Source: Rhizobacter sp. SG703 (GTDB taxonomy: Bacteria; Pseudomonadota; Gammaproteobacteria; Burkholderiales; Burkholderiaceae_C). From it: DNA of 64,000 nt. This document shows, piece by piece, positions 1 to 64,000 of this stretch. The translations under genes and the position numbers were made by a program. How positions within the stretch are numbered: the first letter of the stretch is position 1; the number at the start of each line of letters is the position of its first letter. Location: NCBI RefSeq assembly GCF_012275445.1, contig NZ_JAAZQK010000002.1:310001-374000 (forward strand). The letters are read 5' to 3'. The notes under the pieces are model-generated. The model was not told the DNA's origin. It saw only the letters and a program-made list of their open reading frames with translations, and searched no databases.

Positions 1-3000
1 TCGCGCCGGGTGCGCTGCGCGGCTGCGCGGTCGGCGTCCAGTACGCGCCGGTCGCGCGGTCCTGCAGGTACAGGATCTCGGACGACGGATCGACGAGCGC
101 ATCGTTCGACCACGGCGTCAGCTGGTTCTCGCGCGCATTGATGCGCCAGGTGAAGGCCGAACCGCTCTCAGACACCAGCGTGCCGATCTGCGGGCTCGCC
201 ATCACGTTGACCCAGGGCGCCGGCGTGGTGCGGCCCGGCGGCAGCACGATGCGGTACTCCTTGCCGTCGGGCGTGAAGCCGCCGGTGCCGTTGAAGAACT
301 GCAGCTCCGCGGTGGCGGTCGGCTCGGACGGCGCACCGCCCTGCGCCAACGGCGCGCGCAGCGGCATCGTCTGCGGCAGCGGCGGCACCTCGCGCGGCGC
401 GCGCCGGCGCAGCTGGTCGCCCAGCAGGCCCTGGCCGCCGCGCAGCAGCACGCGGCACAGCGTCATCAGCAGGCGGCGCTCGTCGTCGGGCAGGCGGTCG
501 CCGCGCAGCACGTAGATGCGGCCGCCGGCGGCCGGCGCGTCCGGGCCGGCGCCGGCCTGGCGCACCATGTTCTCGATCGCATGCTGCATGTCGTCGGAGT
601 ACGAGGTGGCGCGGTCGTTCAGCACCACGATGTCGACCTCGAACGACCGCGCCTTCCAGAAGTGGTGGCCGCGCACCATCTGCTGCACCAGCGGCAGGTC
701 GTCGTTCGAATCGATGGTGACGAGCAGGATCGGCCGGTCGCCCGAGATGCCGTAGCGCCACAGCGCCCGCTGCGACAGCTGGTTGCCGCGCATGAACTCG
801 GTGCCGGGGCGGAACGTGGTGTCGGAGAACATCAGGTAGGCCGACAGCGCCTGGAAGTGCGTCGCCTCCTCGCTGCCGACGCCCAGCTGGTGCAGCTTGG
901 CCTGCGCATACACCCACGAGCGCGAGATCTCGCGCTGCAGCGCGCTGAACGAGCCGAGCCGCTGCCAGGTGCGGCTCGCGCTCTCGCGGTCGGCGCCGAA
1001 GGCCAGCACGAACGCGACGCGGGCCGACTGGCCCGGCTTCAGCTCGAGGGTCTGGCGCAGGCACAGCACCGGGTCGAGCACCGCGCCGGTCGTCATCGCG
1101 AGGCCGCCCTGCTCGGTCATCGCGATCGGCTCGCGCTTGCTGCGACCGCGGCCGATCACCGTGCGGCGGTCGGTGTCGTACGACAGCGGCCCGGCCTGCG
1201 TGCCCTCGACCACCGCGCCGAGGATCGCGGTCGGTGCCGACTCGTGCGACGCGCGCGGGCGCCGCGTGGCCAGCAGCGCGCCGCGCGCCGCGTCGTACTC
1301 GGTGGTGATGAACAGGTTCGAGAAGGCCGGGTGCGCCATGTCGGCATTGCGCTGGTTCAGCACCACCTCGCCGAGCGCGCTGACCTCGACGCGGCGCACG
1401 CCATGGCCTTCGTTGGTCAGCTTCAGCGTGCGGATCTCGGCGTCTTCCTGCTGCGCGACCACCACCTCCAGGCTGCTGCGGATGCCGTGCTGGCGCAGGT
1501 CGAACTGCGCGCGTGCCTCGGCGAACTCGACCGACTGGTGATCCGGCTCGCTGAAGGTCGGCGCGAGCGTGGCCGACCACAGCACGCCCGAATCGGCATC
1601 GCGCAGGTAGATGAAGAGGCCGCAGTCGTCGAGCACGCGGTCTTCGCGCCAGCGCGTGATGTCGAGGTCGGCGCATTCGCTGTAGCCGGAGCCGCTGGCG
1701 GTCAGCGCGGTCGCGTAGCGTCCGTTCGACATCAGGTGCACCGCCGGGCGGCGCAGGTCGCTGGCCTGCACCCGGCGCACGCGCTGCGTCGAATGGCGGG
1801 CCAGCTTGTCGTGGCGCTCCGGCGCCGCGGTGCTGTCGCGCGCGATCACCACCGAACCGGCCACCTGCTCCTGCAGCAACAGGTCGAAGGCGTTCATCTC
1901 GGGCTCGCGGTGGAAGCGGTCGGCCAGGCTGTCCGGCGTCAGCAGCGCGGTCAGCGCGAGCAGGCTCATCGCCTGGTGGTGCGCCATGTGGCTCTTGACG
2001 ATCGCGCACTTCTCGTCCTCGCCGAGGCGCTCGGCGGTGAAGTCGATCGCCTCGTAGAAGCCGTGCGGCCCGAGCGCGCCGAGCCTGGCGAGCGCGGCGA
2101 AGTTCTGCCGCACCTCGGCCGGCGCGAACGGCGCGGCCAGCGCGGTCGCGTATGGCGCGACCACCAGCTGGCGGTCCATGCCGCGCTTCAGGCTCAGCGC
2201 CGGCGCGCCGGACGGCCCGTACTGGTAGGTCAGCTCGACGTCGCGCACGTTGAGGCCCGACTCGGAAATGCCCCAGGGCACGTTCTGCTCGCGGCCGTAG
2301 CGGATCTGCTCGGCGATCGCGTTGTGGCAGGTCTGGTGCAGCAGGCTGCCGGGCGGCGTCTTCATCACCAGCGCCGGCATCAGGTACTCGAACATCGAGC
2401 CCGACCACGAGATCAGCACCGGGCCGGCGGCCACCAGGCCCATGTGGCGGCCGAGCCGGAACCAGTGGTCGACCGGCACGTCGCCCTTGGCCGCGGCGAG
2501 GTAGCTGCCGAGCCGCGATTCGGACGCCAGCAGGTCGTAGCGTCCTTCGTCGAGCTGGTGCTCGGCGACGCGGTAGCCGATCGAGAACAGCTTGCGCCGC
2601 GCATCGAACAGGAAGCCGAACTGCATGCCGCGCCAAGCGGCCTCGGCCTGTGCCGCGCAGGCGTCCAGGTCGGCGAGCCAGGCTGCGGTGGCGATGCGCG
2701 CCTCGGCGCAGGCCTTCAGCGCGGCCGCCAGCGGCAGCGCGGCCGCTGCAACCTGGCCCGGCTGCTGCGCGGCGGCCTTCAGCGCCGATTCGACCTCGAT
2801 CAGGTGCACCGGCACGTCGCCGACGCAGGGCACCCGTGCGAGCAGCGGGCCGAGCGTACCGCCGAGCAGCTCCGGCGCCTGCTGCTGCAGCGTTCCGAAC
2901 GCGGCGTCGACCGCCCACGGGCAGTGGCGCTGCAGGTCGTCGAGGTGCGCCGCCAGCGCATGGCACAGCCGCTCGGCCTCGTCGACGACCGGCTTCAACG

Positions 3001-6000
3001 CACCGGCGCCCTGCGTGGCGCCGTCGGCGCTGCCGAACGCATAGGCCTCGAGCAGCTCCTTCAGGTGCCCTGCGAGCTGGGCCGCCCCGGCCAGCGCGCG
3101 GCCGGCGTCGGCCGGCGTGGCCGGGTCGGCCTGCAGCAGCTTGGTGCCCAGGTCGGCCACCGCCCGGTCGATCTCGGCCGGGCTGACGTTGCCGCGCGGC
3201 GCGCCCTTGTCGCCCCGCGGGCTGCCGGCGCGCAGGCTGCGCCATGCCGACTGCAGCTCCAGGAAGCTGTCGCGCGGCCCGGCCAGCCGCTCCGGTCCGA
3301 CCACCGGGCGTTCGCGCTCTTCTTGCAGCGCGCGCGCCACGACGACCAGGTGGGCCGCGAGGTTGCCGCTGTCGACCGACGACACGTAGCGCGGCTCCAG
3401 CGGCCGCAGGTACTGGGTCTCGTACCAGTTCAGCAGGTGGCCGTTGTAGGTCTCGAGCTTCGCCATGCTGCCGAGCGTGGCCTTCATGCGCGCGAGGAAA
3501 TCGCCGCCGGCCAGCCAGCCGAGGTCGCGCGCGCGCGTCAGCGCCAGCAGGTACAGCCCGATGTTGGTCGGCGAGGTGCGGTGCGCGACCACCTCTTCCG
3601 GCTCGAACTGCACGTTGTCCGGCGGCAGGTGGTTGTCGGCCGGGCCGACGTAGTCCTCGAAGAAGCGCCAGGTGCGGCGCGCGATGCGGCGGAATTCGCG
3701 CAGGTCCTGGTCGCCGGCGAGCCGGCCGGCCAGCAGCACCGGCGAGCTGATCGCGACCGCGATCACCGGCGCCAGCCACCACGCGGCGAGCAGCGGCGCG
3801 GCCGCGACGATCGCGTCGCGGTTGAACAGCAGGATCAACGCGCTGGACGCGATCAGCGGCAGCGTCGCGCTGCTGATGGCCCAGCTGAACTGCCGCAACT
3901 GCCCGCCCGCCGCCGCCTTGGCCTGCGCCGCGGTGCGCCATTCGAGCATCTTGCGTTGCGAGACGAAGGTGCGCCAGACCGCCCGCGCGATCGCGTCGGC
4001 CATCACGCAGGCGCTCTGCGCCAGCAGCACCAGCTCGATCAGCGCATGGCCGGCGACATGGCCGAGCTCGCGCGTCAGCTGGATCGGCCGGTTGCTGCGC
4101 ACGCCCTTCGGTACCGGCGCGAACAGCGCCGAGAACCAGCCGAGCAGCCCGGGCAGGCTGATCGACGCCAGCACCAGCGCGAGCCACGCGAGCGGCTGCG
4201 CGGCCGGGTCGATGAAGGCCACGATGACCAGCGCGAACGACGCGATCGGCAGCAGCGAGCGCCGCAGGTTGTCGAGCATCTTCCAGCGGTTCAGCGGCGA
4301 CAGCGGCTCGGCGCGCACGCCCAGCAGCCACGGCAGCAGTTGCCAGTCGCCGCGCACCCAGCGGTGCGCGCGGGCCGCGGCGACCTCGGAGTGCGACGGC
4401 GAATCCTCGAAGAACGCGACATCGCTGACCAGCGCGCAGCGCGCGAACGCGCTCTCGAACAGGTCGTGGCTGAGCAGCGCGTTCTCGGGCACCCGGCCCG
4501 ACAGCGCGGTGTGGAAGGCCTGCAGGTCGTACAGCCCCTTGCCGGTGTAGGTGGCTTCGCCGAAGGTGTCCTGGTAGGTGTCGGAGATCGCGGCCGCGTA
4601 CGGGTCGACGCCGGCGCCGCTGGAGAAGATCCAGCGGAACACCGAATGGTCCTCGGCCTGCGGCAGCAGGAACGAGATGCGCGGCTGGAACAGCGCGTAG
4701 CCGCGCTCGACGCGGCCGGTCTGCGGGTCGATCTGCGGCCGGTTCAGCGGATGGGCGGCGGTGCCGACCAGCCGGGCCACCGAACCGACCGGCATGCGCG
4801 TGTCGGCATCGAGCGTGATCACGTAGCGCACGCCGCGCGGCACGCGCTCGGCACTGCCGTCCTCGAACACGTACGAGGTGCCGGGTTCGCCGATCAGCAG
4901 GCGGTTGAATTCGTCGAGCTTGCCGCGCTTGCGCTCCCAGCCCATCCAGGCGCCTTCGTTCTCGTTCCAGCAGCGCGAGCGGTGGAACAGGTAGAAGCGG
5001 TCCTCGACGCGGCCGTCGGTGGCCATGCCGTTGGCGGTGCCGGCCTGCAGCGGGTAGCGCAGGTTCAGCAGCGCCACGGCCTCGCGCGCCTTCGCGAGCA
5101 ACGCGGCGTCGGTCTCGAGCGACTGGTCGGGCGCGTCGCGCCAGTCGGTCAGCAGCCCGAAGCGCAGCTGGTCGTCGCGGTTCGACAGGTAGTGGCGCTC
5201 CAGCTCGCCGACCTGGTGCTCGACCTGGTCGAGTTGGGTCAGCATCGTCGGCACCACCACCATCGTCTTGCACTGCGGCGGCAACCCGTGCGAGAACTCC
5301 AGGCGCGGCAACTGCGCCGGCCTGAACACCCGGCCGAGGATGCGGTTGATCAGCAGCACCGCGATCTCGGAGGCCGGCCAGACCGCCAGCAGGAAGATCA
5401 CGAAGGCCGGCAGCGACACGTGCTCTTCGCCGTAGCCGGCGCGGAAGGCCAGCGCGGTGAACGCGAAGGTCAGCGACAGCACCAGCGCGGCGTACAGCAC
5501 CAGGCGGGTGTGCGGCACCGCGTCTTCGATGCGGCGCAGCGGGTTCGGCGTCAGGCCGATGCTGCGCTCCAGCTCGGGCCGGCGGTCGGACAGCAGCCAG
5601 CGGCCGATGTCGGTGTCCTCGCCGTCCTGGCCGGCATCGCTGCCCGCCTCGGTGCCACGGGCGCGCCCGCGGCCGAAGCGGTCGACGACCAGCTCGGCGA
5701 GGTCGGGCTCCGGCAGCCCGCTGCGCAGGCTCAGCCGCTCCAGCTCCAGCCGGTACAAGGCCTTCGAATGCGGGTCCATGCGCGCGTAGACGCTGTTGCG
5801 CTGCAGTGCGCGGTCGACCAGCGAGGTCTTCGCGAAGATGTCGACCCAGTCGCTCAGCTCGATCGCCTTCACGCTGCGGAAGATGTTGCGCACCCGCACG
5901 TCGAGCATCGTGCGCACGACCAGGTCATCTTCGATCGCGCCGGCCTGGTGGACGATGCCGACGCCTTCGGCATGCGCGCCGCCGGCGATGCTGGCCGGAT

Positions 6001-6703
6001 CGTCGTAGCGGCGGCGCTGCGCCAGCTGGCCGAGGTAGGCCTGGCGGAACACCGGCGACGCGTTCTTCAGGTCAGGCACCGCGGACGCGGCCTTCTGCGT
6101 CGGCCCGCGCGACGACGAGGCCAGCGCCGCATCGGCCACCAGGTCGGCCGCATGCGCGCCACGGTGGATCTCGAGGATCTGCTCGGCACAGGCCCGCAGC
6201 TGGCGGATCAGCAGGAAGTTCAGGATCGGCGCGAGCAGCGCCAGCTCGCGCAGCATCAGCGGGTGCACCTTCTGGTACTCGACCAGCACGTGCACCAGCT
6301 CGTCGGCTTCGAAGTCGAAATCGCAGGCCTCGAGGTAGAAGTGCGAGAACAACTCGATGCGCGCGCGCGACGGGTGGCCGCCGGTCTGGTAGGCCGGCAG
6401 GCCGCGCACCGCCTTGTCGGGCAGTTGCTGGCTCAGCGCGGTCTGGATGCGCTCGATGACATAGAAGTTGTCGACCAGCCACTGCGCCGCCTGCGACAGC
6501 GAGCGCTGTTCGTCGGTGAAGGTCTCGATCTGCCGCACGCAGGCGCGCAATTCCTCGATCGCGCGCGTCAGCTCGCTCTTGAAGCGGGCACGGCGCACCG
6601 AGCGCGAAGGCGCATCCCAGCGCGAGAACGCGCCGGCGAACTCCTCGATCGCCGCAGGCAGCGCGAAATCGAATCCCTCGTAGACCGTGATCGAGGGATT
6701 CAT
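1..6703 (-). CDS. ndvB: Cyclic beta-1,2-glucan synthase (NdvB/ChvB type), C-terminus cut by window edge
   Basis: About 2,234 codons lie in the window and the frame is still open at base 1, so the 3' end is missing; family members are about 2,800 residues. The protein makes and cyclises periplasmic beta-1,2-glucans from UDP-glucose in the inner membrane. Visible are an N-terminal cytoplasmic region, membrane segments near residues 400-460, 800-850 and 935-975, a glycosyltransferase core with a DAD motif at 632-634, a glucoamylase-like domain around 1250-1560 (contains WSGSMFEYLMP), and the start of a GH94 phosphorylase-like region from about 1650 (GSGYSECADLDITRW). The ATG at 6703 has a purine-rich GGGGGTGG upstream. 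A 40-codon membrane ORF ends 34 nt upstream on the same strand. Long open frames on both strands here are GC-driven shadows. Family confidence is high; substrate linkage is inferred. Confidence 0.93.
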   Translation of the reverse strand, partial: MNPSITVYEGFDFALPAAIEEFAGAFSRWDAPSRSVRRARFKSELTRAIEELRACVRQIETFTDEQRSLSQAAQWLVDNFYVIERIQTALSQQLPDKAVRGLPAYQTGGHPSRARIELFSHFYLEACDFDFEADELVHVLVEYQKVHPLMLRELALLAPILNFLLIRQLRACAEQILEIHRGAHAADLVADAALASSSRGPTQKAASAVPDLKNASPVFRQAYLGQLAQRRRYDDPASIAGGAHAEGVGIVHQAGAIEDDLVVRTMLDVRVRNIFRSVKAIELSDWVDIFAKTSLVDRALQRNSVYARMDPHSKALYRLELERLSLRSGLPEPDLAELVVDRFGRGRARGTEAGSDAGQDGEDTDIGRWLLSDRRPELERSIGLTPNPLRRIEDAVPHTRLVLYAALVLSLTFAFTALAFRAGYGEEHVSLPAFVIFLLAVWPASEIAVLLINRILGRVFRPAQLPRLEFSHGLPPQCKTMVVVPTMLTQLDQVEHQVGELERHYLSNRDDQLRFGLLTDWRDAPDQSLETDAALLAKAREAVALLNLRYPLQAGTANGMATDGRVEDRFYLFHRSRCWNENEGAWMGWERKRGKLDEFNRLLIGEPGTSYVFEDGSAERVPRGVRYVITLDADTRMPVGSVARLVGTAAHPLNRPQIDPQTGRVERGYALFQPRISFLLPQAEDHSVFRWIFSSGAGVDPYAAAISDTYQDTFGEATYTGKGLYDLQAFHTALSGRVPENALLSHDLFESAFARCALVSDVAFFEDSPSHSEVAAARAHRWVRGDWQLLPWLLGVRAEPLSPLNRWKMLDNLRRSLLPIASFALVIVAFIDPAAQPLAWLALVLASISLPGLLGWFSALFAPVPKGVRSNRPIQLTRELGHVAGHALIELVLLAQSACVMADAIARAVWRTFVSQRKMLEWRTAAQAKAAAGGQLRQFSWAISSATLPLIASSALILLFNRDAIVAAAPLLAAWWLAPVIAVAISSPVLLAGRLAGDQDLREFRRIARRTWRFFEDYVGPADNHLPPDNVQFEPEEVVAHRTSPTNIGLYLLALTRARDLGWLAGGDFLARMKATLGSMAKLETYNGHLLNWYETQYLRPLEPRYVSSVDSGNLAAHLVVVARALQEERERPVVGPERLAGPRDSFLELQSAWRSLRAGSPRGDKGAPRGNVSPAEIDRAVADLGTKLLQADPATPADAGRALAGAAQLAGHLKELLEAYAFGSADGATQGAGALKPVVDEAERLCHALAAHLDDLQRHCPWAVDAAFGTLQQQAPELLGGTLGPLLARVPCVGDVPVHLIEVESALKAAAQQPGQVAAAALPLAAALKACAEARIATAAWLADLDACAAQAEAAWRGMQFGFLFDARRKLFSIGYRVAEHQLDEGRYDLLASESRLGSYLAAAKGDVPVDHWFRLGRHMGLVAAGPVLISWSGSMFEYLMPALVMKTPPGSLLHQTCHNAIAEQIRYGREQNVPWGISESGLNVRDVELTYQYGPSGAPALSLKRGMDRQLVVAPYATALAAPFAPAEVRQNFAALARLGALGPHGFYEAIDFTAERLGEDEKCAIVKSHMAHHQAMSLLALTALLTPDSLADRFHREPEMNAFDLLLQEQVAGSVVIARDSTAAPERHDKLARHSTQRVRRVQASDLRRPAVHLMSNGRYATALTASGSGYSECADLDITRWREDRVLDDCGLFIYLRDADSGVLWSATLAPTFSEPDHQSVEFAEARAQFDLRQHGIRSSLEVVVAQQEDAEIRTLKLTNEGHGVRRVEVSALGEVVLNQRNADMAHPAFSNLFITTEYDAARGALLATRRPRASHESAPTAILGAVVEGTQAGPLSYDTDRRTVIGRGRSKREPIAMTEQGGLAMTTGAVLDPVLCLRQTLELKPGQSARVAFVLAFGADRESASRTWQRLGSFSALQREISRSWVYAQAKLHQLGVGSEEATHFQALSAYLMFSDTTFRPGTEFMRGNQLSQRALWRYGISGDRPILLVTIDSNDDLPLVQQMVRGHHFWKARSFEVDIVVLNDRATSYSDDMQHAIENMVRQAGAGPDAPAAGGRIYVLRGDRLPDDERRLLMTLCRVLLRGGQGLLGDQLRRRAPREVPPLPQTMPLRAPLAQGGAPSEPTATAELQFFNGTGGFTPDGKEYRIVLPPGRTTPAPWVNVMASPQIGTLVSESGSAFTWRINARENQLTPWSNDALVDPSSEILYLQDRATGAYWTPTAQPRSAPGA

Positions 6704-6737
6704 CGGCCCACCCCCGAAGGCGCCTCGCCGCGCACCG

Positions 6738-6860
6738 TCAATGTCGTTGCGACCACGAGAGGCTCGCGACCTGCGTCGACAGCCCGTCGCTGAACGACAT
6801 CATGACCATGCTGATCACCAGGAACGGCACACCCACAGCCCACATCAACAGTCTTTTCAT
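6738..6860 (-). CDS. Small membrane protein (40 aa) upstream of the glucan synthase
   Basis: A 40-codon ORF starts with MKRLLMWAVGVPFLVISMVM, which reads as a single hydrophobic transmembrane segment after two basic residues, and ends in a polar tail (SLSWSQRH). GGGAG lies about 7 nt before the ATG and the TGA is 34 nt before the glucan synthase start, so co-transcription is likely. I do not recognise a family. It could be a small accessory subunit or membrane tether, or an unselected leader ORF. The good ribosome-binding site and hydrophobic profile argue for translation. Confidence 0.5.
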   Translation of the reverse strand: MKRLLMWAVGVPFLVISMVMMSFSDGLSTQVASLSWSQRH

Positions 6861-7242
6861 TCGCCACTCCCGTCGGCAATTCGTGAATCCGGAGCACCCT
6901 TGAATCCGGACAACTGGAGGACGAGTCTAGGGAGTGCCCCCCGCCGACACAGCCGGACGACAGGGCCTTCGTCTGTCGGTGCTGTCCTACGCCGCCGGCC
7001 TTGGCGACGCTGTAGGCTGGCTCCTACACGCGCTCCCGCGCTCTTCCGTCAGCACCGGCGTTGCCCGATTCATACAATCAGGCGCATGTCTGTCGGCATC
7101 CTCGCGGCCCTTCACGTCACGTTTCCGGCGGAAATGGCAAGATCCATGACCTTTGCAGACAGTGTTGTCGCGTGGACTGCCGTGAACTCCAGTCCTCGTT
7201 GCGCGTGCCTCGCCTGTTGAAGAAAAATCCAGAAGTCGGGAC
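6861..7242. other. Divergent intergenic region with a TGTAGG/CCTACA dyad
   Basis: These 382 bases separate the leftward glucan synthase genes from the rightward receiver-only regulator and hold no convincing long gene. GAATCCGGA occurs twice near 6886-6911. A dyad TGTAGG-N6-CCTACA lies at 7011-7028, and TGTCCTAC occurs just upstream at 6983-6990. A -10-like TACAAT is at 7073-7078. An ATG at 7086 opens a 44-codon frame with no Shine-Dalgarno, not called as a gene. Regulation of both flanking units from here is inferred. Confidence 0.5.
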
Positions 7243-7644
7243 ATGCTGAAAACCTACATCGTCGAAGACAGCCCGGTGATCCGCGAGAACCTGATCGCGG
7301 CGCTCGAGGAGCTGGTGGCCGTCGAAGTCGTCGGCACCGCCGACAACGAGGCCGCCGCGCTGTACTGGCTGAAGCAGCCGCGCAACGGCTGCGACCTGGT
7401 GATCGTCGACATTTTCCTGAAGAGCGGATCGGGCCTCGGCGTGCTGTCGGCCAGTGCCGACCTGCCGGACGCGACCAAGCTGGTCGTGCTCAGCAACTAC
7501 GCGACACCGGACATGCGGCGCAAATGCCTGGAGCTCGGCGCGGACAAGGTGTTCGACAAGTCGAACGAGATCGATGCGCTGATCGGTTACTGCCAGCGAC
7601 TGGCCTCGGGCGAGGCCGCCAATTCGAGTTCGGGAAGCCTGTAG
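7243..7644 (+). CDS. Receiver-only response regulator
   Basis: A 133-residue protein consisting only of a CheY-like receiver domain. The acidic pocket is E8/D9 (YIVEDSPVIRENL), the predicted phospho-acceptor is D56 (DLVIVDIFLKSGSG), the switch Ser is in VVLSNYA and the conserved Lys is in DKVFDK. There is no DNA-binding or enzymatic output domain; the C-terminus is a short Ser/Gly tail. Such proteins act by protein-protein contact or as phosphate sinks. It converges on the NarL-type regulator and lies near the histidine kinase at 8444, so membership of the same signalling system is a reasonable inference. Only a weak GGGA precedes the ATG. Confidence 0.85.
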   Translation: MLKTYIVEDSPVIRENLIAALEELVAVEVVGTADNEAAALYWLKQPRNGCDLVIVDIFLKSGSGLGVLSASADLPDATKLVVLSNYATPDMRRKCLELGADKVFDKSNEIDALIGYCQRLASGEAANSSSGSL

Positions 7645-7751
7645 CGCGCGCTTCATGTGAAGCAGCGCGGGCAGCGGCAGGAGGCGGATGGGCCCCGCGC
7701 GGCCCTCCCGGGCGGCGCAAGGCCGGATGCGCCGGCCCGTTGGCGAACGAG

Positions 7752-8384
7752 CTACTGGATCAGGCCGTTCTTCAGCGCGTAGTAGGTCAGATCGCTGTTC
7801 GACTCGAGCTTCATCTTCTCCATCACGCGGGTGCGGTAGGTGCTGACGGTCTTGACGCTCAGCGACAGGCTGTCGGCCATGTGGCCGATGGTCTCGCCCT
7901 TGGACAGGCGCAGGAAGACCTGGAACTCGCGCTCGGAAAGCTGCTCATGCAACGGACGGTTCGCATTGCCGCCGAGGTTGTTGGCCAGCAGCTCGGCGAC
8001 GGCCGGGGTGATGTACTTGCGGCCGCGGGCGACCGTGCGGATCGCGGTGACGATCTCCTCGGGATCGCACTCCTTGTTCAGGTAACCGCTCGCGCCCTGG
8101 CGCAGCAAGGTGGTGGCGTAGTGCTCTTCAGGGAAACCGCTGAGGATGAGGATGGGCAGGTCGGGCTCGCGGGCGCGGATCGCGGCCAGCGCGTCGACGC
8201 CGCTTTGCTGCGGCATCGACAGGTCCATGACCAGCACGTCGATCTGTTCCTTGCGCACGATGTCAAGGGCTTCGCGGCCGTTGGAGGCTTCGGCGACGAC
8301 CTGCAGATCGACTTGCTCCGCGAGATACTGGCGCAGACCGGCGCGCACGAGCGCGTGGTCGTCAACGATGGCAATCTTGATCAT
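7752..8384 (-). CDS. NarL/FixJ-family response regulator
   Basis: A 210-residue two-domain regulator. Residues 1-120 form a receiver with D8/D9 and phospho-acceptor D54 (LVMDLSMPQQSG). Residues about 146-205 form a LuxR-type helix-turn-helix (LSEREFQVFLRLSKGETIG...VKTVSTYRTRVMEKM). I use the internal ATG of MIKIAIVDDH at 8384 rather than an upstream ATG that adds ten unconserved residues. It is divergent from the histidine kinase, 59 bp away, which makes the two a probable cognate pair. The targets are unknown; the neighbouring envelope-stress genes are candidates by position only. Confidence 0.92.
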   Translation of the reverse strand: MIKIAIVDDHALVRAGLRQYLAEQVDLQVVAEASNGREALDIVRKEQIDVLVMDLSMPQQSGVDALAAIRAREPDLPILILSGFPEEHYATTLLRQGASGYLNKECDPEEIVTAIRTVARGRKYITPAVAELLANNLGGNANRPLHEQLSEREFQVFLRLSKGETIGHMADSLSLSVKTVSTYRTRVMEKMKLESNSDLTYYALKNGLIQ

Positions 8385-8443
8385 GAGCGACTGTCCCCTG
8401 TGGTTGGACTCCAATCGATTCTAGAGGCACACAGAAAAATCGC

Positions 8444-9787
8444 ATGAAGAACTTCTTTCACCGATTCAAGCGCAGTGCCTTCACGTTCCCGCTCGCGGTG
8501 GTGACCGCGCTGACGCTGATGGGCATCAGCGAGACCGCGTACCGCACCTCGGTGGAAGCGCTCGACCGGCTGGGCGAAATGGGCGTCGCCCGCACCAACA
8601 ACATGGTGCTGCTGCGCCAGGTGCTCGATGCCGAGAACGGCCAGCGCGGCTACCTGATCACCGGCCGCCCCGAGTACCTGAAGCCCTACCGTTCGTCGAT
8701 GGCGAACATCGGCGAGACGCTGCGCACGCTCGGCGAGTACTACGCGCACGAGCCCGACCGCGTCGCCGACTTCACCGTGCTCGCGACGCTGGTCAGCCGC
8801 AAGGTCTCCGAGATGGACACCACGGTGCAGCTGCGCGCCGACGGGCGCGACGAGGCCTGGCGCGCGGTCATCGAGACCGACATCGGCCGCGAGCAGATGG
8901 AGAGCATCCGGCTCGCGTCCGAGCGGCTGGTGGCGCGCGAATCGACGCTGATCGCGGCGCGCCGCGACGAGGTCTACCAGACGCTGCTGCTGAGCCGGCT
9001 CGGCGTCAGCACGATGACGGCGCTCAGCGTGCTGGCCTTCTTCATGTACCTGCGCCAGTCGAACACGCTCGAGAAGGAGCGGGTGCACAAGAAGGAGGCG
9101 CTGCAGGCCGAGCGCGACCTGCTGGAGGTGCAGGTGACGGCGCGCACCGCGCAGCTGACCGAACTGGCGCAGCACCTGCAGACCGCCCGCGAGGACGAGC
9201 GCAGCCGGCTCGCGCGCGACCTGCACGACGAGCTCGGCGCGCTGCTCACCGCGGCCAAGCTCGACGTCGCGAGGCTCAAGTCGCGCATCACGATCCACAC
9301 GCCCGACATCACCGAGCGGCTGGTGCACCTGAACGACACGCTGAACGAAGGCATCGCGCTGAAGCGCCGCATCATCGAGGACCTGCGGCCGTCGTCGCTG
9401 AGCAACCTCGGGCTGCTGGCGGCGCTGGAGATCCTCGGCCGCGAGTTCGCCGAGCGTTCGGGCGTCAAGGTGGTCAGCGATCTCGCGCCGGTGTCGCTGA
9501 AGCCTTCGGGCGAGCTGACGGTGTACCGCCTGGTGCAGGAGGCGCTGACCAACGTCGCGAAGTACGCGCAGGCGCGCCAGGTGGTCATCACGCTGAAGGC
9601 GCGCGGCACGCTGGCCGAAGTCGACGTGCACGACAACGGCGCCGGCTTCGACACGCAGATCGCGCGGCCGTCGAGCCACGGGCTGCTGGGCATGCGCTAC
9701 CGCGTCGAGGCCGAAGGCGGCCGCATGGCCATCCAGTCGACGCCCGGCGCCGGCACGCGCATCCAGGCGACGCTGCCGCAGCTCTGA
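8444..9787 (+). CDS. CHASE3-domain sensor histidine kinase (HisKA_3, NarX/DegS type)
   Basis: A 447-residue membrane sensor kinase. A first membrane segment lies at about 12-30, then a periplasmic CHASE3-like domain around 40-175 with the typical [14 protein letters not shown] signature, a second membrane helix at about 183-203, and a coiled-coil linker to about 245. The dimerisation/phospho-acceptor region is HisKA_3 type with H261 in [17 protein letters not shown]. The ATPase domain follows ([34 protein letters not shown]). CHASE3 senses an unknown extracellular stimulus. The kinase family pairs with NarL-type regulators, matching the divergent gene at 7752-8384. A palindromic element begins 9 nt after the stop. 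Confidence 0.93.
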
Positions 9788-9796
9788 GGATGACGG

Positions 9797-9823
9797 CCCC
9801 TCGGTCGACGGGTACGTCGACCG
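9797..9823 (+). repeat. 3'-end palindrome, copy 1
   Basis: CCCCT is followed by a 9-bp perfect stem CGGTCGACG / CGTCGACCG with a GGTA loop, starting 9 nt after the histidine kinase stop. The same element, in the same orientation relative to its gene and at the same distance from the stop, occurs at 22004-22030. The two copies differ at only two positions, which pair with each other (G-C here, A-T there). There is no U-tract, so it is not a standard intrinsic terminator. Confidence 0.7.
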
Positions 9824-9957
9824 CTCTGCGCGCCAGGGCTGCGGCGGCACCGTCGGCCCCCTCCTACATCGCATCGGCTCGCCGTCCCATTCCTCGCGGC
9901 AGGGCACGCTCCTACAGTGGTTCCATCGTCAACCACCCATCCCAAAGGAGCCCGGAC

Positions 9958-10125
9958 ATGCTGTATTACGCCGTCGTGTTCTTCATCATCGCGCTGATCG
10001 CCGCCCTGTTCGGCTTCGGCGGGATCGCAGCCAGCGCCGCAGGCATCGCGAAGATCCTGTTCATCATCTTCGCGATCATGGCCGTGGCCGCCTTCCTGTT
10101 CGGCCTCATCAAGCGCGGCACCTAG
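9958..10125 (+). CDS. DUF1328/YtjA-family small membrane protein
   Basis: A 55-residue, almost wholly hydrophobic protein ([20 protein letters not shown], then [12 protein letters not shown] and a second helix) matching the DUF1328/UPF0391 YtjA family: two membrane helices joined by a Gly/Ala-rich turn. AAAGGAG lies 9 nt before the ATG. The family is often induced by envelope or general stress; molecular function is unknown. A paralogue is encoded at 11916-12095. TCCTACA occurs twice in its upstream region (about 9863 and 9911). Confidence 0.9.
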
Positions 10126-10195
10126 CAGCCTTGCGGCGAAGCCGCGCCTCGCCTAACTTAGATATCCCACACGTACACAACCCAAGGAAACAGCC

Positions 10196-10594
10196 ATGAG
10201 CACCTCCACCTTCAAGACCGACAACCTCAGCACGCAGGCGAGCGACACCGTCAACCGCTTGGCCGACACGGCCGACAGCGCGGTCAAGAGCACGCGCCGC
10301 GTCGCGAACACCGCGCTGGACAGCGCCGAAAGCGCGATCGGCGAAGCCCGCGACACGGCCGAACCGACGATCGCCCGCCTGGCCGGCCAGGCCGAAGCGC
10401 TGGCGCGCCGCGGCGTCGATGCGGTGAAGGACACCGCGACCCAGGTGCGCGAGCGTGCCGCGTCGGTCGGCGATGCCACCGTGCGCTATGTGAGGGACGA
10501 ACCGGTCAAGTCGGTGCTGATCGCCGCGGCGACCGGTGCCGCGCTGATGGGCCTGCTCGCGCTGATCCAGAGCGCGCGCCGCAACAACCAGTGA
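10196..10594 (+). CDS. DUF883/YqjD-ElaB-like membrane-anchored protein
   Basis: A 132-residue protein with a long amphipathic, Ala/Thr/Asp/Arg-rich helical region (about 10-100, many DTA/DSA repeats) and a C-terminal hydrophobic anchor (VKSVLIAAATGAALMGLLALIQ). This is the layout of DUF883 proteins such as YqjD and ElaB, inner-membrane proteins linked to stationary phase and ribosome association in E. coli. AAGGAAA precedes the start. It is followed by YqjE-like and third-gene partners, matching the E. coli yqjD-yqjE-yqjK arrangement. Ribosome binding in this organism is inference only. Confidence 0.85.
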   Translation: MSTSTFKTDNLSTQASDTVNRLADTADSAVKSTRRVANTALDSAESAIGEARDTAEPTIARLAGQAEALARRGVDAVKDTATQVRERAASVGDATVRYVRDEPVKSVLIAAATGAALMGLLALIQSARRNNQ

Positions 10595-10701
10595 TCCCCG
10601 CCGTGGGCGCCGGGCAACCCGGCCGTACGGCGTTCGACGCCGCGGCCGGGTTTGTCGCGTCCACATCCCGTCGTCCGCTGTAGCTCTCTTCCGGTGCTGC
10701 C

Positions 10702-11085
10702 ATGATCCATCCGCTGATCAAGCTCGTCGCGACCCGGCCCGAACTGGTGGCCGATCACCTGAGCGCCTATGCCGCGCTGATCGGCAGCGAGGCGCGCCAG
10801 GCGCAGAGCCGCTGGACCGTCCGCCTGCTGCTCACCGCGTTGGCGCTGTGCTGCGTCGGCGTGACGGCAGTGCTCGCCGGTGTCGCGCTGATGTTGTGGG
10901 CGGTGACGCCGTCGCTGCAGGCCGACACGGCGTGGGCGCTGTGGGCCGCGCCGGCCGTCCCGGCGGTGGTGGCGGTGGTGGCCGGCCTGCTCGCACGGCG
11001 ACCCGCGAGCGAACCCGCGTTCGCTGCGGTGCAACAGCAGTTCGAGGCCGACGCGCGCATGCTCGGCGAGGTGGGCGCGACATGA
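10702..11085 (+). CDS. YqjE-like holin-fold (phage_holin_3_6) membrane protein
   Basis: A 127-residue protein with two central transmembrane helices (about 34-62 and 73-95) between soluble N- and C-terminal ends. Length and topology match the YqjE/phage_holin_3_6 family. Despite the family name there is no phage context. Its stop overlaps the start of the next gene (ATGA at 11082-11085), so the two are translationally coupled. It sits directly after the DUF883 gene as in yqjD-yqjE operons. Function is unknown. Confidence 0.82.
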   Translation: MIHPLIKLVATRPELVADHLSAYAALIGSEARQAQSRWTVRLLLTALALCCVGVTAVLAGVALMLWAVTPSLQADTAWALWAAPAVPAVVAVVAGLLARRPASEPAFAAVQQQFEADARMLGEVGAT

Positions 11086-11720
11086 CCCACGTCGAAGAAG
11101 GACAGCTCGACCCCGGCCTGCCGGCGGTTGCGCCGGCGACGGCGCTGAGCCCGAAGGAGCGGCTTGCGGCGTCGCGCGAATCGATCCGCCATGCGCTCCT
11201 GAAAGCGAGCGCGCCGCGCGATCCGGAGGCCGCGATGGCACCGCAGGAGCCCGGCTGGCTCGGCACGCTGGGCGATGCGTTGTCCGATCTGCCGGCCGCC
11301 GCGATCGCGGTGCGCTGGCTGCGTCGCTGGTGGGCCGGCCATCCGTGGCGCACCACGTTCGAGTTCGCGCGCGATGCGGGCCAGGAGCTGGCCGGGCCGT
11401 TCGCGAAGAAGCACCCATGGTGGCTGCTGGCCGGTGCGTTCGTCGGCGGCATGCTGCTGACCCGTGCGAAGCCGTGGCGCTGGCTGTCCGGCGGCGCGTT
11501 GCTGGCCGGGTTGCTGCCGCGCTTCGACCTGTCGTCGATCATCAACTGGGTCAACCTCGCGATCGCGGACTTCACGCGGTCCTCGCCCGCCGCGACGAAG
11601 TCCGCGGCGCCCGCAGCGTCGGCTGCCGCCGCATCGCCCGCGCCTGCCGCAGCGCCTGCGAGCCCCGCCTCGTCGATGCACATGCCGCCGCCGACCGGCA
11701 CCGACTTCACCGTGCATTGA
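11082..11720 (+). CDS. Membrane protein of the yqjD-yqjE-like operon (unrecognised)
   Basis: A 212-residue protein starting at an ATG that overlaps the previous stop. An N-terminal polar region (about 1-60) is followed by a Trp-rich stretch (RWLRRWWAGHPW), hydrophobic segments (KKHPWWLLAGAFVGGMLLT and WLSGGALLAGLLP), and a low-complexity Ala/Pro/Ser tail ending in FTVH. By position it replaces yqjK, but I see no clear sequence match. A strong intrinsic terminator 24 nt downstream closes the operon. Confidence 0.75.
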   Translation: MTHVEEGQLDPGLPAVAPATALSPKERLAASRESIRHALLKASAPRDPEAAMAPQEPGWLGTLGDALSDLPAAAIAVRWLRRWWAGHPWRTTFEFARDAGQELAGPFAKKHPWWLLAGAFVGGMLLTRAKPWRWLSGGALLAGLLPRFDLSSIINWVNLAIADFTRSSPAATKSAAPAASAAAASPAPAAAPASPASSMHMPPPTGTDFTVH

Positions 11721-11743
11721 ACGCTGCACGCGGATTCCCCTCG

Positions 11744-11772
11744 AAGCGCGCCATCGGCGCGTTTCTTTTTTT
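11744..11772 (+). terminator. Intrinsic terminator after the DUF883/YqjE-like operon
   Basis: A 9-bp stem (aagcgcgcc / ggcgcgttt, one G-T pair, ATC loop) is followed by c and seven T residues. The T-run is also the outer edge of a separate 14-bp inverted repeat at 11770-11812. Confidence 0.85.
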
Positions 11773-11812
11773 GCCGATCGAACTCGACGTCATCGCGCGT
11801 TCGATCGGCAAA
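11770..11812. repeat. 14-bp perfect inverted repeat between terminator and second DUF1328 gene
   Basis: TTTGCCGATCGAAC at 11770-11783 and its exact complement GTTCGATCGGCAAA at 11799-11812 are separated by 15 nt. The left arm begins in the T-run of the preceding terminator. TCCTACA lies 7 nt beyond the right arm. It may be an operator or an RNA hairpin; it lies about 100 nt before the DUF1328 start. Confidence 0.7.
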
Positions 11813-11915
11813 GCATTCCGTCCTACATCCGCGCACGCCAGCGTCCGATGGCCCGCCGCACGGCCCGCCCATAGAGTTGCCTTCATCGAAACGAACTCGC
11901 ACCAAGGAGAACGAC

Positions 11916-12095
11916 ATGCTGAAGTGGGCCATCATCTTTGCCGCCATCGCACTCGTGGCCGGCGTGTTCGGCTTCACCGGCATCGCCGCCGGCGCGGCGG
12001 GCATCGCGAAGTTCCTGTTCGTGCTGTTCCTGGTGCTGTTCGTCGCCGTTGTCCTGATCGGATTGCTGGGCGCGAAAGCGATCAGCAACAAGTGA
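11916..12095 (+). CDS. Second DUF1328/YtjA-family small membrane protein
   Basis: A 59-residue paralogue of the protein at 9958-10125: two hydrophobic helices around [11 protein letters not shown], ending [17 protein letters not shown] lies about 7 nt before the ATG. Two copies of this short family within 2 kb, each with its own promoter region, suggest separate regulation. Function is unknown. Confidence 0.9.
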
Positions 12096-12201
12096 TGTTC
12101 TTCTGAATGCCGCGACACGGGCTCGCACGGGTGGGGGCCTGATGTTCACCTTCCTGCCGACCACCTGCACCACAACGTTTCCACACTGAAGGAGAACCAC
12201 C

Positions 12202-12516
12202 ATGTTTGTCCGCAACACCCTCGCCGCCGTCGTGTCCGCCGTCGCCCTGCTGTCCGCCACCGGCTGCGCCGTGACGCGCGACCAGTCGACGGTCGGCCAG
12301 TACGTTGACGACTCCGCCATCACCACCGCGGTGAAGGCCAAGTTCGTCGGCAACAAGGACGTCGATGCCTCGTCGATCAGCGTCGAGACGCTGAACGGCA
12401 CCGTGCAACTGTCGGGCTTCGCGAAGAGCGCCGGCGAGAAGAGCACCGCCGAATCGATTGCCCGCAACGTCAACGGCGTGAAGTCGGTCAAGAACGACAT
12501 CCTGATCCGCCCGTAA
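12202..12516 (+). CDS. BON-domain lipoprotein (OsmY-like)
   Basis: A 104-residue exported lipoprotein: signal peptide to about residue 22 with lipobox LSATGC, then a single BON domain (about 36-103; DDSAITTAVKAKFVG, ISVETLNGTVQLSGFA, VNGVKSVKNDILI). OsmY-type BON proteins are envelope proteins induced by osmotic or general stress and thought to bind phospholipid surfaces; OsmY itself has two BON domains and is not a lipoprotein. AAGGAG precedes the ATG by 7 nt. The setting among DUF1328/DUF883 genes supports a stress-envelope role. Confidence 0.9.
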   Translation: MFVRNTLAAVVSAVALLSATGCAVTRDQSTVGQYVDDSAITTAVKAKFVGNKDVDASSISVETLNGTVQLSGFAKSAGEKSTAESIARNVNGVKSVKNDILIRP

Positions 12517-12548
12517 TCCGCGGGGCTCTCCCACGGCTCGGCCGTGCG

Positions 12549-12580
12549 AAGGCGCACCACCCTCCAGGGTCGTGCGCCTT
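12549..12580 (+). repeat. Inverted repeat between BON gene and AI-2E transporter gene
   Basis: AAGGCGCAC (12549-12557) and GTGCGCCTT (12572-12580) form a 9-bp perfect stem with a 14-nt loop. No T-run follows, so it is at best a Rho-type or leader structure. It overlaps a GTG that could extend the next reading frame, which is one reason to prefer the ATG at 12625 for that gene. Confidence 0.5.
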
Positions 12581-12624
12581 GCGGCGTTGAAGACAGGGCG
12601 CTCGGTGCGCCGTCTTCGCACACG

Positions 12625-13854
12625 ATGTCCCTCTCCGGCACCCTGACGCCTGCGGCCCAACCTCCGGTCGAGGCCGCGCACGCCGTCGTCGCATCGCACG
12701 CCGCCGACGCCGCGCCACCGCTCGACGAGGGGCAGCCCGGCCCGCTGCCGCGCTCCGCTCCGTCGGCCACGGTGATCGCGACGGTCGCGGTGATCGGCGC
12801 GCTGTGGTGGGGCCAGCGCTTCCTGGTGCCGGTGATCGCTGGGCTGATGCTCGCGATGCTGGTCGCGCCGGTGGTCAGCGGCCTGCGCCAGTTGCTGCGC
12901 AGCCAGGTCCTCGCGGTGCTGTTGTCGCTGGTGCTGTTCCTCGCGCTCGCCGCGTTCGCGTCGATGGCCTTCGGCGGCAAGCTGCTGCGCATGGTGGACC
13001 GCAGCCCCGAGATCATCCGCATGGTGGCCGAGCGCATCGCGCCGACCGAACCCGATGAAGACTCGGTGCTGAAGCGCTCGCGCGATGCGCTGCAGGAGCT
13101 CGACCGCGCCGCGCAAGGCATGGCCAACGGCGCGCCGCCGCCGAAGCCGTCGCGGCAGAAACTGATCCCCGCGGCGCCGGCGCACACGCTGACCGAGACC
13201 GTCACGCTGTGGATGCGCGACACCGCGCTGAACGGCTCGACCATCCTGATGAAGTTCGCCGGCGACCTGACCATCATCGTGTTCGTCGCGTTCTTCGTGC
13301 TGAGCGGCGGCAGCCCGCTCGCCAGCCGGTTCATCGACCTGTGGGGCGGTCGCTCGCAGTCGCGCATCCGGGCCTGCCGCGCGCTGCACGAATGCTCGCG
13401 CCAGATCCGGATCTATGTCGGCGTGCTGCTGGTCACCAACGTGCTGATCGGCTTCGCGGTGTGGGCCGCGTTCGCGTGGGCCGAGATCCCCGATGCGGTG
13501 ATGTGGGGCGTCACCGCGGCGGTGCTGCACGTGGTGCCGTATGCGGGCATGGGCATCCTGACGGCGTTCGGCGCGGCCGAGGCCTTCCTCGCGCACGGCA
13601 CGGTCGGCGCGGCGGTGGGTACCGCGGCCTACCTGGTGGTGGTGTCGACGCTGATCGGCACCGCGGTGGCGGCCTGGCTGCAGAGCCGTGCCGCGCGGAT
13701 GAATGCGGCGGCGGTGTTCATCGGCCTGGTGTTCTGGGGCGCGCTGTGGGGTGTGTGGGGCCTGTTTCTCGGCCCCGGGCTGATCGTCGCGATGAAGGTC
13801 GTCGCCGAGCATTCGCGATCCGCCAACCGGCTCGCTCGCTTGATGGAAGGGTGA
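12625..13854 (+). CDS. AI-2E family transporter (YdiK/TqsA-like permease)
   Basis: A 409-residue polytopic inner-membrane protein of the PF01594 family. A hydrophilic N-terminus (about 1-45) precedes a first helix pair, a soluble periplasmic stretch around 120-195 containing DRSPEIIRMVAERI, and a C-terminal helix cluster with the usual GLVFWGALWGVWGLFLGPGL stretch. Members include autoinducer-2 exporters and Na+/H+ antiporters, so the substrate cannot be assigned. The ATG at 12625 is preferred to an upstream GTG within a hairpin. It probably forms an operon with the BrkB gene, whose possible GTG start overlaps this stop. A second family member is at 33388-34449. Confidence 0.88.
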   Translation: MSLSGTLTPAAQPPVEAAHAVVASHAADAAPPLDEGQPGPLPRSAPSATVIATVAVIGALWWGQRFLVPVIAGLMLAMLVAPVVSGLRQLLRSQVLAVLLSLVLFLALAAFASMAFGGKLLRMVDRSPEIIRMVAERIAPTEPDEDSVLKRSRDALQELDRAAQGMANGAPPPKPSRQKLIPAAPAHTLTETVTLWMRDTALNGSTILMKFAGDLTIIVFVAFFVLSGGSPLASRFIDLWGGRSQSRIRACRALHECSRQIRIYVGVLLVTNVLIGFAVWAAFAWAEIPDAVMWGVTAAVLHVVPYAGMGILTAFGAAEAFLAHGTVGAAVGTAAYLVVVSTLIGTAVAAWLQSRAARMNAAAVFIGLVFWGALWGVWGLFLGPGLIVAMKVVAEHSRSANRLARLMEG

Positions 13855-13856
13855 GC

Positions 13857-14822
13857 ATGGCGCAGGGCGAGGCCGCCGACGCCCCGGGGCTGGCTGCCCG
13901 CGCCTGGCACCGGCTGGTCGCGAGTGCGCCGGGGCGGGTCGTCTCGCTCGGCGTGCGGACCGTCAACCGCTTCATCGAATGCCACGGCGCGCGCCAGGGC
14001 GCGGCGGTCGCGTTCTATGCGGCCTTCTCGATGGCGCCGCTGCTGGTCGTCGTCACCAGCCTGCTGGTATGGCTGCTCGGCGACCAGAGCGCGAACGCGA
14101 CGATCGTCGATGCCGTCGGGCGGTTGCTCGGCCCGAGCGAGGCCCGCACGCTGGCCGACCTGCTGGCCAGCGCACCCAGCGCCGCCACGCGGCTGCTGTC
14201 GCGGGAGCGGGCCGGCGGGTTCGCGGTCGCGGCGCCGGTGATCGCGGTGGCGACGATGCTGATCGGTGCGGTCGGCGTGTTCGTCGAGCTGCGCGCGTCG
14301 TTGCAGGAGATGCTCGGCGCACCGCCCGAGCGCGGTTCGCTGTGGCGGCTGGTGCAGATCCGGCTGCTGTCGATGGGCGTGCTGCTCGGCTGCGGCTTCC
14401 TGCTCGCGGTCGCGATGGTGCTGCAGGCCATTGCGCTGCTGGCGATCCGCTGGGTGGTCGACCGGACCGATGCGCTCGGTCCGGCGCTCGGGCCGCTGCT
14501 GCAGTCGGTGGAGTTGCTGTGGTCGTGGCTGGTGATGACCACGCTGTTCTCGCTGCTGATGGTGTGGCTGCCCGATGCGCACCTGCGCGCGCGCCATGCC
14601 TTCATCGGCGCGGCGGTGGCGGCGGTGCTGTTCCTGGCGGGGCGCTACGGCATCAATGCGTACATCGCAGGCACCGCGCTGCGCTCGACCTTGGGCGCCG
14701 CCGGATCGTTCGCGGCGTTGCTGGTGTGGATCTACTGGTCGTGCCAGATCTTCCTGCTGGGCGCGGCGCTGGCGGTGGAGATCGGGGCGCATGAGCGGGT
14801 GCCCTCCGCAACGCTCGAGTGA
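13857..14822 (+). CDS. YihY/BrkB-family inner-membrane protein
   Basis: A 321-residue protein with about six transmembrane helices and the family core HGARQGAAVAFYAAFSMAPLL near the N-terminus and GSFAALLVWIYWSCQIFLLGA near the C-terminus. YihY/BrkB proteins were once annotated as ribonuclease BN; that assignment was wrong and the function is unknown, possibly transport. The start is either the ATG at 13857 or an in-frame GTG at 13851 that overlaps the preceding stop. It is convergent with the LRR gene. A GC-driven frame extending far upstream is not real. Confidence 0.9.
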   Translation: MAQGEAADAPGLAARAWHRLVASAPGRVVSLGVRTVNRFIECHGARQGAAVAFYAAFSMAPLLVVVTSLLVWLLGDQSANATIVDAVGRLLGPSEARTLADLLASAPSAATRLLSRERAGGFAVAAPVIAVATMLIGAVGVFVELRASLQEMLGAPPERGSLWRLVQIRLLSMGVLLGCGFLLAVAMVLQAIALLAIRWVVDRTDALGPALGPLLQSVELLWSWLVMTTLFSLLMVWLPDAHLRARHAFIGAAVAAVLFLAGRYGINAYIAGTALRSTLGAAGSFAALLVWIYWSCQIFLLGAALAVEIGAHERVPSATLE

Positions 14823-14847
14823 GCCCCCTCGGGCCGGGCGCCGTACA

Positions 14848-16728
14848 TCAAACGCGCAGGCCGGCCGACGTTATCTGGATCAGTTGTCGGGCAGTGATCA
14901 CCCGCATGTCTTGAGGCACCTGGCAATGCGCCTCCTTCAAGGCCAGCATGACTGTCTTCACGCGAAATTGATCTGTTTCGGGCTTCTCCGCGTGTCGCTG
15001 CTGGTTGTCGATGAGTCGCTTCCGAATGGCCGCGCGCTTGGTGCCCAGGCCGAATTTCGGTGTCCCGTTGGTGAAGGGAGGAAAGTGGCAGAGGTGCAAC
15101 CCGGCTCGCATGTTGTACAGATACTTGATCACCTTGTCATGCTTGCGCACGCCTTCTGGCATGACGAGTGTCAAAAGCGACTCGTTCTGCGCGAGGCCGT
15201 TCAGGAATGACTTCAACTCTCTTCCCCAACAGAGGGCGTTCGAGTCGAGATTGAGGTCCTCCAGTGCATGCCGCTGCAAGGCCGACGAAATGGAACTCAA
15301 ATGCTCCTTCGAAAGACGCGTGGCACTCAGGTCGAGACACTTCAGACTGACGTTTTTCTGCAGGGATTCCATCAATTTCTGCAGCGCTGTCTTGTCCGTG
15401 CCGAGCGTCCCTTGGCTCCCCAGCATCAAGGTGTGGAGCGTCCGCGTGCATGTCAAGAATTCGGCGATCGCCGAGAGGTGCCTGGCCTGCAAGGGAAACG
15501 TGCCGCGTTCGTTGACAACGGACACACCCCCGAGGCAGAGACGACGCAATGACGTGTTGTTCTTCAGCTTCGAGAAGAGCTCACCCATCGTCGCGAATTC
15601 CGCCCCTGTCAGGTCAAGCTCCGTCACCTTGCATGCCGGTTCGCCCAGGACATGCGCGAGCGTCCACACGCTCTTCTCGTCGAACCTTGCTCCTTGCAGA
15701 AGCAGGCGCGAGATTCGCTGCGATGTCAGCACCCTGCCGAGACCCTCAGGCGTCATCTGCCGCAGGCACTCCGCGAGCGGCGGCGTCGGGCTGATGGAGA
15801 GCGCGCACGCCTGGGCTGGCAGTCGCCGATTCCCATCGAACCGGTTTCGAGCCAGTTTCATTCGCACGTCATACACACGCGACGAAGAAACCTCCTTCGG
15901 CAGCTCGTGGGCAGGGGCGCTGTAGGGTTCCAGCACGATCAATGTCGTGTTGTTTTCGAGCATGCGCAGAATCTGCAAATCGAAATCGTCCTGCGTCATC
16001 TCGGGGCGAGGCAACACCAGGTGCTTCAATGACCGACTGGCGAAAAGAGCCACGAACTTGCCGGCCACCTCGTCGCCCCAACGGAAATCGTTCTCACCGA
16101 GTCCAAGGTATTCGAGCTGTCCGTGAGCCATCAGCGCGTCGATGAGACGGCACAGGTGGCGTTCTTGCAAGCCGGTGGCAGCCAGTTCAAGTGACTTGAG
16201 GTTCTTCTTCTGATCCAGGGCCGAGCAGAATGCCTGAAAGGCGGTTGAGCCGTGGGTGTTCACCAGATTCACCCCTCGAAAATCGAGGTGCGTCAGTGAC
16301 GGGCTTGCGACGACAGCGGCCAGCGCCATGACAGGGAAATGCGGGTCCAGGATTGACGGAAAGCTGACGTTGGCGAGTTTCAACCTGGTCAGTCTTTGAT
16401 TCTTTGCCGCGCCATGCAAAACAGTCAGCGCCACCTCTGAACCTGACAGATCGAGTTCCTGCAGAGGGCAGCTCGCATGCTCGAGCGACGCTTGAAGGAC
16501 TTTCCCGCACGGTCCAATGAGCTGCTGGCCATGCAGTTCCAGACAAGTGACGTCGCTCCGATTGAGGCGGCTCCGAAGTTCGTCGACGGCTTCTTTTTCC
16601 AAGCGCTCACGATCCGGGCCCGAAAGATTTTCTGACGTGAGCTTCTGCAGAAAGGCAGCTGCACTCGGCAGCGGATGAGACTTTAGCGTGCCGCGTGGAG
16701 CAGGAAGATTTTGCGATTCTGGTTTCAT
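14848..16728 (-). CDS. Leucine-rich-repeat protein with a duplicated repeat module, lower GC
   Basis: A 626-residue protein without signal peptide or membrane helix. Residues about 59-268 and 338-543 are two copies of one ribonuclease-inhibitor-like LRR module: LQELDLSGSEVALTVL pairs with VTELDLTGAEFATMGEL, and LKSLELAATGLQERHL pairs with LKCLDLSATRLSKEHL. Repeats read LxxLxLxxTxLxxxxL. The N-terminal 30 residues are polar and Pro/Ser-rich, and the C-terminal 80 are basic without repeats. Base composition is clearly lower than the flanks (one sampled 60-base line has 31 G+C), and codon use is far less biased, which suggests horizontal acquisition. RNI-type LRRs occur in eukaryotic regulators and bacterial effectors, so a protein-binding role is inferred. 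No secretion genes are nearby. Confidence 0.85.
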   Translation of the reverse strand: MKPESQNLPAPRGTLKSHPLPSAAAFLQKLTSENLSGPDRERLEKEAVDELRSRLNRSDVTCLELHGQQLIGPCGKVLQASLEHASCPLQELDLSGSEVALTVLHGAAKNQRLTRLKLANVSFPSILDPHFPVMALAAVVASPSLTHLDFRGVNLVNTHGSTAFQAFCSALDQKKNLKSLELAATGLQERHLCRLIDALMAHGQLEYLGLGENDFRWGDEVAGKFVALFASRSLKHLVLPRPEMTQDDFDLQILRMLENNTTLIVLEPYSAPAHELPKEVSSSRVYDVRMKLARNRFDGNRRLPAQACALSISPTPPLAECLRQMTPEGLGRVLTSQRISRLLLQGARFDEKSVWTLAHVLGEPACKVTELDLTGAEFATMGELFSKLKNNTSLRRLCLGGVSVVNERGTFPLQARHLSAIAEFLTCTRTLHTLMLGSQGTLGTDKTALQKLMESLQKNVSLKCLDLSATRLSKEHLSSISSALQRHALEDLNLDSNALCWGRELKSFLNGLAQNESLLTLVMPEGVRKHDKVIKYLYNMRAGLHLCHFPPFTNGTPKFGLGTKRAAIRKRLIDNQQRHAEKPETDQFRVKTVMLALKEAHCQVPQDMRVITARQLIQITSAGLRV

Positions 16729-16793
16729 GGCCGATTCGACGACAAGAGTGACGAGACTTGGTCACAGCCCGACCTCGATCGTTCCCACGAATG

Positions 16794-16819
16794 AAAAAAG
16801 GCCCGCGATGCGGGCCTTT
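16794..16819 (-). terminator. Intrinsic terminator downstream of the DEAD-box helicase
   Basis: A GGCCCGC / GCGGGCC stem with a three-base loop, extended by A-T pairs, is followed on the minus strand by six T residues. It lies 30 nt after the helicase stop and before the LRR gene start. Confidence 0.9.
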
Positions 16820-16848
16820 GCTTGCTCGTGATGCGCGACGCGCTCAGC

Positions 16849-18444
16849 TCAGCGGCTGAACCCACCCTGGCGCGGGCGTTGCGGCTTGCCGAAGCCGCCC
16901 TTGTTGGCGCCCGGGCCACCCGGCTTGCGCGGCGCGAAGCCGGCGTTGTTGCCGCGATCGGCCGGCGCGCGGTCGAACGCATGGCGCGGGGCGCCGTCAT
17001 GCGGCGGACGGTTCGAGAACGGGTTGTCGCGACGCTGTTCCGGAGCCGGGCGATCGAACGAGCCGCGCGGCGCGAAGCCGTCCGGGCCGCGGGTCGCAAA
17101 GCCTTCGCCACGCGGTGCGAAACCTTCGTTGCGCGGCGCAAAGCCTTCACCGCCACGCGGCGCCGGCCGGCCGAAGCTCTTGCCGCCTTGGTGACCACCG
17201 CGGCCATGGCCGAACGGCTTGCCGCCGAACTTGCCTTCCGGACGGGCCGCGAACATGCGCGGTTCCGGCGACTTCGGCTCCAGGCCGACGATCGTCTTGA
17301 CCGGGATGTTCTGCGTCGTGAAGGCCTGGATGCGGCGGATCATGCCGGTGTCCATGCGCTCGGCCAGCGTCACCGCCAGGCCATTGCGGCCGGCACGGCC
17401 GGTGCGGCCGATGCGGTGCACGTAGTCCTCGGCCTTCATCGGCAGGCCGTAGTTGATCACGTGACTGATGGTCGGCACGTCGATGCCGCGCGCGGCGACG
17501 TCAGTTGCGACCAGCACGCGCAGTTCCTTGTTGCGCAGGCCCTGCAGCACGCGGGTGCGCCGGCCTTGCGGCATGCCGCCGTGCAGCGACGCCACGGCAT
17601 GGCCCATGTCGGCCAGGCGATCGGCCAGCCAGTCGGCGTCGCGCTGCGTGCTGGTGAACACCACCGCCTGCTCCATGTCGCGCTCGGTCAGGATGTGGTC
17701 CAGCAGCGCGTTCTTGTGCGCGCCGTTGTCCGCCCAGTGCAGGCGCTGCTCGATGTTCTCGTGCGTGTCGGTGTGCGAGGTGACCTCGATGCGCTGCGGA
17801 TCGCGCAGCAGGTCTTGCGCGAGGCGGCCCACGTGGCCGGCGAAGGTCGCGCTGTACATCACCGTCTGGCGCGCTTCGGGCAGTTGGTCGGCGATGGTGC
17901 GGATGTCGTCGATGAAGCCCATGTCGAGCATGCGGTCGGCTTCGTCGAGCACCAGCATCTCGACGTTCTCGAGGATGGCCTTGCCGCTGTTCAGGTGGTC
18001 GAGCAGGCGGCCGGGGGTCGCGATCAGGATGTCCAGCGGGCCGCGCAGCGCCTTCAGCTGCGCGCCGTACGGCACGCCGCCGACGACGGTGGTCACGCGC
18101 AGGCCTTGCACGTGCTTGCCGTAGACGGTGGCCGCCTTGTCGACCTGCATCGCCAGTTCACGGGTGGGGGCCAGTACGAGGATGCGCGGGCCGTAGACCA
18201 TGCCCTTTTCGCGGCGCTTGTTGTTGTCTCCGCGGGCGGCGAGGATGCGTTGCAGGCCGGGCAGCACGAACGACGCGGTCTTGCCGCTGCCGGTGCTCGA
18301 GGCGACCATCAGGTCCTTGCCCTCGATGGCCGGCGGAATCGCGCGGGCCTGCACGTCGGTCGGGGTGTCGTAGCCGGAATCCTTGACGGCTTGCAGCAGG
18401 GCGGCGTGGAGGCCCAGGGCCTCGAAGTTGTTCTCGGAACTCAT
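16849..18444 (-). CDS. DEAD-box ATP-dependent RNA helicase (RhlE-like)
   Basis: A 531-residue helicase with both RecA-like domains: SSTGSGKT, APTRELA, TPGRLLD, DEAD, YSATF, then ATDVAARGID and HRIGRTGRAGR, over residues about 5-375. The tail (about 390-531) is disordered, Gly/Arg/Pro-rich and built from variants of GFAPRG (EGFAPRN, EGFAPRG, DGFAPRG), typical of RNA-binding extensions of RhlE/CsdA-type helicases that remodel ribosomal RNA or assist mRNA decay. The start is the ATG of MSSENNF; upstream in-frame codons are not helicase-like. A candidate promoter about 320 nt upstream implies a long leader. Confidence 0.93.
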   Translation of the reverse strand: MSSENNFEALGLHAALLQAVKDSGYDTPTDVQARAIPPAIEGKDLMVASSTGSGKTASFVLPGLQRILAARGDNNKRREKGMVYGPRILVLAPTRELAMQVDKAATVYGKHVQGLRVTTVVGGVPYGAQLKALRGPLDILIATPGRLLDHLNSGKAILENVEMLVLDEADRMLDMGFIDDIRTIADQLPEARQTVMYSATFAGHVGRLAQDLLRDPQRIEVTSHTDTHENIEQRLHWADNGAHKNALLDHILTERDMEQAVVFTSTQRDADWLADRLADMGHAVASLHGGMPQGRRTRVLQGLRNKELRVLVATDVAARGIDVPTISHVINYGLPMKAEDYVHRIGRTGRAGRNGLAVTLAERMDTGMIRRIQAFTTQNIPVKTIVGLEPKSPEPRMFAARPEGKFGGKPFGHGRGGHQGGKSFGRPAPRGGEGFAPRNEGFAPRGEGFATRGPDGFAPRGSFDRPAPEQRRDNPFSNRPPHDGAPRHAFDRAPADRGNNAGFAPRKPGGPGANKGGFGKPQRPRQGGFSR

Positions 18445-18834
18445 CGATTTCTTTCTCGAACACGGTGCCGCCGGCCCCCAAGGGCACAGCAGGACACCAG
18501 CGTGCAGGAAGTGCACGCGGATCAGTCGCTGGGGAGAAGGTCCGAACCCAGATCGGCGGGAAACACTCGCGCCGGTGCCGGGGAACATGGGAACAGTCAA
18601 AGCGACGGCATCGCCGCCAACCATTCCCTGGCGAGCACCCTGTCGGGCAGCGTCGCTTCGGATTTCGATCAGGCCGCACCGTGGTTGGAAACCACCGTGG
18701 GAAGACTCGATGAGGTCAGAGGGGATGAACGAAACGCCACGATCAAGCTGCGGCGAAGGGCGGATTGTAGAGGCTTGCGGGTTTTCCCGCAAGCCTCGAT
18801 GCCCTTCAATCGCGAGAGGGCTCTGCGACGGGAG
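18445..18834 (-). promoter_or_regulatory. Helicase upstream region: promoter in a 12-bp hairpin and long structured leader
   Basis: No gene is seen in these 390 bases. A perfect 12-bp inverted repeat with TTTT loop (GAGGCTTGCGGG / CCCGCAAGCCTC, 18770-18797) follows the orn stop. On the minus strand TTGCGG (18787-18792), 17 nt, and TACAAT (18764-18769) form a plausible sigma-70 promoter inside and just after this hairpin. Transcription would start near 18757, giving a leader of about 310 nt. The leader holds further short inverted repeats, such as GCGTGCA / TGCACGC at 18500-18518. Long leaders are common in autoregulated or cold-induced helicase genes. Confidence 0.5.
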
Positions 18835-19401
18835 CTACTTCGCCAGAAAGTGCTCGCGGTAGTACGCCAGCTCGTCGATCGATTCGTGGATGTCGGCCAG
18901 CGCGGTGTGCGCCTGCGCCTTCTTGAAGCCGGCCAGGATCTCCGGCTTCCAGCGCTTGGCCAGCTCCTTCAGCGTGCTGACGTCGAGGTTGCGGTAGTGG
19001 AAGAAGGCCTCCAGCTTCGGCATCGTGCGCGCGAGGAAGCGGCGGTCCTGGCAGATGCTGTTGCCGCACATCGGCGACGTGCTCTTGCCGACGTAGCGCT
19101 TCAGGAAGTCAATCACCTGCGCCTCGGCCGAGGCCTCGTCGATGGTCGACGCCTTCACGCGGTCGATCAGGCCGCTGCGGCCGTGCGTGCCCTTGTTCCA
19201 CGCATCCATCGCGTCGAGCGCCGCGTCGCTCTGGTGGATCGCGAACACCGGGCCTTCGACGCGCTGCGTCAACTGGGCATCGGTGACGACGACCGCGATC
19301 TCGATGATGCGGTCGGTGTCCGGGTACAGCCCGGTCATCTCGAGGTCGATCCAGACCAGGTTCTGGTCGCTCTGCTGCAGCGGGCTTGCGATGTCGCTCA
19401 T
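18835..19401 (-). CDS. orn: Oligoribonuclease
   Basis: A 188-residue DEDDh exonuclease that degrades 2-5-nt RNA and pGpG. Motifs: [14 protein letters not shown] (first Asp/Glu pair), [12 protein letters not shown] (Exo II), and [15 protein letters not shown] (catalytic His/Asp). Length equals the family norm. The ATG at 19401 (MSDIAS) is chosen over longer, non-conserved extensions. It is divergent from the M48 peptidase, the same arrangement as in many Burkholderiales. Confidence 0.96.
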
Positions 19402-19454
19402 GGGTTTTCTCCTTGCGGGCATTCTCGCCGACCAGCGCCCTACACTTGCAGCCC

Positions 19455-20726
19455 ATGCAAGCCTTTCACCTGACCCTGCTGTTCGCCGTCGCGCTGCTCG
19501 CCTCGCTCGGCTTGCGCCTGTGGCTCTCGACGCGCCAGATGCGCCATGTCGCGGCCCACCGTGGCGCCGTGCCGGATGCCTTCGTCGGCAAGGTGTCGCT
19601 CGAGGCGCACCAGAAGGCCGCCGACTACACGCTCGCGAAGGGCCGCTTCGGGCTGGTATCGATGGCCTTCGGCACCGTCGTGCTGCTCGGCTGGACGCTG
19701 CTCGGCGGGCTCGACGCATTGAACGACGTGCTGCGCGGCGCCATCGCGCCGCGCTTCGGCGGGCTCGCGTACCAGCTGGCGCTGGTGCTGGCATTCTCGG
19801 TGATCGGCGCGGTGCTCGAGCTGCCTTTCGAGCTGTACGCCACCTTCCGCCTCGAGGCGCGCTTCGGCTTCAACCGGATGACCTGGCAGTTGTTCGTGCG
19901 CGACCTGGTCACCAACACGCTGGTCGGCATCGTGCTCGGCCTGCCGATCGTCGCGCTGATCCTGTGGCTGATGGGTGCGGCCGGCGCGGGGTGGTGGCTG
20001 TGGGCCTGGCTCGCCTGGACGGCCTTCGGCCTGTTCGTCCAGGTGGTGTATCCGCTGGTCGTGATGCCGCTGTACAACAAGTTCGAGCCGCTGCCCGACG
20101 GCACGCTGAAGGAGCAGGCGCTCGCGCTGATGGCGCGCTGCGGCTTCACCGCGCAGGGCTTCTACGTGATGGACGGCAGCAAGCGCTCGGCGCACGCGAA
20201 CGCGATGTTCACCGGCCTCGGCAAATCCAAGCGCGTGATCTTCTACGACACGCTGATCAACAAGCTCAGCCCGCCCGAGATGGAAGCCGTGCTGGCGCAC
20301 GAGCTCGGCCACTTCAAGCTGCGCCACCTGCTCAAGCGCAGCCTGACGATGACGGTGCTGAGCCTGCTGGCCTTCGCGCTGCTGGGCTGGCTGTCGAACC
20401 AGGCCTGGTTCTTCGTCGGGCTGGGCGTGCAGCCGTCGCTGGCGGCACCGAACGACGCGCTGGCGCTGATCCTGCTGATGCTCGCAATGCCGGTGTTCGG
20501 CGTGTTCGCCGGGCCGCTGGCGGCGCGCGTCTCGCGCAAGCACGAGTTCGAGGCCGATGCCTACGCCTGCTCGCAGGCGAACGGCCAAGACCTTGCTGCG
20601 GCCCTGCTGAAGCTGCATGAGGACAATTCGACGACGCTGACGCCGGACCCGGTGTACGCGAGCTTCTATTACTCCCATCCGCCGGCCACCGAGCGCCTGG
20701 CGGCCCTTCACACGCAAACGAGCTGA
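19455..20726 (+). CDS. M48-family (Ste24/CAAX protease-like) zinc metallopeptidase
   Basis: A 423-residue integral-membrane peptidase. HELGH (in [13 protein letters not shown], about 280-292) is the zinc motif; the third ligand is in the [11 protein letters not shown] segment. An N-terminal membrane domain has several helices ([15 protein letters not shown] at the start) and the [20 protein letters not shown] stretch is typical of the Ste24 group. The bacterial role is likely membrane-protein quality control. The start at 19455 (MQAFHL) gives an N-terminal helix. The next gene starts 3 nt after the stop. Confidence 0.93.
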
Positions 20727-20729
20727 ACC

Positions 20730-21062
20730 ATGAGCAACCTGCTGCACCTGAAATGCAAGGCGCTGGAAGGCGCCGACGCGATGGGCCCGAACGAAGTCCG
20801 CAGCCACCTGGCGCAGGTCAGCGGCTGGCACCTGAACGACGGCGCCATCGAGAAGACCTTCAGCTTCAAGAACTACCACGAGACGATCGCCTTCGTGAAT
20901 GCACTGGCCTGGATCGCGCACACCGAAGACCACCACCCCGAGCTGGCCGTCAGCTACGACCGCTGCGTGGCGCGCTTCAACACGCACTCGGTCGGCGGCA
21001 TCTCGCTGAACGACTTCATCTGCGCGGCCAAGGCGGACGCGCTCGTCGCCTTCCTCGCTTGA
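20730..21062 (+). CDS. phhB: Pterin-4a-carbinolamine dehydratase
   Basis: A 110-residue protein matching 4a-hydroxytetrahydrobiopterin dehydratase: GWHL...IEKTFSFKNYHETIAFVNALAWIAHTEDHHPELAVSY...THSVGGISLNDFICAAKAD. The TEDHHPEL segment holds the conserved catalytic histidines. It recycles the pterin cofactor of phenylalanine hydroxylase. It sits 3 nt after the peptidase stop and its stop overlaps the TTG start of rsgA. Confidence 0.94.
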   Translation: MSNLLHLKCKALEGADAMGPNEVRSHLAQVSGWHLNDGAIEKTFSFKNYHETIAFVNALAWIAHTEDHHPELAVSYDRCVARFNTHSVGGISLNDFICAAKADALVAFLA

Positions 21063-21964
21063 GCCACGCGGTCGCGCTCGACAGCGGGCTGGTGGTCGCG
21101 GGCCATGGGCGGCACTACATCGTCGAGACGCCCGACGGCGAGCGCATCGTCTGCCACCCGCGCGGCAAGAAGAGCGCCTGCGTGGTCGGCGACCGCGTGC
21201 GCTGGCAGGTCACCGGCGACGAAGGCGTGATCGAGCATGTCGAGCCGCGGCGCAACCTGCTGTTCCGCCAGGACGAATGGAAGACCAAGTCGTTCGCCGC
21301 CAACCTCGACCAACTGCTGGTGCTGGTGGCGGCCGATCCGGTGTTCAGCGAATCGCAGCTCGCGCGCGCGCTGATCGCGGCCGAGAGCGCCGGCATTCCG
21401 ACGCGCATCATCCTGAACAAGGCCGACCTGCCGCAGATCGCCGCGGCGCGCGAGCGCCTGAAGTCCTACAGCGCGATGGGCGCCGACGTGATCGAGCTGG
21501 CGCTGAAGACGCGGCCGCAGGAGGCGCGCGACCGCCTCGGCCCGCTGCTCGCCGAGCGCGCGACGCTGGTGCTGGGGCCGAGCGGCACCGGCAAGAGCAC
21601 GCTGATCAACCTGCTGGCGCCCGATGCGCGGGCCCAGGTGGGCGACATCTCGGTGGCGCTGAACTCCGGCCGCCACACCACCACCTCGACGCAGTGGTAC
21701 TGGCTCGATTCGGCGCGCACGACGGCGCTGATCGATTCGCCGGGCTTCCAGGAGTTCGGGTTGCGGCAGATCGAGGCGGCGCAGCTGGCGATGCTGATGC
21801 CGGACATCCGCGCGGCGGCGACCGACTGCAAGTTCTACAACTGCACGCACCAGCACGAGCCCGGCTGCGGCGTGCTGGCGGCGCTGGCGCGCGGGGAGAT
21901 CAGCGAGTCGCGGCACCGCATCTACGGCGAGATCCGCGAAGAGTTGTCGCGCCAGCGGTTCTGA
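21059..21964 (+). CDS. rsgA: Small-ribosomal-subunit biogenesis GTPase RsgA (TTG start)
   Basis: A 301-residue circularly permuted GTPase that helps late 30S maturation. Order: OB-fold (about 5-70), then permuted G motifs with G4 first (LNKADLP), then G1 (GPSGTGKSTLINLL) and G3 (DSPGFQEFGL), and a C-terminal zinc knuckle (CKFYNCTHQHEPGC). No ATG gives a full-length protein; TTG at 21059 overlaps the phhB stop by 4 nt (TTGA) and yields SHAVALDSGLVVAGHGRHY, the expected N-terminus. Translational coupling is likely. Confidence 0.93.
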   Translation: MSHAVALDSGLVVAGHGRHYIVETPDGERIVCHPRGKKSACVVGDRVRWQVTGDEGVIEHVEPRRNLLFRQDEWKTKSFAANLDQLLVLVAADPVFSESQLARALIAAESAGIPTRIILNKADLPQIAAARERLKSYSAMGADVIELALKTRPQEARDRLGPLLAERATLVLGPSGTGKSTLINLLAPDARAQVGDISVALNSGRHTTTSTQWYWLDSARTTALIDSPGFQEFGLRQIEAAQLAMLMPDIRAAATDCKFYNCTHQHEPGCGVLAALARGEISESRHRIYGEIREELSRQRF

Positions 21965-22003
21965 TCGACGGGCCGAGCGCCGGGCCCCATCCTCTCGGGG
22001 GAT

Positions 22004-22030
22004 CGATCGACGTACCCGTCGATCGAGGGG
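22004..22030 (-). repeat. 3'-end palindrome, copy 2
   Basis: Read on the minus strand, CCCCT is followed by a 9-bp stem CGATCGACG / CGTCGATCG with a GGTA loop, starting 9 nt after the stop of the CobD-like gene. It matches copy 1 (9797-9823) in 25 of 27 positions, and the two differences restore pairing in the stem. It lies between convergent rsgA and the CobD-like gene. Confidence 0.7.
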
Positions 22031-22039
22031 TCGTCTCCA

Positions 22040-23029
22040 TCAGCCGATGAGGTTGGCCAGCGACAGCAGCGCCAGCAGCAGCATCCACAGCACGACCGAG
22101 CGCCACACCAGCCCGACGATGTTGCGCAGGTGGCCGGTCTGCGGCGGCGCCCCCGGGGTCGAGCCTTCGGCATTCGACAGCTCGTCCGGCGCGCCGCTGT
22201 CGAAGGTCTTCGAGCGGTCGGGCGTCACGCCCGGCGCAGCGCTGCCGCCGAGCTGCACCCCCACCGCACCGGCGGCGGCCGACAGGATGATCCCTTCGTT
22301 CGCGTGCTTCCACAGCCCGGCATCGCGGCGCCAGCACGACACCGCTTCCTCGAAGTTGCCGACCACCGCGAAGCCGAAGGCGGTCATCCGCGCCGGCAGG
22401 TGGTCGATCAGCCCGAACAGGCGTTGCGACAGCGCCAGCAGCCGCTCGTTGACCGGGGCGCCGACGGTGCGGCTCTTGAAGGCCCAGTAGCGGCTCGCGA
22501 ACTCGGCCATGCGGTAGAACACCGCGCCGGCTGGCCCGAGGCCGAGCGACGACAGCACGACGAACCAGAAGAAGACGCCGAACACATGGCGGTGCGCGGC
22601 CAGCAGCGAATGCTCGATCACGTGGCGCAGCAGTTCGGCGCGCGGCAGCTCGCTGGCGTCGAGGTGGCGCCATTCGGCCAGCAGACGGCGCGCGGTGAGC
22701 TCGTCGCCGCGCTCGAGTGCATCGCGGATGTCGGTGAAGTAGTGGCTGAACTGGCGGAAACCCATCGTCAGGTACAGCACGACGACGTTCCAGGCCAGTG
22801 CCGCGACCAGGCTGAAGCGCACGACGACGGCGAACACCGCCCAGGCCAGCAGCGCCGGCACGAGCGTCGTCACGCACCAGACGACCCAGGCGTGGTGGTC
22901 CTGGCCGGCGTCGAAGTTGCGGCCGGTCCAGCGCATCCAGCCGGTCAGGCCGTCGTGCACGAAGTTGCGGCGCGGCAGCGGCTTCAGTTGCTCGATGAGC
23001 AGCGCGAACAGGACGGCGAAGAAACTCAT
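22040..23029 (-). CDS. CobD/CbiB-family (AmpE-like) membrane protein
   Basis: A 329-residue polytopic protein with the CobD/CbiB-like signature (MSFFAVLFALLIEQLKPLPRRN; HVFGVFFWFVVLSSLGLGPAGAVFYRMAEF; an ending of LLALLSLANLIG). CobD makes adenosylcobinamide from cobyrate, but no cobalamin genes lie nearby, and Burkholderiales commonly carry this paralogue next to the Nudix gene, so a vitamin B12 role should not be assumed. The start is the ATG at 23029; a long frame extending upstream through the Nudix region is a shadow. Confidence 0.85.
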   Translation of the reverse strand: MSFFAVLFALLIEQLKPLPRRNFVHDGLTGWMRWTGRNFDAGQDHHAWVVWCVTTLVPALLAWAVFAVVVRFSLVAALAWNVVVLYLTMGFRQFSHYFTDIRDALERGDELTARRLLAEWRHLDASELPRAELLRHVIEHSLLAAHRHVFGVFFWFVVLSSLGLGPAGAVFYRMAEFASRYWAFKSRTVGAPVNERLLALSQRLFGLIDHLPARMTAFGFAVVGNFEEAVSCWRRDAGLWKHANEGIILSAAAGAVGVQLGGSAAPGVTPDRSKTFDSGAPDELSNAEGSTPGAPPQTGHLRNIVGLVWRSVVLWMLLLALLSLANLIG

Positions 23030-23067
23030 GGCCCGCGATGATAGCGGCGAGGCCTCATCGGGCGGAC

Positions 23068-23751
23068 TCAGGCGGCGAGGAATCGGTACAGGTTGCGCAG
23101 CATCGCGGCGGTCGCGCCCCAGATGAAGTACTGGCGCGGCCGGCCGTCGGCGGCGACGCCGGTCCACGGCATCGACAGGAACTCGCGCTTCACGCCGCCC
23201 ACCTCGACACTGTGCCGGCGGTGGTTGGCCGGACTCATCAGGAACGCGAGCGGGACCTCGAACACCTCGGCCACCTCGAACGGATCGGCCTGGATCGTGA
23301 AGCCCGGGCGCAGCAGGCCGACCACCGGCGTCACGATGAAGCCGGTGCCGGTGGTGTAGATGGGCAGGCTGCCGAGCACGTCGACGTACTCGCGCGCAAG
23401 GCCGATTTCTTCGGTGGCCTCGCGCAGGGCGGTGTCGACGGCGTCGGCGTCGTAGCTTTCGGCACGACCGCCGGGAAAGCTGATCTGGCCAGGGTGGTCG
23501 GTCAGGTGGTCGGTGCGCTGGGTCAGCACGACGCACAGCACCTCGCGCTGCACCAGCGGCACCAGCACCGAGGCATGCGCGGGTGCCCGGTTGCCGAAGG
23601 CGCGCTCGGCGGAAATCTCGGGCGACCACACCGGCGGCGCGAGGAAGCGGCGGCGCAAGGCCTCGGGCGAGAGCTGAGGCAGCGCAACCGCGGGTAGGTG
23701 GTCGTCGATGCCCTCGACGGGCAGTTCCAGCGGGTTGAAGCTCAGCGGCAT
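23068..23751 (-). CDS. CoA pyrophosphatase-type Nudix hydrolase
   Basis: A 227-residue Nudix protein. It has the extended UPF0035 motif LTQRTDHLTDHPGQISFPGG directly followed by the Nudix box GGRAESYDADAVDTALREATEEIG, which together mark CoA-diphosphate-cleaving Nudix enzymes (NudL/PCD1 group). An N-terminal extension (about 1-60) is common. The ATG at 23751 lies just inside the rplS terminator region. Confidence 0.92.
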   Translation of the reverse strand: MPLSFNPLELPVEGIDDHLPAVALPQLSPEALRRRFLAPPVWSPEISAERAFGNRAPAHASVLVPLVQREVLCVVLTQRTDHLTDHPGQISFPGGRAESYDADAVDTALREATEEIGLAREYVDVLGSLPIYTTGTGFIVTPVVGLLRPGFTIQADPFEVAEVFEVPLAFLMSPANHRRHSVEVGGVKREFLSMPWTGVAADGRPRQYFIWGATAAMLRNLYRFLAA

Positions 23752-23767
23752 GGAGCGATTGGACAAG

Positions 23768-23801
23768 AAAAAAAGCCGCCTCGTGTGAGGCGGCTCTTTT
23801 T
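23768..23801 (-). terminator. Bidirectional-type intrinsic terminator after rplS
   Basis: AGCCGCCTC / GAGGCGGCT stem with GTGT loop. On the minus strand seven T residues follow; on the plus strand cTTTTT follows. It ends the rpsP-rimM-trmD-rplS transcript. Confidence 0.92.
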
Positions 23802-23819
23802 CGGGGGAAACGGCGCTTG

Positions 23820-23899
23820 AGCCAGCTTTTGCGCTGCGCGCGAAAGCTGGCTTTGCCGCTTCGCGGCAGACCGACTGCGTCGGCCCTGACTTCGTCAGG
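23820..23899 (-). repeat. Array of four perfect hairpins in the rplS 3' region
   Basis: Four inverted repeats follow one another: AGCCAGCTTT / AAAGCTGGCT (23820-23852), TGCCGC-TTC-GCGGCA (23854-23868), CCGAC-TGC-GTCGG (23871-23883) and CCTGAC-TTC-GTCAGG (23885-23899). The last includes the rplS stop codon. They lie between rplS and its terminator and are not coding. Confidence 0.75.
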
Positions 23900-24248
23900 C
23901 GAGCTTTTCCTTGATCCGGGCCGACTTGCCCGAACGGTCGCGCAGGTAGTACAGCTTGGCGCGGCGCACATCGCCGCGGCGCTTGACTTCGATCGTCGCG
24001 ATCAGCGGGCTGTACAGCTGGAACGTACGCTCCACGCCTTCGCCGCTCGAGATCTTGCGCACGATGAAGCTGGAGTTCAGGCCGCGGTTGCGCTTGGCAA
24101 TCACGACGCCTTCGTAGGCCTGCAGCCGCTTGCGCGTGCCTTCGACGACGTTGACGCTGACGATCACCGTGTCGCCGGGGGCGAAGGGGGGAATGGTCTT
24201 GTTGAGGCGAGCAATTTCTTCTTGCTCGAGGGTCTGGATCAGGTCCAT
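23895..24248 (-). CDS. rplS: 50S ribosomal protein L19
   Basis: A 117-residue L19 ([15 protein letters not shown]...FAPGDTV...[32 protein letters not shown]...[21 protein letters not shown]). It sits at the 30S-50S interface. It is the last gene of the rpsP-rimM-trmD-rplS operon, 96 nt after trmD, and its stop overlaps the first of four 3' hairpins. Confidence 0.98.
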
Positions 24249-24344
24249 GGTTTCTCCTGTGATCTTGCCGGCGCGATTGCTGTACTGGTGTGGCCACGCA
24301 AGAATGAGGCGGCCACGCCCGGCAGAGGATCGAAAAGCCCGCGA

Positions 24345-25103
24345 TTATAGCCCGAGGCCTGAGAGGAACTTCTCGTCGAGTTTGCTGAGTTCGCCACGCC
24401 CGCGGGCGGCAGCGATCAATTCGGGGCGGCGCCGGGCGGTGATCTCGAGCGAACGATCGCGCCGCCAGCGGGCGATGTCGGCATGGTGGCCCGACAGCAA
24501 CACCGGCGGCACTGCGTCCGGGCCGTCCACGGCGTCGAGCACCTCGGGCCGGCTGTAGTGCGGGCAGTCGAGCAGGCCGTCGGAGAAGCTGTCCTGCTGG
24601 TGCGATTGCGCGTCGCCCAGCACGCCATCCTGCAGCCGCGCGACGCCGTCGAGCAGCGCAAGCGCCGGCAGTTCGCCGCCGGACAGCACGAAATCGCCCA
24701 GGCTCAGCTCCAGCGTGACGTGGCGGTCGATGAAGCGCTGGTCGATGCCCTCGTAGCGGCCGCACAGCAGCACCGCGCCGGGACCGGCCGCGAACTCGCG
24801 CATCACCGCCTGGTCGATGCGCCGGCCGGTCGGCGTGAAATGCACGACCGGCGCGGCGGCGCCATCGCCCCGCTCGCTGCGGATGGCAGCGAGCGCACGC
24901 TGCAACGGTTCGACCAGCATCACCATGCCGGGTCCGCCGCCATACGGGCGGTCATCGACACGGCGGTAGTTGTCGTCGGCGAAATCGCGCAGCGGCCACA
25001 GCCGCACGTCGACCTGCGCCGATTCGAACGCGCGGCGCGTCACACCCACGGTGAGGTGGGGCGAGAACAGTTCGGGGAACAGCGTGACGACGTCGAAGCG
25101 CAT
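24345..25103 (-). CDS. trmD: tRNA (guanine-N1)-methyltransferase
   Basis: A 252-residue SPOUT methyltransferase that modifies G37 of tRNAs using S-adenosylmethionine. Motifs: [41 protein letters not shown] and [16 protein letters not shown] (trefoil-knot SAM site). It sits 9 nt after rimM in the conserved order. Confidence 0.98.
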
Positions 25104-25112
25104 CGCGCGGGA

Positions 25113-25703
25113 TCAGTAGTCGAGGCCCCAGTCGACGGTGATGCGGCGCTGGTCCATGCTGACATCGTCGACGTAGGCGCCGACGAACGGGATCAGCCGC
25201 TCCTCGGCCGGCGTCGCGGCGGCGAGCCGCAGCACGCTGTGCGGGCCGGTGTCGATCAGGCCGGCGACCGTGCCGAGGGTCTGGCCCTCGCGGTTCACGA
25301 CCGTCATGCCGATCAGGTCGACCCAGTAGTACTCGTCCTTGGCGGCGGTCGGAAAGCTCGCGCGGCTGACGAACAGGCGCGCGCCGCGCAAGGCCTCGGC
25401 CCCGTTGCGGTCGGCGACGTCCTGCACCTGGGCGACGACGCCGTCGCCGTGTTCCTTGACCTGCACGACCTTCAGCAAGGACGGAAAGGCGGCTGCGGCC
25501 GTCGCCGGCAGCTTGATGCCTTGAGGCTCCGGCGGTTTCACGAACCACCGGCGCGAAGAAAACAGCGCCTGGGGATCGGAGGCGAAAGGCTGGACGCGAA
25601 CCCAGCCCTTCACGCCCCAGGCATCGAGGATCCTGCCGATTTCCACCGCGTCCTCGGGCCAGGCGGGATCTGTCATCCCGGTCGGCCCCGGCGCGGCGGT
25701 CAT
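25113..25703 (-). CDS. rimM: 16S rRNA processing protein RimM
   Basis: A 196-residue RimM with the N-terminal GRILDAWGVKGWVRVQPF motif and PRC-barrel end (YYWVDLIGMTVVNREGQTLGTVAGLIDTG...IPFVGAYV). It binds S19 and aids 30S head assembly. GAGGA about 10 nt upstream supports the ATG at 25703, giving a 24-residue N-terminal extension before the conserved core; the longer frame upstream overlaps rpsP and is rejected. Confidence 0.96.
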   Translation of the reverse strand: MTAAPGPTGMTDPAWPEDAVEIGRILDAWGVKGWVRVQPFASDPQALFSSRRWFVKPPEPQGIKLPATAAAAFPSLLKVVQVKEHGDGVVAQVQDVADRNGAEALRGARLFVSRASFPTAAKDEYYWVDLIGMTVVNREGQTLGTVAGLIDTGPHSVLRLAAATPAEERLIPFVGAYVDDVSMDQRRITVDWGLDY

Positions 25704-25725
25704 CGACACGTCCTCAGGCCCGGCT

Positions 25726-25995
25726 TCAGGCCGCGGCAGCAGCGACCGGGGTCGCGGCCTTGGCCTGGGCGACCAGGCGTTCGACCGTCGGCGACAGCTG
25801 GGCGCCGACCGAGGCCCAGTGCTCGATGCGGTCGAATGCCACGCGCAGCGGCTGTTCGGCACCGGAGGCCACCGGGTTGTAGAAGCCGACGCGTTCGATG
25901 AAGCGGCCGTCACGGCGGACGCGCGAATCAGCGACGACGATGTTGTAGAACGGACGCTTCTTGGCGCCACCACGTGCGAGTCGAATCACGACCAT
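25726..25995 (-). CDS. rpsP: 30S ribosomal protein S16
   Basis: An 89-residue S16 ([25 protein letters not shown]...[12 protein letters not shown]...[25 protein letters not shown]) with a short Ala-rich tail. First gene of the four-gene ribosome-maturation operon. Confidence 0.98.
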
Positions 25996-26115
25996 GTTGT
26001 TTCCTTGAGATTGTCGAAAACATCCACCGCACCAGGAGACACTCAGGGCAAGCAGATCGGGGGCCGGTGCCGTAGATACGCCGACCCTCCGGGTCGACCG
26101 TCACCGAAACCCGAC

Positions 26116-26121
26116 ATTATA
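26116..26121 (-). promoter_or_regulatory. -10 box of the rpsP operon
   Basis: A perfect TATAAT is read on the minus strand, about 120 nt upstream of rpsP. The -35 region is weak (TGGCGA at about 18 nt spacing) and overlaps the sequence before the divergent acetyltransferase gene. The leader includes a CGACCC-TCC-GGGTCG hairpin at 26082-26096. Confidence 0.55.
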
Positions 26122-26149
26122 AACTCCTCCCACCAACTCGCCACCCGCC

Positions 26150-26692
26150 ATGTCCGAGAGCCCCATCACGATCCGCGCCAGCACGGCGGCCGACCTTCCC
26201 GCCATCACCGCCGTCTATGGCTGGAACGTGCTGCACGGCACCGGCACCTTCGAGCTCGAGGCGCCGGACCTCGCCGAGATGACCCGCCGGCGCGACGACG
26301 TGCTGTCGAAGGGCCTGCCCTGGCTGGTGGCCGAACGCGGCGGCGAGGTGCTCGGCTATGCCTACGCGAACCATTTCCGGCCGCGCCGCGCCTACCGCTT
26401 CTGCCTCGAAGACTCGATCTACCTGTCGGACGCCGCCCGCGGGCAAGGCGCCGGCAAGGCGCTGCTGGCCGCGTTGATGGCGCAATGCGAGGCATTGGGC
26501 GCACGCCAGATGCTCGCGGTGATCGGCGATTCGGCCAACGCCGGCTCGATCGGCGTACACCGCAGCCTCGGCTTCGAGCACACCGGGCTGCTGAAGTCCG
26601 CCGGCTGGAAGTTCGATCGCTGGCTCGACGTGGTGCTGATGCAGCGCGCCCTCGGCAGCGGCGACGCCGTGCCCCCGGCGGCGGGCCAATGA
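26150..26692 (+). CDS. GNAT N-acetyltransferase (phosphinothricin acetyltransferase-like)
   Basis: A 180-residue GNAT protein of the Pat/Bar/MnaT group: IRASTAADLPAITAVYGWNVLHGTGTFE, WLVAERGGEVLGYAYANHFRPRRAYRF, SIYLSDAARGQGAGKALLAAL (acetyl-CoA pyrophosphate loop R/QxxGxG/A) and SANAGSIGVHRSLGFEHTGLL. Members acetylate amino-acid-like amines such as methionine sulfoximine; the natural substrate is uncertain. Its stop overlaps the next start (ATGA). Confidence 0.93.
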   Translation: MSESPITIRASTAADLPAITAVYGWNVLHGTGTFELEAPDLAEMTRRRDDVLSKGLPWLVAERGGEVLGYAYANHFRPRRAYRFCLEDSIYLSDAARGQGAGKALLAALMAQCEALGARQMLAVIGDSANAGSIGVHRSLGFEHTGLLKSAGWKFDRWLDVVLMQRALGSGDAVPPAAGQ

Positions 26693-27132
26693 CCATGGCG
26701 AAGTCGAAGACGCTCGCGACCTGGATCGCGTTGGTCGGCGGCAGCCTCGGGCTGCACCGCTTCTACCTGCACGGCCCGCGCGACGTGTGGGGCTGGCTGT
26801 GGCCGGTGCCGACGCTGATCGGCGCCTATGGCGTGCTGCGGGTGATCCGCATCGGCCAGGACGACCCGCTGTCGTGGGCGCTGATCCCGCTGCTGGGCAT
26901 TGCGGTCGCCGCAGCGATGCTGGCCGCCATCGTCTACGGGTTGATGCCCGACGAGAAATGGAGCCTGCGCTTCAACGCCGGCGAGCCGGTCGCGCCGGCC
27001 GGCTGGGCGGCGGTGATCGGCGTCGTGATCGCGCTGCTGCTGGGCGCCACCGTGCTGATGGCGACGATCGCGTTCGGCGGCCAGCGCTACTTCGAGTACC
27101 AGGTCGAGGAAGCCCGGAAGATCAGCCAGTAA
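26689..27132 (+). CDS. TM2/NINE-domain membrane protein
   Basis: A 147-residue protein beginning MTMAKSKTLATWIALVGGSLGLHRFYLH, the typical N-terminal helix and G-x-HRFYL motif of TM2/NINE proteins, with further helices at about 75-95 and 110-135. The start overlaps the acetyltransferase stop; an ATG two codons later is also possible. Function is unknown. It is convergent with the phosphate transporter. Confidence 0.85.
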   Translation: MTMAKSKTLATWIALVGGSLGLHRFYLHGPRDVWGWLWPVPTLIGAYGVLRVIRIGQDDPLSWALIPLLGIAVAAAMLAAIVYGLMPDEKWSLRFNAGEPVAPAGWAAVIGVVIALLLGATVLMATIAFGGQRYFEYQVEEARKISQ

Positions 27133-27142
27133 GCCGGGACCG

Positions 27143-28159
27143 TCACGGGAACAGCGTGAAGCTCGCCCAGTAGGCCATCGCCGCGACGAACGCGGCCGCC
27201 GGGATCGTGAAGACCCAGGCCCACACGATGTTGCCGGCCACGCCCCAGCGCACCGCCGACGCGCGCCGCACCGAGCCGACCCCGACGATCGCGCCGGTGA
27301 TGGTGTGCGTGGTCGACACCGGGATGCCGAGCGCGGTCGCGAGGAACAGCGTCATCGCGCCGCCGGTCTCGGCGCAGAAGCCGCCGACCGGCTTCAGCTT
27401 CGTGATCTTCTGGCCCATCGTCAGCACGATGCGCCAGCCGCCGAACATCGTGCCCAGCCCGATCGCCAGGTAGCAGCTGCCGATGACCCAGCCGGGCGGC
27501 GCCTTCGAATCGGCTGCCGCATAGCCGGTGGCGATCAGCAGCATCCAGATGATGCCGATGGTCTTCTGCGCGTCGTTGCCGCCGTGGCCCAGGCTGTACA
27601 AGCCGGCCGACAGCAGCTGCAGCCGGCGGAACCAGTTGTCGACCCGCAGCGGCGAGCTGCGCCGGCAGATCCAGGCCACCGCCACCATCGCCAGCGAGCC
27701 GAGCAGGAAGCCGAGCGCCGGCGAGATGAAGATGAACGCGACGATCCACAACAGGCCGCCGCCGACCAGCACGCCGACGCCGGCCTTCGCGATCGCCGCG
27801 CCGCAGATGCCGCCGATCAGCGCGTGCGACGAGCTCGACGGGATGCCGTACCACCAGGTCACGACGTTCCAGACGATCGCGCCGATCAGCGCGCCGAACA
27901 CCACGTGGTGGTCGACGACGCCCGGCACGACGATGCCCTTGCCGACGGTGGCCGCCACCGTCAGGTTGTGGAACACCGAGATCGCCAGCACGTTGAAGAA
28001 AGCCGCGAACACGACCGCCTGCTGCGGCTTCAGCACGCCGGTGGACACCACGGTGGCGATGGAATTCGCCGCGTCGTGGAAGCCGTTCATGAAATCGAAG
28101 ACGATGGCCAGCGCGACGAGCAGCGCCACCACCCAGAAGGCGACCTGGACCGATTGCAT
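27143..28159 (-). CDS. pit: Low-affinity inorganic phosphate transporter (Pit family)
   Basis: A 338-residue, about ten-helix permease with the two PiT signatures: FDFMNGFHDAANSIAT near the N-terminus and SLGHGGNDAQKTIGI in the middle. It imports phosphate (as metal-phosphate) with protons or sodium. The DUF47 gene lies 16 nt upstream, the usual regulatory partner. Confidence 0.96.
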   Translation of the reverse strand: MQSVQVAFWVVALLVALAIVFDFMNGFHDAANSIATVVSTGVLKPQQAVVFAAFFNVLAISVFHNLTVAATVGKGIVVPGVVDHHVVFGALIGAIVWNVVTWWYGIPSSSSHALIGGICGAAIAKAGVGVLVGGGLLWIVAFIFISPALGFLLGSLAMVAVAWICRRSSPLRVDNWFRRLQLLSAGLYSLGHGGNDAQKTIGIIWMLLIATGYAAADSKAPPGWVIGSCYLAIGLGTMFGGWRIVLTMGQKITKLKPVGGFCAETGGAMTLFLATALGIPVSTTHTITGAIVGVGSVRRASAVRWGVAGNIVWAWVFTIPAAAFVAAMAYWASFTLFP

Positions 28160-28175
28160 CCGCAGCCCCGGCCGG

Positions 28176-28823
28176 TCAGGAGTTCTCGAGGACCACGCCC
28201 TCGATCAGGTTGGCGACGTCCTCGCACCGGTCGGAGATCGATTCGAGCTGCTCGTAGATGGCCTTCAGCTTGATCAGCTCGCGCACGTCCTTCTCTTCGC
28301 GGAACAGCTTGGACATCGCGGCGCGCATCACCCGGTCGGCATCGGATTCGAGCTTGTCGATCTCCTCGCAGGTCTTGATCGCGGCCTCGCTCGCGTCGTG
28401 CTGGTTCAGCCGGGGCAGCAGCGACACCGCGTGCTGCACGCGCTCGCAGCACTTGGCGCTCAGGTCGCCCAGGCGCAGCACCTCTTCGGTCATCGCGCGC
28501 ACGTCGTACAGCTGCATGGTCTCGGTGGCGTCCTGCAGCAGGTCGACGATGTCGTCCATCGCGTTGATCAGGCCGTGGATCTGCTCGCGGTCGATCGGCG
28601 TGATGAAGGTCTTGTGCAGCAGCCGGTTGACCTCGGCGGTGATGCGGTCGGCGGCGCGCTCGGCGGCCACCACCTCGTTCGCATGCTTCTCGCGCAGGTT
28701 GAGGTCGCCGTAGTTCTCGATCATCAGGATGAAGGCGCGCGCGCCTTCGACGATGAACGCAGCGTGCTGGTTGAACAGTTCAAAGAAATTGCCTTCACGC
28801 GGCAACAGCTTGCCAAACAGCAT
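28176..28823 (-). CDS. DUF47-family PhoU-like partner of the phosphate transporter
   Basis: A 215-residue all-helical protein (MLFGKLLPREGNFFELFNQHAAFIVEGA...; acidic E/D-rich helices such as DDIVDLLQDATETM and CEEIDKLESDADRVMRA) with the PhoU-like fold and likely metal-binding acidic motifs. It is thought to modulate Pit activity. AGGAGA before the ATG at 28823 fixes the start, removing an eleven-residue upstream extension. Confidence 0.93.
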   Translation of the reverse strand: MLFGKLLPREGNFFELFNQHAAFIVEGARAFILMIENYGDLNLREKHANEVVAAERAADRITAEVNRLLHKTFITPIDREQIHGLINAMDDIVDLLQDATETMQLYDVRAMTEEVLRLGDLSAKCCERVQHAVSLLPRLNQHDASEAAIKTCEEIDKLESDADRVMRAAMSKLFREEKDVRELIKLKAIYEQLESISDRCEDVANLIEGVVLENS

Positions 28824-28901
28824 CGGGGGTCTCCTGGGGATCGGCCGCGCCGTCATCGCGCTGTCACCGATTTTTCACACGGCGCAGTGTAGCCGGGCAG
28901 T

Positions 28902-29576
28902 TCAGGCCAGACGGGGCTGCGCGCCGGGGTCGAAGAACTCGCGTGGGCCGCGGAAGCCGCCCAGCCGGTCGAGCAGCGCGTGCCAGTCGGCATCGCGCTC
29001 GATCGGGTTGAAGTGCTCGGTGTCGACGGCGAGCACCGGCGCCGCATCGAAGCCTTCGAAATAGCCGGCGTAGGCGTCGGCCAGGCGCTGCAGGTAGTCG
29101 GCGCCGATGCGCTGCTCCATCGCGATCGCGCGGCGCTGGATGCGCTGCAGCAGCGTCGCGGTCGGCGCCTGCAGCCAGATCACCAGGTCGGGCTGCGGCA
29201 CCTGCGGCGCGACCTGGCCGTACATCTGGGCATAGAGTCGGTACTCCTCGTCGCTCAGGTTCAGGCGCGCGAAGAGCGCATCCTTCGCGAACACGAAATC
29301 GCTGACGACGGCCTGCGAGAACATGCCCGGCTGCGCCAGCGAGCGCACCTGGCGCAGCCGCTGGAACAGGAAGAACACCTGCGTCTGGAAGGCATAGCCG
29401 GGCTGGTCGGCATAGAAGCGCTCGAGGAACGGGTTCTCGCCGGCCTGCTCCATCATCGGCTCGGCGCCGAGGTGGGCCGCCAGCCGGCGCGCGAGCGAGC
29501 TCTTGCCGACGCCGATCGGCCCTTCGATCGCGATGTGCCGGAAGCGCTCCAGCCCCGTGACCCCGGCAGCGCTCAT
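28902..29576 (-). CDS. Deoxynucleoside kinase (deoxyadenosine/deoxyguanosine kinase-like)
   Basis: A 224-residue dNK-family kinase. P-loop IEGPIGVGKSSLARRL at about 16-31, then MMEQAGENPFLERFY, a long helix with FQTQVFFLFQRLRQ, DFVFAKDALFARLNL and the lid RIQRRAIAMEQRI. It phosphorylates deoxynucleosides in nucleotide salvage; base preference cannot be read. It overlaps the DUF486 gene by 4 nt, as the last gene of a seven-gene operon in the window. Confidence 0.9.
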   Translation of the reverse strand: MSAAGVTGLERFRHIAIEGPIGVGKSSLARRLAAHLGAEPMMEQAGENPFLERFYADQPGYAFQTQVFFLFQRLRQVRSLAQPGMFSQAVVSDFVFAKDALFARLNLSDEEYRLYAQMYGQVAPQVPQPDLVIWLQAPTATLLQRIQRRAIAMEQRIGADYLQRLADAYAGYFEGFDAAPVLAVDTEHFNPIERDADWHALLDRLGGFRGPREFFDPGAQPRLA

Positions 29577-29926
29577 GAGCGGAAGATGAAGTAGACCGCG
29601 CCGACCAGGCACAGCCCGGCCCACACGTAGTCGAGCTTGAACGGCTGGCCCATGTAGATCATCGCGAACGGTACGAACACGCCCAGCGTGATGACCTCCT
29701 GCGTGATCTTCAGCTGCGCGAGCGAAAAGCCGCCGGCATAGCCGATGCGGTTGGCCGGCACCTGCAGCAGGTACTCGAACAGCGCGATGCCCCAGCTGAT
29801 CAGCGCGGCGACGAACCACGGCTTGTCGGCCAGGCTCTTCAGGTGGCCGTACCACGCGACCGTCATGAAGACGTTCGACGCGATGAGCAGCACGACGGTC
29901 TGCACCGACACGGGAATGGCATTCAT
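29573..29926 (-). CDS. DUF486 (DMT-like) membrane protein
   Basis: A 117-residue protein with four membrane helices (VQTVVLLIASNVFMTVAWYGHLK; FVAALISWGIALFEYLLQVPANRIGY; ITQEVITLGVFVPFAMIYMG; YVWAGLCLVGAVYFIFR). This is the half-size drug/metabolite transporter-like family DUF486. It overlaps folK and the kinase by ATGA junctions. Function is unknown; coupling to folate and nucleotide salvage genes is positional only. Confidence 0.9.
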   Translation of the reverse strand: MNAIPVSVQTVVLLIASNVFMTVAWYGHLKSLADKPWFVAALISWGIALFEYLLQVPANRIGYAGGFSLAQLKITQEVITLGVFVPFAMIYMGQPFKLDYVWAGLCLVGAVYFIFRS

Positions 29927-30423
29927 GGGTCGATCCGCGAGAGAGGTTGGAAGTCGAGTCCGGCCAGCAGCTCGGCGACACCACCCCGGCCGGGCACCTG
30001 CAGGTCGGGCGCCAGGTCGGCCAGCGGCGCGAGCACGAAAGCCCGCAGGTGCATGCGCGGGTGCGGCACGGTCAATGTGGGTTCATCGATCGCCTGCTCG
30101 CCGTACAGCAGCAGGTCGAGGTCGAGCGTGCGCGGTGCGTTGCGGTACGGCCGCTCTCGGCCATGGGCGGCCTCGATGGCCTGCAGGCCGGCCAGCAGCG
30201 CCAGCGGCGACAGCGTGGTGCGCAGCCGCGCGACGGCGTTGACGAAGTCGGGCCCTTGCGCATCGACCGGCTTGCTGCGGTACAGCGGCGAGGCCTGCAG
30301 CGACTCGACGCCGGGCAGCGCGGCCAGTTCGTCGAGTGCGCGGCTCAGCGTGGCGTGCGCATCGCCGAGGTTGGCGCCCAGGCCGACGAAGGCCCATTCG
30401 GCGCGGGTGTCATTCGCCGGCAT
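29923..30423 (-). CDS. folK: 6-hydroxymethyl-7,8-dihydropterin pyrophosphokinase
   Basis: A 166-residue HPPK: AFVGLGANLGDAHATLSRAL at the start, YRSKPVD, DFVNAVARLRT, ERPYRNAPRTLDLDLLLYG (ATP/pterin and Mg2+ site) and VPHPRMHLRAFVLAPLADLAPDL. It adds pyrophosphate to the pterin in folate synthesis. The ATG at 30423 overlaps the pcnB end by 14 nt; longer upstream starts lie in pcnB's tail and are rejected. Confidence 0.96.
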   Translation of the reverse strand: MPANDTRAEWAFVGLGANLGDAHATLSRALDELAALPGVESLQASPLYRSKPVDAQGPDFVNAVARLRTTLSPLALLAGLQAIEAAHGRERPYRNAPRTLDLDLLLYGEQAIDEPTLTVPHPRMHLRAFVLAPLADLAPDLQVPGRGGVAELLAGLDFQPLSRIDP

Positions 30424-32041
30424 CGCCGCCGAAGGCCGGGGCAGCGCCGCCAGCCCCTTCAGCGCCACCGGGCTTGCGGCGACGACGACGGCGCTTGCGG
30501 GCCGGTTCGGCCGATGGCTCGCCATCGGTGGCTTCAATGGCGTCGATCGCTTCGTCCGCCTCGACGGCGTCGCCCGACGTTGCAGGCGCCGCGCCGCGCG
30601 GGGCGGCAGCCGCACGCGGGCCGGACGACGACGAACGCCGCGGGGCCTCTCGAGGACCGTCGCGCGATCCGTCGCGCTTGCCCTGCATCAGCCGATGCCG
30701 CTCATCCGGATCGGCCAGAGAGAAGTCTTCCCACCAGCGCGCCAGCTCGGCGTCGATCTCGCCGGCATCGGCGCGCAGCCGCAAGAAGTCGAACGCGGCG
30801 CGGAAGCGCGGCTGCTCGACCAGCGTGAACGGCCCGTTGCCGGTGCGGCGCTCGAAGCGCGGCTGCATCAGCCAGATCTCGCGCATGTCGCCGGCCAGCT
30901 TGCCGCGGCCGGAGATGTCGCCGATGCGCGCATCGAACACCGCATCGATCGCCTGCTGCAGCGCGGGGAATGGCGCTTCGCCGCCCTTCTTCAGGCGCAG
31001 CCAGCGGTCGAGCACCTCGTGCCACAGCATGCAGGCCAGCATGAAGCTCGGCGCGACCGGCTTGCCCTCGGCGACGCGGCGGTCGGTGTCGGCCAGCGCG
31101 AGCTGCACGAACTTCTGGCGTGCCGGGTGCTTCTGCGCGTCGTCGAGCATCACGTCGAGGATCGGGAACAGCCCACGCGCCGCGCCGGCCAGGCCCTGCT
31201 TGTGCAGCTCTTCGATGCTGGCCAGCGCGTGGCCGGTCTGCAGCAGCTTGATCATCTCGTCGAAGGTGCGCGAGGCCGGCACGCTGTCGAGCAGCGCCGC
31301 CAGTTCGCGGATCGGCGCGCGCGTCTTCGCATCGATCGTGAAGCCGAGCTTGGCCGCGAAGCGCACCACGCGGATGATGCGCACCGGGTCTTCGCGGTAG
31401 CGGGTGACCGGGTCGCCGATGATGCGCAGCACCTTCTTCTTCGCGTCCTTGATGCCGCCGTGGTAGTCGACGACGATCTGGCGCTGCGGGTCGTAGTACA
31501 TCGCGTTGACGGTGAAGTCGCGGCGCGCGGCGTCCTCGATCTGCGGGCCCCAGACGTTGTCGCGCAGCACGCGGCCGCTGGCGTCGACCGCATGGGTCTT
31601 GCCGGCCAGCTCGCTCTTCGAGGTCTTCTCGTTGCCGCTGACCTGCTCGGAGGCCGCGGCGTCCATCATCGCGCGGAAGGTCGAGACCTCGATCACTTCA
31701 TGCTCGCGCCCGCGGCCGAACACCACGTGCACGATGCGGAAGCGCCGGCCGATGATGAAAGCGCGCCGGAACAGCCCCTTGACCTGCTCGGGCGTCGCGT
31801 TGGTGGCGACGTCGAAATCCTTCGGCCGCAGCCCGACCAGCAGGTCGCGCACCGCGCCGCCGACGATGTAGGCCTCGTAGCCGGCATCGGCCAGGGTCTG
31901 CACCACGCGCACCGCGTTCTCGTCGACCAGCGCCGGGTCGATGCCGTGCTCGGCGGCCGCGACTTCGACCCGCTTGCCCTTGGGCACCGCGATGGGGGTG
32001 CTGGTCTTGCCCAGCAGCTTGTCAATGAACTTCTTGATCAT
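30410..32041 (-). CDS. pcnB: Poly(A) polymerase I
   Basis: A 543-residue class II nucleotidyltransferase: YIVGGAVRDLLVGLRPKDFDVATNATPEQV (catalytic DxD), RRDFTVNAMYYD, then the RNA-binding helices (GDPVTRYREDPVRIIRVVRFAAKLGF). The C-terminal 80 residues are low-complexity and basic (KRRRRRRKPGGAEG). It adds 3' poly(A) that promotes RNA decay; a polyadenylating rather than CCA-adding role is inferred from length and tail. The start overlaps the HAD gene stop (ATGA). Confidence 0.94.
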   Translation of the reverse strand: MIKKFIDKLLGKTSTPIAVPKGKRVEVAAAEHGIDPALVDENAVRVVQTLADAGYEAYIVGGAVRDLLVGLRPKDFDVATNATPEQVKGLFRRAFIIGRRFRIVHVVFGRGREHEVIEVSTFRAMMDAAASEQVSGNEKTSKSELAGKTHAVDASGRVLRDNVWGPQIEDAARRDFTVNAMYYDPQRQIVVDYHGGIKDAKKKVLRIIGDPVTRYREDPVRIIRVVRFAAKLGFTIDAKTRAPIRELAALLDSVPASRTFDEMIKLLQTGHALASIEELHKQGLAGAARGLFPILDVMLDDAQKHPARQKFVQLALADTDRRVAEGKPVAPSFMLACMLWHEVLDRWLRLKKGGEAPFPALQQAIDAVFDARIGDISGRGKLAGDMREIWLMQPRFERRTGNGPFTLVEQPRFRAAFDFLRLRADAGEIDAELARWWEDFSLADPDERHRLMQGKRDGSRDGPREAPRRSSSSGPRAAAAPRGAAPATSGDAVEADEAIDAIEATDGEPSAEPARKRRRRRRKPGGAEGAGGAAPAFGGDAGE

Positions 32042-32709
32042 TGGGTGAATAGTTGTAGTACACGCCAGCCTCGCTCACGCGCCAGGGATTCCAGCGTCGG
32101 CGAGGGGTTGGTCGCCACCGGATCGGTGGCGCATTCCAGCAGCGGCAGGTCGTTCGGCGAATCGCTGTAGACGCTGATGCGTTCGAAATCCTGCAGCCGA
32201 TGCCCCAGGCCTGCCAGCCACTCGCGGGTGCGGACCGTCTTGCCGTCTCGAAACGAAGGTGTTCCGTGGATCCGGCCCGTGATGTTACCCGCCGGGCCGC
32301 GCTCCAGTTCCACGGCCAGCAGGTGGGGCACGTCGAACGCCCGGGCGATCGGCGCGGTGACGAACTCGTTGGTCGCGGTGACGATGGCCACCAGGTCGCC
32401 GCGCGCCTGGTGGTCGCGCACCAGCGCGATCGCGGCCGGCAGCATCGCCGGCACGATCACCTCGCGCATGAAGCCGGCCTGCGCGGCGGCCAGCTCGGCG
32501 GCCGGGCGGTCGCGCCAGGCGCGGGTCGCGAACTCGATGTATTCGTGGATGTCGAGCGTGCCGGCCTGGTACTGCACGTAGAAGGCGTCGTTGGCGCGGC
32601 GGAATGCGTCGGTCTCGACCCAGCCGAGGCGCAGCATGTGCTCGCCCCAGGCATGGTCGGAATCGAGCGGGATCAGCGTGTGGTCGAGGTCGAACAGGCA
32701 GAGGTTCAT
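32038..32709 (-). CDS. HAD-IB family phosphatase (SerB-like)
   Basis: A 223-residue haloacid dehalogenase-fold hydrolase: FDLDHTLIPLDSDHAW (motif I), ATNEFVTAPIA (motif II), RDGKTVRTREWL (motif III) and YSDSPNDLPLLECAT (motif IV). The IB subclass includes phosphoserine-phosphatase-like enzymes; this one conserved upstream of pcnB in Burkholderiales has no proven substrate. It overlaps genes on both sides by 4 nt. Confidence 0.9.
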   Translation of the reverse strand: MNLCLFDLDHTLIPLDSDHAWGEHMLRLGWVETDAFRRANDAFYVQYQAGTLDIHEYIEFATRAWRDRPAAELAAAQAGFMREVIVPAMLPAAIALVRDHQARGDLVAIVTATNEFVTAPIARAFDVPHLLAVELERGPAGNITGRIHGTPSFRDGKTVRTREWLAGLGHRLQDFERISVYSDSPNDLPLLECATDPVATNPSPTLESLARERGWRVLQLFTQ

Positions 32710-33380
32710 GTCGGCGCGCCCTCCTCGCTGAGCATCTGCTTGAGCAGCGGCACCGTGATCGCCCGCTTGTGCGCGAGCGCGAATTCGTCGAGGCGGTCGA
32801 GCAGCTTCATCAGGTGCTTCAGGTCGCGCGAGAAGCGCGTCAGCAGGTAGTCCATCACGTCGTCGGACAGGAAGATGCCACGCCGGTCGGCCTCGCGGCG
32901 CAGCGCGGCGCGGGCTTCGGCCTCGCCGAGCGGCTCGATCGCGAAGATGTGGCCCCAGCCGAGCCGGGTGCGCAGGTCTTCGCGCAGCGGCAGGTCGATC
33001 GGCGGCACGCGGGCGGCGGCGGCCACCGGGATGCCGTGCGTCGTGGCCTGCACGAACAGCGCGAAGGCGGCGTGCTGGCCGGCCTCGTCGAGCGCATCGC
33101 AGTCGTCCAGCACGATCAGCATGTCGCCCTCGTCGAACGACCACGGCAGGTCGTCGCCGGCGGTGAACCAGCTGACGCGGCCGCCCTGCTGCTGCACCGA
33201 GCTCGCGAGCGCGCGCAGCAGGTGCGTCTTGCCGGCGCCCGAAGGCCCCCACAGCAGCACCGGCGCGGCCTGGCGCGTCAGGCCGCGCAGGTGGGCCAGC
33301 GCCAGCGCATTGCCGGCGCCGACGAAGGTCTCGAAGGTGTGCGCCGGGTCGCTGGCAATCAACAGGGGCAGTTGACGCAT
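32706..33380 (-). CDS. hda: DnaA regulatory inactivator Hda
   Basis: A 224-residue AAA+ protein: LPLLIASDPAHTFETFVGAGNALAL, Walker A WGPSGAGKTHLL, Walker B LIVLDDCDAL, sensor region RVPPIDLPLREDLRTRLGWG, and a DnaA-like lid. It lacks the DnaA DNA-binding domain. Hda with the beta clamp stimulates ATP hydrolysis by DnaA after initiation. Confidence 0.94.
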   Translation of the reverse strand: MRQLPLLIASDPAHTFETFVGAGNALALAHLRGLTRQAAPVLLWGPSGAGKTHLLRALASSVQQQGGRVSWFTAGDDLPWSFDEGDMLIVLDDCDALDEAGQHAAFALFVQATTHGIPVAAAARVPPIDLPLREDLRTRLGWGHIFAIEPLGEAEARAALRREADRRGIFLSDDVMDYLLTRFSRDLKHLMKLLDRLDEFALAHKRAITVPLLKQMLSEEGAPT

Positions 33381-33387
33381 CGCCCGG

Positions 33388-34449
33388 TCACCCGCGGAAC
33401 AGCTTGCTGTCGAGGTAGGCGAGGCGCACGCGCCCGGCCGCCACCGCCATCACCGCGCTGAGCGGCAGCGCGATCAGCACGCCGACGAAGCCGAACAGCT
33501 GGCCGAACGCCAGCAGCGCGAAGATCACCGTCAGCGGGCTCAGCCCGATGCGCTCGCCGACCAGGCGCGGCGTCAGGTACACGCTCTCGAGCACCTGCCC
33601 GGCGCCGTAGACCACCGCGACCGCGATCAGCCCGTAGGCGCTGGCGAACTGCAGCGTGCCGGCCAGCAGCGCCAGCACCAGCCCGAGCCCGAAGCCGAGG
33701 TAGGGAATGAAGACCGCCAGCCCGGTGAACACGCCGACCGGCACCGCCAGGTCGAAGCCGAACAGCGCGAGGCCGACGCTGTAGTAGACCGCCAGGATGC
33801 CCATCACCAGCAACTGGCCGCGCAGGTACTGGCCGAGCACCGCATCGCATTCGGCCATGAAGCTGCGCACGCCCGGCTGCAGGCGCGGCGGGATCAGCGT
33901 CTCCAGGCGATTGACCTGGTGCGGCCAGTCCATCAGCAGGTAGAACAGCACGACCGGGATCAGCACGGCATTGCCGACGATCGCCAGCAGGAAGCTGCCG
34001 CCGATGCGCGCCGAGCTGAGCACGGTGCCGATCCACTCCTCCATGTTGTCGCCCAGGCGCTGGACGACGAATTCCTTGATGCTCGCGGTGTCGAGCTGCG
34101 CATGGATGCCCAGCTGCGCGAGCCAGGGCGTGGCCCACAGGCTGAAGCGATCGATCAGCAGCGGCACCTGCTGGCGCAGCAACGGCAGCTCCTTCGACAG
34201 GATCGGCACGATCAGCAGCAGCACCGTCAGCACCAGCAGCAGGGCCAGCACCTCGACGCCCAGCACCGCCAGCACGCGCGGCACGCCGCGCGCGGCCAGG
34301 CGCTCGACCGGCGGGTGCAGCGCATACGCCAGCACCGCGCCGACGATGAACGGCGTCAGCACCGGTGCCAGCAGCCACACCAGCACCAGCAGCACCAGGG
34401 CGATGGCCAGCCACGAAAGGGATTGACGCTGCGCGGGAGAGAGTTGCAT
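33388..34449 (-). CDS. AI-2E family transporter
   Basis: A 353-residue permease of PF01594: LSWLAIALVLLVLVWLLAPVLTPFIVGAVLAYALHPPVERL, a periplasmic stretch with LIDRFSLWATPWLAQLGI, and the terminal FVGVLIALPLSAVMAVAAGRVRLAYL. First gene of the operon running through hda, HAD, pcnB, folK, DUF486 and the deoxynucleoside kinase. Substrate unknown. Confidence 0.92.
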   Translation of the reverse strand: MQLSPAQRQSLSWLAIALVLLVLVWLLAPVLTPFIVGAVLAYALHPPVERLAARGVPRVLAVLGVEVLALLLVLTVLLLIVPILSKELPLLRQQVPLLIDRFSLWATPWLAQLGIHAQLDTASIKEFVVQRLGDNMEEWIGTVLSSARIGGSFLLAIVGNAVLIPVVLFYLLMDWPHQVNRLETLIPPRLQPGVRSFMAECDAVLGQYLRGQLLVMGILAVYYSVGLALFGFDLAVPVGVFTGLAVFIPYLGFGLGLVLALLAGTLQFASAYGLIAVAVVYGAGQVLESVYLTPRLVGERIGLSPLTVIFALLAFGQLFGFVGVLIALPLSAVMAVAAGRVRLAYLDSKLFRG

Positions 34450-34571
34450 CGACGGAGTCGGTGATGCCGGCGTGGACGAACCCGGGGTGGGCGGTGCCGG
34501 CAGGAAGCGGCAAATTCTAAGGGCCGGTGGCGCCAGGGCCCAAAACGGCTGAAACCGGTGTCAACACCGCT

Positions 34572-35441
34572 TCAATGCAAGCGCCGCGGCCCGGCGCTGC
34601 GCAGCCGGGCGATGCGGGCGCGGATCGCCGACTGGTCCTCGGCGGCCCGCGCATGGGCCAGGTAGAGGTCGAGGTCGTGCAGCGCCTCGCCGGTCATGCC
34701 GAGTTCGGCATAGGCGAGGCCGCGGTCGCGCCGCTCTTCCCAGGCGTCGGGCAGCAGCACCACCAGCCGGTTCAGCACTTGCACCAGGCGCGGCCAGTCT
34801 TCGCCGGTGCGGTGGATTTCCTTCAGGTTGCGCAGGATGCGGGCGAGCACGTCGCGCGCCGGCGCGGCCTGCAGGAACAGCCCGAGCGGCACGTCGAAAT
34901 CGCCCACCAGGCCGTGGCTCTGGCGGTACGGCAGCAGCAGCTCGTCGAGATCGTCGCGCGACAGCGAATGGCCGGTGAACGGATCGATCACGACCTCGCC
35001 CTGCGGCATGTGCAGCTTGACGAGGAAGTGCCCGGGAAACGAGACGCCGCGTGCCTGCAGCCCGATCTGCGTGGCCAGCTCGATGTACAGCACCGCCAGC
35101 GTGATCGGGATGCCGCGCCGCGTGCGCAGCACCGTGCCGACGTGGCTGTTGCCGGGGTCGTAGTAGTCGTTGACGTTGCCGGCGAAGCCGAGGTCGTTGA
35201 AGAAGAAGTGGTTCAGCCGGCGCAGCCGCTGCAGCGGCACCGCATCGGCCGGGACGCGCTGCTTCAGGCGCAGCGCGAGCTGGTCGATCTCGGCCAGCAC
35301 CGCCTGGGCGTCGAGCCCGGGATCGTCGTCCTGCCCGATCGCGACCGCAGCCTCGGTCAGCGAGAGGCTGGCGTCGTCGGCCACCAGCGACGCGAAATAC
35401 TCCAGGGCGGTGGGCGCTTCGAACTGCAACGGACGGGCCAT
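34572..35441 (-). CDS. SirB1-family transglutaminase-like/TPR protein
   Basis: A 289-residue cytoplasmic protein. The central part (about 75-170) is the SirB1 transglutaminase-like fold (LNHFFFNDLGFAGNVNDYYDPGNSHVGTVLRTRRGIPITLAVLYIELATQIGLQARGVSFPGHFLVKL); the expected catalytic Cys is replaced by Ser (NSHVGTVL). The C-terminal part has a tetratricopeptide-like helix set. Function in this lineage is unknown. Confidence 0.9.
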   Translation of the reverse strand: MARPLQFEAPTALEYFASLVADDASLSLTEAAVAIGQDDDPGLDAQAVLAEIDQLALRLKQRVPADAVPLQRLRRLNHFFFNDLGFAGNVNDYYDPGNSHVGTVLRTRRGIPITLAVLYIELATQIGLQARGVSFPGHFLVKLHMPQGEVVIDPFTGHSLSRDDLDELLLPYRQSHGLVGDFDVPLGLFLQAAPARDVLARILRNLKEIHRTGEDWPRLVQVLNRLVVLLPDAWEERRDRGLAYAELGMTGEALHDLDLYLAHARAAEDQSAIRARIARLRSAGPRRLH

Positions 35442-35473
35442 CGGGCAAGTTTAGCGGGCCGAGGGGGGCCACC

Positions 35474-37030
35474 CTAGCCGCGCCGGGCGAACTGCCTGAG
35501 GTTCAACCCGGTGGCGAGCAAGGTGCCGAAGTAAACGACCGCCGCGCCGCCCAGGCAGGCGGCCAGCCACGCCACCCGCGCGCCGTGCTGCTGGCCGAGC
35601 GCGATCCAGTCGAGCTTCAGCGACGCGAAACCGAGCAAGGCGCCGAGCAGCGTGGTCGCCAGCAGCACCCGCCAGGTGAAGCCGGCCCAGCCGGCCGACG
35701 GCGTGTAGCTGCCGGCGCGGCGCAGGCCGACGAACAGCCAGCCGGCATTGACCAGCGCGCCCAGGCCGATCGACAGCGCGAGGCCCGCATGGCCCAGCTG
35801 CGGCACGAACAGCAGGTTCATCAGCTGCGTCAGCACCAGCACGATCACCGCGATCTTCACCGGCGTGCGGATGTCCTGCCGGGCGTAGAAGCCGGGTGCC
35901 AGGATCTTCACGCCGATCAGCCCCATCAGGCCGACGCCGTAGCCGCGCAGCGCGAGCACGGTCTGCGCGACGTCCTCGGCGCGGAAAGCCCCGCGGTGGT
36001 AGAGCGACGCGACCAGCGGCGTCGTGAACACCAGCAGCGCCACCGCGCACGGCAGCGCCAGCAGCAGCACCAGCCGCAGCCCCCAGTCGAGCAGGCCGGA
36101 ATAGGCCTGCGCATCGGCGCGCGCCTGGGCGGACGACAGCTGCGGGATCAGCACCACGCCGAGCGCGACACCGAGCAGCGCGGTCGGGAATTCCATCAGC
36201 CGGTCGGCATAGGTCAGCCACGACACCGCGCCGACACCGACGTGCGACGCGATCTGCGTGTTGATCAGCAGCGACAGCTGCGCCACCGACACCCCCAGCA
36301 GCGCCGGCGCCATCTGGCGCAGCACGCGGTGCACGCCGGGGTGGTGCCAGGCCGCGGCGATGCGTGCCGGCGTCATGCCGATGCGCGGCAGCTGGCCGAT
36401 GCGCGCGAGCGCCGGCAGCTGCACCGCCAGCTGCAGCACGCCGCCGACCATCACGCCGACGGCCATCGCGTAGATCGGTTCGATCCCCCAACGCCGGAAC
36501 ACCGGCGCCAGGCCCCAGCCCGCACCGATCACCGCCAGGTTCAGCAACACCGGCGATGCCGCCGGCACCGCGAACTGCTTCCAGGTGTTGAGCACGCCGG
36601 CCGCCAGCGCGACCAGCGAAATGAAGCCGATGTAGGGAAACATCCAGCGCGTCATCACCACCGCGCCGTCGAACTGCGCGAGGCCCGAGGCCATCAGCCA
36701 GACGATCGCCGGGGCGGCCACCATGCCGACCGCGCAGGTGACCAGCAGCGCCCAGAACAGCACGGTGGCGACCGCGTTGACCAGCAAGTGCGTGACCTCG
36801 TCGCCCTCGCGGGTGCGGGTCTCGCCGAGGATCGGCACGAAGGCCTGCGCGAAGGCGCCTTCGGCGAACAGCCGGCGCAGCATGTTGGGAATGCGGAACG
36901 CAGCCTGGAAGGCGTCGGTCCAGGCGCCGGCGCCGAACATCGCGGCCACCATCAGCTCGCGGCCCAACCCGGTGATGCGCGACGCCAGGGTCAGCAGGGA
37001 GACGACGGAGGCGGCACGCAGCAGGTTCAT
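35474..37030 (-). CDS. murJ: Lipid II flippase MurJ
   Basis: A 518-residue, 14-helix MviN/MurJ protein beginning MNLLRAASVVSLLTLASRITGLGRELMVAAMFGAGAWTDAFQAAFRIPNMLRRLFAEGAFAQAFVP, the diagnostic N-terminus. It moves lipid II across the inner membrane for peptidoglycan synthesis. It is divergent from rpsT, the common gram-negative arrangement. Confidence 0.97.
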   Translation of the reverse strand: MNLLRAASVVSLLTLASRITGLGRELMVAAMFGAGAWTDAFQAAFRIPNMLRRLFAEGAFAQAFVPILGETRTREGDEVTHLLVNAVATVLFWALLVTCAVGMVAAPAIVWLMASGLAQFDGAVVMTRWMFPYIGFISLVALAAGVLNTWKQFAVPAASPVLLNLAVIGAGWGLAPVFRRWGIEPIYAMAVGVMVGGVLQLAVQLPALARIGQLPRIGMTPARIAAAWHHPGVHRVLRQMAPALLGVSVAQLSLLINTQIASHVGVGAVSWLTYADRLMEFPTALLGVALGVVLIPQLSSAQARADAQAYSGLLDWGLRLVLLLALPCAVALLVFTTPLVASLYHRGAFRAEDVAQTVLALRGYGVGLMGLIGVKILAPGFYARQDIRTPVKIAVIVLVLTQLMNLLFVPQLGHAGLALSIGLGALVNAGWLFVGLRRAGSYTPSAGWAGFTWRVLLATTLLGALLGFASLKLDWIALGQQHGARVAWLAACLGGAAVVYFGTLLATGLNLRQFARRG

Positions 37031-37093
37031 GGAGGCGGGGGCAGGAAGGCGGGCGGATTATAGGTAGCGCATGCTCACGTCCGGCTGCCGCGT

Positions 37094-37123
37094 TTGCCGT
37101 GACTGGATTGTGAATGCTATACT
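37094..37123 (+). promoter_or_regulatory. rpsT promoter
   Basis: TTGCCG (37094-37099) and TATACT (37118-37123) with 18-nt spacing, 33 nt before the rpsT start. A good match for a sigma-70 promoter of a ribosomal gene. Confidence 0.8.
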
Positions 37124-37156
37124 CGCGGTCTTTGCCCCACCTGGATTCAGCTAAAC

Positions 37157-37450
37157 ATGGCTACCTCCTCCAAAGTCAAGAAGACGGTCCGCATCGCATC
37201 GGGCCGCAAGCGTGTTCGCCAAGACGTGAAGCTCAACGCCGCCAACACCGCGCTGCGTTCGAAGTTCCGCACGGTCGTCAAGAACGTTCAAAAGGCTGTT
37301 GTCGCCGGCGACAAGGCCAAGGCTGCCGAAATCTTCAAGACCGCCCAGGGCGTGATCGATTCCGTGGCCGACAAGGGCCTGTTCCACAAGAACAAGGCCG
37401 CTCGCCACAAGAGCCGCCTGTCGGCCAAGATCAAGGCACTCGCAGCCTGA
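37157..37450 (+). CDS. rpsT: 30S ribosomal protein S20
   Basis: A 97-residue Lys/Ala-rich S20 ([48 protein letters not shown]...[21 protein letters not shown]). It binds 16S rRNA helix regions early in assembly. Monocistronic, with its own promoter and terminator. No Shine-Dalgarno is obvious, as in other rpsT genes. Confidence 0.98.
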
Positions 37451-37474
37451 TCGACAACATCCAGGTGGTAAGTG

Positions 37475-37501
37475 AAAAGGCCCGCTCAGCGGGCCTTTTT
37501 C
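37475..37501 (+). terminator. Intrinsic terminator after rpsT
   Basis: AAAAGGCCCGC / GCGGGCCTTTT stem with TCA loop, followed by a T on the plus strand. The four T residues on the minus strand may also serve the convergent DUF3579 gene. Confidence 0.9.
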
Positions 37502-37540
37502 ATTGGGGCCGCCAGATCGTGGCGCTCGACGGGAGAGGGT

Positions 37541-37894
37541 TCAGGCGGCCTGCTGGGCCGGCGGCGGCACCGGCGCCAGCTGCCCGTTCGGCAGCAGGCA
37601 GGCCTCGACGACCTGCAGGTCGTTGTCGCGCGCGAAGTTCATCACGAAGTCCCAGGCCATCGGCTCCAGCGCCTTCAGCTCCTCGCTGACGATCACGCAC
37701 TTCACGCCGTTGATCACGCGCGGCACGCAGTACGGCGAATAGCCGATGAACGATCCGATGCCGCCTGCCGATCCGCCCGGACGGAAGCTCGACATCGCCC
37801 CTGCCAGCCGCTCCGCCCAGTCGCTGGGTCGGAAGGTCTTGCCATCCTTGGTGAGGCCTTGGATGAACACTTCGCGGGGCAAGGGTGAGGTCAT
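37541..37894 (-). CDS. DUF3579-family protein
   Basis: A 117-residue soluble protein (VFIQGLTKDGKTFRPSDWAERLAGAMSSF...YCVPRVINGVKCVIVSEELKALEPMAWDFVMNFARDNDLQVVEACLLP), matching DUF3579, which in Burkholderiales sits divergent from argD. Function unknown. Confidence 0.9.
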   Translation of the reverse strand: MTSPLPREVFIQGLTKDGKTFRPSDWAERLAGAMSSFRPGGSAGGIGSFIGYSPYCVPRVINGVKCVIVSEELKALEPMAWDFVMNFARDNDLQVVEACLLPNGQLAPVPPPAQQAA

Positions 37895-37989
37895 GCGTGC
37901 TGCGGGCGTGGGTCGAACGGACGGCGGGTCGGCCGGCGGCTATTGTGCCGCGAATATGCTGCGCCGCAGCAGATTGCCGGGCCCCCGAA

Positions 37990-38039
37990 GGGTTGGCGCC
38001 TGTGCCTTTATCGGCGCGCCAACCCCCGACCCTTAGAAT
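37990..38039 (+). promoter_or_regulatory. argD upstream region: 10-bp inverted repeat and -10 box
   Basis: GGGTTGGCGC (37990-37999) and GCGCCAACCC (38016-38025) form a perfect inverted repeat with a 16-nt spacer. TAGAAT at 38034-38039 is a plausible -10 box, with no clear -35. The position suggests a regulatory site for argD-argF; it does not resemble an E. coli ARG box. Confidence 0.45.
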
Positions 38040-38116
38040 CCAAGGCCCCAGGCGGCGCCCTGCCGCCCTGTATTTCGCACTTCCGCGCACTTCGCGCGCC
38101 TACGGAGCCTGCCGCA

Positions 38117-39337
38117 ATGAATGCGACCACCCCCCCCGCTGCCCAGCCGATGCCCCACGTGATGCCGACCTACGGTCGCCTGCCGTTCGCGCTGTCGCAT
38201 GGCCGAGGCTGCTGGGTCTGGGACACCGACGGCAAGAAATACCTCGACGGCCTGGGCGGCATCGCTGTCAACACCGTCGGCCACGCGCACCCGAAGCTGG
38301 TCGCCGCGCTGCAGGACCAGGTCGGCAAGCTGATCCACAGCTCCAACTACTACCAGGTGCCGCTGCAGGAGCAGCTCGCCGCGAAGCTGACCGAGGTGTC
38401 GGGCCTGACCAATGCCTTTTTCTGCAGCACCGGCCTCGAGGCCAATGAAGGCGCGCTGAAGATCGCCCGCAAGTTCGGCCACGACAAGGGCATCGAGCGC
38501 CCGGAGATCATCGTCTACGAGAAGGCCTTCCACGGCCGCTCGATCGCGACGCTCTCGGCCACCGGCAACACCAAGGTGCAGGCCGGCTTCGGCCCGCTGG
38601 TCGAAGGCTTCGTGCGCGTGCCGCTGAACGATCTGGCCGCGGTGCGCCGGGTGGCGGCCGAGAACCCGAACGTCGTCGCGGTGTTCCTGGAGGTGATCCA
38701 GGGCGAAGGCGGCATCAACGTCTCGACGATCGAGTACCTGCAAGGCATCCGCAAGCTCTGCGACGAGCGCGGCTGGCTGCTGATGCTCGACGAAGTGCAA
38801 TGCGGCCTGGGCCGCACCGGCAAGTGGTTCGCGCACCAGTGGGCCGGCATCAAGCCGGACGTGATGCCGCTCGCCAAGGGCCTGGGCTCCGGCGTGCCGG
38901 TGGGCGCGATCGTCTGCGGCCCGAAGGCGGCCAACGTGTTCGGCCCCGGCAACCACGGCAGCACCTTCGGCGGCAACCCGCTCGCGATGCGCGCCGGCGT
39001 CGAGACGCTGCGCATCATGGAAGAAGAGAAGCTGCTCGAGAACGCCGCCACGGTCGGCGCCGCGCTGAAGGCCGGCATCGAGAAAGAGCTGTCCGGCGTG
39101 CCGGGCTTCGTCGAGGTGCGCGGCCAGGGGCTGATGCTCGGCATCGAGCTCGACCGCCCGTGCGGCGTGCTGCTGAACCGCGCGGCCGAGGCCGGCCTGC
39201 TGCTGAGCGTCACCGCCGACCGCGTGATCCGCCTCGTGCCGTCGCTGATCCTCACGGCTGACGAAGCGGCGCAGATCGTGGCCATCCTGTGCCCGCTGGT
39301 CAAGCGTTTCCTGTCCGAAACCCCTGCCCAGCCATGA
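38117..39337 (+). CDS. argD: Acetylornithine aminotransferase
   Basis: A 406-residue class III PLP aminotransferase: SHGRGCWVWDTDGKKYLDGLGGIAVNTVGHAHP, FFCSTGLEANEGALKIARK, YEKAFHGRS, FLEVIQGEGG, LMLDEVQCGLGRTG and the Schiff-base lysine in MPLAKGLGSGVPVGA. It makes N-acetylornithine from N-acetylglutamate semialdehyde. The ATG at 38117 is chosen for the conserved N-terminal length. It overlaps argF by 4 nt. Confidence 0.96.
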   Translation: MNATTPPAAQPMPHVMPTYGRLPFALSHGRGCWVWDTDGKKYLDGLGGIAVNTVGHAHPKLVAALQDQVGKLIHSSNYYQVPLQEQLAAKLTEVSGLTNAFFCSTGLEANEGALKIARKFGHDKGIERPEIIVYEKAFHGRSIATLSATGNTKVQAGFGPLVEGFVRVPLNDLAAVRRVAAENPNVVAVFLEVIQGEGGINVSTIEYLQGIRKLCDERGWLLMLDEVQCGLGRTGKWFAHQWAGIKPDVMPLAKGLGSGVPVGAIVCGPKAANVFGPGNHGSTFGGNPLAMRAGVETLRIMEEEKLLENAATVGAALKAGIEKELSGVPGFVEVRGQGLMLGIELDRPCGVLLNRAAEAGLLLSVTADRVIRLVPSLILTADEAAQIVAILCPLVKRFLSETPAQP

Positions 39338-40275
39338 AGCCCGGCATGAGCCTCATCAAGCACTACCTGCAGTTCAAGGACTTCCGGGCCGAGGAATACG
39401 CCTACCTGTTCGAGCGCTCGGCCATCATCAAGAAGCGCTTCAAGAACTACGAGAAGTACACGCCGCTGGTCGACCGCACGCTGGCGATGATCTTCGAGAA
39501 GGCCTCCACCCGCACCCGCGTCAGCTTCGAGGCCGGGATGTACCAGATGGGCGGCTCGGTGGTGAACCTGACCACCGGCGACAGCCAGCTCGGCCGCGCC
39601 GAACCGATCGAAGACAGCGCGCGCGTCATCAGCCGCATGGTCGACCTGGTGATGATCCGCACCTACGAGCAGACCAAGCTCGAAGCCTTCGCGGCCAACT
39701 CGCGCGTGCCGGTGATCAACGGCCTGACCAACGAGTACCACCCGTGCCAGATCCTGGCCGACATCTTCACGTACATCGAGCACCGCGGCAGCATCGCGGG
39801 CAAGGTGGTCGCATGGGTCGGCGACGGCAACAACATGGCCAGCACCTGGCTGCAGGCGGCCAGCATCCTCGGCTTCACGCTGCACGTCAGCACGCCGTCG
39901 GGCTACGAGGTCGATGCGAAGGCGGCGGGCGTCCACGACACCAGCGCCACCAGCTGCATCAAGCTCTTCAAGGACCCGCTCGAAGCCTGCGCCGGCGCGC
40001 ACCTGGTGACCACCGATGTCTGGACCAGCATGGGCTACGAGGCCGAGAACGAGGCCCGCATGAAGGCCTTCGCCGACTGGTGCGTCGACGGCGAGATGAT
40101 GGCTGCGGCGCAGCCCGACGCCCTCTTCATGCACTGCCTGCCGGCCCACCGCGGCGAGGAGGTCGAGGCCGGCGTGATCGACGGGCCGCAATCCGTCGTC
40201 TGGGACGAGGCCGAGAATCGCATGCACGTCCAGAAGGCCTTGATGGAATACCTGCTGCTGGGCCGCATCGGTTGA
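39334..40275 (+). CDS. argF: Ornithine carbamoyltransferase
   Basis: A 313-residue OTCase: FEKASTRTRVSFEAGMYQMGG (carbamoyl-phosphate site STRTR), YHPCQILAD, WVGDGNNMASTWLQA and MHCLPAHRGEEV (ornithine site). It makes citrulline from ornithine. The start overlaps the argD stop, so the two are co-translated. Confidence 0.97.
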   Translation: MKPGMSLIKHYLQFKDFRAEEYAYLFERSAIIKKRFKNYEKYTPLVDRTLAMIFEKASTRTRVSFEAGMYQMGGSVVNLTTGDSQLGRAEPIEDSARVISRMVDLVMIRTYEQTKLEAFAANSRVPVINGLTNEYHPCQILADIFTYIEHRGSIAGKVVAWVGDGNNMASTWLQAASILGFTLHVSTPSGYEVDAKAAGVHDTSATSCIKLFKDPLEACAGAHLVTTDVWTSMGYEAENEARMKAFADWCVDGEMMAAAQPDALFMHCLPAHRGEEVEAGVIDGPQSVVWDEAENRMHVQKALMEYLLLGRIG

Positions 40276-40303
40276 ATCCGGTCGATCCGTGGCGCGAGAC
40301 CGC

Positions 40304-41047
40304 ATGAAGCTTGCCCTCGTCACCGACCTGCATGCCAACCGCGAGGCGGTCGAGGCCGTGCTCGCGCATGCGCGATCGCAGGGCGTGCAGCAGCACGTGT
40401 TCCTCGGCGACTACGTCGGCTACGGCGCCGAGCCGGGCTGGGTGGTCGACTGCGTGCAGTCCCATGTGGCCGACGGCGCGATCGCGGTGCTGGGCAACCA
40501 CGATGCGGCCGCGGTGGAAGGCCCGCAGCCGACCATGGTGCCCGACGCGCGCGACGCCGCGGCGTGGACGCACGAGCGCCTGACGCCGGCGCAGCTCGAC
40601 TTCCTGTCGAAGCTGCCGCTGACCGCGCGCGACGCCGACCGCCTCTACGTGCATGCCAACGCGCACGCGCCGGCTGCCTGGGGCTACGTCACCGGTCGGC
40701 TCGATGCGGTGCGCAGCCTGCACGCCACCGATGCGCGCATCACCTTCTGCGGCCATGTGCACGAGCCGCTGCTGTTCCACCTGTCGGGCACCGGCAAGGT
40801 CGGCGATTTCACGCCGGTGCCGGGCGTGCCGATCCCGCTGTCGCCACAGCGCCAGTGGCTGGTGATCCCCGGCTCGGCCGGCCAGCCGCGCGACGGCAAC
40901 CCGGCGGCCGCCTACGCCACGTTCGACACCGTCAGCGGCGACCTCACCTACCACCGCGTGCCGTACGACCACGAGGCCGCGAGCGCCAAGGTGCTGGCCG
41001 CCGGCCTGCCCGCACGCCTGGCGCAGCGCCTGATCGATGGACACTGA
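40304..41047 (+). CDS. Metallophosphoesterase paired with the kinase-USP gene
   Basis: A 247-residue calcineurin-like phosphoesterase with the full metal-site motif set: LVTDLHANREAVEAV (DxH), FLGDYVGYG (GDxVxxG), VLGNHDAAAV (GNHD), and CGHVHEPLLF (GHxH), of the YfcE/apaH-like group. Its last 11 nt overlap the kinase-USP gene. A protein phosphatase role against the kinase's products is possible, but these folds also act on nucleotides and phosphodiesters. Confidence 0.88.
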   Translation: MKLALVTDLHANREAVEAVLAHARSQGVQQHVFLGDYVGYGAEPGWVVDCVQSHVADGAIAVLGNHDAAAVEGPQPTMVPDARDAAAWTHERLTPAQLDFLSKLPLTARDADRLYVHANAHAPAAWGYVTGRLDAVRSLHATDARITFCGHVHEPLLFHLSGTGKVGDFTPVPGVPIPLSPQRQWLVIPGSAGQPRDGNPAAAYATFDTVSGDLTYHRVPYDHEAASAKVLAAGLPARLAQRLIDGH

Positions 41048-42509
41048 GGCCGGGCCGGCGAAGTCCTCGTGGCGCCTGGCCGCCGGCCAGGTCATCGACG
41101 GCTTCCGGCTCGATGCCCACCTGCACCAGGGCGGCATGGCCAACCTGTGGGCGGTGACGCGGCTCGGCAGCGACGACCCGATGCCGCTGATCATGAAGGT
41201 GCCGCGCATCAAGGGCGGCGAGGACCCGACCAGCATCGTCGGCTTCGAGGTCGAGCAGATGATCCTGCCGTCGATCAGCGGCGTGCACGTGCCGAAGTTC
41301 ATCGCGAAAGGCGACTTCACCGGGCAGCCGTTCATCGTGATGGAGCGCCTGTCGGGCGACTCGCTGCGCAAGCGCTTCGACGATGCGCCGCTGCCGATCG
41401 ACGAGGTGGTGCGCTGCGGCGCGCTGATCGCGACCGCGCTGCACGACCTGCACCGCCAGCACGTGGTGCACCTCGACGTGAAGCCCAGCAACATCATGTT
41501 CCGCAAGGCCCCGGACGGCTCGCGCAGCGATGCGGTGCTGGTCGACTTCGGCCTGTCGCGCCACGACTTCCTGCCCGACCTGCTCGACGAGGAGTTCGAG
41601 CTGCCGATGGGCACTGGCCCGTACATGTCGCCGGAGCAGGTGCAGTTCATCCGCAACGACCCGCGCAGCGACCTGTTCGCGCTCGGCGTGCTGCTGTACC
41701 ACCTGCTGACCGGCGAGCGCCCGTTCGGTGCGCCCACCAGCGTGCGCGGGCTGCGCCAGCGGCTGTACCAGGACCCGCTGCCGCCGCTCGCGTGGCGACC
41801 CGACTGCCCGCCGTGGCTGCAGGAGCTGGTGCTGCGATGCCTGGAGGTGCAACCCGACAAGCGGCACCAGAGCGCGGCCCAGCTCGCGTTCGAGCTGCAG
41901 AACCCGGAGCAGGTGGTGCTGACCGAACGAGCGGCGCGGCGTGCGCGCAGCGGCCGCGTGCAGACGCTGCGGCGCTGGTTCGCCGCACTCGGCGCCGAGC
42001 CGGCCGAGCGCGGCAATGCGGCCGGGCAGGCGGCGCGCAGCCCGATCCTGCTGGCGGCGGTGGACGTCGCCAACGCCGACCCGGCGCTGCTCGACGCGGT
42101 GCGCGACACGGTGCAGCGGCTGCTGCACACCGAGCCCGGCGCGCGCCTCGCGTGCCTCGCGGTGCTGAAGATCAACCGCATCGGCATGGACGAACTGCTC
42201 GACAAGGACGGCGGCAGCAAGCACGTCGGCCTGCTGGTGCAGCTGAAGCACTGGGCGCGCCCGCTGCTGCAGGACCTGGAGGCCACGCGCCCCGAGCAGG
42301 CCGGGCGCGTGACCTTCCATGTGCTGGAGGCGCCCGACGCGGCGACCGCGATCGTCGACTACGCGCGCAAGAACCAGGTCGACCACATCGTGATGGGCGC
42401 GCGCAGCAGCGGCGGGCTGCGCCGCTACCTGGGCAGCGTGTCGGCCGAGGTGGTGGCGCAGTCGGACTGCACGGTGACGGTGGTGCGCAGCGTGTTGCGT
42501 GGCGTCTGA
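41037..42509 (+). CDS. Ser/Thr protein kinase fused to a universal stress protein domain
   Basis: A 490-residue cytoplasmic fusion. Residues about 20-290 are an eukaryotic-type kinase: degenerate glycine loop HLHQGGMANLWAV, K54 (LIMKVPRI), catalytic HLDVKPSN (D147, N152), DFG at 170-172, and MGTGPYMSPEQ. Residues about 335-490 are a UspA domain with the nucleotide-loop region GARSSGGLRRYLGS. There is no membrane segment. USP domains sense ATP or stress state, so this looks like a kinase controlled by nucleotide binding. It overlaps the metallophosphoesterase gene by 11 nt. Confidence 0.92.
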   Translation: MDTEAGPAKSSWRLAAGQVIDGFRLDAHLHQGGMANLWAVTRLGSDDPMPLIMKVPRIKGGEDPTSIVGFEVEQMILPSISGVHVPKFIAKGDFTGQPFIVMERLSGDSLRKRFDDAPLPIDEVVRCGALIATALHDLHRQHVVHLDVKPSNIMFRKAPDGSRSDAVLVDFGLSRHDFLPDLLDEEFELPMGTGPYMSPEQVQFIRNDPRSDLFALGVLLYHLLTGERPFGAPTSVRGLRQRLYQDPLPPLAWRPDCPPWLQELVLRCLEVQPDKRHQSAAQLAFELQNPEQVVLTERAARRARSGRVQTLRRWFAALGAEPAERGNAAGQAARSPILLAAVDVANADPALLDAVRDTVQRLLHTEPGARLACLAVLKINRIGMDELLDKDGGSKHVGLLVQLKHWARPLLQDLEATRPEQAGRVTFHVLEAPDAATAIVDYARKNQVDHIVMGARSSGGLRRYLGSVSAEVVAQSDCTVTVVRSVLRGV

Positions 42510-42515
42510 ATCATC

Positions 42516-43787
42516 TCAGCCCGAAGTGAACAGGGGCAACGACCAGCGCTTGCGCGGCTTGGCGCGTTGCGCGCGGGAGTTGCCACCAATCGAGACCAAG
42601 CCATGCACGAAGTGCATCAACGAAGAACGCCCGAAGAAGCCGTCCAATGACCTGTCCCGTGCGCAACCGTTGCCGGTGAGGCTCGACAGATCGCCGGCGT
42701 TGCCGATGAGCGTTCGCGCGGCGACCTTCGCCGTGATGCAGCGAGGGACGAGACCGAGGCATCCGACCGGAGGTTCCTCCAGTGCTTGCAACTTGGCATT
42801 GACCTCTTTCCAGAATGCATCATTCTTGCCTCCGAGAAACTGGGGCGTCTTTCCCGCCACCCGAAGGGAAACGATCAATTCCGCGTACACCACGGCGCCC
42901 ACTTTCCTGGCAACGGCTTGCTGGGCGGGTGCCAGACCACCGAGAAACGCATCCATGCCGGCAGCGCACAAGGCGACGTGCGACAGGGATGGGTGCCGAT
43001 CTGCGCACTGCATGAACTGCCCGGCGATCGTTTTCATCGCGACGGCGTACGGCCGCTGCTTCAGCTTTCCGAACATGTCGACGTAGACGCTCCATTCCGG
43101 CTGCCTTGTGTTGTCCAGCGCAGGCGCGGCAACTGTCAGGACCGTTGCCTTCACCGGCGGCATTCTGCCGTTCTTGACCAAGGTCGCCATGCACCACGCC
43201 GGACGATCTGCGGGCTGCAGGAGTCCGAGCTTGGCCGCTTGCCGTCGAAAATGGCTCTTGCTGCAGCCGAGGCTGCGGTCATTGAGATCACCGCTCGGCA
43301 CTGCACCATTGACGTCAAAGAGATAGCGCTCGCAGAAGGCCTGCCACCGAGTCGGTTCGTCCTTGGCGCCCCCGTACAGTTCGACGCTTTCAATCAAGCG
43401 CGCCAACTGTTCGGAACTGATGCACGCCAGAAGCTCGCGTTGCGTGTCGCTCGCATATCCATGACAGGCATCGCCCTCGGCAGCGTGCTGAAACTCGGCC
43501 AGATATGTTTTCAGGCGCGCCTTGAACGCCTCGGCATCGATCTCCTGGACATCGGCGCCCAGCAGTCGGGCAACGGCGCGCAACGCGCTACCGGCATTCA
43601 AGTGCAGGTGATTGGATTCGTCGCGGACACACGCCATCTCTGTCGTGGCACTGCTGCGGCTCTTCTTGACTCTCGCCGGCAGGCCGGTGGCGTGCGGGGC
43701 CTCGTCATCTCGACGGCTGGGAATCCCGGGATCGGACTTCACTCTCCGGTGGTTCTTGTTCTGCTCGATCAAGTTCGCTCCATGCAT
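42516..43787 (-). CDS. Orphan protein of unknown family, lower GC
   Basis: About 423 residues; no family recognised, no signal peptide or membrane helix. The first 50 residues are polar, basic and Ser-rich (RVKKSRSSATTE) and look disordered. The middle is helical (ALRAVARLLGADVQEIDAEAFKARLKTYLAEF), followed by segments such as RWQAFCERYLFDVNGAVPSGDLNDRSLGCSKSHFRRQ and a basic C-terminus (RAQRAKPRKRW). Cysteines are frequent (about ten) compared with neighbours. G+C and codon bias are below the flanking genes. An in-frame GTG at 43838 would add 17 residues; the ATG at 43787 is preferred because it leaves room for the divergent gene's promoter. Its stop lies 7 nt from the kinase stop, tail to tail. 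Likely acquired; function unknown. Confidence 0.7.
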   Translation of the reverse strand: MHGANLIEQNKNHRRVKSDPGIPSRRDDEAPHATGLPARVKKSRSSATTEMACVRDESNHLHLNAGSALRAVARLLGADVQEIDAEAFKARLKTYLAEFQHAAEGDACHGYASDTQRELLACISSEQLARLIESVELYGGAKDEPTRWQAFCERYLFDVNGAVPSGDLNDRSLGCSKSHFRRQAAKLGLLQPADRPAWCMATLVKNGRMPPVKATVLTVAAPALDNTRQPEWSVYVDMFGKLKQRPYAVAMKTIAGQFMQCADRHPSLSHVALCAAGMDAFLGGLAPAQQAVARKVGAVVYAELIVSLRVAGKTPQFLGGKNDAFWKEVNAKLQALEEPPVGCLGLVPRCITAKVAARTLIGNAGDLSSLTGNGCARDRSLDGFFGRSSLMHFVHGLVSIGGNSRAQRAKPRKRWSLPLFTSG

Positions 43788-43872
43788 GCAGTGATTGACA
43801 GGCTGAGTCGCATGAACCGGAGAATGGTTCAACGCCACTGTCCATCAGTACACCGGCTGGCCCCGGAGTTGC

Positions 43873-44793
43873 ATGATCAAGACCATGAGCCATCCGGACC
43901 CCGACCCCCGCTTCGGCCCGCTGCGCACGCACGGCCGCTTCGACTACTCGCCGATCACGCAGCGGCCCGATTTCCGCTGGCCCAACGGGCAGCGGCTGGC
44001 GGTGTACCTCGGCTTCAACCTGGAAGACTTCGCGTTCGGCGAAGGACTGGGCGCAGCGCTCGGCCCGGCCTCGCCGCACCCCGACGTGCTGAACCACAGC
44101 TGGCGCGAGTACGGCAACCGCGTCGGCGCGTGGCGCTGCCTGGAGCTGTTCGACCAGGTCGCGATGCCGGCCGGCGTGATCCTGAACACCGCGCTTTACG
44201 AACTGAGCGCGCGGCTGGTCGATGCCTTCGTGCAGCGTGGCGACGAAATGATCGCGCACGGCCACACCAACTCGGTCCGGCAAGGATCGCTGCCGGAGGC
44301 CGACGAGCGCGCCTTGATCGAGCACTGCCGCGACACGATGACGCGCCGCCATGCATTGGCGCCGCGCGGCTGGCTGTCGCCATGGATCTCGGAAAGCCAC
44401 GTCACGCCCGACCTGCTGGCCGAGGCCGGCTTCCAGTACACGCTGAACTGGTGCCACGACGACCAGCCGGTGCGCCTGCGCACGCGCGGCGGCGGCTCGC
44501 TGTGGTCGGTGCCCTACCCGCAGGAGCTGAACGACATCCCGATGGTCATCGCGCGGCAGATGGACGCGAAGGACTTCGCGCAGATGATCGTCGACCAGTT
44601 CGACGAGATGCTGGAGCAGTCGCAGCGCCAGCCGCTGGTGATGGGCATCGCGCTGCATCCGTACATCGTCGGGCAGCCGTACCGCCTGCGTCACCTGCGG
44701 CGCGCGCTGCGGCACGTCATGGACCACCACCGCGAGATCTGGGTCACGACGCCGGGGGCGATCGTGTCGGCGATGGAGGAGATGGCGCGATAA
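43873..44793 (+). CDS. Polysaccharide deacetylase-family protein (PuuE-like)
   Basis: A 306-residue NodB-fold protein: RLAVYLGFNLEDFAFGEGLG, GVILNTALYEL, EMIAHGHTNS (metal-binding HxxxS-like site), RGWLSPWISESHVTPDLLAEAGFQY and ALHPYIVGQPYRL. The set resembles the cytosolic PuuE/allantoinase-like branch rather than secreted chitin deacetylases, and no signal peptide is seen. CGGAG 7 nt before the ATG at 43873 supports this start over the internal MSHPD. The substrate is unknown; no purine genes are nearby. Confidence 0.87.
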   Translation: MIKTMSHPDPDPRFGPLRTHGRFDYSPITQRPDFRWPNGQRLAVYLGFNLEDFAFGEGLGAALGPASPHPDVLNHSWREYGNRVGAWRCLELFDQVAMPAGVILNTALYELSARLVDAFVQRGDEMIAHGHTNSVRQGSLPEADERALIEHCRDTMTRRHALAPRGWLSPWISESHVTPDLLAEAGFQYTLNWCHDDQPVRLRTRGGGSLWSVPYPQELNDIPMVIARQMDAKDFAQMIVDQFDEMLEQSQRQPLVMGIALHPYIVGQPYRLRHLRRALRHVMDHHREIWVTTPGAIVSAMEEMAR

Positions 44794-44861
44794 ATGGCTT
44801 GCGCGCCACTTCGAGTGGTGCAATCTTTCCTAGTCTCAAAGGGAGCCGGGGAGACATCTCC

Positions 44862-45029
44862 ATGAAGCACTTGTCTTTCGAGGTCCGCCTTCTGACAACG
44901 GAACAAGACATCAAGCGCGGCGCCCGGAAGGCCATCAAGCTCCCGAAGCTGTTGTTGAGGGTGCCAAAGCTGTTGAACCCGAGGCGCCAGGACAACGAAC
45001 CGTCTGCCCCATCCGAGAAGAAGGACTAG
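44862..45029 (+). CDS. Small basic protein (55 aa), unknown
   Basis: A 55-codon ORF beginning MKHLSFEVRLLTTEQDIKRG and continuing ARKAIKLPKLLLRVPKLLNP, a Lys/Leu-rich amphipathic stretch, then an acidic-polar tail. GGGGAG lies about 10 nt before the ATG. It ends 3 nt inside the convergent MFS gene's stop. The region has lower G+C than its flanks. No family recognised; the amphipathic helix suggests membrane or nucleic-acid contact. Confidence 0.5.
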   Translation: MKHLSFEVRLLTTEQDIKRGARKAIKLPKLLLRVPKLLNPRRQDNEPSAPSEKKD

Positions 45030-46666
45030 GACCCCAGGCCCTGCGCCACATACCGCGTCACCTTCGGCGGCGACTGCTCCACGTGGAAACCCAGCCGCCG
45101 CTCGCGCAGCTCCATGTCGAACACCGTCATCCGCTCGAAGTGCCGCAGGTGCTCGGCCCATGATTCGTTGACGAACTGCTCGACGTAGAGCGCCGGGTCG
45201 GAGGTGTCGCGGAACAGGCTCCACGACAGCACGCCGCGGCGCAGGCAGCTGCTGCGCCGCTCCTGCATCGTGTGCAGGAAGTCGCCGGCGCGCACCGGGT
45301 CGATCCGGTACTCGATGGCGATCAGCACCGGCCCGTCGTGGGGGTCCAGCGGCAGCGCGGTGACCGGCGGCTTCAGCGTGTTGGCCGGCGTCAGGTCTTC
45401 TTCGGCCACCGCCGACAGCCGCACCCGCCGAGTCAGCAGCAGCGCCACGCAACCCATCGCGGCCGCGCCCATCAGGCTGCTGCGCACGTCGGTCATCGCC
45501 GCCACCTGGCCCCACAGCGCCGCGCCGGCCGCGCTGCTGCCCATCAGCGCCATCTGGTAGATCGACATGCCGCGCGCACGCACCCAGTCGGGTAGCGCGA
45601 GCTGGGCCGACACCGTCAGCGAATTGGCCACCGAGATCCATGCCGCGCCGGCCGCCACCATCGCGGTCGCGGCCACCAGCACGTTCGGCGCCAGCGCCAC
45701 CACCACCATCGCGATCGCCTGCACGAACGAGCCCCAGCGGACCAGCTCGTCCGACCCCAGCCGCTGGCGCAGGCGCGGCAGGTTCAGCGCCGCGCCGATC
45801 GCGCCGGCGCCCATCGACGCCAGCAGCAGCGTGAAGGTGCCGGCACCGCCGCCATGCAGCCGTTTCGCGACCAGCGGCAGCAGCGCGAGCAGCGCGGTCG
45901 ACTGCAGGAAGAAGATCGACACCCGCAGCAGCACCACGTGCATGCGCGCCGATTCGCGCACGTACTGTACGCCGACGCGGATCGCGCCGAGGAAGCGCTC
46001 GCCCGGCAGCGTGCTCACCTTCTGTTCGCGCCTCCAGCGGCTGATCGTGAACGCCGCGCCGATCGACAGCAGCGCATTCAGCACGAACACCCAAGCGCTG
46101 CCGGCGCTCGCGATGATCGCGCCGGCCAGGATCGGCCCGATGATGCGCGACGCGTTCATCGCGATGCCGTTCAGCGCCAGCGCCGCCGGCAGCTGCGAGC
46201 GTGGCACCAGCTCCGGTACGATGGCCGCGAACACCGGCCAGCGCATCGCGAGGCCGATGCCGTTCGCGAAGGTCAGCACCAGCAGCAGCGGTGCGTTCAT
46301 CGCATCGAACGCGATCGTCGTGCAGGTCACCACCGCGACCGCGGCCACCCACACCTGCGTCAGCATGAAGTAGCGTCGGCGGTCGAGGATGTCGGCCATC
46401 GCGCCGCTCGGCAACCCGAGCAGGAAGACCGGCAGCGTCGACGCCGACTGCACCAGCGCCACCAGCACCGGCGAGCTCGTCAGCGACGTCATCAGCCAGG
46501 CCGCCGCGACGTCGTTCATCCACATGCAGACGTTGGCCGCGACCCAGGTGCCCCACAGCATGCGGAACACCGGCAGCGACAGCGGCGCCCAGGCAGATGC
46601 CGAAGGCACGGCGGGCGGCGGAACGGCGGGTGGCGGAACGGGTGGCAGGACGGGCGCGCTGGACAT
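45026..46666 (-). CDS. MFS transporter (EntS/DUF894-like) with C-terminal monooxygenase-like domain
   Basis: A 546-residue protein. A Pro-rich N-terminus (APVLPPVPPPAVPPPAVPS) leads into a 12-helix major-facilitator domain (about 28-420; LPSGAMADILDRRRYFMLTQ is the loop 2-3 motif) of the enterobactin-exporter-like group. The last 100 residues (about 445-546; DGPVLIAIEYRIDPVRAGDFLHTMQERR...SLFRDTSDPALYVEQFVNESWAEHLRHFERMT) resemble an antibiotic-biosynthesis-monooxygenase ferredoxin-like fold. The ATG at 46666 is chosen; an ATG at 46696 without ribosome-binding site adds ten residues. Substrate unknown. Confidence 0.85.
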   Translation of the reverse strand: MSSAPVLPPVPPPAVPPPAVPSASAWAPLSLPVFRMLWGTWVAANVCMWMNDVAAAWLMTSLTSSPVLVALVQSASTLPVFLLGLPSGAMADILDRRRYFMLTQVWVAAVAVVTCTTIAFDAMNAPLLLVLTFANGIGLAMRWPVFAAIVPELVPRSQLPAALALNGIAMNASRIIGPILAGAIIASAGSAWVFVLNALLSIGAAFTISRWRREQKVSTLPGERFLGAIRVGVQYVRESARMHVVLLRVSIFFLQSTALLALLPLVAKRLHGGGAGTFTLLLASMGAGAIGAALNLPRLRQRLGSDELVRWGSFVQAIAMVVVALAPNVLVAATAMVAAGAAWISVANSLTVSAQLALPDWVRARGMSIYQMALMGSSAAGAALWGQVAAMTDVRSSLMGAAAMGCVALLLTRRVRLSAVAEEDLTPANTLKPPVTALPLDPHDGPVLIAIEYRIDPVRAGDFLHTMQERRSSCLRRGVLSWSLFRDTSDPALYVEQFVNESWAEHLRHFERMTVFDMELRERRLGFHVEQSPPKVTRYVAQGLGS

Positions 46667-46769
46667 CCCGCAACGGTAGCACCGCTCCCGCGTCATTCAC
46701 ATGTGGGATGGACGTAGACCCGCGCCGCCCGATACTGGCCGCGCAGTCTCAACCACCACGGAGGAGCCC

Positions 46770-49661
46770 ATGAAGCTCTTGATCTCCAAGGGTGCGTCCG
46801 GTCCGGACGTGGCTCGCCTCGCGCAGGCGCTCGCCGCAGAGCTCGGCCCCGATGCCGCGGATTTCCCGGTGCTCGCCGCCGCCGATCCGGCCCTCGACGA
46901 CGGCTTCGACGCCGCGATCCGCCGCTGGCAGGCCGGCATCGGCATCATTGCCGACGGCATCGTCGGCCCGCGCTGCCAGATGCTGCTGAAGCTCGCCGAC
47001 GAAGGCCCGGCGACCGATCCGGTGCTGACCGTCGGGCTCGTGAGCCAGCTGTTCCCGGCCACCAAGCCGGCCAACATCGCGCGCTACCTGCCGTATGTCG
47101 AAGCGGCGCTGCGCGCGGCCGGGCTGGTCGACCGGCCGATGGTGCTGGGTGCGCTCGGCACCATCCGCGCCGAGACCGAAGGGTTCGTTCCGATCGCCGA
47201 GTTCCAATCGCGCTTCAACACGCCGCCAGGCGGCGCGCCGTTCAGCAGCTACGACCTGCGCCGCGACCTCGGCAACGGCGCGGCCGGCGATGGTGCCCGC
47301 TACAAGGGCCGCGGCTTCGTGCAGCTGACCGGCCGCGCCAACTACAAGCACTACGGCGAGGTGATCGGCCTCGCGCTCGATGCCGACCCGGACAAGGCAA
47401 ACGCACCCGAGGTGGCCGCGGTGGTGCTCGCGCAGTTCCTGTTCGACAAGGCCGACAAGTTCCGCGCCGCGGTCGGCAAGGGCGATTTCGCGGCAGCCCG
47501 CAAGCTGGTCAACGGCGGCGCGCACGGGCTGGACGCGTTCCGCAGCGTGTTCGAGCTCGCGGCCGCGGCGCAGCCGCCGCAGGCCACCGGTGCCGGTGCC
47601 GCCCGGACCGCGGCGGCCAAGACCCGCCGCCCGGCCGGCAGCACGCACCGCGTGTCGCGCACGAAGAAGGACACCGCCGACCTGCGCGACCGCCAGTACA
47701 TGCCGGCGGCGCTGACGCTGCCCGACGAGTTTCCGAGTGCCGAGGTCGTGCAGCGCTTCCTGCCCGGCTACGCGAAGGCCGGGCTGATCCTGAACCAGGG
47801 CAGCGAAGGCGCCTGCACCGGCTTCGGCCTGGGCTGCGTCATCAACTACCTGCGCTGGCTGAAGGCGAAGACGCCGGCGAGCTTCGAATCCGTCAGCCCG
47901 CGCATGCTCTACACGCTGGCGCGCCGCCATGACGAATACGAAGGCGAGAACTACGAAGGCTCGAGCTGCCGCGGCGCGCTGAAGGGCTGGTTCAACAACG
48001 GCGTGTGCCTGGAGACGGACTGGCCCTACCAGGCCGACAAGTCCGACACCGCGCGCTACGGCTTCGCGACACGCGCGACGCAGACCACGCTGGGCGTCTA
48101 CTACCGCGTCGACACGCAGTCGATCACCGACATGCAGGCTGCCATCGCGCAGCATGGCGCGGTCTTCGTCTCTGCCTTCACGCACGACGGCTGGGACGGC
48201 GTGCCCGACGTCGCCGAAGAAACGCGCGGCCATGCCGACCTGCCGCTGATCGCGTTCGACGGCCGGCCGTCGAAGGACGGCGGCCATGCGTTCGCGCTGG
48301 TCGGCTTCAACGAGCGCGGTTTCGTGCTGCAGAACTCCTGGGGCCGCGACTGGGGCGCCGGCGGTTTCGCAACGCTGTCGTACCTCGACTGGCTGGCCAA
48401 CGGCATGGACGCCTGGGTGGTCGCGCTCGGCGTGCCGGGCGTGGTCGCCGGGCGGCTCGCGGTGTCGCAGCAGACGGCCCGCGGCAGCACCGCGACGCGC
48501 GGCGATGCGGTGCGCAACGGCTGGTGGGACACCGCGCTCGCCTACCGGCACAGCGTGGTGCTCGGCAACGACGGCCGCGTGAGCCGCTACCTGACCGAGG
48601 ACGAGCAGCCGCGCAAGCTGCAGCAGCAGGCCTACGCGCTGCCCGACCAGTGGTTCCGCAGCCAGCCCGACGGGCCGAAGCGGCTGCTGCTGTACGTGCA
48701 CGGCGGCCTGAACAGCGAGGCCGATGCGGTCAAGCGGGCCAGCGCGATGGGCCGCTACCTGCTCGGCAACGGCTGCTACCCGCTGTTCCTGGTGTGGAAG
48801 ACCGGCATGCTCGAATCGATCGGCGACATCCTGTCGGACGCCTTCCACCGCGAACCGGCGCGCGCCGGCGCCGGCGAATGGCTGACCGACAAGACCGACC
48901 TGCTGATCGAGAAGACCATCGGCCGCCCGCTCGCGAAGCCGATCTGGAGCGAGATGAAGGAGAACGCGCAGCTGGCCTTCTCGCCGCGCCATGGCGGCGA
49001 GCTGCTGCTGGACGCGATCCAGTCGCTGGCCGCCACCTGGGGCGCGCAGTTCGAGCTGCACCTGGTCGGCCATTCGGCCGGCTCGATCGCGCTCGGCCAC
49101 TTCCTCACCGCGCTCGCGGTGCGCCAGCACGCCGGCCGCGACGACGGCCTGGCGCAGCGCCTCGCATCGGTCAACCTGTATGCGCCGGCCTGCACCGTCG
49201 CGTTCGCGAACCAGCACTATGCCGGCGACCCGCAGGTGATGGAGCGGCTGCACCTGGACGTGCTGTCCGACAAGGTCGAGCGCGACGACAACGTCGCGTC
49301 GATCTACCGCAAGTCGCTGCTGTACCTGGTGTCGAACGCGCTGGAGACTGACCTGCGCACGCCGATCCTCGGGCTCGACGCGGTCAACGACGCGGCCTTC
49401 GCCGGCTGGGACGGCTCGTCCGACACCGGCGAGGCGCTGGCGACGTGGCGCGCCGCAGCGGCCGATTCGAAGCTGGCGGCGCGCACCCAGCGGGTCACCG
49501 GCGACCGCATCCAGACGGCGCTCGGCACCGACGGCCAGCCGGTGCTGCAACGGGCGTCGCATGGCGGCTTCGACAACGATGTCGAGGTCATCACACGCAC
49601 GCTGGAGCGCATCCGCGGCGGCGAGCTCGCGCTGCCGGTCGACGACCTGCGGGGCTACTGA
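46770..49661 (+). CDS. Multi-enzyme fusion: PG-binding, GH19-like, papain-like peptidase, alpha/beta-hydrolase
   Basis: A 963-residue protein with a strong GGAGGAG ribosome-binding site. Order: peptidoglycan-binding repeat (about 5-78; GFDAAIRRWQAGIGIIADGIVG); GH19 chitinase/lysozyme-like domain (about 85-262; GTIRAETEG with candidate acid E135, YKGRGFVQLTGRANY); a Lys/Arg linker; a C1 papain-like peptidase (about 318-555) with QGSEGACTGFG (C349), GGHAFALVGF (H506) and QNSWG (N522); and an alpha/beta-hydrolase (about 635-940) with LYVHGGLN and GHSAGS (S769). There is no signal peptide or membrane helix. Catalytic residues look intact in at least the peptidase and hydrolase. It could be an exported effector, a lysis enzyme or a polymer-processing protein; I cannot tell. 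The catalase-fold gene follows 66 nt later. Confidence 0.88.
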   Translation: MKLLISKGASGPDVARLAQALAAELGPDAADFPVLAAADPALDDGFDAAIRRWQAGIGIIADGIVGPRCQMLLKLADEGPATDPVLTVGLVSQLFPATKPANIARYLPYVEAALRAAGLVDRPMVLGALGTIRAETEGFVPIAEFQSRFNTPPGGAPFSSYDLRRDLGNGAAGDGARYKGRGFVQLTGRANYKHYGEVIGLALDADPDKANAPEVAAVVLAQFLFDKADKFRAAVGKGDFAAARKLVNGGAHGLDAFRSVFELAAAAQPPQATGAGAARTAAAKTRRPAGSTHRVSRTKKDTADLRDRQYMPAALTLPDEFPSAEVVQRFLPGYAKAGLILNQGSEGACTGFGLGCVINYLRWLKAKTPASFESVSPRMLYTLARRHDEYEGENYEGSSCRGALKGWFNNGVCLETDWPYQADKSDTARYGFATRATQTTLGVYYRVDTQSITDMQAAIAQHGAVFVSAFTHDGWDGVPDVAEETRGHADLPLIAFDGRPSKDGGHAFALVGFNERGFVLQNSWGRDWGAGGFATLSYLDWLANGMDAWVVALGVPGVVAGRLAVSQQTARGSTATRGDAVRNGWWDTALAYRHSVVLGNDGRVSRYLTEDEQPRKLQQQAYALPDQWFRSQPDGPKRLLLYVHGGLNSEADAVKRASAMGRYLLGNGCYPLFLVWKTGMLESIGDILSDAFHREPARAGAGEWLTDKTDLLIEKTIGRPLAKPIWSEMKENAQLAFSPRHGGELLLDAIQSLAATWGAQFELHLVGHSAGSIALGHFLTALAVRQHAGRDDGLAQRLASVNLYAPACTVAFANQHYAGDPQVMERLHLDVLSDKVERDDNVASIYRKSLLYLVSNALETDLRTPILGLDAVNDAAFAGWDGSSDTGEALATWRAAAADSKLAARTQRVTGDRIQTALGTDGQPVLQRASHGGFDNDVEVITRTLERIRGGELALPVDDLRGY

Positions 49662-49727
49662 GCGGCCGCGGAACGAAGGCCTGCTCCTACAGGCATTCAG
49701 TTCCGCGTCCGACGCGCGCGGTGCGCG

Positions 49728-50843
49728 ATGGCGTCCATCATCGGCGCCATGGACATCACGCCGATCCCGTACGACTCGTCGTTCGAACACGCCGAAGAGG
49801 ACGAGTCCGAGACCTGCGAAGAGATCATCAGGACGATGCGCGGCATCGCGCAGACCACCTGGGCGCATTCGGGCCATGGCCTGCGCGGCGTGCACGCCAA
49901 AAGCCACGGCCTGCTGCGCGGCGAACTGCGCGTGCCGCCCGGGCTACCGCCGGCGTATGCGCAGGGGGCGTTCGCGCAGCCCGGCGAATGGCCGCTGGTG
50001 ATGCGGCTGTCGACGATCCCCGGCGACATCCTCGACGATGCGGTGTCCACGCCGCGCGGCATGGCGATCAAGCTGATCGGTGTCGACGGCGTGCGGCTGC
50101 CGGGCAGCGAAGGGCAGTTCACGCAGGACTTCGTGCTGGTCGACGGCCCGGTGTTCGGCTCGGCCGGGCCGAAGCAGTTCCTGGCCGGGCTGAAGCTGCT
50201 GGCCGCCACCACCGACCGCGTGCCGACGCTGAAGAAGGCGGTCTCGGCGGTGCTGCGCGGGGCCGAGAAGGCGATCGAGCAGGTCGGGCTCGAAAGCGGC
50301 ACGCTGAAGGCGCTCGGCGGGCATGCGCAGACCCATCCGCTGGGCGACACCTACTTCAGCCAGGTGCCGATGCTGTGGGGGCCGTACATGGCCAAGCTGC
50401 AGGTGGTGCCGATGTCGGCCGAGCTGCAGGCACTGACCGGCGCACCCATCGAGACGCACGACCGGCCGCAGGCCTTGCGCGATGCGGTGCTGTCGCACTT
50501 CGCGCGGGCCGGCGCCGAATGGGACGTGCGCGTGCAGCTGTGCACCGACCTGCAGGCGATGCCGATCGAGGATGCATCGGTGCGCTGGCCCGAGGACCAG
50601 AGCCCGTTCGTCACGGTCGGCCGCATCGCGATGCGGCCGCAGCTCGCCTGGACCGAGACGCGTTCGGCCGCGATCGACGACGGCATGTCGTTCAGCCCGT
50701 GGCACGGCCTGGCGGCGCACCGGCCGCTGGGCGCGGTGATGCGGGTGCGCAAGCGGGTCTACGAGATGTCGGCGCGTTTCCGGGCCGAGCACAACGGTCT
50801 GCGGATGGCACAGCCGCACACCGCGGACGAGTTGCCGCCCTGA
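49728..50843 (+). CDS. Catalase-family protein (y4iL/SrpA-like)
   Basis: A 371-residue heme-catalase-fold protein, shorter than the 480-700 residues of true catalases. It keeps the core: RGVHAKSHGLLRGEL (distal His region), LVMRLSTIPGDILDDAVSTPRGMAIKL (NADPH/heme-side segment) and FSPWHGLAAHRPLGAVMRVRKRVYEMSARFRAEHN (C-terminal heme-proximal region). Small catalase-like proteins of this type act as peroxidases or lipid-hydroperoxide enzymes. GCTCCTACA sits about 45 nt before the start, a motif also upstream of the stress genes at 7-12 kb. An ATG at 49749 is an alternative start. Confidence 0.87.
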   Translation: MASIIGAMDITPIPYDSSFEHAEEDESETCEEIIRTMRGIAQTTWAHSGHGLRGVHAKSHGLLRGELRVPPGLPPAYAQGAFAQPGEWPLVMRLSTIPGDILDDAVSTPRGMAIKLIGVDGVRLPGSEGQFTQDFVLVDGPVFGSAGPKQFLAGLKLLAATTDRVPTLKKAVSAVLRGAEKAIEQVGLESGTLKALGGHAQTHPLGDTYFSQVPMLWGPYMAKLQVVPMSAELQALTGAPIETHDRPQALRDAVLSHFARAGAEWDVRVQLCTDLQAMPIEDASVRWPEDQSPFVTVGRIAMRPQLAWTETRSAAIDDGMSFSPWHGLAAHRPLGAVMRVRKRVYEMSARFRAEHNGLRMAQPHTADELPP

Positions 50844-50858
50844 GCGGGCGCCTGCCGG

Positions 50859-51254
50859 TCAGGGCCGAGGCACGACCGCGGTGACCTCGATCTCGACGCG
50901 GGCGCGCGGCTCCATCAGCGCGCCGACCTGCACCGCGCTCATCGCGATCGTGTAGCTGCCGACCAGTTCGCGGAACACCGCGCCGACCTCGCGGCCGCGC
51001 GCCAGGTACTCGGCGCGGTCGAGCACGTACCAGGTCATGCGCACGATGTGCTGCGACGTCGCGCCGCCTTCGGCCAACACCGCGCAGACGTTGCGCAGCG
51101 CCTGCCGCACCTGGTCGACGAAATCGTCGCTCTCGAACTCGCAGCGTGCGTTCCAGCCGATCTGGCCGGCGACGAACACCAGCGTGCCTTCGGCGGCGAC
51201 GCCGTTCGCGTAGCCGCGCGGAGGCAGCCAGTCGGGGGGTTGCAACACCTTCAT
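50859..51254 (-). CDS. RidA-family protein
   Basis: A 131-residue RidA/YjgF/UK114 protein: GYANGVAAEGTLVFVAGQIGW, DDFVDQVRQALRNVCAVLAEGGA, RMTWYVLDRAEYLA and PRARVEIEVTAVVP (includes the conserved Arg of the active site). RidA hydrolyses reactive enamines/imines. It is the last gene of the 2-aminobenzoyl-CoA operon, overlapping the ligase gene by 4 nt. Confidence 0.92.
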   Translation of the reverse strand: MKVLQPPDWLPPRGYANGVAAEGTLVFVAGQIGWNARCEFESDDFVDQVRQALRNVCAVLAEGGATSQHIVRMTWYVLDRAEYLARGREVGAVFRELVGSYTIAMSAVQVGALMEPRARVEIEVTAVVPRP

Positions 51255-52858
51255 CCTTGACTCCTCAACCTGAACCGCTGCAGCTTGCCCGTCTCGGTCC
51301 GCGGCAGCGCATCGCGAAACTCCACCGCCCGCGGGTACTTGTACGGCGCGATCGCCTGCTTGGTGAAATCCTGCAGCGCCTTCGCCATCGCCGCATCGCC
51401 GGCGTGCCCCGCACGCAGCACGACGAAGGCCTTGACGACCTGGCCACGCTCGTCGTCGGGCACGCCGACCACGCCGCATTCGGCCACTGCCGGGTGCAGC
51501 AGCAAGGCCGCCTCCACCTCCGGCCCGGCGATGTTGTAGCCGCCCGAGATGATCATGTCGTCGGTGCGCGCCTGGTAGACGAAGTAGCCGTCCTCGGTCT
51601 GCAGGTAGGCATCGCCGGTCAGGTTCCAGCCGCCGCTGACGTACTGGCGCTGGCGGTCGTCGGCCAGGTAGCGGCAGCCGGTCGGCCCCTTGATCGCGAG
51701 CCGCCCCACCTGCCCCGGCGGCAGCGGCCGGCCATCATCGTCGAGCACGCAGGCCCGGTAACCCGGCACCACCGTGCCGGTCGCGCCCGGCCGCGCATGC
51801 GCCTCGTCGTGCGAGATGAAGATGTGCAGCAGCTCGGTCGACCCGATGCCGTCGATGATCTCGATGCCGCTCGCGTCCTTCCACAGCTGTCGCGTCGCGG
51901 CCGGCAGCGCCTCGCCGGCCGACACGCACTGGCGCAGCGACGACAGGTCGTGCGTGGCCAGCTGGCCGGCCATCGCGCGGTACGCGGTCGGCGAGGTCAC
52001 CAGCGTGGTCGCGCGGTACCGTGCGATCGCGGCCGGCAGCGCATCGGGCGCAGGCCGCTCGACCAGCACCGTCGACGCGCCGACCGACAGCGGGAACAGC
52101 AGCAGCCCGCCCAACCCGAAGGTGAACGCAAGCGGCGGGCTGCCGATGAACACATCGTCGGCGGTCGGCCGCAGCACGTGGCGCGGCCAGCAGGCGCAGG
52201 CGGCCATCACGTCGCGGTGGAAATGCAGCGTCGCCTTCGGCGCGCCGGTCGTGCCGGAGGTGAAGGCCATCAGGCAGGTGTCGTCGGCCGCGGTGCGCAC
52301 GGCGTCGAATTGCGCCGGCTTGCCCGCCGCGCGCGCCTCGAGCCCGCCGTCGCGCTCGGTCATGAAATGCAGCACGTGCACGAGCGTCGGGCACTGCGGG
52401 CCGGCCAGCGCGAGCTCGTCGGCCAGCCGGATGTCGCACAGCGCATGGCTGATCTCGGCCTTGTGGACGATCTGCACCAGCTCCTTCGCGCGCAGCAGCG
52501 GCATGCTGCCGACCGCGATGCCGCCCGCCTTCACGACGCCGAACCAGCAGGCAGCCAGCATTGGCGAGTTCGGGCCGCGCAGCAGCACGCGGTTGCCGGG
52601 CACGAGGCCGAGGTCCTCGACCAGTACGCGGCCGATGCGGTTGGCCTGGGCCTGCAGGTCGGCATAGGTCCAGCGCACACCCTGGCCCTGCACACAAAGC
52701 CGATCGCCGTGGCCCTCGTCGACCCAGCGGTCCAACAACTCGTGCGCGCAGTTCAGCTCGGCCGGGAACTGCAGCTCCGGCAGGTCGAACACCAGCTCGG
52801 GCCACTGGTCGGGCGGCGGCAGGTGGTCGCGGGCGAAGGTGTCGACGTGCGCGGTCAT
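51251..52858 (-). CDS. 2-aminobenzoate-CoA ligase
   Basis: A 535-residue acyl-adenylating enzyme of the benzoate-CoA ligase branch: MAFTSGTTGAPKATLHFHRDVMA (P-loop-like motif), SPPLAFTFGLGG, IDGIGSTELLHIFISH, WNLTGDAYLQTEDGYFVYQARTDDMIISGGYNIAGPEVE and RTETGKLQRFRL (catalytic Lys). Specificity for anthranilate is inferred from the adjoining 2-aminobenzoyl-CoA monooxygenase/reductase. It starts immediately after the acyl-CoA dehydrogenase stop. Confidence 0.9.
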   Translation of the reverse strand: MTAHVDTFARDHLPPPDQWPELVFDLPELQFPAELNCAHELLDRWVDEGHGDRLCVQGQGVRWTYADLQAQANRIGRVLVEDLGLVPGNRVLLRGPNSPMLAACWFGVVKAGGIAVGSMPLLRAKELVQIVHKAEISHALCDIRLADELALAGPQCPTLVHVLHFMTERDGGLEARAAGKPAQFDAVRTAADDTCLMAFTSGTTGAPKATLHFHRDVMAACACWPRHVLRPTADDVFIGSPPLAFTFGLGGLLLFPLSVGASTVLVERPAPDALPAAIARYRATTLVTSPTAYRAMAGQLATHDLSSLRQCVSAGEALPAATRQLWKDASGIEIIDGIGSTELLHIFISHDEAHARPGATGTVVPGYRACVLDDDGRPLPPGQVGRLAIKGPTGCRYLADDRQRQYVSGGWNLTGDAYLQTEDGYFVYQARTDDMIISGGYNIAGPEVEAALLLHPAVAECGVVGVPDDERGQVVKAFVVLRAGHAGDAAMAKALQDFTKQAIAPYKYPRAVEFRDALPRTETGKLQRFRLRSQG

Positions 52859-54001
52859 TCAGGCCCCTTTCAACAGCTCGCGGGCGATGATCAGTTGCTG
52901 GACTTCGGTCGCGCCTTCGTAGATGCGCAGCGCACGGATCTCGCGGTACAGCGTCTCCACCGTGTTGCCGCTGACGACGCCGGCGCCGCCCCACAGCTGC
53001 ACCGCGGCATCGATCACCTGCTGCGCGCCCTCGGTGGCGGCCAGCTTGGCCATCGCGGCCTCGCGCGTCACGTTGCGGCCCTGGTCGCGCTGCCACGCGG
53101 CGCGGTAGGTCAGCAGTGCCGCGCTGTCGACGGTGGTCGCCATCTGCGCGAGCTTCGCCTGCGTGATCTGAAAGTCGGCCAGCGTCTGGCCGAACATCCG
53201 GCGGGTCGTCGCGCGCTGCAGCGCCTCGTCGAGCGCGCGCCGCGCGAAGCCGAGCGCGGCCGCCGCGACCGAGGTGCGGAAGATGTCCAGCGTGCGCATC
53301 GCGAGCTTGAAGCCCTGCCCCGCGTCGCCGAGCCGCTGCGTCTTCGGCACGCGGCAGCCGCTGAAGCGCAGCCGCGCGAGCGGGTGCGGCGCGATCAGGT
53401 CGATGCGCTCGGCGACCTGCAGGCCCGGCGTGTCGGCATCGACGATCAGCGCGGTGATGCCGCGCGCGCCGGGTGCCTCGCCGGTGCGCACGAACAGCAC
53501 GTAGAAATCGGCGATGCCGCCGTTCGAGATCCAGGTCTTCTCGCCGTCGATCACGTAGGCATCGCCGTCGTCGCGCGCCGCGCAGGCCAGCGCGGCCACG
53601 TCGGAGCCGGCCTCGGGTTCGGACAGCGCGAACGCCGCGATGGCGTCGCCGCGGGCCACCCGCGGCAGGTAGCGCTCGCGCTGCGCGGCGGTGCCGTCGA
53701 GCGAGATCGCGCCCGAGCCAAGGCCTTGCATCGCGAATGCGAAATCGGCCAGGCCGTGGTGGCGCGCCAGCGTTTCGCGCAGCAGGCAGATCGCGCGGGT
53801 GTCGATCGCGTCGCCGGGTTTTTCGGCGATGGCATGGCGCAACCAGCCGGCGTCGCCGAGCTGCTTCACCAGGCGGCGGCAGGTGGCGTCGACGTCGTCG
53901 TGCGGCACGTCGGCGAGGTGCTCGGCGCACCAGCGCGCGAGGTCCCGTTCCAGTGCGACATGCCGCGGTTCGAAGAACGGCCAGTCGAGGTGGGCCGCCA
54001 T
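52859..54001 (-). CDS. Acyl-CoA dehydrogenase
   Basis: A 380-residue flavoprotein with [16 protein letters not shown] and [18 protein letters not shown] (FAD/substrate signature 1) and [42 protein letters not shown] (signature 2 with catalytic Glu region). It probably oxidises a ring-derived alicyclic acyl-CoA in anthranilate breakdown. One nucleotide separates it from the enoyl-CoA hydratase gene. Confidence 0.93.
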
Positions 54002-54002
54002 C

Positions 54003-54854
54003 TCAGTCCCCTTCGAAAATGGGGCGGGCCTTCGCGGCGAAGGCCTCGTAGGCCCGGTGGAAGTCCTGCGTCATCATGCAGATCGCCTGCGCCTGCGCTT
54101 CGGATTCGATCGCCTCGTCGACGCCCATCGCCCATTCCTGGTGCAGCATGCGCTTCGTCATCGCATGCGCAAAGCCCGGGCCGGCGGCGATCTCGGTGGC
54201 CCAGGCGAGCGCGTCGGCCTGCAGCGCCGCCGGTTCGCTGACCCGGTTCAGGAAGCCCCATTGCAGCGCCTCGTCGCCGCCCAGCGAGCGGCCGGTGTAC
54301 AGCAGCTCCGACGCCCGCCCCTGCCCGACGATGCGCGGCAGCAGCGCGCAGGCGCCCATGTCGCAGCCGGCCAGCCCGACGCGCGAGAACAGGAAGGCCG
54401 TCTTGCTGCGCGAGGTGCCGACGCGCAGGTCGGACGCCATCGCGACGATCGAGCCGGCCCCGGCGCAGACCCCGTCGATCGCCGACACGATCGGCTGCGG
54501 ACAGGCGCGCATCGCCTTCACGAAATCGCCGGTCATGCGGGTGAAGGCCAGCAGGTCGGGCATCGTCATCTTCGTCAGCGGGCCGATGATCTCGTGCACG
54601 TCGCCGCCGGAGCAGAAGTTCTCGCCGGCGCCCTGCACCACGATCGCCCGCACCTCGTCGACCTGTGCGAGCGTGCGGAACAGGTCGCGCAGCTCGGCAT
54701 ACGAGTCGAAGGTCAGCGGGTTCTTGCGCTCCGGCCGGTTCAGCGTGATCACGCCGACGCGGCCGTGCAGCGCCCAGCCGACGTGCCGCGGCGCGATCGC
54801 GGCCGCGCCCTGGCGGTTGCCGGCCGCGAGGTGGGAATCCATCGCACGCGTCAT
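54003..54854 (-). CDS. Enoyl-CoA hydratase/isomerase-family protein
   Basis: A 283-residue crotonase-fold enzyme: [40 protein letters not shown] (oxyanion hole), [23 protein letters not shown] and a family-type C-terminus. It likely hydrates or opens an unsaturated ring acyl-CoA in the 2-aminobenzoyl-CoA route. GGAGAG supports the ATG at 54854, which overlaps the marR stop. Confidence 0.92.
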
Positions 54855-55426
54855 GACGTTCTCTCCTTCGTTCGGGTCTTCTTCGGCGGTCTGGCGGGCA
54901 GCGCATGGTCGACGCCGGCAAGGTGGCGCTTCAGCACCGAGAGCAGGTCCTGCACCTGCGTCTTCTCGTCGGCCGACCAGCCGGCGAACAGCTCGACGAC
55001 CCACTGCTCGTGCGTGGCCGCCATGCGCCGGAACTGGCGCCGGCCGGCCGGTGTCAGCTGCACCGCGAACGCACGCCGGTCGCCCGGCTGCGGCGCGCGG
55101 CGCACCAAGCCTTCGGCTTCGAGCTGGTCGGTGATGCCGGTCACGTTGCCGCCGGTCACCATCAGGCGCTGCGACAGCTCGCCCATCGTCAACCCGGCCG
55201 GCTCGCGCTCCAGCTGCGCCAGCAGGTCGAAGCGCGGCAGCGTGGTCGCGAACTCGCTGCGCAGCCGGTTGCGCACCACCGCTTCGATGCGGTTGGTGCA
55301 CGACAGCAGGCGCAGCCACAGCTTCAGCGCCTGGTGGTGGTCGTCGACCAGGCGCGATTCGAGATCGCTGACTTCAGCCGGCTCGCTGCCGCCGTCGAGG
55401 GGGGATGAGGACGACGCAGCGGCCAT
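54851..55426 (-). CDS. MarR-family transcriptional regulator
   Basis: A 191-residue winged-helix regulator: [88 protein letters not shown]. An extra N-terminal 30 residues are Ser/Gly-rich. It sits within the operon, overlapping the dehydrogenase and hydratase genes. The GCTTGA-N11-TCAAGC site at 58711-58733 is a candidate operator. A CoA-thioester ligand is likely by analogy with regulators of aromatic CoA pathways. Confidence 0.92.
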
Positions 55427-56283
55427 CACATCACCTCCCCGCCGGCCACCGCGATCGCCTGGCCGGTGATGCTGGACGATTCGCGCCGGCACAGCCACAG
55501 CACGGCCTGCGCGACCTCGCCGGGCCGCACCAGGCGGCCCTGCGGGTTCGCCGCGGCGAGCGCATCGCGGGCTTCATCGGGGCTGCGCTGCGTCTTGCTC
55601 GCGATCTGCTCGACCGCGCGGGCGACGATGTCGGTGTCGGTGTAGCCGGGGCAGACGGCGTTGACGGTGATGCCCTTGCGCGCGACTTCGAGCGCGAGCG
55701 CGCGGGTCAGGCCGAGCACGCCGTGCTTCGCGGCGCAGTAGGCGGCGACGTAGGCATAGCCTTTCAGCGCCGCGGTGCTCGCGATGTTGACGATGCGGCC
55801 GAAGCCGCGTTCGGTCATGCCGGGCAGCACCTGCTGCGTGCACAGGAAGCTGCCGGTCAGGTTGACCTGCAGCAGGCGGTTCCACTGGTCGAGCGTGGTG
55901 CGCGCGAACGGCTGGCTCTCGACCTGGCCGGCGTTGTTGATCAGGATGTCGACCGGGCCAACGGATTGGAAGGCGCGTTCGACGCTGCTCGGGTCCGTGA
56001 CGTCGACGGGGCACACGTGAATCGCCGGCAGGGCTTCGACAGGCTCAGCCCGGACGGGAGTCCCGCCGTTCGAAACCCCTTCTTCCCCGTTCGCCCTGAG
56101 CTTGTCGAAGGGTCGGGCTGAGCCCGTCGAAGCCCTCGCCGCCAAGCGCTCACGCGCCTGCAACAACCGAGCCTCGCTGCGCCCCATCAGCGTGACGCTC
56201 GCCCCCTCGCGCCACAACGCCGCCGCAATCGCCTCGCCGATCCCGCTGCCGCCGCCCGTCACCACCGCATGCAAGCCGTTCAT
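55426..56283 (-). CDS. Short-chain dehydrogenase carrying an in-frame repeat insertion
   Basis: A 285-residue [11 protein letters not shown] (9-16), NNAG (116-119), S169 and YCAAK (Y182/K186). It resembles 3-hydroxyacyl-CoA dehydrogenases/acetoacetyl-CoA reductases, fitting beta-oxidation of the ring product. Residues about 51-85 ([16 protein letters not shown], then a spacer and PVRAEPVEA) are encoded by a dispersed palindromic repeat and have no place in the SDR fold; they sit in the loop before beta-strand 3. The frame stays open and the catalytic motifs are intact, so the gene may still work. Its stop overlaps the marR start by one base. Confidence 0.9.
56031..56135. repeat. Dispersed palindromic repeat inserted in the dehydrogenase gene
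   Basis: Three copies of a CTTCGAC-ngGCTCAG motif lie here: GGGCTTCGACAGGCTCAGCC at 56031, the reverse-oriented CCTGAGCTTGTCGAAGG at about 56095-56111, and GGCTGAGCCCGTCGAAGCCC at 56116-56135. The outer two form a near-perfect inverted pair. The repeat type is known from many proteobacterial genomes, where it yields [15 protein letters not shown]-like peptides when it enters genes. This is the only copy I found in the window. Confidence 0.85.
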
Positions 56284-56288
56284 CGCGC

Positions 56289-58655
56289 TCACACCCCCTG
56301 CGCCAGGTTCGCCTGCTCTTGCGCCGACAGCCCGGCCGTCTGCGCCGCCATCGCGCGCTCGCGCTCCAGGTTGCGCTCCAGCTGCGACTTGCCCGACAGG
56401 TACTGCCGCGGCCAATCGGCGCCGACACCGTTGACATGGCCGATCTTCGCGGCTTCCAGCAGCGTCCACGCCGGGTTCGCGAGGTGCGGCCGCGCGATCG
56501 CGCACAGGTCGGCACGGCCGGCCGCGATGATGCCGTTCACATGGTCGGCCTCGAAGATCGCGCCGACCGCCATCGTCGCGATGCCGACCTCGTTGCGGAT
56601 CGCCTCGGCGAACGGCGTCTGGTACATGCGCCCGTACACCGGCCGCTGCTGCGGGCTGACCTGCCCCGACGACACGTCGACCAGGTCCGCCCCCGCTGCC
56701 TTGAAGGCCCGCGCGATGACCACCGCATCGTCCGGCGTGTTGCCGCCCGGCACCCAGTCGTGCGCCGAGATGCGCACCGATAGCGGCTTGTCGGCCGGCC
56801 AGGCCGCGCGCATCGCCACCAGCACCTCCAGCGGGTAGCGCAGCCGGTTCGCCAACTCCCCGCCGTACACGTCGGTGCGCTGGTTCGTCAGCGGCGACAG
56901 GAACGACGACAGCAGGTAGCCGTGCGCGCAATGCAGTTCGAGCCAGTCGAATCCGGCCTGCGCGGCGCGCTTCGTCGCGGCGACGAAATCGGCGGTGACG
57001 CGGTCCATGTCGGCGCGCGTCATCGCCTGCGACCAGGCGCTGACACCGTCGAGGTACTGCTGCGGCGAGGCCGAGACCAGCGGCCAATTGCCTTCCGCCA
57101 ACGGCAGGTCTTCGCCATCCCACGGTGCGCGCGTCGAGCCCTTCGCGCCGGCATGGCCCAGCTGCATCGCGATCTTCGCGCTGCTGCCCTGGTGCACGAA
57201 ATCGACGATGCGCTTCCACGCCGCCATCTGCGCATCGGTGTAAAGCCCCGGGCAGCCCGGCGTGATGCGCGCGTCGGGCGAGGTGCAGGTCATCTCGGCG
57301 AACACCAGCCCCGCCCCGCCCAGCGCCCGCGCGCCCAGGTGCACCAGGTGGTGGTCGCCCGGCACGCCGTCGACCGCGCTGTACTGCGCCATCGGCGAGA
57401 CGACGACGCGGTTCTTCAGCGTCACGCCGCGCAGCGTGAACGGCGTGAACATCGGCGGCACCGCATGCGTGCCGTCGAGGCCGGCGCGCGCAGCCAGCCA
57501 CTGCTCGTAGCCGCCGACGTAGTCCGCATCGCGCAGCCGCAGGTTCTCGTGCGAGATGCGCTGCGAACGCGTCAGCAGCGAATAGGCGAACTGCGGCGCG
57601 TCGAGACGCGCATGGCGCTCGACGTTCTCGAACCATTCGGTCGAATTGCGCGCCGCGTTCTGGATCTTCAGCACCTCGATGCTGCGCTGCGACTCGTAGG
57701 CCGACAGCGCCTGGTCGAGCGCACCCGGATGGGCGCCGATCGCGGCGGCCAAGTCGATCGCGTCCTCGAGCGCGAGCTTGGTGCCCGAGCCGATCGAGAA
57801 ATGCGCGGTGTGCGCCGCGTCGCCCATCAGCACGACCGGGGCGCGGCCGTACCGGCCGCCTTGCCAATGAACCCAGCGCTTGCACACCACCCGCGGAAAG
57901 CGGATCCACTGCGCCGAGCCGCGCAGGTGCGCCGCGTTCGACATCAGCGCATGGCCGTCGAGCAGCTTCGCGAACAGCGTCTCGCAGAACGCGATGCTCT
58001 CTTCCTTGCCCATGTCGGCCAGCCCGGCGGCGCGCCACACCGGCTCGGGCGCCTCGACGATGAAGGTCGAGGTGTCGGCATCGAATCGGTAGGCGTGCAC
58101 CTGGAACCAACCCCATTCGGTGCGCTCGAACGCGAACGTGAACGCATCGAAACGCCGGTGCGTGCCGAGCCACACGAAGCGGCACAGCCGGGTGTCGACA
58201 TCGGGCTCGAAGGTGGCGGCGTAGCGGCTGCGGATGCGGCTGTTCAGCCCGTCGCAGGCGATCACCAGGTCGGCGTCGAGCGCGGTGTCGTCGGTGCAGT
58301 CGGTCTCGAAGCGCAGCCTCACGCCTTCTTCGGTGCAGCGGTCTTGCAGGATGTTCAGCAGCTGGCGCCGGCCGATGCCGCAGAAGCCGTGGCCGGACGA
58401 GCGGATCACCTCGCCCTTGAAATGCACCTCGACGTCGTCCCAGTGGTTGAACGCGTCGAGGATCTGCGCCGCGCTGCGCGGGTCGGTGCGCTGCACCGCG
58501 CCCAGCGTCTGGTCGGAGAACACCACGCCCCAGCCGAAGGTGTCGTCGGCGCGGTTGCGCTCGAACACCGTGACATCGTGCGACGGGTCCTGCTTCTTCA
58601 TCAGCAGCGCGAAGTACAGGCCCGCCGGGCCGCCGCCGATGCAGGCGATGCGCAT
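56289..58655 (-). CDS. 2-aminobenzoyl-CoA monooxygenase/reductase (salicylyl-CoA 5-hydroxylase family)
   Basis: A 788-residue two-domain flavoprotein. The N-terminal half is a PHBH-type monooxygenase ([19 protein letters not shown], then [26 protein letters not shown]). The C-terminal half, from about 395, is an old-yellow-enzyme reductase ([60 protein letters not shown]). In Azoarcus this enzyme turns 2-aminobenzoyl-CoA into 2-amino-5-oxocyclohex-1-enecarbonyl-CoA, dearomatising the ring. First gene of the leftward operon; the ATG at 58655 gives the canonical FAD motif at residue 7. Confidence 0.94.
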
Positions 58656-58702
58656 GTTGTGTGAGCTCCGGGGCGCCGCGGCGGGGATCGCCGCGCTTCC
58701 GC

Positions 58703-58733
58703 AATTTAGGGCTTGATATTTCAGGTGTCAAGC
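58703..58733 (-). promoter_or_regulatory. Near-consensus promoter with overlapping inverted-repeat operator
   Basis: Read leftward, TTGACA (58726-58731), 17 nt, and TAAATT (58703-58708) form an almost ideal sigma-70 promoter for the 2-aminobenzoyl-CoA operon. The perfect inverted repeat GCTTGA-N11-TCAAGC (58711-58733) covers the -35 box and the whole spacer, where a repressor would block polymerase. The MarR protein in the operon is the obvious candidate. Confidence 0.75.
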
Positions 58734-58789
58734 ATCTTCGCGATGCGCCCCGCTGTCTGAAATAACCGACACCGCGACCCCGCCGGCGG

Positions 58790-58798
58790 TGCTACTGT
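58790..58798 (+). promoter_or_regulatory. Extended -10 promoter for the kyn operon
   Basis: TGCTACTGT fits an extended -10 element (TG-N-TANNNT). The last T is 7 nt before the GTG at 58805, so transcription would start at or next to the start codon. No good -35 box is seen. Confidence 0.45.
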
Positions 58799-58804
58799 GC
58801 GGCC

Positions 58805-59428
58805 GTGAAAAAAATCTGGGACATCTCTCCACCGATCGCGCCCGACTCGCCGCTGTTCCCCGGCGACGAGGCGTATTCGCAGGCCTGGACCGCGCGCATC
58901 GGTCCGGGCTGCCCGGTCAACCTGAGCGCGATCACGATGTCGCCGCACATCGGCGCGCATGCCGATGCGCCGCTTCACTACGGCGACGACGCGCCGGCGA
59001 TCGGCGCGGTCGACCTCGGCCCGTACCTCGGCCGCTGCCGCGTGATCCATGCGATCGGCATCGGCCCGCTGGTGCGGCCGGAGCACCTGGCGCCGTTCGC
59101 CGCCAACCTGCCGCCGCGCGTGCTGGTGCGCAGCGTGCTGAAGGCGCCGACCGCCTGGTCGCCCGATTTCACGTCGTTCGCGCCCGAGACCATCGTCTGG
59201 CTGGCCGACCGCGGCGTGCAGCTGGTGGGCATCGACAGCCAGTCGGTCGACCCGGCCGACAGCAAGACGCTGGACAGCCACCACCAGCTGCTGGCGCGCG
59301 ACCTGCGCGTACTGGAGAACCTGGTGCTCGACGACGTGCCGGCCGGCGACTACGAACTGATCGCGCTGCCGCTGAAGCTGATGCTGGCCTGCGCTTCGCC
59401 GGTGCGCGCGGTGCTCAGAGAACTCTGA
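58805..59428 (+). CDS. kynB: Kynurenine formamidase (GTG start, possibly leaderless)
   Basis: A 207-residue cyclase-fold arylformamidase: [21 protein letters not shown], the metal motif [15 protein letters not shown], and [19 protein letters not shown]. It hydrolyses N-formylkynurenine to kynurenine and formate. The start is GTG with no Shine-Dalgarno, and the -10 box sits 6 nt before it, suggesting a leaderless message. First gene of kynB-kynU-kynA. Confidence 0.95.
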
Positions 59429-59439
59429 AAGACCTTCCG

Positions 59440-60726
59440 ATGACGACACGACACGACTGCCTGGGCCTCGACGCGCGTGACGAACTCGCGCCGCTGCGCG
59501 ACCTGTTCGACCTGCCCGACGGCACGATCTACCTCGACGGCAATTCGCTCGGCGCGTTGCCGCGCGCCACCGCGGTGCGCGTGCAGCAGGTGGCCGCCGC
59601 CGAATGGGGCCGCGACCTGATCAAGAGCTGGAACACCGCCGGCTGGATCGACCTGCCGCAGCGCATCGGCGACAAGATCGCGTTGCTGCTGGGCGCCGGG
59701 CCCGGCGAACTGATCGTCGCCGACTCGACCTCGGTGAACCTGTTCAAGGCGCTGTCGGCCGCGCTCGACCTGGCGCAGCGCGACACGCCGGGCCGCCAGC
59801 GCATCGTGTCGGAGCGCTTCAACTTCCCGACCGACCTGTACATCGCCGAAAGCCTCGCGCGGCAGCGCGGCTTCGAGCTGGTGCTGGCCGATGCCGACGA
59901 GATCCCGGCGCTGATCGACGACCGGCTCGCGGTGCTGATGCTGACGCATGTGAACTACCGCACCGGCCGCATGCACCGCATGGAAGAGACCAACCTCGCG
60001 GTGCATGCCGCCGGCGCGCTGGCGGTGTGGGACCTGGCGCATTCGGCCGGCGCGGTGCCGGTGAACCTGAAGGGCAGCGGCCCGCGCGCCGGCGCGGCCG
60101 ACTTCGCGGTCGGCTGCGGCTACAAGTACCTGAACGGCGGGCCCGGCGCGCCGGCCTTTGTGTGGATGCACCCGACGATCGCCGCCCGCATGGACGCCGA
60201 GCAGCTGTGGCAGCCGCTGTCGGGCTGGCTCGGCCATGCGGCGCCGTTCATGTTCACGCCCGACTACCACCCGGCCGCCGGCATCGCCCGGTTCGTCTGC
60301 GGCACGCCGCCGGTGCTGTCGCTGGCGGCGCTGGAATGCGGCGTCGACACGATGCTCGCGGCCGAGGCGCACGGCGGGCAGCCGGCGCTGCGCCGCAAGT
60401 CGATCGCGCTGACCGAGCTGTTCATCGCGCTGGTCGAAGCCCGCTGCGCCGGCCACGGCCTCGCGCTGCAGACGCCGCGCGATGCGGCGCAGCGCGGCAG
60501 CCAGGCGAGCTTCGCACGCGCCGACGGCGGCTACGCGATCATGCAGGCGCTGATCGCGCGCGGCGTGATCGGCGACTTCCGTGCGCCCGACCTGCTGCGC
60601 TTCGGCTTCACGCCGCTGTACACCCGCTTCGTCGACGTGTGGGACGCGGTGGAGCACCTGGCGCAGGTGCTGCAGACGGGCGAGTGGCAGCAGGCCCGGT
60701 TCAACCAGCGTGCGGCGGTGACATGA
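59440..60726 (+). CDS. kynU: Kynureninase
   Basis: A 428-residue PLP enzyme of aminotransferase fold: [82 protein letters not shown] and the PLP-lysine region [16 protein letters not shown]. It cleaves kynurenine to anthranilate and alanine. It starts 11 nt after kynB and overlaps kynA (ATGA). Confidence 0.96.
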
Positions 60727-61574
60727 GCGATTCGCATCGTTCCGGCGAAGACATCGTCCGCGAGGAAGGCGCGCAGCTCGATTTCTCGCGCGACATGAGT
60801 TATGGCGACTACCTGCACCTCGACGAACTGCTGACCGCGCAGCACCCGCTGTCGCCCGAGCACAACGAGATGCTGTTCATCGTGCAGCACCAGACCAGCG
60901 AGCTGTGGATGAAGCTGATGCTGCACGAGCTGGGGGCCGCGGTGCAGCGCATCGCGAACGACGACCTGGGCACCGCGTTCAAGATGCTGGCGCGCGTGAG
61001 CCGCATCATGGAGCAGCTGGTGCACGCCTGGGACGTGCTCGCGACGATGACGCCACCGGAGTATTCGGCGATCCGGCCCTACCTGAGCAACAGCAGCGGC
61101 TTCCAGAGCTGGCAGTACCGCTGCATCGAGTTCATGCTGGGCAACAAGAACGCCGCGATGCTGAAGCCGCATGCGCACACGCCGGAGATCCTGGCGCGCG
61201 TCGAGGCGGCGTACCGCGCGCCGTCGCTGTACGACGAAGCGCTGCGGCTGCTGGCGCGGCGCGGGCTGCCGGTGCCGGCCTCGCATGTGGAACGCGACTG
61301 GTCGCAGCCCTATGTGAGCGACGACGGCGTCGAGCAGGCGTGGCTGGTGGCGTATCGCGCACCGCAGCAGCACTGGGACTTGTACCAGCTGGGCGAGGAG
61401 CTCACTGACCTGGAAGATGCGTTCCGGCTCTGGCGCTTCCGCCATGTGACGACGGTCGAGCGGGTGATCGGCTTCAAGCGCGGCACCGGCGGCACCGGCG
61501 GCGTCAGCTACCTGCGCAAGATGCTCGACGTGGTGCTGTTCCCCGAGATCTGGAAGCTGCGCACGAGCCTGTGA
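60723..61574 (+). CDS. kynA: Tryptophan 2,3-dioxygenase
   Basis: A 283-residue heme dioxygenase: [71 protein letters not shown], and [32 protein letters not shown] (heme His in RFRH). It opens tryptophan to N-formylkynurenine, the first step of the pathway. Translationally coupled to kynU. Confidence 0.97.
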
Positions 61575-61828
61575 CCGTCACACAAGGAGTCCGCATGATC
61601 CACGAAGTCTTCACCTACCTGCGCGTGCGCGACACCGCGGCCGCGATGGCGTTCTATGCCGAGGCCTTCGGCGCGAAGGAACTGTTCCGCCTCAGCGAAC
61701 CGTCCGGCCGCATCGGCCATGCCGAAATGCAGCTCGGCCCGTCGGTGCTGATGCTGTCGGACCCGTTCCCCGAGTACGGCATGCAGCGGCGCTACACCGC
61801 GCTGATGAACGAGCCGTCAACGCAGTGA
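61571..61828 (+). pseudogene. Truncated VOC/glyoxalase-family gene remnant
   Basis: An 85-codon frame overlapping the kynA stop. From MIHEVFTYLRVRDTAAAMAFYAEAFGAKELFRLSEPSGRIGHAEMQLG it matches the N-terminal half of VOC-family proteins (PhnB-like), but after SDPFPEYG the sequence switches to MQRRYTALMNEPSTQ and stops. Family members run about 130-160 residues, so the second beta-alpha-beta module is missing, apparently by deletion against the neighbouring gene. A start at 61595 (MIHEV) is better than 61571. Confidence 0.7.
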
Positions 61829-61841
61829 GCGACCGCGGGCC

Positions 61842-62285
61842 TCAATCGGTGCCCTGCGGGAACACCACGACCGGATTGGCCGTGCCGCGCGCGTTCACGG
61901 TGACCTGCTTCGTGACGGTCTTGCCGTTCAGCGAGGCTTCCATCTTGTACTGCCCGGGCGGGGCCTTCACCAGCATGTAGGGGCCGTCGGCCTGCGCGTC
62001 GAAGACGACGTCGCCTTCGCGGTCGATCAGCTTGACCTGCGTGTCGGCGGTGAACTGGTTCTTCGAGCCGGCCTTCTCGTAGATCTCGATCGCGAGCGGG
62101 TAGTCGTGCTTGGCGTCCTTGAAGGCCGGCACTTCCTCATAGGCCACGCCGCCGGTCACGTAGGTGATGTCGCCGGCCTGCTTGGAGGCCGGCAGCGGCG
62201 CGCGGTCGTCCTGGGCCCACACGGCGGTGGAGGCGATCGCGACGGCAGCGACGATCGGGGCGAGCAGGGTCTTGTGGCTGGTCAT
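61842..62285 (-). CDS. Secreted beta-sandwich protein of unknown function
   Basis: A 147-residue exported protein: signal peptide (KTLLAPIVAAVAIASTAVWAQ, cleavage about residue 25), then a domain with ITYVTGGVAYEEVPAFKDAKHDYPLAIEIYEK and VKLIDREGDVVFDAQADGPYMLVKAPPGQYKMEASLNGKTVTKQVTVNARG, a pattern like carboxypeptidase-regulatory-type or Ig-like sandwiches. No enzymatic motif. AAGGA before the ATG fixes the start. Confidence 0.8.
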   Translation of the reverse strand: MTSHKTLLAPIVAAVAIASTAVWAQDDRAPLPASKQAGDITYVTGGVAYEEVPAFKDAKHDYPLAIEIYEKAGSKNQFTADTQVKLIDREGDVVFDAQADGPYMLVKAPPGQYKMEASLNGKTVTKQVTVNARGTANPVVVFPQGTD

Positions 62286-62424
62286 GATGCAGTCCTTTCT
62301 TTGCCATGACGGTGACCCCATTGGACTGCTGGCGGCGCGCAGCGTGCCTGGGACGAGGCCGACGATGCGGGACGGGCATCCTCGCACCGCCGTGTCAGTG
62401 CAGAGGCCTTTCTCCGTAGGACAG

Positions 62425-62453
62425 CAAAAAGCCGACCCGCAGGTCGGCTTTTG
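62425..62453 (-). terminator. Intrinsic terminator after the Do-type protease
   Basis: AAAAGCCGACC / GGTCGGCTTTT stem with a CGCA loop, followed by T-rich sequence on the minus strand, 25 nt after the stop. Confidence 0.9.
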
Positions 62454-62477
62454 CATGGGCAACGCCGAGACGCCGCG

Positions 62478-63977
62478 TCAGCCCAGGTTCACCGGCACGA
62501 AGATCCGCTCCCCGTCCCGCTCGACCAGCAGCGCGACGCTCTTCGGCTTGCCGGCCATCACCGCGCGCACCTGCTCGATCGACGTGACCGGCTTGCCGTT
62601 GATGGCCAGCAGCACGTCGCCCGCCTCGATGCCGGCGCGTGCGGCCGGACCATCGGCGTTCTCGACCACCAGGCCCTGCTCCAGCTTGCTCTGGCGCTTC
62701 TCTTCGCGCGTCAGCTGGCGCAGCGACAGCCCGAGCTGCACGCCCTGCGAATCGCCGCCGTTGGCCGACGCCACGTCTTCGTCCGGATCGGCACCGCCCA
62801 GCTTCACGTCGATCGTCCGCTCGGCGCGGTCGCGCCAGACGCTCAGCTTCACCTTGTCGCCGGGCGCCGCGAGGCCGATGCGGCTCGACAACGCACCCGA
62901 GCGCACGATCGGGTCGCCGTTCACCGCGGTGATCACGTCGCCCGGCTTCAGGCCGGCCTTCTCGGCGGCGCTGTCCTTGCTGACCTTCGCGACCAGCGCG
63001 CCGTCCGGGCGCTTCATGCCGAAGGATTCGGCCAGGCTCTGGTTCACGTCCTGCACCGCGACGCCCAGGCGGCCGTGCGTCGCGCGGCCGGTCGCGACGA
63101 TCTGGTCCTTGACCTTCAGCGCGACGTTGATCGGGATCGCGAAGCTCAGGCCCTGGAAGCCGCCGGTCTGCGAGTAGATCTGCGCATTGATGCCGATCAC
63201 CGCGCCGCTGCCGTCGAACAGCGGGCCGCCGGAGTTGCCGGGGTTCACCGCCGCATCGGTCTGGATGAACGGCACGACGGCATCGCCGGGCAGAGAGCGG
63301 CCCTTTGCGCTGATGATGCCGGTGGTCGCGGTCTGCTCGAAGCCGTACGGCGCGCCGATCGCCAGCACCGGGTCGCCGACCTCGATGTTCTGCGGATCGC
63401 CCAGGCGCACGATCGGCAGGTCCTTGGCCTGGATGCGCAGCACCGCGATGTCGGTGGCGGCGTCGGAGCCCAGCACCTTGGCCGAGAACTCGCGGCGGTC
63501 GCTCAGCTTGACGGTCACTTCCTTCGCTTCGCGCACGACGTGGGCGTTGGTCAGGATCAGGCCGTCGGCGCTGATGATGAAGCCCGAGCCCTGGCCGCGG
63601 AACGGCACCGACGGGTTGTTGCGCTGGCCGCGCTGCTGGAAGCCGGGCAGGCCGCGGAAGAACTGGAAGAACGGATCGTTCTCGGCGCCGGGCGGCAGGC
63701 CCTGCTGCTGTTGCTCTTCGGCCGAGGCCTTGTGCAGGCCGGCGACGGTGACGCCGACGACGGCCGGGCCGGAGGTGGCGACGATCGCGCGGTAGTTGGG
63801 CACCTGGCCCGCGGCCGGCAGCATCGGCACCGGGGCCGGCGGGGTGCTGGTGACGGCCACCGGCTTCGCGTCGGATTTGCTCTTCAGCCACTCGGGCGTC
63901 AGGCTGAAGGCGCCGGCCGATCCGGCGGCCAGCACGCCGGCTGCAGCGAGCGCAGCGGTCAACGACTTCATCTTCAT
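62478..63977 (-). CDS. Do-family periplasmic serine endopeptidase (DegP/DegQ/MucD-like)
   Basis: A 499-residue HtrA protease-chaperone. Signal peptide (to about 29, AGSAGA), Gln/Pro-rich loop, trypsin-like domain with catalytic His in LTNAHVVREA, Asp in GSDAATDIAVLRI and Ser in AAVNPGNSGGPLFDG, then two PDZ domains (about 280-370 and 405-495; GRLGVAVQDVNQSLAESFG, GLVVENADGPAARAGIEAGDVLLAINGKPV). It degrades misfolded envelope proteins. AGGAGA supports the ATG at 63977. Confidence 0.95.
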   Translation of the reverse strand: MKMKSLTAALAAAGVLAAGSAGAFSLTPEWLKSKSDAKPVAVTSTPPAPVPMLPAAGQVPNYRAIVATSGPAVVGVTVAGLHKASAEEQQQQGLPPGAENDPFFQFFRGLPGFQQRGQRNNPSVPFRGQGSGFIISADGLILTNAHVVREAKEVTVKLSDRREFSAKVLGSDAATDIAVLRIQAKDLPIVRLGDPQNIEVGDPVLAIGAPYGFEQTATTGIISAKGRSLPGDAVVPFIQTDAAVNPGNSGGPLFDGSGAVIGINAQIYSQTGGFQGLSFAIPINVALKVKDQIVATGRATHGRLGVAVQDVNQSLAESFGMKRPDGALVAKVSKDSAAEKAGLKPGDVITAVNGDPIVRSGALSSRIGLAAPGDKVKLSVWRDRAERTIDVKLGGADPDEDVASANGGDSQGVQLGLSLRQLTREEKRQSKLEQGLVVENADGPAARAGIEAGDVLLAINGKPVTSIEQVRAVMAGKPKSVALLVERDGERIFVPVNLG

Positions 63978-64000
63978 GTGATCTCCTGGGGACAAGCGTC

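Follow-up and report, generated by a model that had tools for sequence, protein, structure and literature searches.

The fusion gene and its modules

The stretch of DNA analysed here, referred to as the window, comprises 64,000 nucleotides of Rhizobacter sp. SG703 and carries a gene in which a peptidoglycan-binding (PGB) domain, a GH19 domain of the endolysin type, a papain-type peptidase of family C1 and an alpha/beta-hydrolase (ABH) follow one another in a single reading frame. The features of the locus are listed below, with residues of the 963-aa protein numbered from the ATG at 46770.

46770..49661, + strand: coding sequence of the 963-aa PGB-GH19-C1-ABH protein (ORF translation; 19 proteins aligned, later 78 rows)
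46797..46973, + strand: peptidoglycan-binding domain, aa 10-68 (PF01471 below cut-off; 1lbu profile match)
47019..47564, + strand: GH19 endolysin-type domain, aa 84-265 (phrog_181, 4ok7, conservation of E135/E144)
47172-47174, + strand: candidate catalytic Glu E135 (E in 78/78 rows)
47199-47201, + strand: candidate catalytic Glu E144 (E in 78/78 rows)
47565..47663, + strand: Ala/Pro-rich linker of varying length, aa 266-298 (alignment A1)
47664..48449, + strand: C1 papain-type peptidase, aa 299-560 (PF00112 above cut-off; xylellain 3ois; 78/78 rows)
47814-47816, + strand: C1 residue C349 (78/78 rows)
48285-48287, + strand: C1 residue H506 (78/78 rows)
48333-48335, + strand: C1 residue N522 (78/78 rows)
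48495..49658, + strand: alpha/beta-hydrolase module, aa 576-963 (motifs; weak DUF900 matches)
49074-49076, + strand: candidate ABH nucleophile S769, within GHSAG 767-771 (46/46 divergent rows)
49560-49562, + strand: ABH H931 (H in 44/46 divergent rows, 2 gaps)
49728..50843, + strand: neighbouring gene, weakly catalase-like, 371 aa (PF00199 E 0.0027, below cut-off)

The window protein starts without a recognisable signal peptide, as the first-pass annotation of this DNA had stated, and its N-terminus is not hydrophobic. A domain search detected no sensor or adaptor domain in the 963 residues, neither caspase C14 nor Amidase_2 is among the Pfam matches, and none of the PADLOC anti-phage defence models matched with an E value of 0.1 or lower. 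On the opposite strand, an ORF of 1052 aa (46749-49907) overlaps the coding sequence and is taken as a by-product of high G+C.

At the wall module, the Pfam score of PG_binding_1 (PF01471) is sub-threshold (16.2 bits, curated cut-off 23), and the assignment of the first domain comes solely from the module profile, which matches 1lbu in the PDB at aa 6-72 (E 2.7e-5). The Pfam GH19 family (PF00182) likewise stays below its curated cut-off (18.2 vs 25.5 bits); the PHROG endolysin family phrog_181 matches aa 84-295 (E 2.1e-30) and the module profile retrieves the GH19 endolysin 4ok7 (E 4.9e-18), a structural homology that, together with the two candidate catalytic Glu, places the domain in GH19. 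The peptidase scores above threshold (PF00112 at aa 342-536, 33.1 bits, cut-off 20.7), and its profile matches xylellain (3ois, E 1.9e-15), the catalytic Cys, His and Asn coinciding in the alignment. The active-site Gln, Q343, is kept in 78/78 rows and completes the Gln/Cys/His/Asn set of papain family C1, of which C349, H506 and N522 had already been correctly located.

The hydrolase displays a G-x-S-x-G elbow, an oxyanion HGG motif (aa 644-646), a conserved His and a conserved acid, for which E837 (46/46 divergent rows) and D840 (45/46, one E) are the candidates. DUF900 (PF05990) reaches 11.4 bits with the whole window protein and 14.3 bits with the module against a cut-off of 20.5; 29 of 41 ABH members match it weakly (E no higher than 0.5, the best being 4.5e-5), and a rescan of ten members placed one of them marginally above the cut-off (20.6 vs 20.5 bits). 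Judged from these matches, the module is a distant relative of DUF900, and a profile search of the PDB returned no significant match to a solved structure (best E 0.0089). The earlier description of every family in the protein as known is therefore loose for the ABH module, which is without a solved relative, the function of DUF900 being itself unknown.

Conservation and distribution of the fusion

The final alignment of 78 rows consists of the window protein and 77 relatives, drawn from the best 80 of 402 relatives in public genome records after leaving out L116 and L151, which are partial, and L091, whose length is not a multiple of three. E135, E144, Q343, C349, H506, N522, S769, D861 and H931 are identical in 78/78 rows, and position 834 carries D in 72 rows and E in the other 6. 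Conservation of residues across relatives rules out a chance ORF and, along with the uninterrupted 963-aa frame and the Pfam, PHROG and PDB profile matches, confirms the four-module fusion that the first-pass annotation had proposed. Mean column identity is lowest in the wall module (55%), the other modules showing 69% and 64%.

On the evidence of these sequences, the PGB-GH19-C1-ABH arrangement is widespread in bacteria and no local oddity. Within the host family its occurrence is patchy, with the full-length fusion in 20 of the 299 genomes sampled, a count that includes G068, whose gene is divided between contigs, and G215, whose PG-binding part is read in another frame, and excludes G027, whose gene is broken into several frames. 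Thirty-five genomes count as other C1-ABH carriers, among which G071 and G053 have the GH19 of the second group and G000, G119 and G282 additionally encode the full-length fusion. Carriage of the full protein by plasmids or phages was rejected, since, among the matching records (59 from plasmids, 426 from phages), none contains 80% of the protein. A C1-ABH gene is present on one viral contig (L200/L201), and the shorter C1-ABH members in the plasmid records examined are labelled 'C1 family peptidase' or left unannotated.

Recurrent assembly of the hydrolase with wall hydrolases

Members of the ABH family are also fused to GH19 without PGB (L055, L056, L185/L283), to a muramidase of family PF11860 (L168/L282) and to Amidase_2 plus a caspase (L188, L189 and Kovacikia L331). 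In the ABH tree the fused state requires 6 changes, and separate branches are occupied by the window clade (100/99), by the clades containing the second GH19 group and the muramidase row, and by the amidase-caspase pair. Read on this tree, the same hydrolase has joined, on separate branches, wall hydrolases that are unrelated to one another (two groups of GH19, a muramidase and an amidase), with either a papain or a caspase as the peptidase. This recurrent joining argues for one joint job, the dismantling of bacterial cells. The repeated assembly from unrelated parts is a testable sign of three activities serving one task.

C1-ABH proteins without any wall hydrolase account for 50 of 208 ORF hits, redundant loci included (no ABH ORF was found in L288). 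So many relatives devoid of a wall hydrolase imply that the C1-ABH core pair also serves a function on its own, and they lend some weight to the idea of a cytoplasmic processing or turnover enzyme, formed by peptidase and hydrolase, that gained its wall-binding part by chance. The mixed neighbourhood of C1-ABH genes (100 of 135 scanned, 158 families, judged from the 25 commonest) fits the same idea. A chance gain sits poorly, however, with the fact that three unrelated wall-hydrolase families were each joined on a branch of their own and with the retention of both GH19 Glu in every aligned row, which makes this explanation decidedly unlikely.

Gene neighbourhood

Neighbouring genes were clustered over 118 loci (429 genes, 250 clusters; L091, L116 and L151 skipped), with counts inflated by L033/L073 and similar pairs, which are the same genomes counted twice; the neighbours of the full-length gene were grouped into clusters and screened with a small set of seed families. 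A conserved operon or immunity partner was rejected, as none recurs and neighbours vary between genera, and no lysis, secretion or immunity gene is recurrent beside the fusion among the neighbour clusters. A same-strand gene lies within 150 nt downstream in 26 of 83 loci, of many unlike kinds and without a common partner; in some loci a single small gene may nevertheless act as an immunity gene.

The weakly catalase-like gene adjoins the fusion in Rhizobacter and is found near two other loci, and in L296 an animal-type haem peroxidase gene is flanked by a trypsin-like gene on one side and C1-ABH on the other. These placements would suit a lipid-signal enzyme, whose ABH module frees fatty acids that an adjacent haem enzyme oxidises. 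Against it, the catalase-like neighbour amounts to 7 of 118 loci, corresponding to five distinct genomes, the peroxidase to one locus, and GH19 and the peptidase are left unexplained. This proposal is thus highly improbable, and the catalase-like neighbour is probably not part of the system.

A different possibility is programmed self-lysis, in which the cytoplasmic protein would dismantle its producer, or the debris, after membrane failure caused by phage attack, damage or starvation. An endolysin-type GH19 without signal peptide, the lack of a recurrent immunity partner and the existence of carriers devoid of a type VI secretion system (T6SS) agree with it, as do the replacement of papain by a caspase in the amidase version and the caspase gene directly upstream of the fusion in L152; cell death is also what the accessible text of PMC3501461 argues for caspase-amidase proteins. 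Conversely, L152 is the sole full-length locus with a caspase gene, and the patchy occurrence, the missing sensor or adaptor domain and the lack of a PADLOC match all speak against self-lysis, which is consequently regarded as unlikely.

Relationship with type VI secretion

The window genome itself has TssC. It is absent from 10 of the 20 full-length carriers of the host family (each 99% complete or better, three of them single-contig) and from 24 of 49 further full-length carriers (6 of 25 isolates and 18 of 24 metagenome assemblies, a split made by eye from record titles, with L111 outside the count). As TssC is missing in about half of the carriers, T6SS delivery is not general, and the T6SS as a general route was rejected on these counts (10/20 and 25/49 positive). 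From carrier lists read by eye, TssC in full-length carriers (10/20) does not differ significantly from other genomes (92/279; p 0.14), whereas it is commoner in other C1-ABH carriers (21/35) than in the rest (81/264; Fisher p 0.001, uncorrected for kinship and genome size).

The latter enrichment, together with TssC in 19 of the 25 further isolate carriers, favors an antibacterial effector injected by the T6SS into rival cells. In the same direction, a shorter C1-ABH paralogue in the window genome is the last gene, on the 3' side, of an operon for the T6SS (TssJ, TssK, TssL, TssM, TagF and a kinase), a Tle1-like phospholipase gene comes next after the amidase-ABH-caspase gene in L284, and toxins of the GH19 and papain types are established effectors according to the available parts of PMC11253643 and PMC12136450. 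Nevertheless, four related genomes (L320-L323) have the same paralogue without relatives of the L318 T6SS genes in view, and for this reason the paralogue link is a lead only. The survey of neighbours for secretion or immunity genes suggested in the first-pass annotation revealed, apart from the lack of a recurrent immunity partner, a single VgrG in 101 loci, located some 1 kb away from the fusion gene of L050 and on the opposite strand; searches with own-genome seeds, which distant forms can escape, found no Hcp, PAAR or further VgrG in these loci, twins included, and none at the window. With TssC missing from so many carriers and not significantly enriched in full-length ones, and with downstream genes of unlike kinds, injection by the T6SS is rather unlikely. 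The existence of carriers without T6SS makes release by lysis or host-specific exporters likelier than one dedicated system.

A putative bacteriolytic protein and its relation to known systems

The reading preferred here, to which we assign a probability of about one half, is that of a bacteriolytic protein whose three enzymes together dismantle bacterial cells. Synthesised in the cytoplasm and lacking a signal peptide, the protein would bind peptidoglycan through its N-terminal domain, and the endolysin-type GH19 would cut glycan strands, as its family and conserved residues suggest. The papain-type peptidase might cut envelope or cell proteins or activate its own chain, and the ABH module would cut an ester substrate, perhaps most likely a membrane lipid, a guess from the fold. 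Invariant catalytic residues in the 78 rows, the phage-endolysin-like GH19 and the separate-branch fusions favor this bacteriolytic reading; the wall module being the least conserved, the lack of recurrent lysis, secretion or immunity neighbours and the abundance of C1-ABH alone weigh against it. The T6SS-effector and self-lysis explanations are narrower versions of it, each naming a route. Both fates, delivery and self-lysis, had been put forward from the sequence at the outset and both fit, while nothing found points to the eukaryotic target also considered then.

In a 2012 survey (PMC3501461), the portion available describes Caspase-Amidase_2 proteins, four sequences, one of them also with a GDSL lipase, and calls the caspase-amidase-lipase combination a highly destructive weapon. 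By domain content, these proteins resemble the window protein in uniting wall hydrolase, cysteine peptidase and lipase in one chain and differ in having a caspase for the papain fold and an amidase for GH19; among the sequences analysed here, the caspase-amidase chains L188, L189 and L331 carry the same ABH as the window protein. Such combinations were already noted in that survey, and the main new result here is the joining of ABH on separate branches to unrelated wall hydrolases. A literature search over titles and abstract openings of open-licence PMC papers found no description of the papain/GH19 version. More tentatively, and on balance doubtfully, the divergent ABH family may define a modular class of 'whole-cell demolition' proteins, in which the hydrolase is repeatedly assembled with a cysteine peptidase and an unrelated wall hydrolase and which act as executioners of self or rival cells; if so, one chain would attack wall, protein and lipid at once. 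The present analysis marks out the limits of a protein class with C1-ABH members that are barely labelled in plasmid records, delimits a hydrolase family without solved relative, and joins two separately described worlds, that of papain and GH19 interbacterial toxins and that of caspase-amidase proteins tied to bacterial cell death.

Among those toxins, TfcB of Stenotrophomonas maltophilia (PDB 7r6s) is antibacterial and has an endolysin-type GH19 fold that the window protein matches, its two Glu being nine residues apart (34/43) like 135/144; TfcB has a T4SS recognition domain where the window protein ends in ABH, and the sections of PMC11253643 available mention no peptidase or hydrolase. 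The Cpe1 papain-like T6SS/CDI toxins, as described in part of PMC12136450, resemble the window protein in using a papain-fold peptidase in interbacterial conflict, but immunity genes follow most of them and none is recurrent in the window family. Tle1-like T6SS phospholipases (PF09994) share the concept of a hydrolase that attacks membranes, yet the 23 families that ABH modules match do not include PF09994. Xylellain and other C1 peptidases align with the C1 module over the catalytic residues and the stretch preceding the domain, xylellain being a 291-residue chain without other modules. Finally, the GH19 module is shared with the phage endolysin SPN1S (PDB 4ok7) and with viral contig L203, which encodes GH19 alone, a stand-alone protein of 187 aa without peptidase or hydrolase that is 60% identical to window aa 86-262.

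Module composition of the fusion

The genome with the fusion gene measures 6.5 Mb in 29 contigs, and the gene's homologue in the close relative Rhizobacter sp. Root1238 is 98% identical. Its modules were delimited by motifs and by profiles built from 41 divergent members:

46770-49661, + strand: fusion open reading frame, 963 aa (translation)
aa 10-68, + strand: peptidoglycan (PG)-binding module; profile matches PDB 1lbu, 2.7e-5
aa ~84-265, + strand: GH19 module; profile matches PDB 4ok7, 4.9e-18
aa ~299-560, + strand: C1 peptidase module; profile matches xylellain 3ois, 1.9e-15
aa 576-963, + strand: alpha/beta-hydrolase module; motifs HGG, G-H-S-A-G, E837/D840, H931

Among the modules of the window protein, the C1 domain alone passes its Pfam cut-off; the GH19, PG-binding and C1 assignments are secure from the module profiles of the 41 members. 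The hydrolase is recognised by its motifs. Its 41-member profile has no PDB match at E up to 1, and DUF900, a family of unknown function, gives weak matches in 29 of the 41 members (top 4.5e-5), its cut-off being barely exceeded by one of ten rescanned members; on these grounds the module is predicted to be a divergent DUF900 relative. With a broader 46-row profile the top PDB match is a putative serine hydrolase (E 0.0089). An antisense reading frame of 1052 aa (46749-49907, - strand) spans the whole gene; we attribute it to the high G+C content.

Conservation and relation to known proteins

Within the same family, carriers read by eye amount to 20 of 299 genomes for the full-length fusion and about 35 of 299 for other forms with C1 and hydrolase (C1-ABH), of which two have another kind of GH19. 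A wider scan, with one genome per species, gave 402 relatives, of which the best 80 were kept; 78 of these 80 cover at least 900 residues. Besides Burkholderiales, Gallionella and other Nitrosomonadales, Rhodocyclales and Rhodanobacteraceae, the hosts of the best 80 include a single Pseudomonas, a single Buttiauxella and two assemblies of Desulfobulbaceae. The module arrangement is stable and its occurrence patchy. Since the active-site residues of GH19 (E135, E144) and C1 (Q343, C349, H506, N522), as well as S769, D861 and H931, are invariant in all 78 aligned rows, selection seems to keep the enzymes functional.

The fusion is real and widespread, and undescribed as far as the open-licence literature shows, in which targeted searches yielded no description. 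Multi-enzyme lytic proteins are a known category, of which the fusion is a further version and not a separate one. A 2012 survey reports Amidase_2 in four caspases, one of which has a GDSL lipase as well; it discusses cell death and attack (PMC3501461).

Recurrent assembly with unrelated wall hydrolases

Three module profiles run over the collected loci, redundant loci counted, matched all three modules in 128 ORFs and the C1-hydrolase pair in 50; the hydrolase was the single match in 16, the wall module in 11 and C1 in three. GH19, C1 and hydrolase occur without PG-binding in L055, L056 and L185/L283; a muramidase (PF11860) is joined to C1 and hydrolase in L168/L282; and Amidase_2, hydrolase and caspase are combined without C1 in L188/L284 and L189/L285. 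An amidase-hydrolase-caspase chain also occurs in the cyanobacterium Kovacikia minuta (L331), where it matches 92% of the L284 protein at 38.6% identity. A tree of the hydrolase (46 rows, 352 columns) requires six changes in whether the module is fused to a wall hydrolase; losses would add to this count, which rests on rows picked for diversity and an arbitrary root. The window clade (5 rows), the clade that holds the second GH19 group (9 rows), the clade that contains the muramidase row (4 rows) and the amidase-caspase pair are separate there, each at 100/99. Loss alone cannot account for the unrelated wall hydrolases.

Because the three enzymes have been combined more than once from unrelated parts, we take this as evidence that wall hydrolase, cysteine peptidase and hydrolase would serve a single shared task on bacterial cells. 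The function of the fusion is a prediction from sequence: it would first bind the wall, then cut glycan, and afterwards lipid and protein. The GH19 module is of phage-endolysin type and is 60% identical to a protein of 187 aa encoded on a viral contig (L203); an endolysin-type GH19 is likewise present in the T4SS effector TfcB (PMC11253643). The fusion may be a self-lysis factor; that no sensor was detected weighs against a regulated suicide programme.

Several loci hold further combinations. In L284:5993-10406 a gene for a Tle1-like phospholipase (PF09994, 9.1e-70) comes after the Amidase_2-hydrolase-caspase gene. The C1-ABH protein of L281:6911-10960 (- strand) has a 700-aa N-terminal part with no Pfam match at E up to 0.01. 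Trypsin-like, animal-type haem peroxidase and C1-ABH genes form a same-strand run in L296:1881-7903; caspase, YEATS-associated-helix, trypsin-like and C1-ABH genes cluster on a Rhizobium plasmid (L196:2192-9824); and on a Roseivivax plasmid (L197:4924-7800) a trypsin-like domain is fused to a C1 domain of the window-type family.

Export and neighbouring genes

The N-terminus leads directly into the PG-binding domain, and no signal-like stretch was seen in the window protein. Across the 78 proteins the top 19-residue hydropathy is 1.89, exceeded by the L090 N-terminus (2.12 over 12 residues) and an upstream extension in L132 (2.35). Flanking genes vary by genus; two are listed here:

49728-50843, + strand: weakly catalase-like gene, 371 aa; PF00199 E 0.0027, below cut-off
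L050:10799-14176, + strand: VgrG-like gene, ~1 kb from a full-length fusion gene, opposite strand

The catalase-like gene comes right after the fusion in Rhizobacter; of 118 loci, 7 from five distinct genomes have a relative of it, and those near the fusion in L035 and L075 are on the opposite strand. With seeds from the window's genome, the VgrG gene of L050 is the sole match in 101 loci, Hcp and PAAR giving none.

The papain-type toxin Cpe1 has adjacent immunity genes (PMC12136450), and conflict-system effectors include caspase, trypsin and alpha/beta-hydrolase (PMC8195603). The fusion may equally be an effector against rivals; against a classical effector weigh the lack of a recurrent immunity partner and the carriers without a type VI secretion system (T6SS). 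A downstream gene was called in 83 loci; in 26 of them it lies within 150 nt on the same strand, and these genes are of varied kinds.

Four Variovorax relatives (L076, L077, L081, L084) have a same-strand gene of 133-138 aa within 50 nt downstream of the fusion, the start of which may resemble PIN-domain proteins. In a Desulfobulbaceae assembly (L152:6760-14742) the full-length fusion is flanked by a caspase gene immediately upstream and by a further C1 peptidase gene (L152:12931-14742) downstream.

Link to the T6SS

Among the 299 genomes of the same family, 102 have the T6SS marker TssC (PF05943). It is present in 10 of 20 full-length carriers vs 92 of the remaining 279 genomes (p 0.14), and in 21 of 35 other C1-ABH carriers vs 81 of 264 (p 0.001, uncorrected). 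The ten full-length carriers lacking it are each at least 99% complete. Of 50 further carriers chosen, 49 were searched, and 25 of these have TssC. Isolates account for 19 of the 25 (out of 25 isolates) and metagenome assemblies for 6 (out of 24), absence from assemblies being weak evidence as these 49 have no completeness figures; the TssC-negative isolates comprise two Variovorax, Pigmentiphaga, Dyella, Luteibacter and Curvibacter. Since TssC is absent from many carriers, the T6SS is rejected as a general route and may be one among others.

The C1-ABH paralogue of the window's genome (G000:C2:113154-114947) ends a same-strand T6SS run:

L318:1-11310 and L053:6863-8803: operon of TssJ, TssK, TssL, TssM, TagF and a Ser/Thr kinase, ending in the C1-ABH paralogue

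This run with the paralogue is repeated in L326, of the same genus, and kinase and TagF are present in L319; in L320-L323 the paralogue has no relatives of those T6SS genes in view. In L323, L324 and L325 a large gene of one cluster adjoins the C1-ABH gene; in L067, the same region as L325, this gene is a Met-zincin (DUF4953).
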